From positions 1-40,622 of the IMG/VR virus record IMGVR_UViG_3300020195_000066: DNA of 40,622 nucleotides; one strand, given 5' to 3'. The DNA is from a virus. Position numbers and translations under genes: made by a program. Positions 1 through 40,622 of this stretch are shown here, one piece after another (position 1 is the first letter of the stretch; each line of letters starts with the position of its first letter). The notes beneath the pieces were generated by a model. It was not told where the DNA came from and searched no databases. It saw nothing but the letters and a program-made list of their open reading frames with translations.

Positions 1-150
1 GCTGGAGCAACATACGAGGCATTCATGCAGAATGGTTGGACTGATGAAATGCTAATCGAGCAAGGCTATATGGTTGCTCAACAGCAGATACCAGCTCCGG
101 CAGTCGCGTCACCTACAACGTCTGCCGCTCCTCCGTGGGCCAAAAAATAA
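1..150 (+). CDS. C-terminal fragment of an unidentified phage protein
   Basis: The frame is open from the first base of the window and stops with TAA at 148-150, so only the last 49 residues are seen. The fragment contains GWTDEMLIEQGYM, then a Pro/Ala/Thr-rich tail ending in PPWAKK. I have the impression of similar short tails on phage DNA-metabolism proteins but cannot name the family. It lies just upstream of recombination and replication genes on the same strand, so a role in DNA metabolism is possible by context only. Confidence 0.6.
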   Translation, partial: AGATYEAFMQNGWTDEMLIEQGYMVAQQQIPAPAVASPTTSAAPPWAKK

Positions 151-200
151 TCTTCAATGAACTGATTGAGACCGGCGTGAAGCCGGTCTCAAAGGAGAGT

Positions 201-599
201 ATGAAAATTTCATACAATAAAGAACAGATAAGACGACCTTTATCTTGTCATAATTGCAATAGCTGGAGTATTCGTTTAATTGATCTCAGAAATAAAAATC
301 CAAGTATAGCAATTCATCAATGGACTTTAGCTTATTATTGTGATGAATGTAATGCAAGCGTGACAACAAGAAATCTCACATCAATACCTCTCGGGTTTAT
401 GGCTCGTAGGCCAGTTCGTGCTCTTCGTCAAAGAGCTCATGTTGTTTTCGATTGCTATTGGAAGAGAAAAAAGATGCAACGATTTCAAGCATATCATTGG
501 CTATGTACGGTATTAGAAATTCCCGAAAACGAATGCCATATTGCGATGTTTGATGAAGGTCTTTGCCAAAAAGTTATTGAACTCTGTGAGATGAAATGA
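201..599 (+). CDS. Zinc-finger-containing protein (DUF3268-like)
   Basis: This is a 132-residue protein with two CxxC pairs near the N-terminus (CHNC, then CDEC about 35 residues later) that can hold one zinc. It continues with IPLGFMARRPVRALRQRAH, a Trp-rich segment, and CHIAMFDEGLCQKVIELC. This order (zinc ribbon, PLG motif, basic helix, ECHIxxFD) matches my recollection of the DUF3268 zinc-finger family, common beside phage replication genes. Function is unknown; nucleic-acid binding is likely. The frame is open from a GTG at 135, but ATG 201 has a good Shine-Dalgarno (aaaggagag) and gives the family-like N-terminus. The stop overlaps the next start (ATGA), implying translational coupling to the nuclease. 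Confidence 0.8.
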   Translation: MKISYNKEQIRRPLSCHNCNSWSIRLIDLRNKNPSIAIHQWTLAYYCDECNASVTTRNLTSIPLGFMARRPVRALRQRAHVVFDCYWKRKKMQRFQAYHWLCTVLEIPENECHIAMFDEGLCQKVIELCEMK

Positions 600-1522
600 A
601 CAACATTAAAATCCCTCGAAAGCCGCATTTAGCTCTTGAAACATTGAAATTGATAAATGACAGCATTGAAGCAGATCAAGGGGCTCGTTTCCGCAGTCTG
701 CAGAAAAAATACATGAACATGGCCACTGATCCATTTGACGACAGTCCACACGAGCCTCGCTCGCATATGGGCGCTTCTATTATTGGAAGTGATTGCGAAC
801 GTGCAATCTGGTACGGATGGCGATGGGCCGATGCTAAGTTATTCAGCGGCCAGATGCTTCGTTTATTTAATCGCGGACATCTTGAAGAACCAAGAATGAT
901 GGCTATGCTTGAGCTTATAGGATGTGAAGTATGGAGCCAAGATAGTGATGGTAACCAATGGCGCATCTTTGGATATAAAGGTCACTATGGCGGCGGCACA
1001 GATGCAATCATCCGTGGCATCCCAGAAATGCAGAATGAAGTGCTGCTCACAGAGTGTAAGACTCACAATGCTAAATCATTCTCTGCACTTGTAGATAAAG
1101 GTGTTCGAGCCGCCAAGTTCCAACATTTTGTGCAGATGCAGCAATACATGTTTGGCCTTTCATTATTTCATGGTCTTTACATGGCAACGAACAAAGACAC
1201 AGACGAATTGTATTTAGAGATAGTCTATTTTGACATAGATATCGCAAGTATCTATTTCGAAAGAGCAGAAAGGCTAATCGATTCGCAACAGTTACCAAAA
1301 AAAATAAGTCAAGATTCTTCTTTCTGGAAATGTAAATTCTGTGATTTTCAGAACGTATGCCACAATAAGAAGATCCCTTTGAAGACTTGCCGCACATGTG
1401 TTCATTCTAAAGTAATGGAAGAAGGTAAGTGGGCTTGTGGATTCCATGGTAAGTTTTTGACTAAACACGAGCAGATGGCTGGTTGCAGTCACCATTCTTT
1501 AATGCACACTCTAAAATTATGA
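596..1522 (+). CDS. PD-(D/E)XK exonuclease, RecB/Cas4-like
   Basis: This 308-residue protein is probably a DNA exonuclease for phage recombination or replication. Nuclease core: an N-terminal Cys in GSDCERAIWYGW (Cys67), GHLEE near residue 95, GGGTD with Asp136, TECK with Glu153 and Lys155, and QHFVQMQQYMFG (residues 176 onward, the QxxxY-type motif). After about residue 240 a cysteine cluster follows (CKFCDFQNVCH, then CRTC, C and C), which together with Cys67 could hold an iron-sulfur cluster as in Cas4/AddB-type nucleases, or zinc. It is coupled by ATGA overlaps to the zinc-finger gene before it and the helicase after it, suggesting a nuclease-helicase pair. The motifs are directly visible; the cofactor is inferred. 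Confidence 0.82.
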   Translation: MNNIKIPRKPHLALETLKLINDSIEADQGARFRSLQKKYMNMATDPFDDSPHEPRSHMGASIIGSDCERAIWYGWRWADAKLFSGQMLRLFNRGHLEEPRMMAMLELIGCEVWSQDSDGNQWRIFGYKGHYGGGTDAIIRGIPEMQNEVLLTECKTHNAKSFSALVDKGVRAAKFQHFVQMQQYMFGLSLFHGLYMATNKDTDELYLEIVYFDIDIASIYFERAERLIDSQQLPKKISQDSSFWKCKFCDFQNVCHNKKIPLKTCRTCVHSKVMEEGKWACGFHGKFLTKHEQMAGCSHHSLMHTLKL

Positions 1523-3216
1523 AAGAACGAGATTATCAAATTGCAGCTGTAGATTCTATATTCAATTGGTTCACAGAAAATGATACAAACCCATTGATTG
1601 CTATGCCGACTGGTACTGGCAAAAGCATTGTCATTGCATCTTTCTTAAAAAGAATGTTTGCGGAGTTTCCAAATCAACGAGTTATAAAACTTACTCACGT
1701 TAAAGAACTTATCGCTCAGAATTTTGATAAACTGATGCGAATTTGGCCAACGGCCCCGGCCGGCATATATTCTGCAGGGTTAAAAAGACGTGATATAAAT
1801 CGCAAAATTATATTCGGCGGAATAGCTTCCGTTATCAAAAATGCAACACTGTTCGGGCATATTGATCTTGTCATAATAGATGAAGCTCATATGGTGTCAC
1901 CTAAAGATAAAACAAGATATCATAAATTTATCAATGACCTTAAAAAAGTAAATCCTCACGTCAAAGTTATCGGTTTGACTGCTACACCTTTTCGACTTGG
2001 TCAGGGAATGCTGACTCACGGTAAGGAACCGCTCTTTGGAGGAATTTGTTTTGATCTTTGCAGTCGTGAAGCATTTAATTGGATGATTGATAATGGGTAT
2101 CTTTGTAGGTTAGTCCCAAGGCCTACAGAGACTATTTATGATTTGAGTAAAGTGTCCACAGTGGGTGGCGACTACAACCAGCAACAGTTAGCTCAAGTAA
2201 TGGATCAAGATTACCTCACGCGAAGAGCTGTTCTAGAAACAATGAGAGTGGGCAAAGATCGTAAATCTTGGCTAGTTTTCGCGTCTGGCATCAACCATGC
2301 GATAAACACCACTCGTATTCTAAATGAATATGGAGTCAAAGCTGTATGTATTCATTCGAAAATGAGTTCAGAAGAAAGAGATAACAATATCTCTAAATAC
2401 CTTTCTGGTCATTATAGTGCAATGGTCAACAACGGTATCTTGACCACAGGTTTTGACCATCCTGCACTAGATCTCATTGTAATGCTTCGAGCTACAAAAT
2501 CTGCTCAACTTTGGGTGCAGATGTTAGGACGTGGCGCGCGACCCTGCTTCATAGAAGGTTATGACCTTGAAACTGTGGACGGAAGGTTGAGTTCAATTTA
2601 TTTCAGTGACAAAAAAGACTGCTTGGTATTAGATTTTGCCGGCAATGCTCTAAGACTTGGTCCAATCAATGATCCTGTACTTCCAAAGCATAAGTCTAAG
2701 AAAGACGGGTCTTGTCCTGTCAAACTCTGTCCTGCTTGTAACACTTATAATCATTCAAGAGCTCGTTTTTGTGAATTCTGTAAATATGAATTTCCAGTTT
2801 GTTTTGATCTCGATCTTGAGGCTTCTAATGCAAATTTAGTCGCACCGGATAAACCAGATCAACCAGCAATCGTGTATGATGTGTTTAATGTGAGTTTAAT
2901 TCAATACCGAACCCATCAAAAGACAGGCTCTCCTCCGAGCATGTTAGTCAGTTATTATGTCAATAATGGATTAAGGATGTTCAAAAAATGGATCTGCTTT
3001 GAGCATCCTGGAGTTGCTGGACGTAAGGCTAAAGAATGGTGGGCGATACATTCAGATGCAGAACCACCGGAAACAGTAGAACAAGCTCTTCAAAGAACCA
3101 ATGAATTAAAACAACCGAAGACCATTAAAGTTTGGATCAATACTAAATATCCGGAGATCGTGAGTTATGAGTTCTCAACGAACATGGCAGATGGCAAACC
3201 AACAATTTCAAGTTGA
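1519..3216 (+). CDS. DEAD/DEAH-box superfamily 2 helicase
   Basis: This is a 565-residue ATP-dependent nucleic-acid helicase. The visible SF2 motifs are Walker A AMPTGTGKS (residues 28-36), DEAH at 121-124, GLTATPFR at 152-159, HSKM, motif V LTTGFDHPALD and motif VI QLWVQMLGRGARP. This resembles the UvsW/RecG-like or type III restriction-like helicases common in phages. A four-cysteine zinc ribbon (CPACNTYNHSRARFCEFC) follows the second RecA-like domain, and then comes a C-terminal domain I do not recognise. The frame is open further upstream, but ATG 1519 overlaps the nuclease stop (ATGA) and places the Q-motif (RDYQ) at the N-terminus. It probably acts in replication initiation, branch migration or recombination with the preceding nuclease. 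Confidence 0.88.
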   Translation: MKERDYQIAAVDSIFNWFTENDTNPLIAMPTGTGKSIVIASFLKRMFAEFPNQRVIKLTHVKELIAQNFDKLMRIWPTAPAGIYSAGLKRRDINRKIIFGGIASVIKNATLFGHIDLVIIDEAHMVSPKDKTRYHKFINDLKKVNPHVKVIGLTATPFRLGQGMLTHGKEPLFGGICFDLCSREAFNWMIDNGYLCRLVPRPTETIYDLSKVSTVGGDYNQQQLAQVMDQDYLTRRAVLETMRVGKDRKSWLVFASGINHAINTTRILNEYGVKAVCIHSKMSSEERDNNISKYLSGHYSAMVNNGILTTGFDHPALDLIVMLRATKSAQLWVQMLGRGARPCFIEGYDLETVDGRLSSIYFSDKKDCLVLDFAGNALRLGPINDPVLPKHKSKKDGSCPVKLCPACNTYNHSRARFCEFCKYEFPVCFDLDLEASNANLVAPDKPDQPAIVYDVFNVSLIQYRTHQKTGSPPSMLVSYYVNNGLRMFKKWICFEHPGVAGRKAKEWWAIHSDAEPPETVEQALQRTNELKQPKTIKVWINTKYPEIVSYEFSTNMADGKPTISS

Positions 3217-3367
3217 TCATCTTTTGTGGAAGACTTGTTTGAACTGCCATCATGCTGAAATACGTGATAATAATCACACTGGCATGTGTTTGAAGCACGC
3301 AGTTATTCCACCTCTTGAAGTAATCGTGGTCGGTTGTACTGACCATTTCGATCATATTCCATTTTAA
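3167..3367 (+). CDS. Small Cys/His-rich protein, unknown function
   Basis: This 66-residue protein overlaps the helicase 3' end by 50 bp in another frame. It carries CLNCHHAEI, then MCLKH and a later Cys, which could form a small zinc site. GGAG at 3153-3156 supports ATG 3167; an internal ATG at 3191 (MANQQF) would give 58 residues. The protein-like composition past the helicase stop and the promoter that follows make it a real gene. No function is assignable. Confidence 0.6.
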   Translation: MSSQRTWQMANQQFQVDHLLWKTCLNCHHAEIRDNNHTGMCLKHAVIPPLEVIVVGCTDHFDHIPF

Positions 3368-3369
3368 GC

Positions 3370-3398
3370 TTGCAAAAGCTAAATGATTTCTCTATACT
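3370..3398 (+). promoter_or_regulatory. Sigma70-type promoter
   Basis: TTGCAA (3370-3375), a 17-bp spacer and TATACT (3393-3398) form a good sigma70 match. It lies between the Cys-rich ORF and the 62-aa ORF, whose RBS (GAGG at 3415-3418) follows. A short AGCTT-GCAA-AAGCT hairpin (3367-3380) overlaps the -35 element. It would drive the genes at 3426-4284. Confidence 0.65.
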
Positions 3399-3425
3399 GG
3401 TAATAGTAACAGAGCGAGGTAATTT

Positions 3426-3614
3426 ATGGATATTTTAAGAGCACGACTTCTTCTTGAACGGATAGCCAATTTACATCCAACAGTCGAAAGAATTGGTGAC
3501 GGAATGCTGAAATATATCATCATTGAAGCTCAAGAAGCTCTAAAACCAAAAATAATCATATCGCTCGGCGAAAAGATTATAATGAAGCAAGTGATATTAA
3601 CCGATGAAGAATGA
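3426..3614 (+). CDS. Small protein of unknown function (62 aa)
   Basis: A short, mostly helical protein with GAGG eight bases before the ATG and a good promoter upstream. It has no cysteines, membrane segment or motif that I recognise. Its end overlaps the start of the next gene by 11 bp, so the two are probably translated together. Confidence 0.55.
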   Translation: MDILRARLLLERIANLHPTVERIGDGMLKYIIIEAQEALKPKIIISLGEKIIMKQVILTDEE

Positions 3615-4284
3615 TCGTGCTTATTGGGTCATGACAATTGGTCGTAGAGCTCAGCCGACTATAAATAAATGTATCGGTATTGATTGTTCTACAATGCAAT
3701 TTCATATAACTGGTAATCATCTTTTGGTCGAGACTTACATGCTTGCCCACTGCAAAGGATGGTTCGTTGTTGTGGACACAACTCTGCCGAAGAACTTTGA
3801 AGTATTAAGCCTCGCAGAATTACGTGAGTTATATCTTAATTCTTTCGGGCATCAAGCCGCAGTCTCAAAGACAATTGATCAATTGTGTATCGATCTACAA
3901 GAAGCCTCAGTTGACGTCCAAGTTTGTACTTGGACTCAAGTGCAATTGAATCAACTTTTTAATACTCGGCGCGCTCAAGAGGTGATTACTTTGGCACCAC
4001 TGCCAAAACCCATTAAAGTTCTGGCAATTGTGGGCAACGCGCGCGCGCACACGGCTAGGACAGGCAACACCAGCGGCCACCCTACACCCCAAGCGCGCCC
4101 CAAGCCATACACGGCTACAGGGCGCGTCTGGGAGCTTTGTGATAAAGCGTTTGAAGTCGTTTCTTCTGTAACAGATTGGAAAAGTTTCAAGAAGTCAGTT
4201 CTTGCTAGTTGTTCGAAAGAGTTAATCAATGAATCGACTGGCTCTGTTCAGTTTGGAAAATGGAAACTCAACAAAGGTCTTTAA
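3604..4284 (+). CDS. Protein with C-terminal domain shared with the gene at 4389
   Basis: This 226-residue protein has three parts. Residues 1-135 form a globular domain (YWVMTIGRRAQPTINKCIG at the start) that I do not recognise. Residues about 140-170 are a Gly/Ala/Pro/Thr-rich linker encoded by unusually GC-rich DNA (4034-4131). The last 55 residues, from TGRVWELCDKA to VQFGKWKLNKGL, match the domain of the next gene (TGKVWEIADG ... TQFGRWRAYHGL). The shared domain looks like a small helical, possibly DNA-binding unit. The linker composition suggests an acquired or expanded segment. Function is unknown. Confidence 0.65.
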   Translation: MKNDRAYWVMTIGRRAQPTINKCIGIDCSTMQFHITGNHLLVETYMLAHCKGWFVVVDTTLPKNFEVLSLAELRELYLNSFGHQAAVSKTIDQLCIDLQEASVDVQVCTWTQVQLNQLFNTRRAQEVITLAPLPKPIKVLAIVGNARAHTARTGNTSGHPTPQARPKPYTATGRVWELCDKAFEVVSSVTDWKSFKKSVLASCSKELINESTGSVQFGKWKLNKGL

Positions 4285-4301
4285 TAGGATCCAAATAGTG
4301 C

Positions 4302-4330
4302 TTGACAGGTCAAAAGAATTAAGTTATAGT
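4302..4330 (+). promoter_or_regulatory. Strong sigma70-type promoter
   Basis: TTGACA (4302-4307), a 17-bp spacer and TATAGT (4325-4330): a consensus -35 and a 5-of-6 -10. It lies in the 104-bp gap before the 124-aa gene and is among the best sigma70 matches in the window. Confidence 0.8.
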
Positions 4331-4336
4331 TCCATT

Positions 4337-4362
4337 ACGACCTAAATAGAAAGGTCGTTTTT
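4337..4362 (+). promoter_or_regulatory. Leader hairpin with U-run (possible attenuator)
   Basis: ACGACCT (4337-4343) and AGGTCGT (4352-4358) form a perfect 7-bp stem with an 8-nt loop, running into five T. It starts only about 7 bp after the -10 element, at the very 5' end of the expected transcript and before the RBS AGGAG (4376-4380). It could terminate prematurely or protect the mRNA 5' end; the sequence alone does not tell which. Confidence 0.5.
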
Positions 4363-4388
4363 CAATCATCTAATTAGGAGTTGTAATC

Positions 4389-4763
4389 ATGGCAAAGAAG
4401 AAAGTTGTCTCTGCAGATGCAGTCGTTGGACCCGTCGGTACTCCAGTTGCCGATTCACACGGCATCGTTGCCGGTGACACTGTAGACATCCCCAAGGATA
4501 CGAAGAACGGAATTACCCGGCCGACCGCTGGAACTGCCACTGGAAAAGTCTGGGAAATTGCCGACGGTATTAGCTACGAAACGAACGTGGCTGCAACTCG
4601 AAAACCGGTCCTGGAAGCCTGCAAGTCAGCAGGGATCAACGACTCCACCGCTCAAACTCAGTTCGGCCGCTGGCGCGCTTATCATGGTCTAGTGACAGCA
4701 CGTTCAGCCAAAGTTGCAGGTACTCCGGTTGCTCCGGTTGCTCCGGTTGCCACTGTCGAATAA
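4389..4763 (+). CDS. Small protein with TGxVWE...QFGxW domain, probably abundant
   Basis: This 124-residue protein starts at an ATG with AGGAG eight bases upstream, behind a consensus promoter. Residues about 1-45 are low complexity. Residues about 50-105 form the domain shared with the previous gene: TGKVWEIADG, RKPVLEACKSAGINDST and TQFGRWRAYHGL. The tail is (APV) repeats. The conserved Trp/Arg pattern resembles small phage and plasmid proteins of unknown role; a helical DNA-binding function is my inference. It is richer in GC than its neighbours, and its promoter and terminator make it a monocistronic, likely highly expressed unit. Confidence 0.75.
   Translation: MAKKKVVSADAVVGPVGTPVADSHGIVAGDTVDIPKDTKNGITRPTAGTATGKVWEIADGISYETNVAATRKPVLEACKSAGINDSTAQTQFGRWRAYHGLVTARSAKVAGTPVAPVAPVATVE
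4723..4749 (+). repeat. Three perfect tandem 9-bp repeats (CTCCGGTTG)
   Basis: CTCCGGTTG occurs three times end to end and encodes the APV repeats of the C-terminal tail. Such in-frame repeats can change number by slippage without breaking the frame. Confidence 0.9.
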
Positions 4764-4794
4764 TTAAAAACTTTAATGCACTAGAACAAAAAAT

Positions 4795-4818
4795 GGCCGC
4801 GCAAGCGGCCTTTTTTTT
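4795..4818 (+). terminator. Intrinsic terminator
   Basis: A perfect GC-only 6-bp stem (GGCCGC / GCGGCC) with GCAA tetraloop, followed by eight T. It ends the 124-aa gene transcript 32 bp after its stop codon and separates it from the queE promoter. Confidence 0.95.
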
Positions 4819-4832
4819 CTTCTAAAAATCAC

Positions 4833-4869
4833 TTGTATGTAAAGTGAGAATAGTGTAAAATAGTATAAT
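4833..4869 (+). promoter_or_regulatory. Promoter region of the 7-deazaguanine operon
   Basis: TTGTAT (4833-4838) with a 17-bp spacer to TAAAAT (4856-4861), and a second -10 candidate, consensus TATAAT, at 4864-4869. Which -10 is used is unclear. It lies just downstream of a strong terminator and upstream of queE, so the operon needs its own promoter here. Confidence 0.6.
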
Positions 4870-4887
4870 GTTCTCAATGGAGTTATT

Positions 4888-5595
4888 ATGAATAATCAAG
4901 CACCAGAAAAACCCATTCATCGTGATACTGTAATAGATCTTGTATCAATTTTTAGAACGATACAAGGTGAAGGCCCATTTGCTGGAACTCCTGCTGTATT
5001 CGTTAGATTAGCTGGATGCAATCTACAATGCCCACAATGTGATACCCAGTATACCAAAGGCAGGTATCAAGCTACTCCTCATCATATCCTCGAAAAAGTT
5101 CAAGCTGAAACAAGCAGATCAAATTTTGTTGTTATCACTGGTGGTGAACCATTCAGGCAGAACATCTTGCCTCTATGTAATTTGCTCATATCCAAAGGCT
5201 TCAGAGTTCAAATTGAAACGAACGGAACTCTCGCTCCCGAGGATATTGAAGGATTTTGCAAGATTAAAAGTTCTGGTCAATTCAGTGTAGTCTGTAGTCC
5301 AAAGACTGGAAAAGTTGCTTCGAATCTTGAGCAATTTATTACTGCATACAAATACGTCTTGAGTGCAGATTCAATGAATCATCAAGATGGATTGCCTTTA
5401 CGAGCTCTAAATCACCCCGCTAATCCACAAGTCGCGCGACCGCATCTTGGATTTTCTGGTCCAGTATTTATCCAGCCAGTTGATGTAGAAATTGATTCTG
5501 AAAACCAACGGCATTTAGATGCAACCATTCGTTCTGCGATGAAGCATGGATATACTCTGTGTCTTCAAATTCATAAAATCATCGGCTTGGAGTAA
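4888..5595 (+). CDS. queE: 7-carboxy-7-deazaguanine synthase, radical SAM
   Basis: This 235-residue enzyme converts 6-carboxy-tetrahydropterin to 7-carboxy-7-deazaguanine (CDG) using SAM and a [4Fe-4S] cluster. The cluster motif CNLQCPQC (Cys44, Cys48, Cys51; CxxxCxxC) follows SIFRTIQGEGPFAGTPAVF, the QueE signature. GGEP at 85-88 is the SAM-binding motif and IETNGT follows. The length matches the family. It is the first gene of an operon with queC, queD, folE and dpdA, so the product is directed to DNA modification rather than tRNA queuosine. The RBS is GGAG eight bases before the ATG. Confidence 0.95.
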   Translation: MNNQAPEKPIHRDTVIDLVSIFRTIQGEGPFAGTPAVFVRLAGCNLQCPQCDTQYTKGRYQATPHHILEKVQAETSRSNFVVITGGEPFRQNILPLCNLLISKGFRVQIETNGTLAPEDIEGFCKIKSSGQFSVVCSPKTGKVASNLEQFITAYKYVLSADSMNHQDGLPLRALNHPANPQVARPHLGFSGPVFIQPVDVEIDSENQRHLDATIRSAMKHGYTLCLQIHKIIGLE

Positions 5596-5598
5596 TTC

Positions 5599-6384
5599 AT
5601 GAAAAAGAAAGTCCTTATTGTCTTTTCTGGAGGACAAGATTCTACAACCTGCCTGTTCTTAGCTAAAAAATTAGAATATGATATTCATACACTGACTTTT
5701 GATTATGGTCAACGTCATAAATGTGAGATTGAAGCTGCCAATTTTATCGTCGGGCTTGCTGGCGTGAACCCAGAGCAACATGAAGTAGTCAAATTGGGTG
5801 ATGATATTCTGAAAAGCACTTCCCCTCTTGTCAGCAATGCTGAACTTGAACAATATAAAGATCATCACTCGTTGCCAGGAGGACTTGAGAAGACTTTCGT
5901 TCCAATGCGCAATCAATTATTCTTGACAATTGCTGCGAATCGTGCTTATGCCCTCGGTATATCCACAATCATAACTGGAGTATGCCAAGAAGATTCAGGT
6001 GGATATCCAGATTGTAAGCAAGGTTTTATCGATCTATTTGAAAAGACTACAATTCGTGGAACTTTCACTGATGGAGCCTTCGAAGTACGAACTCCGTTAA
6101 TGTATCTATCAAAAGCACAGACTTGTCGTCTGGCATGGATTACACCTGGAGCATATAGTGCTCTAGCTTTCAGTCATACAGGATATGATGGTGTATATCC
6201 GCCGACTGGTAAAGATCATGCGACATTACTTCGAGCCAAAGGATTTGAAGAAGCAAATCTTCCAGACCCTTTAGTTTTGCGTGCGTGGTACAGAGGTCTA
6301 ATGGATGTACCTAATACAGTCAATTACGGTTCTGAGCTAATTGAAAAGGCGATGGACTTTATTCAGAATGAAGTAATGTTATGA
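5599..6384 (+). CDS. queC: QueC-like 7-cyano-7-deazaguanine synthase lacking zinc cysteines
   Basis: A 261-residue PP-loop ATPase that in the family turns CDG plus ammonia into preQ0, through the amide ADG. The PP-loop VFSGGQDSTT (residues 8-17), TFDYGQRH, FVPMRNQLFLTIAA and GVCQEDSGGYPDC are typical QueC. In E. coli QueC the C-terminal third has four zinc cysteines (TCYNG plus GCGHCAAC). Here the same region reads HTGYDGVYPPTGKDHATLLR and all four are gone. Asp/His or another fold element may replace the metal, or the enzyme may stop at a different product. It begins 3 bp after queE and its stop overlaps the next start (ATGA). Confidence 0.88.
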   Translation: MKKKVLIVFSGGQDSTTCLFLAKKLEYDIHTLTFDYGQRHKCEIEAANFIVGLAGVNPEQHEVVKLGDDILKSTSPLVSNAELEQYKDHHSLPGGLEKTFVPMRNQLFLTIAANRAYALGISTIITGVCQEDSGGYPDCKQGFIDLFEKTTIRGTFTDGAFEVRTPLMYLSKAQTCRLAWITPGAYSALAFSHTGYDGVYPPTGKDHATLLRAKGFEEANLPDPLVLRAWYRGLMDVPNTVNYGSELIEKAMDFIQNEVML

Positions 6385-6620
6385 CTGATCTATACATGTC
6401 AAGAAGGTCAAGAAGGATGCCCAAAATGTTTAGAAATGAAGTTGATCTAAAAACATTACCTTCTAAAGAAGGATGGTATTTCTGGTCCGAATGGGGAGCT
6501 GAAGTTCTAATATACAAAAAAGATCGAGGAAAGAAATTGTTCGTAACGCCACCAAACGGCGTCGAAATCGAGATCAAACCAACCATCGCAGGAAAATTTA
6601 AATTTAGGAGAGGCAAATGA
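6381..6620 (+). CDS. Small basic protein inside the deazaguanine operon
   Basis: This 79-residue protein begins with a basic stretch (SRRSRRMPKMFRNE) and contains EGWYFWSEWGAEVLIYKKD and VEIEIKPTIAGKFKFRRGK, which looks like a small beta-barrel. It is joined to queC and queD by ATGA overlaps on both sides, so it is surely translated. I know no family for it. Its place between two biosynthetic genes suggests an accessory role in making or inserting the modified base, but this rests on context only. Confidence 0.75.
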   Translation: MTDLYMSRRSRRMPKMFRNEVDLKTLPSKEGWYFWSEWGAEVLIYKKDRGKKLFVTPPNGVEIEIKPTIAGKFKFRRGK

Positions 6621-7078
6621 CCACTGTTATCACGAGATATCATGATATTTCCACAGGCCACCGAGTACACGGTCATGAATCAAAATGTGCCAATCTTCAT
6701 GGACACAATTACAGAATTCATTTCACTGTAATGTCAAGGAAAAATCAGTTAGATACGATAGGACGTGTCGTAGACTTTTCTGTAGTGAAAACTACTCTTT
6801 GCGAATGGCTCGAGTACAATTGGGATCATAAATTCCTTATCTGGTCTCAAGATCCTATTGTGCCTCTTCTCATGTCACTTGATGAGTTTTCAAAAAAGCA
6901 AAGGTATCAAAAAGATTATGGGATTGTTCAAGTCCCATTCAACCCGACTGCGGAAAATATGGCTCAATATCTTGTTGATTTTATTGGTCCAAAACTGCTC
7001 ACACCCGATCTCGTTCTAATTGAAGTCAAGATTGAAGAGACTGCCAAATGTTCAGTCACATATGTCAAGGAATTTTGA
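6617..7078 (+). CDS. queD: 6-carboxy-5,6,7,8-tetrahydropterin synthase
   Basis: This 153-residue zinc enzyme converts 7,8-dihydroneopterin triphosphate to 6-carboxy-tetrahydropterin, the QueE substrate. The zinc histidines are His15, His28 and His30 (TGHRVHGH and NLHGHNY), with the catalytic Cys24 in ESKCANLHGH. WDHKFL supplies the active-site Asp/His pair and IEETAKCSV the glutamate near the C-terminus. It is a little longer than the typical 120 residues because of an insertion around LIWSQDPIVPLLMSLDEFSK. Starts and stops overlap both neighbours. Confidence 0.95.
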   Translation: MTTVITRYHDISTGHRVHGHESKCANLHGHNYRIHFTVMSRKNQLDTIGRVVDFSVVKTTLCEWLEYNWDHKFLIWSQDPIVPLLMSLDEFSKKQRYQKDYGIVQVPFNPTAENMAQYLVDFIGPKLLTPDLVLIEVKIEETAKCSVTYVKEF

Positions 7079-7749
7079 TGGAAGCCATGTTTGGTGATAA
7101 ACAAGCAGGGTTAGATGGAATTACTCGTTTCTGGAATGGTTTCGAGTATGTATGCATTCCAGAAGAAGAAACAAAAATACTCGAAAAACGACCTGACTTC
7201 GTTGAAGGTTTGATCAAGCATCTGCTTTTTGCTCTTGACCCAAACGCTGAGCGTGAAGGTTTGAGAGAAACCCCAGCTCGAGCTGCCAAAGCATGGCAGG
7301 ATTGGACTAGCGGCTACGCTAAAAATCCGATTGCAGAACTCAAAGTCTTTGAAGACGGCGCGGAAGGTTGTGATGAGATGGTCGTCATTCGTGGCATCCC
7401 AGTTTATAGTCATTGTGAGCACCATCTTGCTTCTATCTTCGGTACAGCCACAGTCGGCTACCTGCCGGATAAGAAGATTGTTGGCTTATCTAAAATCAGC
7501 AGGGTTGTGGATATCTTTGCACGTCGTCTTCAAGTTCAAGAAAGACTTACTGCGCAGATTGCAGATTGCATCAGTAAAGGGATCAATGCTCTTGGCGTTG
7601 GAGTTGTTATCGAGTGCCGTCATATGTGCATGGAATCACGCGGAATACGCCAACCTGGCACTATTACCACGACTAGCGCTCTTCGTGGGTTATTCAAAAC
7701 AGACGCGACTGTAAGATCTGAATTTTACTCACTTGCTCACAAGGATTAG
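7078..7749 (+). CDS. folE: GTP cyclohydrolase I
   Basis: This 223-residue type IA enzyme converts GTP to 7,8-dihydroneopterin triphosphate, the first step of both folate and 7-deazaguanine synthesis. GLRETPARAAKAWQDWTSGY is followed by the zinc and active-site motif YSHCEHHLASIFG (Cys113, His115, His116), VGLSKISRVVDIFARRLQVQ, and CRHMCMESRGI with the third zinc ligand Cys184. ATG 7078 overlaps the queD stop (TGATG). Carrying its own FolE lets the phage push host GTP into the pathway without host control. Confidence 0.96.
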   Translation: MEAMFGDKQAGLDGITRFWNGFEYVCIPEEETKILEKRPDFVEGLIKHLLFALDPNAEREGLRETPARAAKAWQDWTSGYAKNPIAELKVFEDGAEGCDEMVVIRGIPVYSHCEHHLASIFGTATVGYLPDKKIVGLSKISRVVDIFARRLQVQERLTAQIADCISKGINALGVGVVIECRHMCMESRGIRQPGTITTTSALRGLFKTDATVRSEFYSLAHKD

Positions 7750-7750
7750 T

Positions 7751-8311
7751 ATGCTCAAAGAATATATTGATTGGACCGATACAGTTGCTCAGTATCCTAT
7801 AACATCTGAATCGTTCTATCTTGTACTTGGAATGGTAGACGAGTATGGTGAACTGCAAGAAAAAATCTACAGTAACCAATCTAAGCACAACTTCGAAGAG
7901 ATTGTTAAAGAATGTGGAGATTATCTCTGGTACATGGCTCGGTATGGATCTAAAGTTTTGAAACTTAATGTTCAAGACGCTTCTCTTAGATTAGCTGATC
8001 AATGCCGCAACGATGTAAAATCTGGCGATATGAACTTCCAAGCGGATGAAGGTGTGAAAGGAGTCATTTATATCGGCCAACTTTGCGGATTTGAAAAGAA
8101 GAAAATTCGAGATTGGGATACTTGGTCTGTACAAAAAAGAATTGATAAATCAATGGCGGCAATTGAGTCTTGGGAGAATGCAATGAAGTCATTTCTCTAT
8201 TGCTTGCAGTTCTTTGAGATATCAATGCAGACTGTAATCAGCATGAATAAAGAAAAGCTGAGCAAACGCCTTGACGAAGGAAAAATCAAAGGTGATGGTG
8301 ATAACCGCTGA
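7751..8311 (+). CDS. MazG-like nucleotide pyrophosphohydrolase
   Basis: This 186-residue all-helical protein has the MazG metal-binding pattern: DEYGELQEK (ExxE), then EEIVKECGDYLWYM (ExxD). It ends with KEKLSKRLDEGKIKGDGDNR, the C-terminal signature of many phage MazG-like proteins. These enzymes hydrolyse (d)NTPs to the monophosphate. Here it sits between folE and dpdA, so it may trim the nucleotide pool. The middle (residues about 75-150) is longer than in minimal MazG proteins. The start is ATG 7751, one base after the folE stop. Confidence 0.8.
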   Translation: MLKEYIDWTDTVAQYPITSESFYLVLGMVDEYGELQEKIYSNQSKHNFEEIVKECGDYLWYMARYGSKVLKLNVQDASLRLADQCRNDVKSGDMNFQADEGVKGVIYIGQLCGFEKKKIRDWDTWSVQKRIDKSMAAIESWENAMKSFLYCLQFFEISMQTVISMNKEKLSKRLDEGKIKGDGDNR

Positions 8312-8348
8312 TCTAATCTAATTGGTGCTGGTATATCAAGTTGATTTA

Positions 8349-8357
8349 TGGTATACT
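8349..8357 (+). promoter_or_regulatory. Extended -10 promoter before dpdA
   Basis: TGGTATACT is a perfect extended -10 (TGn plus TATACT). The -35 region (TGGTAT at 8329-8334) is poor, as usual for extended -10 promoters. It lies in the 67-bp gap between the MazG-like gene and dpdA, the only real gap in the operon, and would allow separate expression of dpdA and the replication genes. Confidence 0.55.
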
Positions 8358-8378
8358 GGCACCATTCAAAGGGCGCTT

Positions 8379-9302
8379 ATGAAATTCTATGTTGCAGCAC
8401 TCTATACTAATGACTTCAGTAGAGGTTCAAGGAGTTATAATAAGCTGACAAATCGTGAAAAATGTGCTCGGGATGATGTAGAAAACATCTTAGAGTCTTA
8501 CCACTATGTCAATAGACAATCTGTAGTTGATAAAATGCGCGCCGACCGAGCCACAGTATTCTTAGACTCTGGAGCATTTTCTGCATTCACAAAGGGTCTT
8601 GAAGTTAATCTTCCGGCTTATTGTGACTACATCAAGCGCAACACAGACATCTTAGAAAGAATTGGAACAGATGTTTGTGCTTCAGTATTGGATGGTATTG
8701 GGGACCCGATATTGACATGGGAGAACCAATCTAAAATGGAACAATTAGGAGTGAAACCTATTCCATGTTTCCATTATGGCGAAGACACCAAATATCTAGA
8801 TTGGTATATCGAAAATTACGATTACGTCACCATCGGTGGCATGGTTCCGATTTCTAGACCTCAGCTCATTTTATGGCTGGATTATATTTGGAAGAACCAT
8901 CTGACGAAACCAGATGGTAGTCCCAAGATTAAAATTCATGGATTTGGTTTAACTACTCTATCTATGATGAAGCGTTATCCTTGGCATTCTATAGACTCAT
9001 CTTCTTGGGTACAGATTGCCGGAAATGGAAGTATTGTAATTCCTGGATATGGTGCGCTAAGCATGTCACCGAAAAGCCCGAATGCAAAATTAGCTAATCG
9101 TAGCATCGAAACTTTAACTCCAGCTCAACGTGACGCAGTCGAGTTGATTCTTGATGAACAAGGATTTGAAGTTGAAAGACTGAAGCATGAGTACGTTAGC
9201 CGATGGGTCTACAATTGTTGGGCCTACGGTGAGATTAGCAAAAATTTGAATGCAACAAAAGAAGATTATTTTCTTGAAGATCAAATGGGGTTATTCTCGT
9301 GA
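8379..9302 (+). CDS. dpdA: DpdA-type DNA guanine transglycosylase (TGT-like)
   Basis: A 307-residue TGT-superfamily protein expected to swap guanine in DNA for a 7-deazaguanine. It shows TVFLDSGAFSAF (Asp63), VLDGIGDP, PIPCFHYGED, YDYVTIGGMVP, IKIHGFGLTT and WHSIDSSSW. The DSGAFSAF, GGMVP and HGFG blocks match phage DpdA-like proteins. It lacks the tRNA TGT zinc cysteine cluster, consistent with a DNA rather than tRNA substrate. The frame is open 57 bp further upstream, but ATG 8379 follows a GGG-rich RBS and the promoter. It is coupled to the clamp-like gene (GTGA overlap). Product identity depends on QueC. Confidence 0.82.
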   Translation: MKFYVAALYTNDFSRGSRSYNKLTNREKCARDDVENILESYHYVNRQSVVDKMRADRATVFLDSGAFSAFTKGLEVNLPAYCDYIKRNTDILERIGTDVCASVLDGIGDPILTWENQSKMEQLGVKPIPCFHYGEDTKYLDWYIENYDYVTIGGMVPISRPQLILWLDYIWKNHLTKPDGSPKIKIHGFGLTTLSMMKRYPWHSIDSSSWVQIAGNGSIVIPGYGALSMSPKSPNAKLANRSIETLTPAQRDAVELILDEQGFEVERLKHEYVSRWVYNCWAYGEISKNLNATKEDYFLEDQMGLFS

Positions 9303-10255
9303 TTGAAGCTCTTAAATTTGTCAAAGGTGCAGTCGCTAGAAAAGACTATGTCCCTGCGCTCACTCATTTTAGTATCAAAGATGGATTCATTCGAGGCTAC
9401 AATGGACAAATCGCATTGTGTAGTCCAATCTCATTAGACACTGAAGCCACCCCGAAGGCTTCAGTGTTCATTAAAGCGATTGAAGCATGTAAAGATATCG
9501 TTCAAATCAGCCTTACTGCAACCAATCGGCTATCAATCAAGTCTGGCAAGTTCAAAGCATTCATTCCGTGTATCGATAATGAGTTGTTTCCAGATCTTGA
9601 TTTAGAAGGCGAAGAGATAAAACTCGAAAAAGGATTTTTAGAAGCTATAAATATCCTTGAACCTTTTGTGTCAGAAGACGCTTCAAAACCTTGGTCGCGT
9701 GGAATACTATTCCGCAATAGTTCTGCATTCGTCACAAACAACATCATTCTTATAGAATACTGGATTGGAAAGCAATTTCCTTTAGAAATGAATATCCCTT
9801 ATGAAGCAATTCGAGAGATTGTTCGCATCGGAGAATCGCCTACCTCTATGTTAGTCAGTCAAAATCAAGTAGTTTTCAAATACACCGGAGACAGATGGTT
9901 GAGGTCTGGGTTGTATACGACAGAATGGCCGGATGTATCAAGAATCCTCGACTCCAAAGACAATACGACCAAGAAGCCACCTGCTAAGTTCTATTCAGCT
10001 GTAAGAGACTTGATGCCTTTCGTAGATAATCTAGAGAGTATTTATTTTCTTGACAACGAACTGACAACTTCGCTGGTCGAAGGCGAAGGAGCATCTGTGG
10101 ACATAGAAGGGTTGATCGGCAAATCACGTTTTAGCGGAAGTCAGCTCTTGTTACTCGAAGCCATTGCTGATGAAGTTGGTTTCGATTCGTATCCAAGCCC
10201 CTGCCCGTTTATTGGCCGCCATCTAAGAGGAGCTATTGTAGGGATAAAACTATGA
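9299..10255 (+). CDS. Sliding-clamp-like protein (DnaN/PCNA type)
   Basis: A 318-residue protein starting at GTG 9299 inside the dpdA stop. It looks like a DNA polymerase beta-clamp homologue: MIEALKFVKGAVARKDYVPAL at the start, then repeated beta-rich modules with FIRGYNGQIALCSPI, LSIKSGKFKAFIPC, FVTNNIILIEYW, and the FPLEMNIPYEAI segment. Clamps of this divergent kind occur beside phage polymerases. It would tether the polymerase encoded immediately downstream (ATGA overlap). The match is from overall pattern, not a single diagnostic motif. Confidence 0.7.
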   Translation: MIEALKFVKGAVARKDYVPALTHFSIKDGFIRGYNGQIALCSPISLDTEATPKASVFIKAIEACKDIVQISLTATNRLSIKSGKFKAFIPCIDNELFPDLDLEGEEIKLEKGFLEAINILEPFVSEDASKPWSRGILFRNSSAFVTNNIILIEYWIGKQFPLEMNIPYEAIREIVRIGESPTSMLVSQNQVVFKYTGDRWLRSGLYTTEWPDVSRILDSKDNTTKKPPAKFYSAVRDLMPFVDNLESIYFLDNELTTSLVEGEGASVDIEGLIGKSRFSGSQLLLLEAIADEVGFDSYPSPCPFIGRHLRGAIVGIKL

Positions 10256-12249
10256 AACAGAGAGTTGATTCTGTTGGTATGTTCTGGGCTGAAGAACAAA
10301 TCATCAAAATCAAAAAAGAAAGAATTAGAAGAACACCTCCTGCTCGATTTTGGGAAGAAGAAGATTATTTACCGAACTTAGAAGAAGCAAATAATCTTGT
10401 CTTGGATAAATACTCTGATGAAGAGTTATTACAGGCTTCTTTAGATCAAGAACCTTTAATTTGGGATATTGAATGTTATCCAAACTACTTTGCAGTCGGT
10501 TTCCGTGGCAAGGTATCTAGAAAAGTTGTTCTCTTTGAAATGTACAAGGGTAAACAATTAGATATCGAAAAGCTGCGATGGATTTTGCAGAACTTTTTAA
10601 TTATCGGGTTCAATACTAATCGATACGATTTGATTATGGTCACCATCGCTCTTTCTGGTGCAGATACAATGCGTCTAAAAGATGCCACTTCTCAAATTAT
10701 TGTAGAGAACATTAGAGGTTATGAGATTTTAAGAATGCGCAGACTAAAACAAATTCAATGCGATAGTATTGATTTGATAGAAGTAGCTCCTCTATCTAAT
10801 TCTTTGAAAATGTATGCTGGAATGCTTCATACTCGTAGATTGCAAGACTTACCATTTCATCCAGAAACTTTTTTATCAGATGAGCAACGTAAAATAGTTG
10901 TCTGGTATCTGTTTAATGATCTCGATAGTACAGATCTTTTGCATGAAGCTCTTATTGACCAAGTTAACTTGCGAATTGTTATGAGTAATGAATACAATAT
11001 CGATTTACGTTCTAAATCTGATGCACAAATTGCGGAAGCGGTTATTATCAGTGAAGTAATGAAATACACTGGTCGGCGCATTGTGATCCCTGAAATTCCG
11101 ATGGGCACAAAGTATAGATACAAAAAACCATCAAACATCAAGTTTGAATCTCCTTTAATGGTTTGGATTTTAGATAAAATTCAGAATACAGATTTTGTTG
11201 TCGGTAACTACGGAATAGATCTACCAAAAGATTTGAAAAATCTGGAGATTCAAATAGGTGATGGCATCTACCGAATGGGCATCGGCGGCCTACACAGTTC
11301 AGAATCTTCATCTTATTATGTTGCATCAGAACAAATAAAGATCAAAGATGTAGACGTTGAATCTTTTTACCCTAAACTTATCTTATCCACAGGATTGAAT
11401 CCGCCTCAAATTGGCGACATCTTCGGCTACATCTACAAACAAATTGTTGATCGTAGAATTACAGCTAAACGATCCGGAAATAAGACTGTTGCAGAGTCTT
11501 TGAAGATCACTATCAATGGCACATTCGGCAAGTTAGGTTCTATTTTCTCAAAGTTGTATGCTCCAGATTTAATGATCCAGACTACAGTTGGCGGTCAGCT
11601 ATATCTTCTAATGTTTATCGAAAGAGCTGAACTGGCAGGCTTCAAAGTCATATCAGCGAATACAGATGGAGTAACTACTCTTGTACCTACAGAAAGAGAA
11701 TTAGAGTTTAGAAGTATAATTACTCAATGGGAGTTAGATACAGATTTCAAAATTGAAGAAACAGATTATAAAGCAATTTATAGCCGCGATGTGAATAACT
11801 ACATCGCAGTCAAAATAGATAACACTACGAAATTGAAAGGAGCGTTTTCTGATCCCTGGAGAGATCTTAAAAGACAAATCTTTAGAATGCACAAAAATCC
11901 GACAAACCAAATCTGTATCGAAGCAATAGAAGCATATCTTATATTTAGTGTTCCTTTGATAGAAACAATTTTACAGAATAAAGATATTAGAAAATTTGTC
12001 ACGCTTCGGAATGTCAAAGGCGGGGGAGTTAAAGACAATATCTATCTAGGTAAAACAGTCAGATGGTATTATGCAAAAGATGAAACTGGGGAGATTGTTT
12101 ATGCTAAGACTGGAAATAAAGTAGCTAAATCAGATGGAGCTAAACCTTTGATGCAATTACCAGATTCTTTCCCTGAAGATATTGATTATGACAGATATCT
12201 TCAGGAAGCTATCACCCTCATTGAAAGTACAGGATATCCATACCAATGA
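10252..12249 (+). CDS. Family B-type DNA polymerase with 3'-5' exonuclease
   Basis: A 665-residue replicative polymerase. Exonuclease motifs: WDIECYPN (Asp72, Glu74), GFNTNRYD (Asp126), and YLFNDLDSTDLL (about 219-230). Polymerase motifs: A, KDVDVESFYPKL (Asp368); B, KITINGTFGKLGS (Lys418); C, ISANTDGVT (Asp472). A GIYRMGIGGLHSSE block links the two halves. Motif C has Asn470 where most family B enzymes have the first Asp of DTD, leaving one acid there. No TPR1/TPR2-like insertion is obvious, so protein priming is not indicated. It probably copies the genome with the upstream clamp; DNA ligase lies on the other arm. Confidence 0.88.
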   Translation: MKQRVDSVGMFWAEEQIIKIKKERIRRTPPARFWEEEDYLPNLEEANNLVLDKYSDEELLQASLDQEPLIWDIECYPNYFAVGFRGKVSRKVVLFEMYKGKQLDIEKLRWILQNFLIIGFNTNRYDLIMVTIALSGADTMRLKDATSQIIVENIRGYEILRMRRLKQIQCDSIDLIEVAPLSNSLKMYAGMLHTRRLQDLPFHPETFLSDEQRKIVVWYLFNDLDSTDLLHEALIDQVNLRIVMSNEYNIDLRSKSDAQIAEAVIISEVMKYTGRRIVIPEIPMGTKYRYKKPSNIKFESPLMVWILDKIQNTDFVVGNYGIDLPKDLKNLEIQIGDGIYRMGIGGLHSSESSSYYVASEQIKIKDVDVESFYPKLILSTGLNPPQIGDIFGYIYKQIVDRRITAKRSGNKTVAESLKITINGTFGKLGSIFSKLYAPDLMIQTTVGGQLYLLMFIERAELAGFKVISANTDGVTTLVPTERELEFRSIITQWELDTDFKIEETDYKAIYSRDVNNYIAVKIDNTTKLKGAFSDPWRDLKRQIFRMHKNPTNQICIEAIEAYLIFSVPLIETILQNKDIRKFVTLRNVKGGGVKDNIYLGKTVRWYYAKDETGEIVYAKTGNKVAKSDGAKPLMQLPDSFPEDIDYDRYLQEAITLIESTGYPYQ

Positions 12250-12698
12250 AAGCTCTTTTATTAGCATTTCTACATTCACTGGCTAATGGCCTAGATACAG
12301 GAATACCCGACAATTTGGACAGCTGCCCGCCAGCACTAGCATGTGTGGCATTAGCCGTCTACACCGAGGCACGGGGCGAACCTTTATTCGGTCAAGCGGC
12401 AGTGGCGGCTGTTATCCACAAGAGGATGATGGATAGCGGCACTTCACCTTGTGATGTCATATCTGCACCATTTCAATTTGATGGCATTACCAGATATATT
12501 ATAGGGTCCAATCCTTGGAATAAGGATCCTATTGGTTGGTCGAGAGCTATGCTAGTCAGTGAAGCTGTTTTCAATCATGGTATGATTATTGAAGGTTGCG
12601 AAGACGCTTCGTATTTCTACACAGAAGCTGGAAGGCCCGAGTGGGCTAAATCAAAGATTGAAGTTTGCCATATCGGCAATCATATATTCGCTAAATGA
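12246..12698 (+). CDS. SleB-like cell wall hydrolase
   Basis: This 150-residue protein matches the Hydrolase_2/SleB family (peptidoglycan lytic enzymes): CVALAVYTEARGEPLFGQ with the predicted catalytic Glu41, AAVAAVIHKRM, CDVISAPFQFDG and ASYFYTEAGRPEWAKS. The N-terminus (MKALLLAFLHSLANG) is hydrophobic and might act as a weak export or anchor signal. It is the last gene of the rightward operon, fused by ATGA to the polymerase and far from the lysis cassette. It may serve as a second endolysin or be used during entry. Its end overlaps the convergent tail gene by 8 bp. Confidence 0.82.
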   Translation: MKALLLAFLHSLANGLDTGIPDNLDSCPPALACVALAVYTEARGEPLFGQAAVAAVIHKRMMDSGTSPCDVISAPFQFDGITRYIIGSNPWNKDPIGWSRAMLVSEAVFNHGMIIEGCEDASYFYTEAGRPEWAKSKIEVCHIGNHIFAK

Positions 12699-13557
12699 GT
12701 TCTTCGATTCCTAATGGTATGTTGTAGATATTAGTCACTCCATCTAAGTCAATACCAACATGCTGAAGTTGGTAAACTGGATTCAAACGACCGAATACAG
12801 ATGTTAAGTGCATCAGTTTGATCTTTTTTGGATCATCTGTATTTTGGAACACATATGGAAAGATCACAACTTCGTGAAATGGTGTTGATCTATTGTCATA
12901 AAAGATTCGAAACGAAAATTGATCATTTTCTTTGAATGCAGATAAAACGCCTTGGAATACTTTGTATCTAATTATGTATTCGTTGATAGGCCAGATAAAA
13001 TCAGAACCAGAACTTCTACCAATTGGTGTACTCGTTTCTGCTCGGCAGGTCCATTGGTCTGAAAGTGCATCTTTAAGGTCGGCGCAATGTCCTCCTATTT
13101 GACCTGCTCCAATACCAAGGGGCCCACCCAAACGAAAGACTCGAGAGATTTCACTACCAGCACTGACATCAATTTCAATTCTAGCAACATTATTTTTCCA
13201 TGTTTCATTTTGGATAAAAATAAATCGTCGATCTACAAGACCTTCTGCTGAATATCTTGGAACAATAATGGTTTTCAGCAAGGTAATCGCTGCATTGTAC
13301 AATCTAACAGTCGCATTACCAATAATACCCGATCCGTTTGGGCAAATGATGCCAATAGCTCTGGTCTCTGAACCGGCTCCTAAACTGGAGCTTGGACTAC
13401 AATTGACAGTTAAAGTTCCAGCAGATGATGTCTTCCAAATTTCGTGTTGATTGAATAAATCAACAGCGTTTGGATCATAACCAGATGCAGTTCCAGTGGC
13501 AGTTATTGAACCTACCCATTGATAATAAATCCCAAATAAGAACGCACCTTCGGTCAT
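12691..13557 (-). CDS. Tail tip or fibre-associated structural protein
   Basis: A 288-residue protein, rich in beta-type residues, Gly, Ser and Thr, with motifs like GAGSETRAIGIICPNGSGI. I do not recognise its family. It is the last gene of the leftward structural operon, after the tape measure and tail-hub genes, where distal tail proteins and receptor-binding fibres sit. Its start overlaps the upstream stop by one base (TAATG). A baseplate or receptor-binding role is inferred from position. Confidence 0.7.
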   Translation of the reverse strand: MTEGAFLFGIYYQWVGSITATGTASGYDPNAVDLFNQHEIWKTSSAGTLTVNCSPSSSLGAGSETRAIGIICPNGSGIIGNATVRLYNAAITLLKTIIVPRYSAEGLVDRRFIFIQNETWKNNVARIEIDVSAGSEISRVFRLGGPLGIGAGQIGGHCADLKDALSDQWTCRAETSTPIGRSSGSDFIWPINEYIIRYKVFQGVLSAFKENDQFSFRIFYDNRSTPFHEVVIFPYVFQNTDDPKKIKLMHLTSVFGRLNPVYQLQHVGIDLDGVTNIYNIPLGIEELI

Positions 13558-14324
13558 TAGAATTCTCTGATATTAAGATTGAAATTATATTGAAGTCCTG
13601 ATGTTTTGACTGCCACTGGAGTAGACTGCATATGGCCATGAAATCCATCTTGTGGACCTACAGCAGATACTAAAACTTCTTTGATTATTCCAACTGTAGA
13701 AAATGCTTCCATTGCAGTCTCATAATCATTATTCATTTTTATACCTGCATTGAAAAGATTATCTTGAATTCTTACTCCATTTAGAGCCAATTCTCGATAC
13801 ATTTTTTTCTGCACAGTGAATAAAGTTCCAAGACTTGATTTTTCTTCTTTTGACAGATCATTGATAGTAAAAGTAGAACTACCCACTTCATCTAGATGAA
13901 TCCTATTTCCCATCCATATTCTTTGCATCCAAAGATTATGGTCTGAAGCATTTATATCATATACTCTAATTTCGAGTTCGTTACATAAGACAGGTTCAAA
14001 AAAATAACTATAGCTAGGATATAAATCTCTATATTGTGTGTTTTTAATAACGAATGAAACTTGCAAGAGTCCAACACCGTTTAGACGTGGAATCATATCT
14101 ATTCCTACATCTCCAGCACCTGTTTGCATACGAACTCCACACAAGCCGAGTGAACCCACACTGACTACAGAAGGTAGAAACATTGTTAAAATGCCAACTT
14201 CAGTGAATCTACATACTCGGCCTGTATATTCATTGAATTGAGCTTGTATTCCAATTGAAGATGTAGTGTCAGAATTAACTGAGTTATTTTTATGAGATAG
14301 ATAATTTTTTGTAGAAATATACAT
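13557..14324 (-). CDS. Distal tail protein of unknown family
   Basis: A 255-residue protein starting MYISTKNYLSHKNNSVN and containing FNEYTGRVCRFTEVGILTMF and MYRELALNGVRIQDNLFNAG. No family recognised. It is one base from the 820-residue tail-hub gene upstream and coupled to the next gene. It is probably part of the tail tip complex. Confidence 0.68.
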   Translation of the reverse strand: MYISTKNYLSHKNNSVNSDTTSSIGIQAQFNEYTGRVCRFTEVGILTMFLPSVVSVGSLGLCGVRMQTGAGDVGIDMIPRLNGVGLLQVSFVIKNTQYRDLYPSYSYFFEPVLCNELEIRVYDINASDHNLWMQRIWMGNRIHLDEVGSSTFTINDLSKEEKSSLGTLFTVQKKMYRELALNGVRIQDNLFNAGIKMNNDYETAMEAFSTVGIIKEVLVSAVGPQDGFHGHMQSTPVAVKTSGLQYNFNLNIREF

Positions 14325-14325
14325 A

Positions 14326-16788
14326 TCAGCCCCAGAGCTTCAGTTTGATAGCCGCGCTTCCAAATACAAGGGTGATAGCGACTACGATTAAATTTTTGCC
14401 CAATGTTAAATCAAATCTAGGATATGTTATTTTCACTGTGTCGCCAGGTTTCAGGTCCAAAGCTAAAGATAAATCTAATATGCAAGTGAAGTCATAAAAA
14501 TTTCTAGGTTGAGACATTAGAATAGCCATGCGTTGTGCTTCATTCAAAGCATCGTTCTCAGTTATTAATAATGTTCCTTTAGTCGGGGCATTATCTGCAT
14601 GATTATAGATGGCATTAACAGTTCCAATAGCACTCTTTACAGCTTGAAATTCTGCTTTAAGTTTTCCTCTTGTAGTTTCACTCACAGAAATAGCAAATTC
14701 GCTATCGCTATGACGTGTCCAATTCTTGATAGCACCTATTGACACAGATAAACTTGGCGCACGATCTAACGTCGCTAGAATATCATCATAGATTTGATTT
14801 TGAGTTAAACTTAAAATCGGTGTTTTTGCAGGTTCTTGCAAGCGACCAACTTGAATAACACCCAAACGATTAGGAACAATCCAGCCGCAAAAAGAATCCA
14901 TTGTCATGGTCAATAAATCTTTAATCTTACCACCTTGATTATTATAATATCCAAGATTATAGGGAGCAAGAGAGTCTAATGTGGTGAAAGAACTAGTATC
15001 AATATCGCCACTTACTAAACCAGCTCTTTTGATTATTATCTCGTTCAACCAATCTGGAAGTCTTTGGATATGGCTGGCAGCGCTTATAGTGATAGATTCT
15101 AATTCAATTTCAGCAGTTGTACTTGCTGCAATTTCTAATCGGATCCATGTTTGACCAGAAGTTGGAGTAATTAGAAAAGAGTGTGTACCTTCTCTTTTGA
15201 AAGAATCGATACTAAATAGTTCAGAAGAATAAACACCTGCCCCATTAGATGTTTTGAAAGACAAAACTCCAACACTAAAGAATGTCACTGGAACAGTAAC
15301 AACATAGACAGTTGAAGCCACCATCGAAACATTTCTTTCCATAGATAGAAGAGCAGCAGCACCTGTCTTTTTCAATGCACAACGACCAGTAGTTCTTTCA
15401 TATATTTTTTCGTCAGTACTACTCTCACCTGTAACGGTCCAGCCTGTAGGGTTTGGATCAAATGCTCCAGCGACCCATACTGTAAATTCGTCTGTGAACA
15501 ATTGAGTTCCACGTTTCACACCAGAACGAATCGTTGCAGCGACTTTTCCAGCAGGGATGTGGACTTTATCGTATCCTGTATTCCTTAAAGTATAGTCTGA
15601 AGTCAACACGTCTGGGTCGCCTTGATCGGTTATTTGATCAATCGCCCAAATAACATCATCATGACAATCATAGTAATACGCATTCGGTTCAACAAGAATA
15701 GGATCAATCATATAAGCTGTTCCAAGACAAACAGGTTTTGATTTTTCTCGTTCCGATTGTTGCTGTAACCAAGAAGGAAATACTTCAGTCGTTAGAGTCT
15801 TATCTAACAACTGCATTTTATCACCCATGACTATTTTAACATTGCGATCTGATGTAAATTCTAAACGGTCCATGATACCGTTAGCAAAAGGTGTCCAAAT
15901 CAATGCGTCTGTTGCTTCAGATTGATTCGTATTTGCATATTCAAAGACAATTTGTTTATCACGAACAATTGATTCTTTCAAATAATCAAGAGCACCGTCT
16001 TGGTTTAGAAGGACTAATTCGCTAATTGAAGTCTTAGAACTCGAACTTCCCCAAATCCAGACAGACATAGCCCGATTTATGGATATATCACTATTGCTGG
16101 CGATTCGACCTTCAAAAATCGTACTAGGTATTGAATCTAAACTGTTAGTGATAAAAGACTCGGTCGCCATATACAGTTGATTAAGAACATTTGCTGACTG
16201 TGTCCACAAGCCCGGAAACGCTCCATCAGGCAATAGATAAACGAATGCAGAAGCCCCTGCGTTCAAAGTTGCATTGAAGATGTTTGTAGCTCCGGTCATC
16301 AAGTAAAGAGGACCAGTGATATCGGTATAAGCGGGAGTAGAAACAATAAGTCCGGATGTAGTTCTAAAATGGATGGCCCATGTATTATTTTCTTTGTTCC
16401 ATTTCAACATAAGGCCGATTGTTCCGCCAATAGAGATGGAATTAGTATAAGCCGCAGAAGTTGCATTATTCCATTTCAAACCTGTATTGGCAAGAGACCA
16501 AGAAAATTTATTAGCTCCTGGATTTTGGCTCAAAGAAGGTACACTTGTGCCAACACCGAAATAGATGTTCACACCACTATTCCATTTTAGTTCACAATAA
16601 TATGACTTACCAGGAACGAAAGATTGGTTCGAACGAACACTCTGTCCAGTAACTACAATGCTTGAGGCAATTAGATTACCACCAGATAGAGTGATATTAA
16701 CATTTTTGTCAGCCGGATTCCAAGTGGCGTATGTTTTTGGACCAACCGATTCGGTTGAAATAATTGCTCTAAGTATACGACGTGACAT
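14326..16788 (-). CDS. Central tail hub/tip protein with SPRY-like N-terminal domain
   Basis: An 820-residue protein. Residues about 20-190 read like a SPRY/lectin-like sandwich: ATWNPADKNVNITLSGG, SFVPGKSYYCELKWNSG, INIYFGVG-type strand, and WAIHFRTTSG. The middle has DAIIWTPF-type segments and beta-rich blocks. The C-terminal 300 residues (LNEIIIKRAGLVSGDIDTSS, LLTMTMDSFCGWIVPNRLG, LDLKPGDTVKITYPRFDL) resemble the hub domain of siphophage tail tip proteins (gp27-like). It likely seals the tube and binds the host. The order tape measure - small fibre proteins - hub fits. Domain names are from pattern and not certain. Confidence 0.65.
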   Translation of the reverse strand: MSRRILRAIISTESVGPKTYATWNPADKNVNITLSGGNLIASSIVVTGQSVRSNQSFVPGKSYYCELKWNSGVNIYFGVGTSVPSLSQNPGANKFSWSLANTGLKWNNATSAAYTNSISIGGTIGLMLKWNKENNTWAIHFRTTSGLIVSTPAYTDITGPLYLMTGATNIFNATLNAGASAFVYLLPDGAFPGLWTQSANVLNQLYMATESFITNSLDSIPSTIFEGRIASNSDISINRAMSVWIWGSSSSKTSISELVLLNQDGALDYLKESIVRDKQIVFEYANTNQSEATDALIWTPFANGIMDRLEFTSDRNVKIVMGDKMQLLDKTLTTEVFPSWLQQQSEREKSKPVCLGTAYMIDPILVEPNAYYYDCHDDVIWAIDQITDQGDPDVLTSDYTLRNTGYDKVHIPAGKVAATIRSGVKRGTQLFTDEFTVWVAGAFDPNPTGWTVTGESSTDEKIYERTTGRCALKKTGAAALLSMERNVSMVASTVYVVTVPVTFFSVGVLSFKTSNGAGVYSSELFSIDSFKREGTHSFLITPTSGQTWIRLEIAASTTAEIELESITISAASHIQRLPDWLNEIIIKRAGLVSGDIDTSSFTTLDSLAPYNLGYYNNQGGKIKDLLTMTMDSFCGWIVPNRLGVIQVGRLQEPAKTPILSLTQNQIYDDILATLDRAPSLSVSIGAIKNWTRHSDSEFAISVSETTRGKLKAEFQAVKSAIGTVNAIYNHADNAPTKGTLLITENDALNEAQRMAILMSQPRNFYDFTCILDLSLALDLKPGDTVKITYPRFDLTLGKNLIVVAITLVFGSAAIKLKLWG

Positions 16789-16914
16789 TTTTTGTAGCCT
16801 TGGTGCAAGTAAGGTTTAATCTACGCGCTGTAGGGCAATGCGCGTGCTGTAGTGCATTTGATTTGTGTAGGGCGCTACTGCCCCACAGGGTGCGGGTTAA
16901 ATAGCCCACAGGCG
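16789..16914 (-). other. GC-rich intergenic segment with internal repeats
   Basis: This 126-bp gap in the tail operon holds no ORF. It contains two copies of GGCGCTACT (16868 region and 16911 region) and CCCCACAGG/GCCCACAGG words, plus GTAGGGC repeats. Its composition differs from the flanking AT-rich tail genes. I see no promoter or clear terminator. Confidence 0.5.
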
Positions 16915-17166
16915 CTACTCCCAAAACTTCACAAAACAGTATCCTGATCCACCAGCTCCACCTGTTTGATTGGCACCACCGGATGTTCCACCGCCACCGC
17001 CACCGCCAGAGCGATGGGTCGTATTTGGACCTCCGCCAGCTCCGCCTCCACCGACTAGAGTTACTTCACAGAGACCGCCAGCGGCTATCATAGCAGCTGA
17101 AGGCGTAAATGTTCCACTAGCTGTGAATTCTTGAACTTTCATAATAAGATTGGGCACGGGTGTCAC
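16915..17166 (-). CDS. Glycine-rich tail protein
   Basis: An 83-residue protein with a short beta domain (MKVQEFTASGTFTPSAAMIA, CEVTLVGGGGAGGG) followed by a Gly-rich region (GGGGGGG, GGANQTGGAGGSG) ending YCFVKFWE. This is the layout of small phage Gly-rich tail-tip/fibre proteins, thought to form polyglycine-II-like bundles and often a receptor-binding element. The frame starts at GTG 17166; ATG at 17142 (MKVQEF) is an alternative. It is beside another small fibre-like protein. Confidence 0.75.
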   Translation of the reverse strand: MTPVPNLIMKVQEFTASGTFTPSAAMIAAGGLCEVTLVGGGGAGGGPNTTHRSGGGGGGGTSGGANQTGGAGGSGYCFVKFWE

Positions 17167-17169
17167 TAC

Positions 17170-17493
17170 TCATGCGGTTCTACCTAAGACTCGCCAAACT
17201 AAATTAGTCACGTCGTAAAACAGAGTACACCCATAACCTGCGGCGAGTGTTAGATTAGAACCAATGCTGAATCTATTAGCTGCAAGGCTAGATCCACTAT
17301 TGTTGACTAAAATAACAGTTCCGGCAGTCACTACGATATTAAGAACACGACCTTTACCAAGAGCAGTCAGCCCAGTAATGTTCCAAGTGCCTGTAGAGTT
17401 TATCAGAATTAAATCAGACAGATTTATATTTGCTGGATTCCAATTGTCTGTATTCGCAGCTATTGTCGGTGTGATTGGCCCAGTGATTCTCAT
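17170..17493 (-). CDS. Small tail fibre-like protein
   Basis: A 107-residue beta-rich protein: NDNWNPANINLSDLI-like start, then STGTWNITGLTALGKGRVLN and ANRFSIGSNLTLAAGYGCTL, ending WRVLGRTA. The 'ITGL..GKGRVLNIVVT...NRF..G.NLTL..G' pattern is familiar from phage tail fibre and spike decoration domains. It starts immediately after the tape measure stop. Confidence 0.68.
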   Translation of the reverse strand: MRITGPITPTIAANTDNWNPANINLSDLILINSTGTWNITGLTALGKGRVLNIVVTAGTVILVNNSGSSLAANRFSIGSNLTLAAGYGCTLFYDVTNLVWRVLGRTA

Positions 17494-17494
17494 C

Positions 17495-20400
17495 TTAATT
17501 CCTGTATTTGTCTGTTCCTGACATTTTCAGGTCGTTGACAGCATTGGCTACTTTAACAGCAGCAGCTTCATTTTGGCTCTTGATTTCGCGATCTCGTTGT
17601 TCATCGCGCAGTTTTTGCTCTAATGCCAGTTTTGCCAATATAGAACGAGTTTCTTGTAATTCATAAATAATTGCAGACTGATTATTTTCAAAAGATTGCA
17701 TTTTAGCGTATGAACCTTCACCTATTGCAATAGATGAAGATCCATCAATAGAATTCGGGCCACCAGGGTCTGGAGGCGGAACATTTGGAGGCGGAATCAG
17801 TAAATCTAAATTTCTAATTTCTTCTAGAATTAAGAATAAAAGTTCATTGGCCGCAAAAGTATTCGCATCCACAGAGGATAAGAAATCCAATTCATTTAAG
17901 ATATCAGGGAATTCAATATCTACACCTTCCAAGAATGGAGCTAGTTGTAAACGAAGTTCTTCTGGAAGTTCATTCGTGGCACCAGCAAGTGCATTTAGAG
18001 CATTATTAGTTTCTTCTGGTCCAACTGCAAGCTCTACAGCCCGCAACAACGGTTCTAATTGATCTCTGATTTCTTGTGGCATGAAAGACAATTGAAGTTC
18101 AAACGCATCATTTAGAAGACTCTGCGCGTCTGTGAGTTCTCCAAGAGACAATCCAAGTTGATCGGCTAAAGCTGGAAGTTCAACTCCAAGTATATTCGCT
18201 ACTTCAACAAGAGTTAAAACTTGCGAAGCAGTCTCGGCAGTAATTATTCCGCCAAGATCTGTGATAAATGCTGCAAAATTGACACCTAATCTCTCTGCAA
18301 CTTCAAAAATAGTCTCGCCACTGGTTTGAGCTAACTCTCTTAGATAACCAGCCAGTTCTTCAGCAAGAGCTAAACGACGAATCGCTTCTTCATTGGCGAT
18401 CATCTCGTCACGTTGAGCATATAATTCAATAAGAGCTTCTGATGGAACTAACTCAACAGGAGTAGTGCCTTGTACAGGACTATATGGATTGATACCTAAT
18501 GCTTGAAGCTGTGCAATCAAAGCGTTTGCGGGATCGCTATAGTCCACACCAGACGCTTCTCTTGCGCGTAGCATCTGCAAGAATTGTTCAGCCAACTGAG
18601 GCAGACTGTTCAACGCATTAACGTCACCACCTTGAGCAGCTGCCAAAGCCTCATTCAACTGTCTTTGGGCTTCTAAGAATTGATCTTCTGGAGACAGTGG
18701 AGACAGATCCCCAACAAGCAGACTATCAATATATTCACCAAGCGAACGAATGCCATCCTCCCACTGACCAAAAAGATCCTCAGCAGCATCTGCAACACCT
18801 TGAGCGCCATCAATGCCCACTTGATAACTTGCTTCTAGAGCTGCGATTTGTTGTTCTAGTATAGACAGAGGGCCATAACCAAGTTCGTCAATTACAGAAC
18901 GAGCAGCATCTTCGAGCTGTCGAAGAGCTTTCTTGATCTCGTTCGCTGCCCATCTGTGGATTAAAGCAAGATCTCGAGTACTAGCACCTTCTGCACCTTG
19001 CGCTCGAGCTATAGCATTAGCATCTTTGATATAACTTGCCGTGCTACGAGTAATTCGTAACATTGAGTTCTCGAAGTCGCTTCCTTCTTGACCGATGATG
19101 GCATCTGCAATGCCTTGTGTGAACTCAGCGAGTTCTCGAGCAACATCGGTGACTGAATTGATGTTATTTTCTAATTGAGTGTAATACTGATCTGCCACTC
19201 CAGACAATCGTAACAGAGTAGCAATCTGTTCACGGCCAGATTCTGTTGTCGCGTCCAGTGTTTGCATCAATATCCACATCGCTTCGCGGGTCGTAGGAAC
19301 CGCCAAACCAACTTGCTCTAGCGCACGAGTTATATCGTTCTGTAGCAATTCGAATTTGTGCGTTTCAGGTGCAAAGTTATCGACAAAGTTCGCCATGCCG
19401 CTGATGAACTCTTCAATTCCACCGACCATAGTTATCAGTGATTCACTAATCTGTGCGAATGCTTCAGGGCCAGTTTCATCTAGTGCGAAGCCAAGTCGAA
19501 GTAAGGCTTCTTGAGTGACTTGAACACCCGTCGCAACCCGAACCAGAGTTTCGCCTAGTCCTTCACCAACACGTTGGAATTGCTCAATAAATGGCACAAC
19601 ACTTCCGACTAGACCATCGAATATAGAACTGAATACTGCATTCAACTCTGTTTGTTGTTCTTCGGCTGAAAGATCTTTCAAGCTAATACGAATCTCTTCT
19701 AAACTGAACGCTGCCAGAGCAGCTTCGATTTCTGCAGGCAGAACGCCAAGCGCCAAAGCCCCTTCTCGCACTGTGTCGACAATTGAATCCATGATTAGCT
19801 GAAATTGGGAGGCTACTTCGTCTGGAAGTCCTACTGTCTGCTCTCTTCTTCGAAGAGAACCAAATCGCCAACTTCTGCTCTGAGTTTCTTGGTATGCGCT
19901 AGCGTTTATGTTATTCAACCCGCCACCACCAAGTTGAATACCTTGATCAGTAACTCGTGAAGAACCACCCAGAAGATTCAATGGGTCCAAACGCAAGAAA
20001 CTGAGCGCCCCACCTAAGAATACATCACGAAACGCTCGAGCAATTGGTAGAGCGTCAAAACCAGCTTGACCTGCACCACGAGCAAGCATGCCACTTGCAG
20101 AACTAATGTTATTTTGCAACTGGATCAATGCATTCAGCATGCTTCGGTTGATACCAACTAGAGTTGATGTAGCGTCCGCTGTAATCTCTAATGAATTAAG
20201 AATTGATTCAGATTTAGCTTCAGCATCTCCAAGTACCGTTCCACTACCTTGCGATTCTTGACGTTCTGCAGCAGTATCGCTAAATCCGTTAGATCCTCCG
20301 AAACTACCACCGATGCTACCAATTAATCCAGCGACCGCGATAGCCATAGCAGCCATTCGAGCGAATGCAGAGTAAGGATCACCTTTACCTTGGTTCAAAA

Positions 20401-23400
20401 TGGCACTGATTGCCATTACGACATTGAGTGCATGTGAAGCGACTTCCATGGCCTTATATGATTTACTTCCTTCTTTAGCAAGCGACTGAATACTATTAAG
20501 AACTTGACCAGCGGCTTCAACCATATGAATTGCCATCTGTTGACGCAGTGAGCCCAGTGCAGCTTCCAATTCTGCAACTGGCTTGTTTTGGTCTAGAGCT
20601 TCTTTCAATGCTGCACCGACTAGTTCTATTTTTCTAATAAGTTGATCGAATCCATCTCCTTGAGTTATGTCTGCAAGTATATCTTTCAATTCTTGTTGAC
20701 TATCATTAACATCTTGTTGTTTTTCGTTTAACTCAACTAATGCTTGAGCACCACTTACAATGGCCGCATTTTCAAGTATAGTCAATTCCATAGTTTCCCG
20801 CTTTTCATTTGCATAGTCGCTTTGAGCTTCAGCAGTAGCGACAAGTATGGCTTCTTGAATTGCAAGTTGAGTATTACTCGATTTCAAAGTCTTGTTTTCT
20901 TCTTTCAAACCTTTGAGCGCACGATCAATAACAGTACCTAACGATTTACGATTCGTTTCAGTTACTTTAGCAACACGATTGGCTATTTCAAATTGACGAT
21001 TGGAAGCGGCAATTGCATCAGCTTCAGCCTTAAAAATATCTGCTGCAGAAATACCGAGATCATTAAGTTGAGTTTTCTTTTCAATCATCGTTTGTACAAG
21101 AGAGCTGATTTCGCGCAATCGTCCTGCATGATCATTTTCAGCTTGAGCAAAGTCACCATCCAAGCTACTGGATATTTCTTCACTGATGCTCTTAAGTTTG
21201 TCATATGCAGTTCTTTGTTGCTCAATCGCTTCATTACTCTTACGCAAAATAGCATCTTTATTCCGTAGAGCAGACTCAGCAGACTGTTCCGCCGTTGCAT
21301 GGGCTTTCGAAGCATTGGTAAGAGAAACAATGTTATCAATTAAATGAATGGTTTCTGCACTCATTGTCACCATAGCCTCTGTTTGACTAATGTTCAATTC
21401 AGTAGCGCGCTTAGACGCGGCTTCATAAATTAAAGCAGATCGCAGGCCATTTTCTTGTTCAATTCGAGAAAGGTTCAGTTTTTCTATCTTACTCTTAAGA
21501 GTTTCGTTAAAATCTTGTTCTGCCTTCGTAACAGCAAGAGTGATCGTTGGAACTTGATTCATCACTCCAAACATTGACATCAAACTGTCTTTCACTTCAT
21601 TGACTTTATCCACAACGCGCTGAAATTCAGGAGGTATGTTCTGTCCTGACTGTATAGAAAGAGATATAAATTCAGAGAGCGTGGCATTACCGGAACTAAT
21701 CTTCAGTTTTATATCTTCAATTGTGCTTAAAAGACTATTGCGCAATGAGCTGGATACACGATCACCTCCAGACACGAGATTCGCAAGTTGCATCTCAGCA
21801 TTTACTAATTCAACATTGAACTTAGCTATTTGAGCAGTATATTTTTCATATTGACTAACAGCTTCGACGTTTCCGGCATTAGCTCTACCTGAATTTATGA
21901 TATTTTGCAATCTAATTTGTTCACGCATTTTTGCATTCAACTCATTTAGAGCTGGAAATGGAGCACGAAGAGATTCTTCGTACTCAAGATGAGCATTTAT
22001 GAGTTGATACAGAACATAAACACCGGCAAGAGCGACAGTCGTCCATCCGCCTAGTGCGTTGAATAATCCTTTAGCAGCGAGAGTCGCTTTCTGCATAAGA
22101 ATCTGACTTGTGGTGAGTGCACCAACGAGTCCTAATTGTGCGACACCATGAGCTGCGACAGCGATAGCTAATTGTGCTTCCGTGATTGCTCGTGCTTTAG
22201 CGAGAGAATTAGCCTGAGCATTCAAACGAATAAGATTTGCTTCAGCGAGTGCTAATTCTTGGACAGCGGCAGTACGAACAGCGAGCATTGAACTCAGCTT
22301 TGCCATATCTTTTGTAGATTGGCCGGTCAATGCGATCATTTCTTTTGAACCAAGAATCATAGATTGATTCAAAGCTAATTCAGATGCTAATTGACCACGA
22401 GCGATAGCAATTCGCTCAAGTGAAACCACATTATGATGTACAGTCGCTTCTGTTTGGGCAAGAGTAGCTCGAGAAGCTGCCACTTCCGTATCTACTAATA
22501 CAGAAGTTGCTAGACTAGCTTCGTAGATGCCTCTGGTGTATGCTCCTACTCCGTTCAGCAACTTTGCACTGAATACACCTACTGCAACGATTGCAAGATT
22601 AGCAAGCAGAGACGCGATTGTATCTAACGAACCACCCTTTGCAAGATTAGTCAATGCTATCGTCAGGTCTTTAGCTCCTGTGGACAAAACTTGCATGAAG
22701 CCCGCGTTACCAATCGCAACTTGCAATTCTAAAATTGCATTCTGTAGTCTTGCAAATTCAGCAGCAGGAGTCTTTGCTGCATCTACAGCAGCAGCTCCAT
22801 AGAACTCTCTCAATTTCACTGCGAGTTTTGGTAGCATGTCTGATGCGAGCACTTCACCGCGCTCTAACATCTTACTTAGTTCTGCAGTAGTCACATTCAT
22901 GGCGTCTGCGGCAAGCGCAAAGGCTCCAGGAATACGTTCTGCTAACTGACCGCGGAGCTCTTCAGCTTGGACGTTACCCTTACTAATCATCTGCTCTATT
23001 GCTCGCAGAGCACCTGTAGTCTGTTCAGCGCTTAGGTTGAGAACGCGGGACGCTTCAGATATTGAAGTAAAGATATCACGAACTTGTTGACCTGCCAGAC
23101 TGGTCCCACGAGTAGCAGCAGTCAACTTGGCAAAAGAGAATGTACTTGTGTCCAGCGATATACCAAGTCGGTCTGCTTCAGAACGAGCATATTCAAGACT
23201 AATAGCACCTTCGGTTGCAGATCCAGCAGCAGCATTAAATGATTGACGCCAACCGATCATTTTATTAGAACTGTCCACAATGCCTCTTGTGAACTGAGTG
23301 ATTACAGCTGTCACACCGAAAGCAGCAGTCAAACGAAAAAGACCGTCTTTGACATTGTTTACGGAATGGAGGAGATTATCACTTGAAGTTCTGGCGAGCT

Positions 23401-23536
23401 GGAAGCCGGAAGACATATTTTGTCCAGCAGCTCTCGCGGCTCTACCTACTGCAAGTTCAGCAGCGGTTACTCTATCTAATTCAGTAACGGCAGATCTTGT
23501 GTCTGCCGTTACCTTCATGTTGACAACAAGAGTCAT
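17495..23536 (-). CDS. Tape measure protein
   Basis: At 2013 residues it is the largest gene here. It fixes tail length and is ejected with DNA. The N-terminus (NMKVTADTRSAVTELDRV) and residues about 100-270 (RSEADRLGISLDTSTFSFAK, GNVQAEELRGQLAERIPGAF) match the tape-measure domain common in siphophages (TMP_3-like). Long helical, Ala/Glu/Gln-rich stretches follow, with hydrophobic segments near residues 490-510 (GWTTVALAGVYVLYQLINAH) and about 1070 (MAIAVAGLIGSIGG). About 1.5 angstroms per residue predicts a tail near 300 nm. It is directly downstream of the gpG/gpGT frameshift pair. Confidence 0.96.
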   Translation of the reverse strand: MTLVVNMKVTADTRSAVTELDRVTAAELAVGRAARAAGQNMSSGFQLARTSSDNLLHSVNNVKDGLFRLTAAFGVTAVITQFTRGIVDSSNKMIGWRQSFNAAAGSATEGAISLEYARSEADRLGISLDTSTFSFAKLTAATRGTSLAGQQVRDIFTSISEASRVLNLSAEQTTGALRAIEQMISKGNVQAEELRGQLAERIPGAFALAADAMNVTTAELSKMLERGEVLASDMLPKLAVKLREFYGAAAVDAAKTPAAEFARLQNAILELQVAIGNAGFMQVLSTGAKDLTIALTNLAKGGSLDTIASLLANLAIVAVGVFSAKLLNGVGAYTRGIYEASLATSVLVDTEVAASRATLAQTEATVHHNVVSLERIAIARGQLASELALNQSMILGSKEMIALTGQSTKDMAKLSSMLAVRTAAVQELALAEANLIRLNAQANSLAKARAITEAQLAIAVAAHGVAQLGLVGALTTSQILMQKATLAAKGLFNALGGWTTVALAGVYVLYQLINAHLEYEESLRAPFPALNELNAKMREQIRLQNIINSGRANAGNVEAVSQYEKYTAQIAKFNVELVNAEMQLANLVSGGDRVSSSLRNSLLSTIEDIKLKISSGNATLSEFISLSIQSGQNIPPEFQRVVDKVNEVKDSLMSMFGVMNQVPTITLAVTKAEQDFNETLKSKIEKLNLSRIEQENGLRSALIYEAASKRATELNISQTEAMVTMSAETIHLIDNIVSLTNASKAHATAEQSAESALRNKDAILRKSNEAIEQQRTAYDKLKSISEEISSSLDGDFAQAENDHAGRLREISSLVQTMIEKKTQLNDLGISAADIFKAEADAIAASNRQFEIANRVAKVTETNRKSLGTVIDRALKGLKEENKTLKSSNTQLAIQEAILVATAEAQSDYANEKRETMELTILENAAIVSGAQALVELNEKQQDVNDSQQELKDILADITQGDGFDQLIRKIELVGAALKEALDQNKPVAELEAALGSLRQQMAIHMVEAAGQVLNSIQSLAKEGSKSYKAMEVASHALNVVMAISAILNQGKGDPYSAFARMAAMAIAVAGLIGSIGGSFGGSNGFSDTAAERQESQGSGTVLGDAEAKSESILNSLEITADATSTLVGINRSMLNALIQLQNNISSASGMLARGAGQAGFDALPIARAFRDVFLGGALSFLRLDPLNLLGGSSRVTDQGIQLGGGGLNNINASAYQETQSRSWRFGSLRRREQTVGLPDEVASQFQLIMDSIVDTVREGALALGVLPAEIEAALAAFSLEEIRISLKDLSAEEQQTELNAVFSSIFDGLVGSVVPFIEQFQRVGEGLGETLVRVATGVQVTQEALLRLGFALDETGPEAFAQISESLITMVGGIEEFISGMANFVDNFAPETHKFELLQNDITRALEQVGLAVPTTREAMWILMQTLDATTESGREQIATLLRLSGVADQYYTQLENNINSVTDVARELAEFTQGIADAIIGQEGSDFENSMLRITRSTASYIKDANAIARAQGAEGASTRDLALIHRWAANEIKKALRQLEDAARSVIDELGYGPLSILEQQIAALEASYQVGIDGAQGVADAAEDLFGQWEDGIRSLGEYIDSLLVGDLSPLSPEDQFLEAQRQLNEALAAAQGGDVNALNSLPQLAEQFLQMLRAREASGVDYSDPANALIAQLQALGINPYSPVQGTTPVELVPSEALIELYAQRDEMIANEEAIRRLALAEELAGYLRELAQTSGETIFEVAERLGVNFAAFITDLGGIITAETASQVLTLVEVANILGVELPALADQLGLSLGELTDAQSLLNDAFELQLSFMPQEIRDQLEPLLRAVELAVGPEETNNALNALAGATNELPEELRLQLAPFLEGVDIEFPDILNELDFLSSVDANTFAANELLFLILEEIRNLDLLIPPPNVPPPDPGGPNSIDGSSSIAIGEGSYAKMQSFENNQSAIIYELQETRSILAKLALEQKLRDEQRDREIKSQNEAAAVKVANAVNDLKMSGTDKYRN

Positions 23537-23539
23537 TGG

Positions 23540-24285
23540 TCACTTCCCTTGATTTGCTTTAATCTTTTTGTTTATGATTTGAGCAGAAATTTCACCAATG
23601 AACCAAACATCGTCAAAAACTTGAAGTTTGACTTTTTCATCTAAGAGCTGTGATTGGAATAGCTCCATTGCTCTCATGATGTTGTCTGTAGTTGCTCCCA
23701 CACAATGTGCTGACATACCAACGAAAGAAAGATTTGTTCTTTGATAGACAAGACAAGATAAATAGTTGCAATCTAAAACTTCAAAAATTTTAATCTTTGT
23801 TGAAGAGGGATTTGAATCCCCCCTCAACAGTTCAGCTACAGTCTTTGTATCTTCGGGCTCACTTTCATCATCTTCCTGCTCTTCTTCGTCTTCGTCGGAC
23901 TTAACTTTAGTCCATGGAACACGTGAAGGATCAGTTAGCGCTTCTGCAAGCCCTTCGAGTTTTTTGTTTTGATACCATTGAGAACTTCAACGTATTTGGT
24001 CGTCACGGCGTTCATTAATGCCATGTCGCTCTTGATATAATTCATTGCTGTTACATGATCAACAGACTTGCCTTCATCATCTTCAACATCTTCAAAAGAA
24101 CTGACAATTCGATCTAAAACATCTGCCAATTTTGAATCGCCGTTTTTGACTTCCAACATCATTTCGTCAAATTCATCCACCTTCATGTAGACAAATAGGC
24201 ATTTGAAACTATCTTCGCGATTATCAGGCCGAATTAGGCGGACTGTTTCTTTGAAGGTGGAAACTTTAATCAAACGAAGAGACAT
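23540..24285 (-). CDS. Tail assembly chaperone gpGT (by -1 frameshift)
   Basis: Predicted 248-residue fusion: 109 codons of the zero frame, then a -1 slip at A AAA AAC (23959-23965), then 139 residues read from CTC at 23957-23959 to 23540. The T part starts LEGLAEALTDPSRVPWTKVK, has an acidic linker (DEDEEEQEDDESE) and ends with SAQIINKKIKANQGK. The -1 frame is open without a stop from the slippery site to 23540, and no good independent start serves the downstream part (only a TTG at 23825-23827). As in lambda, gpGT should bind the tape measure and recruit tail tube protein. Position between major tail protein and tape measure fits. Confidence 0.88.
23935..24285 (-). CDS. Tail assembly chaperone gpG
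   Basis: Zero-frame product of 116 residues, MSLRLIKVSTFKETVRLIRP to KTKNSKGLQKR. It stops only 24 bases after the slippery heptamer, as in other gpG genes. It coats the tape measure during tail assembly and is not part of the virion. The start has a clear AGGAG about eight bases upstream. It lies right after the major tail protein. Confidence 0.88.
   Translation of the reverse strand: MSLRLIKVSTFKETVRLIRPDNREDSFKCLFVYMKVDEFDEMMLEVKNGDSKLADVLDRIVSSFEDVEDDEGKSVDHVTAMNYIKSDMALMNAVTTKYVEVLNGIKTKNSKGLQKR
23959..23965 (-). promoter_or_regulatory. -1 programmed frameshift slippery site A AAA AAC
   Basis: On the minus strand the gpG frame reads ACA AAA AAC TCG, so the heptamer A AAA AAC is in the exact X XXY YYZ register. 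A small stem (GCTT-GCAG-AAGC) begins about nine bases downstream. A slip fuses gpG to the T frame. Confidence 0.9.
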
Positions 24286-24304
24286 GGACTACTCCTAGGT
24301 TGGA

Positions 24305-24329
24305 TACCGAGAGCAAGATGCTCTCGGTA
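24305..24329 (-). other. Perfect hairpin after the major tail protein gene
   Basis: TACCGAGAGC and GCTCTCGGTA form a 10-bp perfect stem with a 5-nt loop, between the major tail protein stop and the gpG start. No T-run follows on either strand. It could be a weak or factor-dependent terminator, or an mRNA 3' end stabiliser that lowers downstream expression. Confidence 0.7.
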
Positions 24330-24338
24330 CCAGATGAA

Positions 24339-25622
24339 TTACGCAGTGATAGTAAGTGAACCAGCCGTTGTAGCAGTCAGCGGAGTTACCGGGGTACTAT
24401 CAACAGCCTGGATTGTGAATGCAGTTACAGCGATTACTGTAGGCGTGCCGGTGATCTCACCAGTAGATCCATTGATCACAAGACCAACAGGCAAAGCTCC
24501 AACACTAATCGACCAAACAATCGGGTTGATAAAGTCGCCGCTCAACAGTGGTTGGACGTAAACCGCCGCGACATTGACAGGCTTATTTTGAGTAAAATCA
24601 AAATAGACTTGATAATTCCTGTGGGAGAAGGAAACAAAAAATTCATCGCCACCAGTATCTGAAGCGATACAATTGCCTGTCACTTCATAACCGAAATCGC
24701 CGTCGATATCTGTATCCGTAATTTGATCCATTTGACCACGGATATTAAGACTGGACCAACGAGTATCTGCATCACGCTCGTCAAGGCGAAAACTCAATGT
24801 TATAATATGATTTGCATCACGTGATGCAAATAGGTCTAGGTCTGATTTGGCCGGACGAGCAAACCTTGCAGTGAATGATGCTTTACGGTCACTAACATTT
24901 GTTACTTTCTTCTCAGTAAACTGCTTGCTTGCTATCGTGTTATTAAAATCAACACTCAACGACTTACCCCACAATCGCAAATTGGCAGTTCCGACAGGAG
25001 AACCGTTCTTGTCGAAAACATTTGAAATCATTCTTGTGTTATCAAATTCTGCAACCGTCGGAATTCCGAAGGCAGAATAATTGAAAGTAGTCGGCAAAGC
25101 CTGTTCTTGGATATCTACGTAATTACCTTGCAATCGAAGATTAGCCATGAAACGCTGACCGATTTCCATTTTCAAGCCGGTAATGTTTCCACGAGCTGCG
25201 GACACTTCGCGATATGTTCCAGCGTGCCACCAATAGGCGAACAAAGAAGGGACGAGACGACTTATCGGGTTCAAACGAGTGAGGCGAAGACCGAGAGAAG
25301 TTGTACGAGCCATTCCACAAGGAAGTAGAGCTACTTCGCATGAAGCTGTTCCAGTTGAACCAGTGACTCCAGGAGCAGTTGGAGGTGTCAACTCCATTGA
25401 ACCTTCAATGAAGGCTCGTTTATTTGTAACACTGAATGGGTCGTTCGTGAAAAACGGACGATCACGTTTTCGTTCGACTTTATCGAACTCGGTTCCAGAC
25501 TTGCCATCCATCAACTCAAAAGAGTTGAGGGCAGGTGTTCCTGTAGGGTTCAACCCTTCAGTTACTTCTGCTTTGATTACAAGAGCGCGTGTAGCGAAGA
25601 AATCTAGAGCGGGCTGTGGCAT
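24339..25622 (-). CDS. Major tail protein with C-terminal Ig-like domain
   Basis: A 427-residue tail tube subunit. The N-terminal three quarters are a tube-forming beta fold (FELMDGKSGTEFDKVERKRD, WHAGTYREVSAARGN, LGGNYVD-like strand). The last 80 residues read as a bacterial Ig/cadherin-like module: INPIVWSISVGALPVGLVIN, then GSTGEITGTPTV, typical of He_PIG-type domains found on the outside of tail tubes. It precedes the tail chaperones and tape measure, the standard siphophage order. A 10-bp hairpin follows its stop. Confidence 0.85.
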   Translation of the reverse strand: MPQPALDFFATRALVIKAEVTEGLNPTGTPALNSFELMDGKSGTEFDKVERKRDRPFFTNDPFSVTNKRAFIEGSMELTPPTAPGVTGSTGTASCEVALLPCGMARTTSLGLRLTRLNPISRLVPSLFAYWWHAGTYREVSAARGNITGLKMEIGQRFMANLRLQGNYVDIQEQALPTTFNYSAFGIPTVAEFDNTRMISNVFDKNGSPVGTANLRLWGKSLSVDFNNTIASKQFTEKKVTNVSDRKASFTARFARPAKSDLDLFASRDANHIITLSFRLDERDADTRWSSLNIRGQMDQITDTDIDGDFGYEVTGNCIASDTGGDEFFVSFSHRNYQVYFDFTQNKPVNVAAVYVQPLLSGDFINPIVWSISVGALPVGLVINGSTGEITGTPTVIAVTAFTIQAVDSTPVTPLTATTAGSLTITA

Positions 25623-25648
25623 GAGAGTAACTCCTGAGGTTTAGAAGA

Positions 25649-25849
25649 TTAACCAACCCAATTCCGTTTGGCAGGTTTCGGTTTGGTGGATTGTTGAATT
25701 TTATCTTCCCCGGGAGCTTCCGCAAGAGTCGAGGCTTTTATTTCTTGCATTGGAACAATTACTTCAGTTTCCGCTGACCAGCGCGAGAGTTCACATCCAT
25801 TTTTGTGGACATAATTTCCGCCAAGAGTTGAAAATGGTACATTGTTCAT
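25649..25849 (-). CDS. Small hypothetical protein (66 aa)
   Basis: A 66-residue protein starting MNNVPFSTLGGNYVHKNGCE, with an acidic to basic tail rich in Lys and Pro (KPKPAKRNWVG). It lies between the tail terminator-like gene and the major tail protein, on the same strand with small gaps. No family recognised. Confidence 0.55.
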   Translation of the reverse strand: MNNVPFSTLGGNYVHKNGCELSRWSAETEVIVPMQEIKASTLAEAPGEDKIQQSTKPKPAKRNWVG

Positions 25850-25872
25850 GAATGGTTCCGTTATGCCATTGG

Positions 25873-26331
25873 TTACGGGATGTCTTCGTCTACTGTTATC
25901 ACCTTCTTGTAAACAACTTCACATTTGAAAATTAGGTCGGATGTGATCACACCTTCGTGGGGAGGACCGTCTTGAGCTAAACTCCAAACAAAAGGTCTTG
26001 ACGCTTGGGCGGGTTTCCAGCCAATTAAAGCATCGGTTACTGCAAAATGCAAGCTAGAAAGCCTCGCGTCGTTATCGTCAAGTGTAGGAAGTTTCCGAAT
26101 AACAATTCGGATAATCATTTCAACTTCTGTATGTTGTCTCATCACTTGGCTGAATCCGCGTCCGTCGTCTTTTGGACGCATACGCTGACCTATGACCCAA
26201 GCCGCCGGAAAAGTCTTATTGAACTTTTCCATAAAATCTTTATCGTAAGAAGTTCCACAATAAATCGAGTTCGGTAGAACGGCTTGTAAACGGGCTTCAA
26301 CAGACGTTAAATCAATTCGACTGTTACTCAT
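25873..26331 (-). CDS. Tail terminator/completion-like protein
   Basis: A 152-residue protein containing FPAAWVIGQRMRPKDDGRGF, VEMIIRIVIRKLPTLDD and FKCEVVYKKVI at the C-terminus. The alpha-beta pattern and position (after the gpS/HK97 gp10-like gene, before the major tail protein) match the tail terminator slot (gpU-like), which caps the tail tube. The start overlaps the upstream stop by 8 bp. Confidence 0.65.
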   Translation of the reverse strand: MSNSRIDLTSVEARLQAVLPNSIYCGTSYDKDFMEKFNKTFPAAWVIGQRMRPKDDGRGFSQVMRQHTEVEMIIRIVIRKLPTLDDNDARLSSLHFAVTDALIGWKPAQASRPFVWSLAQDGPPHEGVITSDLIFKCEVVYKKVITVDEDIP

Positions 26332-26821
26332 TTGCAGCTCTCCTGATGGAATCTTCGAGTGGGGCTGTCAATGATTGTACCCAATCTCTCGGAAGAGATA
26401 ATCTTTGATTTGTTCCGGCTAATGGCAAGAAAGGTCGAGCAGGAATTGGTCCAGAGCTTTTTCCGAATACTTTATTCAAAGGATTGCCGAATTGTTGAAC
26501 CCAAGCGTAGTCTTCGGTTCCATCGAAATCAATTTCGCCATACTCGTCGGTAGATTGAGATTGGATACTGCCGTAGAGAGCATAAGAGTCCAAAAGAGCT
26601 TCTGTGGATTCATTTCCTCGACGAGATCTTATATTAACAGTAGAGTCTTTCAGCTGTTGCCAAGGTCTACCCCAAGGATCTCTTTGTTGTTCAAAAGTAG
26701 ATTCAACAAGTTCTTTCAAACGATCTGCGGCTACTGAAAAGAATGCTTTTTTACGAATAAGTGATCTTCGTATTTTTTTGAATACATTCAAAACACGATC
26801 GTCTTTTAAAATAATTCTCAT
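26324..26821 (-). CDS. Phage virion morphogenesis / neck protein (gpS- or HK97 gp10-like)
   Basis: 165 residues when started at ATG 26821, which overlaps the upstream stop (ATGA). The frame is open to 26845. Features: basic helix RRSLIRKKAFFSVAADRLKE, then QQRDPWGRPWQQLKDSTVNI and AWVQQFGNP, ARPFLPL at the end. The 'DPwGrpW..L...T' and 'RPFLpl' words are typical of the phage virion morphogenesis family (tail completion). It acts at the head-tail joint. Confidence 0.8.
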   Translation of the reverse strand: MRIILKDDRVLNVFKKIRRSLIRKKAFFSVAADRLKELVESTFEQQRDPWGRPWQQLKDSTVNIRSRRGNESTEALLDSYALYGSIQSQSTDEYGEIDFDGTEDYAWVQQFGNPLNKVFGKSSGPIPARPFLPLAGTNQRLSLPRDWVQSLTAPLEDSIRRAANE

Positions 26822-27141
26822 GACTCTCTTGCTCGAACAATCCAAGCGATTATACTATCAGCTGGAACAATCGGTTCAGCTACACTAATCATGAACTGTT
26901 GACTCGTTGCAGAAGTGATCATCTCGCCCATGACTGGATTAGCACCAGCTTCCATGATAAATTGGTCATCACCATTTGGAATCTTTGTAGCACCGAAAGC
27001 AGAATTTAATCCTCCAGTTTCGAGGAAATGTAGATCACGCATAAGGCGAACAGCTTTGACTTGTCTTCCAGCAAGGTCAATTAATGCACCCTTTCGCAAG
27101 ATTGTCGCAGCGACTCGAATTGCAGTTTGAGCATAGCTCAT
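26818..27141 (-). CDS. Putative head-tail connector component
   Basis: A 107-residue protein: MSYAQTAIRVAATILRKGAL at the start, then GGLNSAFGATKIPNGDDQFI and IVPADSIIAWIVRARES. No family recognised with confidence. Its place between the head-tail adaptor and the virion morphogenesis gene, with overlaps on both sides, is where head closure/stopper proteins lie. Confidence 0.6.
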   Translation of the reverse strand: MSYAQTAIRVAATILRKGALIDLAGRQVKAVRLMRDLHFLETGGLNSAFGATKIPNGDDQFIMEAGANPVMGEMITSATSQQFMISVAEPIVPADSIIAWIVRARES

Positions 27142-27641
27142 GATGCTCTCACGATACGGAGACCACCTCTTCCGATTGTGAATTGTTTTAACAAACGATC
27201 AGCAATCTGATAACGGATTTGATTATTGGATTGTGAACGGAAAAATTCAGTTTCAATGGGTCCGACTTTTTCAAATTTAATCGTTGACGCATCTACGTCC
27301 ACAATTAAAGAAGTGTTATGAGCTCGAAGGGCTAGTTCACAACAAGCATCACGAACAGGAACAATCGGCCAGATATTATCGTAACGAATACTGAGAAATT
27401 CGTCTTGGAACAAATATCGAGGAAACTGAAGCGCTTGATTGTAGTTCTTTAATGCACCAACAAATTGATATTCACTATCAATATATTGAGTAGCTCGGCG
27501 AAGAGCAATTTCTTTTACACCTTCACTTAGAGGATCCCATAATGTATTTCCCATCGCAGAATGATAAAGATTAGCATTGACAACAGAAACATAACTCTCT
27601 GCAACCAGCAATCCTGTTCCATCTTCAACGATCAATGCCAT
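27138..27641 (-). CDS. Head-tail adaptor (often annotated DnaT-like)
   Basis: A 167-residue protein starting MALIVEDGTGLLVAESYVSV, with EIALRRATQYIDSEYQFVG and LQFPR. This start and the ALRRAT.YID...F.G...QALQFPR pattern match the phage family usually called DnaT-like, which by position serves as the head-tail connector docking under the portal. It overlaps the upstream stop by one base and the downstream start by four. Confidence 0.82.
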   Translation of the reverse strand: MALIVEDGTGLLVAESYVSVVNANLYHSAMGNTLWDPLSEGVKEIALRRATQYIDSEYQFVGALKNYNQALQFPRYLFQDEFLSIRYDNIWPIVPVRDACCELALRAHNTSLIVDVDASTIKFEKVGPIETEFFRSQSNNQIRYQIADRLLKQFTIGRGGLRIVRAS

Positions 27642-27922
27642 TATTGTTCCTCGACCCAGCCGTATTCTGCATAATTGTCAACTTCTGCAGGATGCACCAT
27701 ATTACGCATTCCATCGCGATTCATTGCCACAAGCTGCGGATAATCAGGCTCGTTGTTAATTTGTGGCAATACGGGTGGCGCATCAGGCTCGTTGTTAATT
27801 TGTGGCAATACGGGTGGCGCAACGGGTGCAGGTGGCACCATAGCTGCAGGCACTACAGGCGCAGGCACCACAGGCGCACTTACGGTGGCTTCTTCTACTT
27901 TGCCCCAAGTTTTCTTACTCAT
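27641..27922 (-). CDS. Pro/Ala-rich small protein with internal repeat
   Basis: A 93-residue protein. The N-terminal half is Pro/Val/Ala-rich (SAPVVPAPVVPAAMVPP), then PPVLPQINNEPDA and PPVLPQINNEPDY in tandem, then a globular end (VHPAEVDNYAEYGWVEEQ). An RBS (AGGAGAAAG) precedes the ATG. It follows the major capsid gene, the place of decoration or minor head proteins in some phages. Function is unknown. Confidence 0.65.
   Translation of the reverse strand: MSKKTWGKVEEATVSAPVVPAPVVPAAMVPPAPVAPPVLPQINNEPDAPPVLPQINNEPDYPQLVAMNRDGMRNMVHPAEVDNYAEYGWVEEQ
27743..27820 (-). repeat. Perfect 2 x 39-bp tandem repeat
   Basis: Units at 27743-27781 and 27782-27820 are identical base for base and add exactly 13 residues each (PPVLPQINNEPDA-type). 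Identity at synonymous positions implies a recent duplication. Confidence 0.92.
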
Positions 27923-27939
27923 GATCTTTCTCCTGTTAA

Positions 27940-27967
27940 GAACAAGGGAGCCTAGACTCCCTTGTTC
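27940..27967 (-). other. Perfect 11-bp hairpin after the major capsid gene
   Basis: GAACAAGGGAG and CTCCCTTGTTC with a 6-nt loop lie 24 bases past the major capsid stop and just before the RBS of the next gene. There is no long T-run, so it may be a leaky terminator or mRNA stabiliser. Confidence 0.7.
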
Positions 27968-27991
27968 AATAAACTTGCTATCAAGGGCTGA

Positions 27992-29134
27992 TTAGCCTTT
28001 GAGTACCATCACATGTTCGTCTTTGATATTTTTGACGCCCCATGCACACCCAACCTCGTACCGCATCCGACGATACTGTGGATACATGGCAATCTCGAAT
28101 ACGAGACCTGTGCGAGGATCTTGAATCTGAGTACGATCACTGGCACCATCACCATTCGGTGGGAGTGCCGGCAATCTCATTGCACCCAAGATTGCAGAAC
28201 GATGAAACATCATGTTGGCACGATATACAGCAGTAGTCGTAATCGCCACTCCGTTTCCAAGAGCAGCTCGGAGGCCAGGAGAACCGATAACTACAACACC
28301 ACCGGACAGAGCAGTCTTCACTTGGTACTGATGAGCACTACCAGCAAAAGTAATAACATCACCTGCTACAATCGTTCCAGCGCCGACACCCACAGTGATT
28401 GCAGTCGCACCGATTGCATATGTGCCAGTAGTCGTGTAGGCATTGTTAGACGTGCCATTCACATGCAGTTTGATTTGAGCAGATTCACGCATTGGAACGC
28501 CATACAAATCTGTCAAGACGCCTTGACGCAATAGACTTGCATCACCAGCTTCATTCACTTTGAACAGGTTTGGTATCGTACGGATATTGACACCAGCATT
28601 CGTGTCCATAACCAAAGACAAATCGGAGTCGCCAGATCCATTGTCCACAAGGATCTTTCGAGCCTGAGCCATGTCATTGATCAAAACACCACTTCCAAAT
28701 GGTGCGGTTCCAGACGTACCCCATGCTCGTGAACCACGAATATAAAGAGCTGCGAAATCGGATTCAATTTCATTGACCAGAGTCCGCATTGCTTGTGCAA
28801 TCTGATTCTGTTGAATACTCAAGACACCAATGCCGCCGTTATTCAGCCCAAGTGCCTCTTCGCCTTCCCAACGGAAGGGGACCATCCGTGATTTCTGGAT
28901 TCGGAATGTTTCATTACCAACGACTGTATCGCCATTATCTGGCGCAGTAGTCGCGGGCACAATATCCTGAGCAACTCCAGGAGGAGTCACGGGGATCACG
29001 ACGTCTTGGTTGATAGCACCTCGAGCAAGACTGGGATCCCATGTCACTGAAGGAATGAAGCCGGTGAGTTCACGACCGATACGGTCAAGAGCTTTGTATG
29101 AATCTGCGATGAGGCGGGTCAGGGTATTGGCCAT
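27992..29134 (-). CDS. Major capsid protein, P22 coat-like
   Basis: A 380-residue HK97-fold coat protein. MANTLTRLIADSYKALDRIG at the start, TWDPSLARGAINQDVVIPV, and RIQKSRMVPFRWEGEEALGL match the P22 coat family. An inserted domain with GTYAIGATAITVGVGAGTIV and GDVITFAG strands corresponds to the P22-type insertion. It ends RYEVGCAWGVKNIKDEHVMV. It lies directly after the scaffold gene. It should be among the most abundant proteins. Confidence 0.92.
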   Translation of the reverse strand: MANTLTRLIADSYKALDRIGRELTGFIPSVTWDPSLARGAINQDVVIPVTPPGVAQDIVPATTAPDNGDTVVGNETFRIQKSRMVPFRWEGEEALGLNNGGIGVLSIQQNQIAQAMRTLVNEIESDFAALYIRGSRAWGTSGTAPFGSGVLINDMAQARKILVDNGSGDSDLSLVMDTNAGVNIRTIPNLFKVNEAGDASLLRQGVLTDLYGVPMRESAQIKLHVNGTSNNAYTTTGTYAIGATAITVGVGAGTIVAGDVITFAGSAHQYQVKTALSGGVVVIGSPGLRAALGNGVAITTTAVYRANMMFHRSAILGAMRLPALPPNGDGASDRTQIQDPRTGLVFEIAMYPQYRRMRYEVGCAWGVKNIKDEHVMVLKG

Positions 29135-29149
29135 GATAAAAATTCCTAG

Positions 29150-29911
29150 TTAGTCGACGAGAGTTCCGCCACTCGCAAAATGTCCAGAACGTGCAGTCTG
29201 ACTCATTGTATCAAAAGTGGCGCGGTTGATTTGTTTTCCACCGCTCGCGTTGCTTTCCTGCCCGCGTACGCCTGATCCGCTTCTTTGGTCCGACTTCAGG
29301 ATCATATCCTTACTCGGATGTCGGCTGATCAAGATTTCTACAGCTTCTTCAAATGGCGCTGGTTCACCCAGCAATTTTGTGCTCAACAATGCATTACCAT
29401 AATCATCCACAGCAACCACGTTTCCTTTGTCATCCCGTTTGAAATTCTTGGCGAATACCGCCTGAATCATATCACGAGGGACAACAGTCTTTTCATTCAA
29501 AAATACCGAACGAGAAAATGCACCACCGATCACTTCGGCATTGAGTTTCAATTCCAACCCATCTGCACGAAGTTTTTCTACTTGCGTTTCAGCACGTAGA
29601 GTAGTTGTAATTTGTTCCCGTAGACGATCTACATCACCAGATTCATAAAGTTTCTTGTCTTTGATACCATCAGCAATCAAAATTGCCTTCTTGGCAGCTT
29701 CAATATCCATATCTTTGAAGACGAAAGATTTTGCTTCAGCCGCTTCTTTTGCAAGACGATTCACTTTCGATTCTTCATTCAGTTCTGCAATTTTCTTGCT
29801 TGCTCTGAATGCGTCAAAAGCAATTTCAGTATTATCTTCACGAATATAAATCACATGACCATTTTCGTCAAGAACTATTGCACCGTTACCGTCTTTCTTC
29901 AACTTCCACAT
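29150..29911 (-). CDS. Scaffold protein
   Basis: A 253-residue, charged, helical protein with a coiled-coil-like segment (residues about 30-130: KIAELNEESKVNRLAKEAAE, DRLREQITTTLRAETQVEKL). The C-terminus is Ser/Gly-rich and basic (SDQRSGSGVRG), and ends SGHFASGGTLVD. It is directly upstream of the coat gene and after the portal, the classic place for scaffold. It resembles scaffolds near DUF4055 portals. Confidence 0.82.
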   Translation of the reverse strand: MWKLKKDGNGAIVLDENGHVIYIREDNTEIAFDAFRASKKIAELNEESKVNRLAKEAAEAKSFVFKDMDIEAAKKAILIADGIKDKKLYESGDVDRLREQITTTLRAETQVEKLRADGLELKLNAEVIGGAFSRSVFLNEKTVVPRDMIQAVFAKNFKRDDKGNVVAVDDYGNALLSTKLLGEPAPFEEAVEILISRHPSKDMILKSDQRSGSGVRGQESNASGGKQINRATFDTMSQTARSGHFASGGTLVD

Positions 29912-29976
29912 TTTGAATCCTTTTGAGCTTCTGCTCGTTATGATGTACTTTCTGGTACGAAATACACTAGAACCTA

Positions 29977-30005
29977 ATTGTGCAACAGTTCCTATTCGGT
30001 GTCAA
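29977..30005 (-). promoter_or_regulatory. Candidate promoter for scaffold and capsid genes
   Basis: On the minus strand, TTGACA (30000-30005) and CACAAT (29977-29982) with a 17-bp spacer. The -35 is consensus and the -10 matches 4 of 6. It sits in the 102-bp gap between portal and scaffold, the longest gap in the head genes, and would boost the abundant head proteins. Confidence 0.5.
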
Positions 30006-30013
30006 TGGCTGAA

Positions 30014-31456
30014 CTACAAAATCGGCGGTTTTATTTTTACCTCTGGCGTAAATTGTTCTTTGATTTTTGCTTCTTGGGTCAGTAGTCCTTCTTGTTCTTT
30101 TAGAACTTTACCAACTTCCTCCAAACCGTTCACTTCAATACTTAACATTCCGCGCCGAACACCTTCAGCAATAAAAGTCTCTGTAGATAGAGCATGCTGT
30201 TTATGCATCAATGCAATAACAGTCATTGACCCAACAGGATCAGTACCTGCATCCATATTCGCTTGCACAGTAACACTTCCACCTTCACCCTGCCCGCGCC
30301 ATTGAGCTGTGACAAATAATACTTGAGCAATTGAATCAGTGAAGTCTTGAATCATAGAAGCCAATGGTGACGCTTCTTTATTAGTCTCTTCACCAGCTTG
30401 CAATTCATTCTTTGCTTGCATATTATTCACTGGCAACAGCTTCGCTCCGGCTTGACGCATTTCTTCTTTCATACTGTCAAGAGAAGTGCGTCCGGCATTG
30501 ATTGCAGCGCCAGTATGCTCAACATACTTCAAATCTCCAGCAATTGGGATTAAAACTGCATTCTTAGCTCCAATAAGAATATCAGATTCACTTGTTCCAC
30601 CGATTAGAGCCAAAATTGGAACTTGAGCAGTCTGAATTAGAGCGTCGTAGCCGGATTGAGAGCTCCAATGTTTTTGATTCAAGAATGCTAAATCACGAAG
30701 CGGAGGTTCACAACGTAACAATCCTTTAGAATTGGTATAGTAAACAATCAATGGAATTTCATCTACATCAATCTTACGAGCAGGATTTAACATGATCCAC
30801 TGCTCCTTACCTTCAATAACCGTTCTTGTATGCTCTTCAACAAAAACACCATCTTGTCGTTTTGCATAAACAACAATGACTTCTTCCATGTTAGAATTAT
30901 AAGTGCCATCTGGCACTTCTTTCCAAATTCGATAACGGAATTGAATTAACTTTCCGTTAGAATCAGACAGCCATCCTACAATTTGACGTGGCGGCACGTG
31001 TTGCCAATACGGTCTAGCGTTAGCCTTTTTTGCATCCGCTTGCGATGCATTCGGTTGCACAGTAGGCGAATCCACAATGACGCAAGACATCCCGTAACCG
31101 ATGGCATAACGGAACCATTGACGAAAGAAAATAGTGTAATTGATGTTCTCAAAATTAACATCTTGCATGACTTCTTTAATCCAATCAGGCACGTCCTCGT
31201 TGATTACAAGAGGTTTACCGAATAGTCTTGATACATAGTTGCGGACCGTCTCTCCATAGGCAGGATACAATGTAGAGATTGCAGTTCTTGATTTGTAGTC
31301 GTCTGAATGTTCAAGTAACCACTTCGGCAAGTAACGAGTTCCGGCAGCTCTCATCGTAGAAGTTCCACCAAGAAGGGCATCAATCAGATCCCATTGCTCA
31401 GACATTGCAGCAATAGAAGGGTGAAGAGTTGAAACATTCTTCTCTGGCAGGTCCAT
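30014..31456 (-). CDS. Portal protein (DUF4055-like)
   Basis: A 480-residue protein forming the dodecameric DNA gate at the capsid vertex. The run RYLPKWLLEHSDDYKSR, YPAYGETVRNYVSRLFGKPL, FRQWFRYAIGYGMSCVIVD and PPLRDLAFLNQKHWSSQSGY matches the DUF4055 portal family. LPVNNMQAKNELQAGEETNK comes later. It is between TerL and scaffold, as expected. Confidence 0.9.
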   Translation of the reverse strand: MDLPEKNVSTLHPSIAAMSEQWDLIDALLGGTSTMRAAGTRYLPKWLLEHSDDYKSRTAISTLYPAYGETVRNYVSRLFGKPLVINEDVPDWIKEVMQDVNFENINYTIFFRQWFRYAIGYGMSCVIVDSPTVQPNASQADAKKANARPYWQHVPPRQIVGWLSDSNGKLIQFRYRIWKEVPDGTYNSNMEEVIVVYAKRQDGVFVEEHTRTVIEGKEQWIMLNPARKIDVDEIPLIVYYTNSKGLLRCEPPLRDLAFLNQKHWSSQSGYDALIQTAQVPILALIGGTSESDILIGAKNAVLIPIAGDLKYVEHTGAAINAGRTSLDSMKEEMRQAGAKLLPVNNMQAKNELQAGEETNKEASPLASMIQDFTDSIAQVLFVTAQWRGQGEGGSVTVQANMDAGTDPVGSMTVIALMHKQHALSTETFIAEGVRRGMLSIEVNGLEEVGKVLKEQEGLLTQEAKIKEQFTPEVKIKPPIL

Positions 31457-31465
31457 TAAAGTTCC

Positions 31466-33991
31466 TTAGTTCCTAAGACGATAAATTTGTACTTCACGAG
31501 ATTTCGACAGGCATTTATATCTAACGTCATCATAAGCATGATCTTCGCCATCAGTATCAACATCTTCTTCGTTATCTGGGTCTCTTGATAAAGTTGGTAA
31601 AGTGGAGATTGCCGCTCTACAATTATCTAAGAAATAAATTCCAGCTTTTTCGTTATTCTTTGAATTTAACATACGATCGCGCAAGAGAGCTAAACCATTT
31701 CGGCGAGAACCTGGGCCTTTGTCTGACGGTGTCCAGTAGACACCTCTCTGCGCCATCTTCACTTCAATACTATCGACATCGCGCTCTCTGACATCGCGTA
31801 TCTGATTGTCAGCTGCTCCGCCCACTACAGGCCCGTTGATCCAACCTTGGTCCAACATCTCTTTTTCACGCAACTTGATACCATCCGCGATTGTGCTAGC
31901 AGCTAGCATCAAACCTTCATTGCTATATCCGGTCTTTGATTTATTTGCCTTTGCGCCATACCATTCTGCGATACGAATGTATGAGCCTTTAGCAGGAGTC
32001 CACTTAGTTCCGTCTTGAAGAGTAAAATCTTCTCCGTTAGCTTCAGCCCACCACCCAATGCTGAATGGAGTCGTTGAGCCCCAGTCAAAAGTGCGGTCTA
32101 AACGGCAACCTCTAGGGATCTTCATACGAGGTTTGATTAGATGTTTTCCCCAGAGGTCGTCGAGAACACCTCCAGCCACAATATCCCAATCTCCGTGAAG
32201 CCACGCTTTTCTTTTATTCTCATCTGGGATAGATTCAAGCTCTGCAACATACTCAGGAGAAAGGTATTTATTCTCTTGATAAGTACCGAACAACCAAACC
32301 TGAGTCTTAATGACGTCTTCACGTTTCTGAGTACGTGGATTGAATACATTAGTCACTGTCTTTAAGATTTTTCCAGCAGGGGAAGCATCGATGAATCTTT
32401 CTTTGACCCAATTATGACCAGGACCATGGGGATTTGTTGTGCTGAATACGCATAACGGAATTTCCGGTAAAACATCCATTGCTCCAGTAGAACGATTTGG
32501 AGGTGAATGTTCATTTGGCAAAAATGAAGTACGATTACAAGACATCATTAAATCATACAATTTCGAAGTCGGGTATTTAGTTAGCTCATTCCAACCAATA
32601 AACGGGAATTCTTGACCATGAAAATTGTAGTAGTCTTTTTCTTCTTTGACTTGTCTAAATAATAACTGCTCACCCGTAGGCCAAACCCAACGATAATCAG
32701 ATTTAGAAGCCAAAAATCTAACTCCGTCTTCAAACTTCGTGAACCATCTAAATGTCTTTTGAATCAAGTCATCAAGATTTTTATACTGGCGATCAAAAAT
32801 GACACCTTTCCAAAATGCACCATAGCCGATGCCAACATGGCGTCGAAAAAACATAATCTGAGCATCAGTGTTATGAGTGACAATAAAATCGTTTGTTATG
32901 AATAAACCATCTTGATGTGCGATTTTAATGCAAACACTTTCTTGCGGTTCCAATTCTTGAATATCACATATTTTGTTCGTAAGGTGTTTGTGCATGTATG
33001 ATTGCACACGAATGGCTTTACGTATAAGTCGAAACGGAGAGAATTTAGTTGCACATTGCAGATAGACACTATAAGCACGTCGATGGGCAACACCTGTGAT
33101 TTTACTTACTCCCATATCTTTGCTCGTCAATGTTGCCTTAGCTCCAAGAGATCTAGCAAGATATTGAACATCTTTTGCTAACTGCTCACTGACACTACAA
33201 AAACTGACATAGCCTTTTGGATCACTTCTTCCGTTTGTGTCCATCAAACCTTGCAATATCGAAAGACGATTCTTAGAACTATTATTCAGATATTCTTTTG
33301 GAATAAATTTGTCATGCGAGCGGCATTTACGAACTCCTAGACTTGCAATAGCTGTTTGCATCTCAATAGAAGGTTTGAAGATACGCAAACCATTTCTAGA
33401 ATCTGGGCTGAGTTCACGAAAATCATTCGCGAGAACATATTGTGCGAGTTGTTCATCATTTGTGCAATAGGACATTGCTTGAGCAAAACATCCATCACCA
33501 AGCATTAAACCAAAAAGATAAGGATCAACTCGAACCAATTGTTCATTCATATAGATACAAGAGAGTGTAGGGATATTCACTCTCTGCCAGCCACTATTAA
33601 ATTTCTTCAATACTTCTAGCATTCCTAGATTTGCATAACTTCCAGGACTATTGCCCCCTACATGAACTCTCCAAATATGAAGATCATCACAACGAGCAAT
33701 CGACCCGTCGGCTAATGTCAATTTGAATATAGGACGCTTTCCTTGAGGATAAACGCCTACAACTTCAGAGGTACTCCCGTCTGGACAACATATCAAATCT
33801 CCAACTACAAGATCTCCAATTGGTCGAAAACCAGTTGGAGTTAAAACTGGTTCTGTTAAGGGCAGACCTTTTCCAGGACCACGGGTCCCGGTATAAAGCG
33901 TATGATTGCAGGGGCTGGACACTGCAAGGGTTTGAGACCCTTGCAGAGGAGTCCACACAATTTTAGGTTCCGCTGTTGGCAACTGCGTCAT
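31466..33991 (-). CDS. terL: Terminase large subunit with in-frame intein
   Basis: An 841-residue precursor; splicing removes residues 42-374 to give a 508-residue ATPase-nuclease that packages DNA into the capsid. The extein Walker A GTRGPGK-T is split after the Lys; splicing restores GPGKTDAQIMFF. Walker B region FPFIGWNELTKYP follows. The C-terminal RNase H-like nuclease shows DRTFDWGSTTPFSIGWW, VVGGAADNQI and DGEDHAYDDVRY as acidic motifs. Unspliced protein would lack a working P-loop, so packaging depends on splicing. The start overlaps terS by 29 bp; the RBS is weak. Confidence 0.93.
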   Translation of the reverse strand: MTQLPTAEPKIVWTPLQGSQTLAVSSPCNHTLYTGTRGPGKGLPLTEPVLTPTGFRPIGDLVVGDLICCPDGSTSEVVGVYPQGKRPIFKLTLADGSIARCDDLHIWRVHVGGNSPGSYANLGMLEVLKKFNSGWQRVNIPTLSCIYMNEQLVRVDPYLFGLMLGDGCFAQAMSYCTNDEQLAQYVLANDFRELSPDSRNGLRIFKPSIEMQTAIASLGVRKCRSHDKFIPKEYLNNSSKNRLSILQGLMDTNGRSDPKGYVSFCSVSEQLAKDVQYLARSLGAKATLTSKDMGVSKITGVAHRRAYSVYLQCATKFSPFRLIRKAIRVQSYMHKHLTNKICDIQELEPQESVCIKIAHQDGLFITNDFIVTHNTDAQIMFFRRHVGIGYGAFWKGVIFDRQYKNLDDLIQKTFRWFTKFEDGVRFLASKSDYRWVWPTGEQLLFRQVKEEKDYYNFHGQEFPFIGWNELTKYPTSKLYDLMMSCNRTSFLPNEHSPPNRSTGAMDVLPEIPLCVFSTTNPHGPGHNWVKERFIDASPAGKILKTVTNVFNPRTQKREDVIKTQVWLFGTYQENKYLSPEYVAELESIPDENKRKAWLHGDWDIVAGGVLDDLWGKHLIKPRMKIPRGCRLDRTFDWGSTTPFSIGWWAEANGEDFTLQDGTKWTPAKGSYIRIAEWYGAKANKSKTGYSNEGLMLAASTIADGIKLREKEMLDQGWINGPVVGGAADNQIRDVRERDVDSIEVKMAQRGVYWTPSDKGPGSRRNGLALLRDRMLNSKNNEKAGIYFLDNCRAAISTLPTLSRDPDNEEDVDTDGEDHAYDDVRYKCLSKSREVQIYRLRN
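32870..33868 (-). mobile_element. Class 3-type intein with LAGLIDADG endonuclease
   Basis: 333 residues from Gly1 (GLPLTEPVLTPTGFRPIGD) to the C-terminal His-Asn, followed by extein Thr. Position 1 is Gly, so the usual Cys/Ser nucleophile is absent. The class 3 triad is present: Trp66 (DDLHIWRV, two after the block B His64), Cys313 (SVCIKI, block F) and Thr331 (VTHN, block G). Endonuclease motifs: LFGLMLGDG with Asp125 intact and LQGLMDTNG where Asn212 replaces the catalytic Asp. Splicing is probably functional, since it must restore the TerL P-loop; homing is probably lost or impaired. Confidence 0.88.
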
Positions 33992-34526
33992 GTTGTAACC
34001 TATTCTGGCTCACTGTAGCAACATTCTCCCAATCAATATCTGTAGGAGCCAGAGCAACGACCATGATGCCGCCTTTATGAGTGATGGTTTGTTCAGTTTT
34101 GATTGCAGCTTCAAAGCCCATAATTTTGGAGACCTGAGACCATGCTTGAACGCGAGCAGCATGTTTGCTATCTGGGCCTTCATTACGAGCCTCCTGAACT
34201 AATCCGATAATCACTTCTTTACGAGTAATTATATCATCGTCGTCCATCTTATCGCGCATCCTACGCATTCGATCTTGGACATACGGTTCGTAATATAGTT
34301 CACTTCCTTTCTTAGAAGCACTTCTTGGAGCATATCCAGCCGCAACAGCAGCTTGAGCTTTAGTATGTCCTCTCAATAAAAAGTCAACATATCTATTTCG
34401 AATAGCTTTAGACGCAGGACTAATTCGTTCCGTTGTACGACTCATGATCATTATTGTGGAGCGAGAATTTGGGTTAGCCCTTGGTCGAGGGACTATAGCA
34501 TGCTCAGGAGTTTCGGTCTGTGTCAT
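33963..34526 (-). CDS. terS: Terminase small subunit
   Basis: 187 residues from ATG 34526. It recognises phage DNA and starts packaging with TerL. Residues about 45-75 hold a helix-turn-helix region with AQAAVAAGYAPRSASKKG, the typical TerS 'A.AA..AGYs..sA...g' motif, followed by YVQDRMRRMRDKM and a helical oligomerisation part. The Terminase_2-like pattern is clear. Its RBS (AGGAG) lies inside the right arm of the terminator-like hairpin upstream. An alternative start at MIMSRTT would be 25 residues shorter. Confidence 0.85.
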   Translation of the reverse strand: MTQTETPEHAIVPRPRANPNSRSTIMIMSRTTERISPASKAIRNRYVDFLLRGHTKAQAAVAAGYAPRSASKKGSELYYEPYVQDRMRRMRDKMDDDDIITRKEVIIGLVQEARNEGPDSKHAARVQAWSQVSKIMGFEAAIKTEQTITHKGGIMVVALAPTDIDWENVATVSQNRLQHDAVANSGT

Positions 34527-34527
34527 T

Positions 34528-34570
34528 AAAAAGGCTCCTAGGTATAGATGCGACACTATACCTAAGAGCC
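34528..34570 (-). terminator. Terminator-like hairpin overlapping the terS RBS
   Basis: On the minus strand GGCTC, mismatch, 9-bp TAGGTATAG/CTATACCTA stem and GAGCC, with an 8-nt loop, lead straight into TTTTT just before the terS ATG. The right arm contains AGGAG, the terS Shine-Dalgarno, eight bases before the start. It can therefore act as a terminator for lysis-gene transcripts and as a lid on the terS RBS. Confidence 0.75.
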
Positions 34571-34586
34571 TACTAAACTACAATAG

Positions 34587-34904
34587 TCATTTTTGCAGAG
34601 GTTTTTTGAAATCCACAACACACTTCACAAGTTCTGCATGTTTATTAGAGCATTCAGTTAATCTTGTCAAAGCCTCAGAAGCAATAGCTGCAACAACGCC
34701 AGCATCATTGATCGTCTTTCTTGGAGTCACCCCTTGACAATTTTCGAGTGCCTTGTCCAAGCACTCGAATTTCCTCTGAGGAGGGGGAGGATCTGTTTGT
34801 TTCTTCGATTTGAAGCTGAAGCAACCTACCAAGATCGGGACTAATAGGGCAATCAGCAAGGTTTGAGGCCAGAATCGCTTGTTGCGTCTTTTTGGCGTAT
34901 TCAT
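34587..34904 (-). CDS. Outer-membrane spanin lipoprotein (Rz1-like)
   Basis: A 105-residue lipoprotein from ATG 34904: basic start MNTPKRRNKRFW, hydrophobic QTLLIALLVPILVGC with lipobox LVGC, then a Pro-rich stretch (DPPPPQRK) and a periplasmic helix. After lipid attachment at the Cys it would sit in the outer membrane and bind the inner-membrane spanin, fusing the two membranes at lysis. It overlaps the Rz-like gene in another frame and extends past its end, as Rz/Rz1 often do. Confidence 0.82.
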   Translation of the reverse strand: MNTPKRRNKRFWPQTLLIALLVPILVGCFSFKSKKQTDPPPPQRKFECLDKALENCQGVTPRKTINDAGVVAAIASEALTRLTECSNKHAELVKCVVDFKKPLQK

Positions 34905-35091
34905 TTGATGTTGCCTGTTTTGTGGATATGCGCCTTTCAGCATCAACAAGTTTTGTCGCCGACTTTTCAAGATCCGAACGTAGAGCCTCGGACTGCGACA
35001 AATTGGTTCGCGCACTTTGCCAATCATTGACAAACCATCCAGCCGCCGCAGAACCAGCGCAGAGTAATAGTGTAGACCATCCAGCAGCCAC
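34705..35091 (-). CDS. Inner-membrane spanin (Rz-like)
   Basis: A 128-residue protein with an N-terminal signal-anchor (GWSTLLLCAGSAAAGWFV, residues about 4-21) and a periplasmic coiled coil (SQSEALRSDLEKSATKLVDA, ERRISTKQATSNEYAKK). The start is GTG 35091 with GAGGTGA about six bases upstream. It lies after the endolysin, whose stop is four bases away, and contains most of the o-spanin gene out of frame. Confidence 0.8.
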   Translation of the reverse strand: MAAGWSTLLLCAGSAAAGWFVNDWQSARTNLSQSEALRSDLEKSATKLVDAERRISTKQATSNEYAKKTQQAILASNLADCPISPDLGRLLQLQIEETNRSSPSSEEIRVLGQGTRKLSRGDSKKDDQ

Positions 35092-35095
35092 ATGA

Positions 35096-35710
35096 TCACC
35101 TCGTAGTTTGAAAAGAATCCATACAGAGTTGAGCCTCGCGCTTGCGACGGCTAATCAATCCACCTAAATCTTTATTCTCCCATAATCTGCACATTGATTT
35201 GAATAATGCAGCCATCTGGAGGTAATCTTTTTGTGCAACAGCGGAAACAAGCTCTCTCATCTCAAGACGTCGATCGTCAGGATCCGTTGCATCTTTCCGT
35301 AGTGAAGTTCCTCGATTATAAGCAAGGGACAGCATAGCCACCTGAGCTAATGGATGCAAACAGTCCACACCGGGCCATGCTCTACAAGCCATATCGAAGT
35401 ATTTATTCAAATCACGACGTAGACGTTCTTTAACTTCAAGAATAGTCCATTTCAATCCTTGGACTATATCTGGTCCTGTCGCACCAACGCCAATGGTCCA
35501 AGGTGATCCTTTAAGATGAGCAAGCTCAGGAGGGATAACTCCACCGTTTGCAATTCTCATGATGCCTTTAGCACCGAATCGTTTAGTCAGTTCTTTACCT
35601 AAAGAAGAAGTAGGATCTGGATAAACGTTTAATGCTACAGCTTCTTCTTCAATGAGAAAATCTGTTGCGATTTGAGCGACTGTCAGGCTAGGCGTCATAT
35701 TCATTTTCAT
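35096..35710 (-). CDS. Endolysin, GH24 lysozyme-like
   Basis: A 204-residue muramidase. FLIEEEAVALNVYPDPT gives the catalytic Glu (about 22) and Asp32, and SPWTIGVGATG supplies Thr72 of the E-D-T triad; this spacing is longer than in T4 lysozyme because of an insertion. LSLAYNRGTS and GLISRRKREAQL are GH24 signatures. No signal peptide is evident, so release needs a holin, which the next upstream genes may provide. The start overlaps the holin-like gene by 23 bp. Confidence 0.88.
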   Translation of the reverse strand: MKMNMTPSLTVAQIATDFLIEEEAVALNVYPDPTSSLGKELTKRFGAKGIMRIANGGVIPPELAHLKGSPWTIGVGATGPDIVQGLKWTILEVKERLRRDLNKYFDMACRAWPGVDCLHPLAQVAMLSLAYNRGTSLRKDATDPDDRRLEMRELVSAVAQKDYLQMAALFKSMCRLWENKDLGGLISRRKREAQLCMDSFQTTR

Positions 35711-36128
35711 CTACCTTTTTTCGTCTACTGTTAGTTCGGCGAGCAGGAGCAATGTAAGGTTCTATTTTCTTATGAAGGTATTGCTTGAATAAGATTGGGC
35801 CTAGCTTCATCACAACTTGAAGAAGCCCCCACGATAAGAACGCTATTGTTGCAGATGCACCCATAACAGAGTCGGGTGATACATCCCAGTTCCTCCACTC
35901 CATTATCAATGGAGTGAAGATAAATCCAGCGACGGCGCTAGCGATGAATTTTGCAATCCTTTGTCGGAAGCTATCGTCTTTTGTGAGAAGACTACTGATC
36001 AGAGCTCCACCGACTGCACCAACGATGCTCCAGGATATAAGAACATCATCAGCAGAGATTAGAGGTCGAGATGCAGCGGCGTACATCGCGGCCACGCCGG
36101 ATAGGATAATACTCGGATCGGGCTTCAC
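35688..36128 (-). CDS. Holin-like membrane protein
   Basis: A 146-residue protein with three hydrophobic segments: SWSIVGAVGGALISSLL, IAKFIASAVAGFIFTPLIM and SATIAFLSWGLLQVVMKLG (about residues 32-49, 61-80 and 93-112), and a basic cytoplasmic tail (RRTNSRRKKVDENE). This is a class I holin topology, and it sits immediately before the endolysin. It may form the lethal inner-membrane hole. Confidence 0.72.
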   Translation of the reverse strand: MKPDPSIILSGVAAMYAAASRPLISADDVLISWSIVGAVGGALISSLLTKDDSFRQRIAKFIASAVAGFIFTPLIMEWRNWDVSPDSVMGASATIAFLSWGLLQVVMKLGPILFKQYLHKKIEPYIAPARRTNSRRKKVDENEYDA

Positions 36129-36413
36129 TTAAGAAGCCCCGACCTTCTTGAAGATTCCTGTCTTGTTAAAGACAGTGATGAGCGATGTAACCATCGCGGC
36201 CACCTTCGGCCAAATGTCATCAAAGCTGCCAAGGATATTTCCAAGACCTTCATATGCATTCGTGAGGCCGATACGAAGCATCTCGATCTTGGCTGAACCT
36301 TTACCCTCTTCTGGCAAGATCAATTCAATTGAACGAATGAGACCGATAATGATTGGGAACAACTGGAGCCACACTTGCGCCTTCTGAATTTCTCTACTAA
36401 TGTTCATTTTCAT
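36129..36413 (-). CDS. Lysis-cassette protein, possible second holin or antiholin
   Basis: A 94-residue protein with a hydrophobic stretch WLQLFPIIIGLIRSIELIL (about 15-33) and an amphipathic C-terminal segment KVAAMVTSLITVFNKTG. It is one base from the holin-like gene and first in the cassette. A phage holin or holin regulator is inferred from position; I know no family. Confidence 0.6.
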   Translation of the reverse strand: MKMNISREIQKAQVWLQLFPIIIGLIRSIELILPEEGKGSAKIEMLRIGLTNAYEGLGNILGSFDDIWPKVAAMVTSLITVFNKTGIFKKVGAS

Positions 36414-36438
36414 TCTCCTGAGTGGATGTTGCTAGTGC

Positions 36439-36468
36439 ATAGTACACCAGCAAGCACACAGAAGCCAA
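36439..36468 (-). promoter_or_regulatory. Candidate promoter of the lysis cassette
   Basis: Minus strand TTGGCT (36463-36468), an 18-bp spacer and TACTAT (36439-36444). Moderate matches, but placed 25 bases before the first lysis gene, whose RBS AGGAG follows. Confidence 0.4.
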
Positions 36469-36475
36469 GCATCAG

Positions 36476-36655
36476 TTATTTGATCTTATTCAATTCTTTT
36501 TGAATGTGGAAGTGAGTACCAATTAACTCAATATATTGTAATGAAAATCTACTGTTTACTCTTAGCAGTTGCGAAATCTTCATAGCAAGTAAAGGAGCGT
36601 CTTTGACAATATACAAAGAATAATCGTCCCATTTAACAGTCATGAACTTGGTCAT
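36476..36655 (-). CDS. Small hypothetical protein (59 aa)
   Basis: Starts at ATG 36655 (MTKFMTVKWDDYSLYIVKD) with a strong GGAGG just upstream. The frame is open to a GTG at 36739, but that part is in a GC-rich patch (RARTHASKR) and is unlikely to be translated. The protein is compact and charged; no family known. Confidence 0.6.
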   Translation of the reverse strand: MTKFMTVKWDDYSLYIVKDAPLLAMKISQLLRVNSRFSLQYIELIGTHFHIQKELNKIK

Positions 36656-36734
36656 TACAACCTCCGGTGTTGTACAGCGTTTTGATGCGTGCGTGCGGGC
36701 ACGCCAGCACGCCAGCAAGCGCGCGTCAGTTATA

Positions 36735-36766
36735 GCCACTAGCTACCCTACAGGGTAGCTAGTGGC
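36735..36766 (-). terminator. Perfect 15-bp hairpin at a gene end
   Basis: GCCACTAGCTACCCT and its exact complement AGGGTAGCTAGTGGC are separated by two bases. The TAG stop of the 36759 frame lies inside the stem. No U-run follows, so it is either an mRNA 3'-end stabiliser or a weak terminator; a recombination or protein site is also possible. Confidence 0.65.
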
Positions 36767-37168
36767 CAAAGCGTTGCAGGCGTGCGCTTAAATACTCACA
36801 ACGCAAGGTTCGGATAACTGGGTCAGCGGCAATGGCATTCCAATTTCCTCTGTAGACATATTGCAAGGCGAATGCACAATGGACGAAAAGAGCGGCAGTG
36901 TTCTGGAGAATGGGAAGCTTAGCTGTGTTCCTGGCAAACTGCTCAATTGATTGGGGGACACTGTCCATCGTTCTCTCCATTGCCACTTCAAAATTTCACC
37001 ATGTACTCTTCGTTCATTAACGATTTCACGATTTGGATCTAATATCTGCATTTTTCGAACCCAATTAGCAATCAAAAAACCAGGAGTACATTGTTCATCT
37101 AATTTCTTAATAATTGGATCAATGCGTTGTATTGGACCTAGCACAAAATCTAAGAGTTTCGTCAGCAT
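36759..37168 (-). CDS. Hypothetical protein, apparently frameshifted at a C-run
   Basis: The first frame begins at ATG 37168 (TAATG overlap with ligase): MLTKLLDFVLGPIQRIDPII, then NREIVNERRVHGEILKWQWR. After the CCCCC at 36953-36957 it turns into a Ser/Pro/Leu-rich, non-protein-like tail ending at 36788. The -1 frame there is protein-like (SIEQFARNTAKLPILQNTAA, FALQYVYRGNWNAIAADPVI) and ends at 36759 inside a hairpin. One extra C would give a continuous 136-residue protein. No family recognised; possibly DNA metabolism by position next to the ligase. Confidence 0.6.
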
Positions 37169-38067
37169 TACATATCCTTGTGATCCCGAAAGAATTTGAA
37201 CTGAGGGTGTCTTGGCTTTTCAAGAGAACCGATTGGTAAAAATTTGTAAGTCACAGACGAACCTAAGAGTTGGTCTTTATTATCCCAAATCCATTTTCTC
37301 ATTGCATGATTTACAGAAGCCAAGCTCACGTTGAACGCACCCCACTTTGCATGAACAACGCGAAGTGCCCCCGATGTGTCCACAAGAACCTTTCCTGCTT
37401 GAGCAGTTGAGCGTTTAGCGTATCCGAAATTATCTTTCTCTTGCTTGTTGTCGTTTCGAGTACCTTGCACCACTTCAACGATAATAGCCTCGTCATCTTC
37501 ATAAGGCTTGATTTTAATTAACTCTTGAGAGTTAACTGTAGAGCGGCCAGTCTGTTTATACAAACCACCGTATCGCTTGAGTATAATACCTTCACCAATA
37601 GCAAGATCTTTTATAGCTTGATCTACTTCGTCCATGTTATGCACTGGTCTTTGTTCAAGATAGCGCAAGAATGGATATTTCGGAGCGAGCTTCATGAACC
37701 GTTGCCAAGTGATGGCAGTTCGTTCGATTGCTGTTAGGTTAGGGTGATCCCAACTATCAAACACATGGCAAGTGAAATCAGACTCCCCAGCTTCACTCAT
37801 ACAAGCGCTATTACTGTCTGCGCAGATCGACACTCTATCAAGAGGTCCGACTGTAATTTCAAGATCCAAACCAACGAGGTCTGGTTGCATTAAAGAACCA
37901 CGGATATGAGCATTGGGCATGACAAACCCATTGCGGGTCTGTGGAAAGTCGGGAGTGATGAGGCAACGGATTCCATCGATCTTTGTTGAAGCCAAAGCGG
38001 GCAACATTAGATGCTTACCCGCTTTGAGTATGTTCTTCAACGACTCTGCCAATAATGGCCGGATCAT
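37168..38067 (-). CDS. ATP-dependent DNA ligase
   Basis: A 299-residue ligase of the small phage type (T7-like). Motif I is ASTKIDGIRC (the Lys is AMP-linked), VGLDLEIT is motif III-like, GEGIILKR is motif IV and ELIKIKP is motif V. An OB-fold C-terminal domain follows, with KFLPIGSLEKPRHPQFKFF at the end. It seals nicks during replication and repair. It lies on the leftward arm, apart from the polymerase on the rightward arm. The upstream gene's stop is one base away. Confidence 0.92.
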   Translation of the reverse strand: MIRPLLAESLKNILKAGKHLMLPALASTKIDGIRCLITPDFPQTRNGFVMPNAHIRGSLMQPDLVGLDLEITVGPLDRVSICADSNSACMSEAGESDFTCHVFDSWDHPNLTAIERTAITWQRFMKLAPKYPFLRYLEQRPVHNMDEVDQAIKDLAIGEGIILKRYGGLYKQTGRSTVNSQELIKIKPYEDDEAIIVEVVQGTRNDNKQEKDNFGYAKRSTAQAGKVLVDTSGALRVVHAKWGAFNVSLASVNHAMRKWIWDNKDQLLGSSVTYKFLPIGSLEKPRHPQFKFFRDHKDM

Positions 38068-38068
38068 G

Positions 38069-38488
38069 TTATTGGCAAAAAATATCGATGTACGTGATCA
38101 AGCGGATACTATCCAGCGTGCGCATCACGCATCTGTCCATTATCCAAATGGGTTCTGCATTCGCATTGAAAATCCAGACTTCACCATCGCCTTGAGGTAC
38201 TGTAATTGGAGTCCTGTAGACCGGATTCACAGATTTACAATACATATCAATGTCCACACGATGCGACATAATGTCACCGAAGAACGTATTCCTGACACTA
38301 ATGTAGCCGTCGCACCTTTCGGGTTCCAATTCATAGTTCGTTGTGTGGATGCGAATTGAAATTGGGACTCCGGTAATCCACCCATGAGACTTGACTTTTT
38401 CAAAAGACCCCATTGCAACAGACGATAATTCTGTTGCAGACGACAACGAAGCAAACATCATTAGACAGAACAACATAAGGCTTTTCAT
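38069..38488 (-). CDS. Exported protein of unknown function
   Basis: 139 residues from ATG 38488 (TGATG overlap with the upstream stop). It has a clear signal peptide (MKSLMLFCLMMFASLSSA, cleavage before TEL) and a mature domain with three or more Cys (CDGYISVR, YCKSVNP, DRCVMR), suitable for disulfides in the periplasm. It could be a superinfection-exclusion or lysis-related factor, but nothing in the sequence proves it. Confidence 0.65.
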   Translation of the reverse strand: MKSLMLFCLMMFASLSSATELSSVAMGSFEKVKSHGWITGVPISIRIHTTNYELEPERCDGYISVRNTFFGDIMSHRVDIDMYCKSVNPVYRTPITVPQGDGEVWIFNANAEPIWIMDRCVMRTLDSIRLITYIDIFCQ

Positions 38489-38790
38489 CACTTATCCTCC
38501 AATGGATAGATTATGGTACAACGGAAGTCAACTACTCGCATTTTTTCATCACGGTCAATTTGCATTTGACCGTTCACAACATAACAATCGCGAATTTCTT
38601 CTTGCAATTCTGTCGGCGTCATATGCTCTACTTTATGAGACTGATCTTTGACTGCAACAAATATCAGTATGGCGATAAAGAGGAGACCAAAAATAATTAT
38701 TCCTACTTTGGTTCCATCTTTTGGTGCCGTGTCAATCTGCATCAATGCGCCAAGTATTAGAGTATTATCTTTCTTTGTGTCTGTTTTCAT
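38488..38790 (-). CDS. Small single-pass membrane protein
   Basis: 100 residues from ATG 38790, which has GGAGAAC about ten bases upstream. A cytoplasmic N-terminus (MKTDTKKDNTLILG), a transmembrane helix VGIIIFGLLFIAILIFVAV (about residues 29-47), and a charged extracytoplasmic part with two Cys (DCYVVNG, DFRCTII). It is the first gene behind the promoter at 38816-38844 and is coupled to the exported protein. Confidence 0.65.
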   Translation of the reverse strand: MKTDTKKDNTLILGALMQIDTAPKDGTKVGIIIFGLLFIAILIFVAVKDQSHKVEHMTPTELQEEIRDCYVVNGQMQIDRDEKMRVVDFRCTIIYPLEDK

Positions 38791-38815
38791 AAAGTTCTCC
38801 GTGCTAACTATGGAC

Positions 38816-38844
38816 ATACTACTGCAACTTTTTAGATATGTCAA
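38816..38844 (-). promoter_or_regulatory. Strong leftward sigma70-type promoter
   Basis: Minus strand TTGACA (38839-38844), a 17-bp spacer and TAGTAT (38816-38821). Consensus -35 and near-consensus -10, 25 bases before the first gene's start and just after the bidirectional terminator. It should drive the membrane, exported and ligase genes and perhaps more. Confidence 0.78.
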
Positions 38845-38862
38845 CAATTATTTGGACCAAAC

Positions 38863-38892
38863 AAAAAACTCCCGCATGAGCGGGAGTTTTTT
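38863..38892. terminator. Bidirectional intrinsic terminator
   Basis: CTCCCGC-ATGA-GCGGGAG with A6 on the left and T6 on the right, so it can stop transcription on either strand. On the minus strand it ends the tRNA/structured-RNA unit just before the ligase-operon promoter. Confidence 0.93.
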
Positions 38893-38917
38893 AGGCCGGA
38901 ATTAATTCAAGTGATTG

Positions 38918-38991
38918 TAGCGAGGACAGGATTCGAACCTGTGACCTGTGAGTTATGAGTCCACCGAGCTACCAGACTGCTCTACCTCGCG
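38918..38991 (-). tRNA. tRNA with CAU anticodon, initiator-like
   Basis: A 74-nt cloverleaf without encoded CCA. Acceptor CGCGAGG/CCTCGCT has a mismatched first pair C1-U72; D-stem GAGC/GCTC with A11-U24; anticodon loop CTCATAA; T-arm ACAGG-TTCGAAT-CCTGT perfect. The mismatch at 1-72, the A11-U24 pair and the D-arm AGTCTGGTA loop are initiator (fMet) features. The anticodon stem is weak (G30-U40, A31-C39) and lacks the three G-C pairs of initiators. Elongator Met or Ile (lysidine-modified CAU) cannot be excluded. Confidence 0.85.
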
Positions 38992-38997
38992 ATTTGT

Positions 38998-39065
38998 AAA
39001 GGCGGACCAACGCACTGAACGATGGTCGTGAAAACGAGATGCAGGCAATGCCTTGATCCGCCTTT
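38998..39065 (-). ncRNA. tRNA-like fold next to the tRNA
   Basis: A 9-bp perfect outer stem (AAAGGCGGA/TCCGCCTTT) closes 50 nt containing AGGC-ATT-GCCT, TCGT-TTTC-ACGA and a T-arm-like CATCG-TTCAGTG-CGTTG. Lengths are near those of a tRNA, but the D-loop is only 3 nt and no 7-nt anticodon loop fits. It may be a degenerate tRNA or a tRNA mimic. Confidence 0.4.
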
Positions 39066-39314
39066 CGACTGTACCCTTTAGCTCCAAGAAAGATGATATA
39101 GACATCTTTAGTGTCGCGCCGAAAGGAGTTTTGAGAGAAAACTCCGAATTAAACTCACCCGTTATAATCTAACAGGCGAAAGGTACATGCGAAAAGCTCC
39201 GGTGGATAAGGCCACCGGACCCTGCGAGTTTAGACTGCGAACCTCAATAATTGTCAGCTATTGGAGCTGTGATGGACAAGACAGCAATTCTGCCGCATTG
39301 CCACCATAGCCACT

Positions 39315-39343
39315 ACAATAAAGCAATCCGTTTTACATTGCAA
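39315..39343 (-). promoter_or_regulatory. Candidate promoter for the structured RNA and tRNA
   Basis: Minus strand TTGCAA (39338-39343), a 17-bp spacer and TATTGT (39315-39320). Each matches 4 of 6. It sits just past the stop of the 37-aa ORF and at the start of the gene-free region. Confidence 0.45.
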
Positions 39344-39346
39344 GCG

Positions 39347-39460
39347 TTATTTGGATACTATTAAAAAGACGAACCAGACTGATGGTTTGCACCCCAGCCA
39401 CTCCATGAGTGGTCGCGCAAGAGCTTCAAATTCTTTTCTTTGCTGTTCAGCTTGTAACAT
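39347..39460 (-). CDS. Tiny ORF, 37 aa
   Basis: MLQAEQQRKEFEALARPLME is the start; an excellent RBS (AAGGAG, ten bases before the ATG) immediately follows the stop of the 38-aa ORF. The EQQRKEFEALARPLMEWL segment is like the N-terminus of a small phage protein family of unknown role; here the end (WFVFLIVSK) looks atypical, so the gene may be truncated or frameshifted. Confidence 0.55.
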   Translation of the reverse strand: MLQAEQQRKEFEALARPLMEWLGCKPSVWFVFLIVSK

Positions 39461-39470
39461 TTTGTACTCC

Positions 39471-39587
39471 TTATTCACCGTGGTATTGCCAGTCAATGAA
39501 GTTTTCGTCTACATTCTTGAGATTGTCTGCAAGGTTGTTAAATAACTCTACTTCTTCATAGCTGATACCAATTTTATCTGGGTTCAT
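39471..39587 (-). CDS. Tiny ORF, 38 aa
   Basis: MNPDKIGISYEEVELFNNLA to DWQYHGE. The RBS AAAGGATT precedes ATG 39587, and the ATG overlaps the TGA of the full-length methyltransferase frame (ATGA). It is acidic; no family known. The overlap supports the idea that the methyltransferase once read through to here. Confidence 0.6.
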   Translation of the reverse strand: MNPDKIGISYEEVELFNNLADNLKNVDENFIDWQYHGE

Positions 39588-40496
39588 TTTAATCCTTTAA
39601 AAATGTGGGAAATTACATCTACTGTCCAACCATCACCCAATAAATTGGAGGCTTGATTGTAGCTAACAGACTTAGTGTAACCCTCAGTTACTGTCTGAGC
39701 CAATTCTAGTTCTTTTCTCGTGAGGTAACGACAAAAGTCTTCAAATTCCACAAGACCACTGTTGGGGGGATCTATCTTGTTTGGTGGTTAGGCAGAAAAT
39801 CTTATCCGCGTTTGTTACGTTAGCACAAGAACCCATGCTATTTTTCCCGAGGCCATTATTCCACATACGAATCCTAGATGGTGTTTGATTCACTTTAAAG
39901 GTTTTGCAGTATTCCGCGTCAACACTCTTGAAGTTTCTAAACAAAACATTTTTATCTGTTGGTTGTGTAAAATTCGGTATATCAAACCAATAACATCTGT
40001 TACGTCGCTGGTAGGACACTAAACTAGAATTAATATGTACGCCCGCAACACCTAAATATTTATCTAATTTCTCTTGTGAATCTTTACGCATCTTAACATT
40101 TTCTAGCAGGAAATGTGTCGGATTTACTTCATTTTTAATGCGAAGATACTCGTAAAACAGCTTCGATTTATTTCCTTCTAAGCCATTACCACCAAAACAA
40201 TCAGCGGAACGACTGCCGTAACACTTGGCACTACTAAAATCTTGGCAAGGACTACCACCTATTAGAAGGTCAATCCTACCCACAGTGTGTTCCCCAAATT
40301 CAGTGTAAAGCACACCATCTTTGTATGACACTTTGGTTACATCACCAATATGAATGATGCCGGGGTAGTTGCTCTTACTTACTTTAATAGCGTGTTTCTT
40401 AATCTCACTGGCGTAGTAGTTATCAACTTTGATACCTGCACGTTCTAGCGCAATCATTCCGCAACTCATACCATCGAACAAACTTAAAATATTCAC
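39584..40496 (-). CDS. C5-cytosine DNA methyltransferase, frameshifted after motif VIII
   Basis: GTG 40496 starts MNILSLFDGMSCGMIALERA (motif I, SAM binding). Motif IV is GGSPCQDFS (catalytic Cys), VI is LLENVKM and VIII is QRRNRCYW. This frame stops at 39741 after DRSPQQWSCGI. The +1 frame after CCCCCC (39764-39769) continues with SGLVEFEDFCRYLTRKELEL, EGYTKSVSYNQASNLLGDGW and TVDVISHIFKGLK, which are motifs IX/X, ending at 39584. With five C instead of six, a normal 303-residue enzyme results. As written the protein lacks motif X and should be inactive. It could protect phage DNA from host restriction. Confidence 0.85.
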
Positions 40497-40502
40497 CGAT
40501 CG

Positions 40503-40622
40503 TCATTCCCGTCTTGTGGCAGTGATGTATTCGTTGAGCATTTTTGAGATATTGGTATACGCCTCGATGGCAAGTTCTAAAGATTTCTGTGAATCCTGTT
40601 TCGCGATACACTCTTTATGAGC
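40503..40622 (-). CDS. C-terminal part of an unidentified protein
   Basis: The frame is open from the window edge (AHKECIAKQDSQKSLELAIE) and stops with TGA at 40503-40505. The 39 visible residues are helical and charged. It ends six bases before the methyltransferase GTG, so the two are probably co-transcribed. Confidence 0.55.
   Translation of the reverse strand, partial: AHKECIAKQDSQKSLELAIEAYTNISKMLNEYITATRRE

Follow-up and report, generated by a model that had tools for sequence, protein, structure and literature searches.

A class 3 intein within the P-loop of a phage terminase large subunit, with Asn at a catalytic position of its homing endonuclease

We analyzed a 40,622-nucleotide stretch of viral DNA (IMG/VR record IMGVR_UViG_3300020195_000066, positions 1 to 40,622; henceforth the window) in which the P-loop of the terminase large subunit (TerL) is split by a long in-frame insert. 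The locus raises the question of what the insert is, whether TerL can be restored from the interrupted gene and whether the insert can still spread. The reading that we favor, with a probability of about 85%, is a class 3 LAGLIDADG intein at the K^T site of the TerL Walker A motif (^ marks the insertion point) that is predicted to splice, has moved horizontally and carries an endonuclease that is probably inactive.

The insert (32870-33868, minus strand) comprises 333 residues and separates GPGK from the Walker A Thr, after residue 41 of TerL. The gene is laid out as follows:

31466 to 33991, minus strand: TerL precursor ORF, 841 amino acids, or 508 once the insert is removed
33869 to 33991, minus strand: N-extein, 41 amino acids, ending in GTRGPGK (Walker A through its Lys), in a P-loop that is uninterrupted in 80 relatives
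32867 to 32869, minus strand: +1 Thr, the first C-extein residue and the Walker A Thr
31466 to 32869, minus strand: C-extein of TerL, 467 amino acids, similar to annotated terminases

The ORF is free of stops and frameshifts across all 841 codons. Its C-extein opens with TDAQIMF, and the joined extein of 508 residues is a phage terminase large subunit with at most 66% identity to annotated TerLs, which come from Pseudomonas and Stenotrophomonas phages. An unannotated Variovorax phage protein also matches the extein and, like the annotated TerLs, does so unbroken across the insert region. We used the part of TerL after the insert as a query against IMG/VR and inspected the 80 best-matching TerL loci. 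Walker A was uninterrupted at the insertion point in all 80, mostly reading GTRGPGK-T. Because every one of these relatives reads through, the insert represents an insertion into a conserved P-loop.

The gene for the terminase small subunit (33963-34556) lies upstream of TerL, and the portal, scaffold and major head genes lie downstream. Elsewhere in the window, genes for a QueE-like protein, QueC, QueD/PTPS and GTP cyclohydrolase I (4888-7749, plus strand) suggest 7-deazaguanine DNA modification in this phage. The window also encodes a tape measure protein of 2013 amino acids (17495-23536, minus strand) and a single tRNA-Met (38917-38991, minus strand).

Class 3 inteins are defined by a Trp/Cys/Thr triad, WCT (PMC5050341, PMC7664689, PMC5222942). 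We compared the insert, full-length homologues of which are present in hundreds of phages, with two sets of intein relatives. The first comprises 80 full-length relatives from IMG/VR, retrieved with a search pattern that permitted Asp or Asn at residue 212. The second comprises 84 relatives, bacterial genomes included, was retrieved with patterns placed elsewhere in the protein and partly overlaps the first. The intein and its splicing residues are:

32870 to 33868, minus strand: class 3 intein, 333 amino acids, assigned from residues, homologue alignment, structural model and fold match
33677 to 33679, minus strand: His64 of block B, His in 80/80 relatives
33671 to 33673, minus strand: Trp66 of block B, the W of WCT, Trp in 79/80 and 84/84 relatives
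32930 to 32932, minus strand: Cys313, the block F nucleophile and C of WCT, Cys in 80/80 and 84/84 relatives
32876 to 32878, minus strand: Thr331 of block G, the T of WCT, Thr in 78/80 relatives
32870 to 32875, minus strand: His332-Asn333 at the C-terminal splice junction, His in 79/80 and Asn in 80/80 relatives

Inteins of this class do without an N-terminal Cys1 or Ser1 nucleophile, and the window intein starts with Gly1, as do its close relatives at the same site. With Gly1, His64, Trp66, Cys313, Thr331, His332, Asn333 and the +1 Thr all in place, identification as a class 3 intein is strongly supported by sequence. Since the defining residues are conserved in the window intein and in its relatives, splicing would proceed through Cys313. 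We also weighed three other readings: an intein of class 1, an intein of class 2, and an insert that does not splice and kills TerL. A first residue that is neither Cys nor Ser does resemble class 2. Inteins of that class, however, have Ala1 and a penultimate Ser rather than His (PMC4031507), whereas here the corresponding residues are Gly1 and His332. The complete WCT and the class 3 identity of the closest homologues oppose both class 1 and class 2, and a dead insert is hard to reconcile with a clean ORF in an essential packaging gene and with conserved splice residues. We therefore rejected all three readings on the residues of the window intein and regard them as scarcely credible. A protein query for a close copy of the intein in IMG/VR recovered only a remote intein of the DnaB type, which shows the features typical of class 1. 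The PF05203 profile had no match in the window record, nor in control sequences.

Much of this had been anticipated. The original prediction placed an insert of this length at these coordinates in a 508-residue extein, and re-reading the ORF reproduced each figure exactly; the empty site that it proposed to look for in related phages is present in all 80 of the nearest IMG/VR TerLs. Its Gly start, His-Asn end, Trp66, Cys313 and Thr331 are each where it had put them, and its class 3 assignment is borne out by a complete WCT in conserved columns and by the class 3 identity of the closest homologues.

The insert divides into three parts:

33557 to 33868, minus strand: N-terminal half of the splicing (Hint) domain, residues 1-104, from the model and matches to class 3 DnaB and gp41-1 inteins; boundary approximate
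33014 to 33556, minus strand: LAGLIDADG homing-endonuclease domain, approximately residues 105-285, from Pfam and the PI-SceI fold match
32870 to 33013, minus strand: C-terminal half of the splicing domain, residues 286-333, from the model and alignment

Pfam LAGLIDADG_3 and Hom_end both scored above cut-off on the insert. Profile matching paired the splicing part most closely with the solved structures of gp41-1 and class 3 DnaB inteins, and the endonuclease part with those of PI-SceI and PI-PfuI. An AlphaFold model of the intein, built from an alignment of 60 homologues, reached a mean pLDDT of 94 and a pTM of 0.92. Foldseek with this model ranked PI-SceI first, and the best PDB matches were inteins with a homing endonuclease; the class 3 mini-inteins 6rix/6riy (MchDnaB-1) and 6bs8 (M. 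smegmatis DnaB) were also recovered. The Hint fold of class 3 inteins is thus present in the model and among its PDB intein matches. Model helices 116-125 and 198-212 terminate at Asp125 and Asn212, respectively. The residues that bear on cleavage, with PI-SceI numbers counted off the printed profile alignment, are:

33494 to 33496, minus strand: Asp125 (LMLGDG), the first catalytic acid, at the end of LAGLIDADG helix 116-125, aligned with PI-SceI Asp218
33308 to 33310, minus strand: Lys187, the block D lysine, aligned with PI-SceI Lys301, Lys in 79/80 relatives
33233 to 33235, minus strand: Asn212 (AAC; LMDTNG), in place of the second catalytic Asp, at the end of helix 198-212, aligned with PI-SceI Asp326

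The window intein therefore retains two LAGLIDADG helices and the block D lysine of an active enzyme, and an acid ends only the first helix. Position 212 is Asp in 80/80 relatives of the first set and in 83/84 of the second, where only L222, a contig with a frameshift and a stretch of N, differs. This contig, from the Neisseriaceae MAG AWTP1-37, holds a class 3 intein relative in which the frame is lost and undetermined bases fall inside the endonuclease domain. Because Asn212 aligns with PI-SceI Asp326 and the relatives have Asp, it marks a genuine change at the catalytic position. The original prediction had read Asn212 as standing in for the catalytic acid and had pointed to Asp at this position in related phages, and both the profile alignment and the two sets of relatives agree with it. 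In LAGLIDADG enzymes, such a replacement of Asp abolishes double-strand cleavage, and substitutions of PI-SceI Asp326 reportedly do so. Loss of double-strand cleavage in the window intein is thus likely, judging from its residues.

Relatives at the same site have an Asp codon at 212, a single base away from the AAC of the window. The Asn could thus have arisen by error when the metagenomic contig was sequenced or assembled, in which case the real phage would have Asp and an active endonuclease. That the change is seen in one contig, differs by one base and comes with no other decay would fit such an error. We searched other contigs for the stretch GLMDT[DN]GRSDP and found none; the scan may omit records near the window, so the missing second copy of the Asn212 stretch, although on the side of an error, is weak either way. 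Against an error, nothing else disturbs the 841-codon ORF, which contains neither stops nor frameshifts, and we consider this explanation quite unlikely.

We looked for further signs of decay. The window intein contains no stop and no deletion, and Asp125 and Lys187 are kept. Compared with its nearest relative (L186), it has 16 versus 12 lineage-unique changes in the endonuclease domain and 17 versus 15 in the splicing domain (Fisher p = 0.8 between domains), and faster decay of the endonuclease domain was not found in this pair. Since no other catalytic residue is gone, loss of the endonuclease looks recent. The change itself may have occurred recently, may be an error confined to one contig or may be tolerated. 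If tolerated, the enzyme would still be active, perhaps with reduced or strand-specific (nicking) activity that still promotes homing. The intact fold, with Asp125 and Lys187, and the lack of any surplus of changes elsewhere in the domain speak for continued activity, as do related class 3 inteins that form a natural group, have Asn in motif 1 and show no further visible decay. The Asp of the second motif, however, is otherwise invariant in the sampled inteins, and the reported effect of Asp326 substitutions weighs the same way. On balance we hold continued activity to be unlikely.

The motif 1 group consists of seven class 3 inteins (L243, L245, L250, L251, L264, L273 and L276) that share Asn in the first LAGLIDADG motif (LGNG). 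They interrupt one P-loop protein, at GQPK[TS]GK^T, and keep the second Asp; the change is common across contigs. Because such a group exists, a single Asp-to-Asn change need not bring immediate decay. It is conceivable, though very improbable, that Asn212 is a selected functional state, a LAGLIDADG domain that nicks or only binds DNA and thereby homes by nicking or regulates packaging; the same may hold for the motif 1 group.

Returning to a probably inactive endonuclease, the proposal in the original prediction that homing is decaying is plausible but stands only in part. The second catalytic acid is lost, as it said; there is no further decay, and the evidence is one residue of one metagenomic contig. 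Its additional suggestion, that the intein builds a delay into packaging, is unsupported, as no result bears on it.

We located inteins at the same TerL site in IMG/VR with DNA patterns for both junctions. Class 3 inteins lie exactly at GPGK^T in at least six IMG/VR TerLs (L172, which equals L091, L184, L186, L187, L191/L197 and L199). All same-site TerL inteins have Asp at 212, including that of L194 (2254-3684). In L194 the C-junction is broken, with no THN and loss of frame, and undetermined bases occur further on, reflecting either poor sequence or a damaged element. A divergent intein occupies the same K^T site in L200 (IMGVR_UViG_3300022221_000149, 2171-3142, minus strand). It is approximately 33% identical to the window intein, and its signatures are part class 1, part class 3: it has Cys1 together with a complete WCT.

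Between the window and L186, the inteins share 66% identity and the exteins only 48%. The nearest relatives of the window extein are instead empty TerLs, at approximately 66% identity. In the extein tree the window falls among empty TerLs, and grouping with L184 and L186 was rejected (AU test p = 0.00095). In the intein tree it groups with L184/L186, with a support (90/94) that does not reach the strict threshold. The contrast recurs between L184 and L186, whose inteins are 91% and exteins 78% identical. Because the intein is closer to L186 than the extein is and the extein tree rejects the grouping, the comparisons support horizontal movement of the window intein, which would have come from a more distant phage group into an otherwise empty TerL lineage. 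Such a transfer would imply that an active endonuclease brought the intein in, unless general recombination carried it.

The steps of class 3 splicing are published (PMC4031507, PMC5222942, PMC7664689), and the residues of the window intein suggest how they would run here. Attack by Cys313 on the N-junction, at its Lys-Gly bond, would give the branched intermediate at the block F Cys that is a mark of the class; the N-extein would then be handed to the +1 Thr, and cyclization of Asn333 would free the 508-residue TerL with its GPGKT loop intact. An endonuclease that has Asn where the second metal-binding Asp should be would probably make no double-strand break. The intein would then be inherited vertically and retained, because its essential host gene can accommodate it only as long as splicing continues.

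We compared the window intein with known systems. Six IMG/VR TerL inteins are 47-67% identical to it: L184/L228 (3300035180_001575), L186/L227 (3300035661_000831), L199/L230 (3300001281_000021), L091 (3300044691_000292), L187 and L197. They share the GPGK^T site, a GLP-[LI] start, the WCT and a full LAGLIDADG domain, but have Asp212 where the window has Asn212. TerL K^T is the 'classic' P-loop intein site of the mycobacteriophage TerL1-a inteins (PMC5050341), which also lie between the Walker A Lys and Thr, although the terminase differs. Inteins of class 3 type also occupy TerL K^T in two cultured phages, Mycobacterium phage JeTaime and the T4-like ELT3. The JeTaime intein, class 3 by sequence like ours, is 29% identical to the window intein, in a different terminase and with GLMDTDG intact. 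The class 3 DnaB inteins (MchDnaB-1, 6rix; M. smegmatis DnaBi1, 6bs8) share the WCT splicing domain but are mini-inteins without an endonuclease, in helicase hosts. PI-SceI (VMA1 intein, 1vde/1dfa) combines Hint and LAGLIDADG domains as here, with catalytic positions that align one to one, but is class 1, resides in a yeast ATPase and has both Asp residues. An inactive LAGLIDADG domain is published for the PhoVMA intein (7qst, PMC8966425), which resembles the window intein in this respect; PhoVMA, however, is class 1 and archaeal, and has lost both catalytic Asp residues and undergone truncation.

Class 3 inteins had already been suggested to originate in phages, in work cited by PMC4031507. 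The class and the site are both known already, and the window adds one unusual residue, Asn212. Judging by the two trees, the locus shows a class 3 intein that has moved horizontally, at a single Walker A site, from one terminase to another that is only distantly related. With Asp212 in the relatives and Asn212 in the window, at the same site and in the same gene family, it supplies the homing-cycle model with a natural pair.
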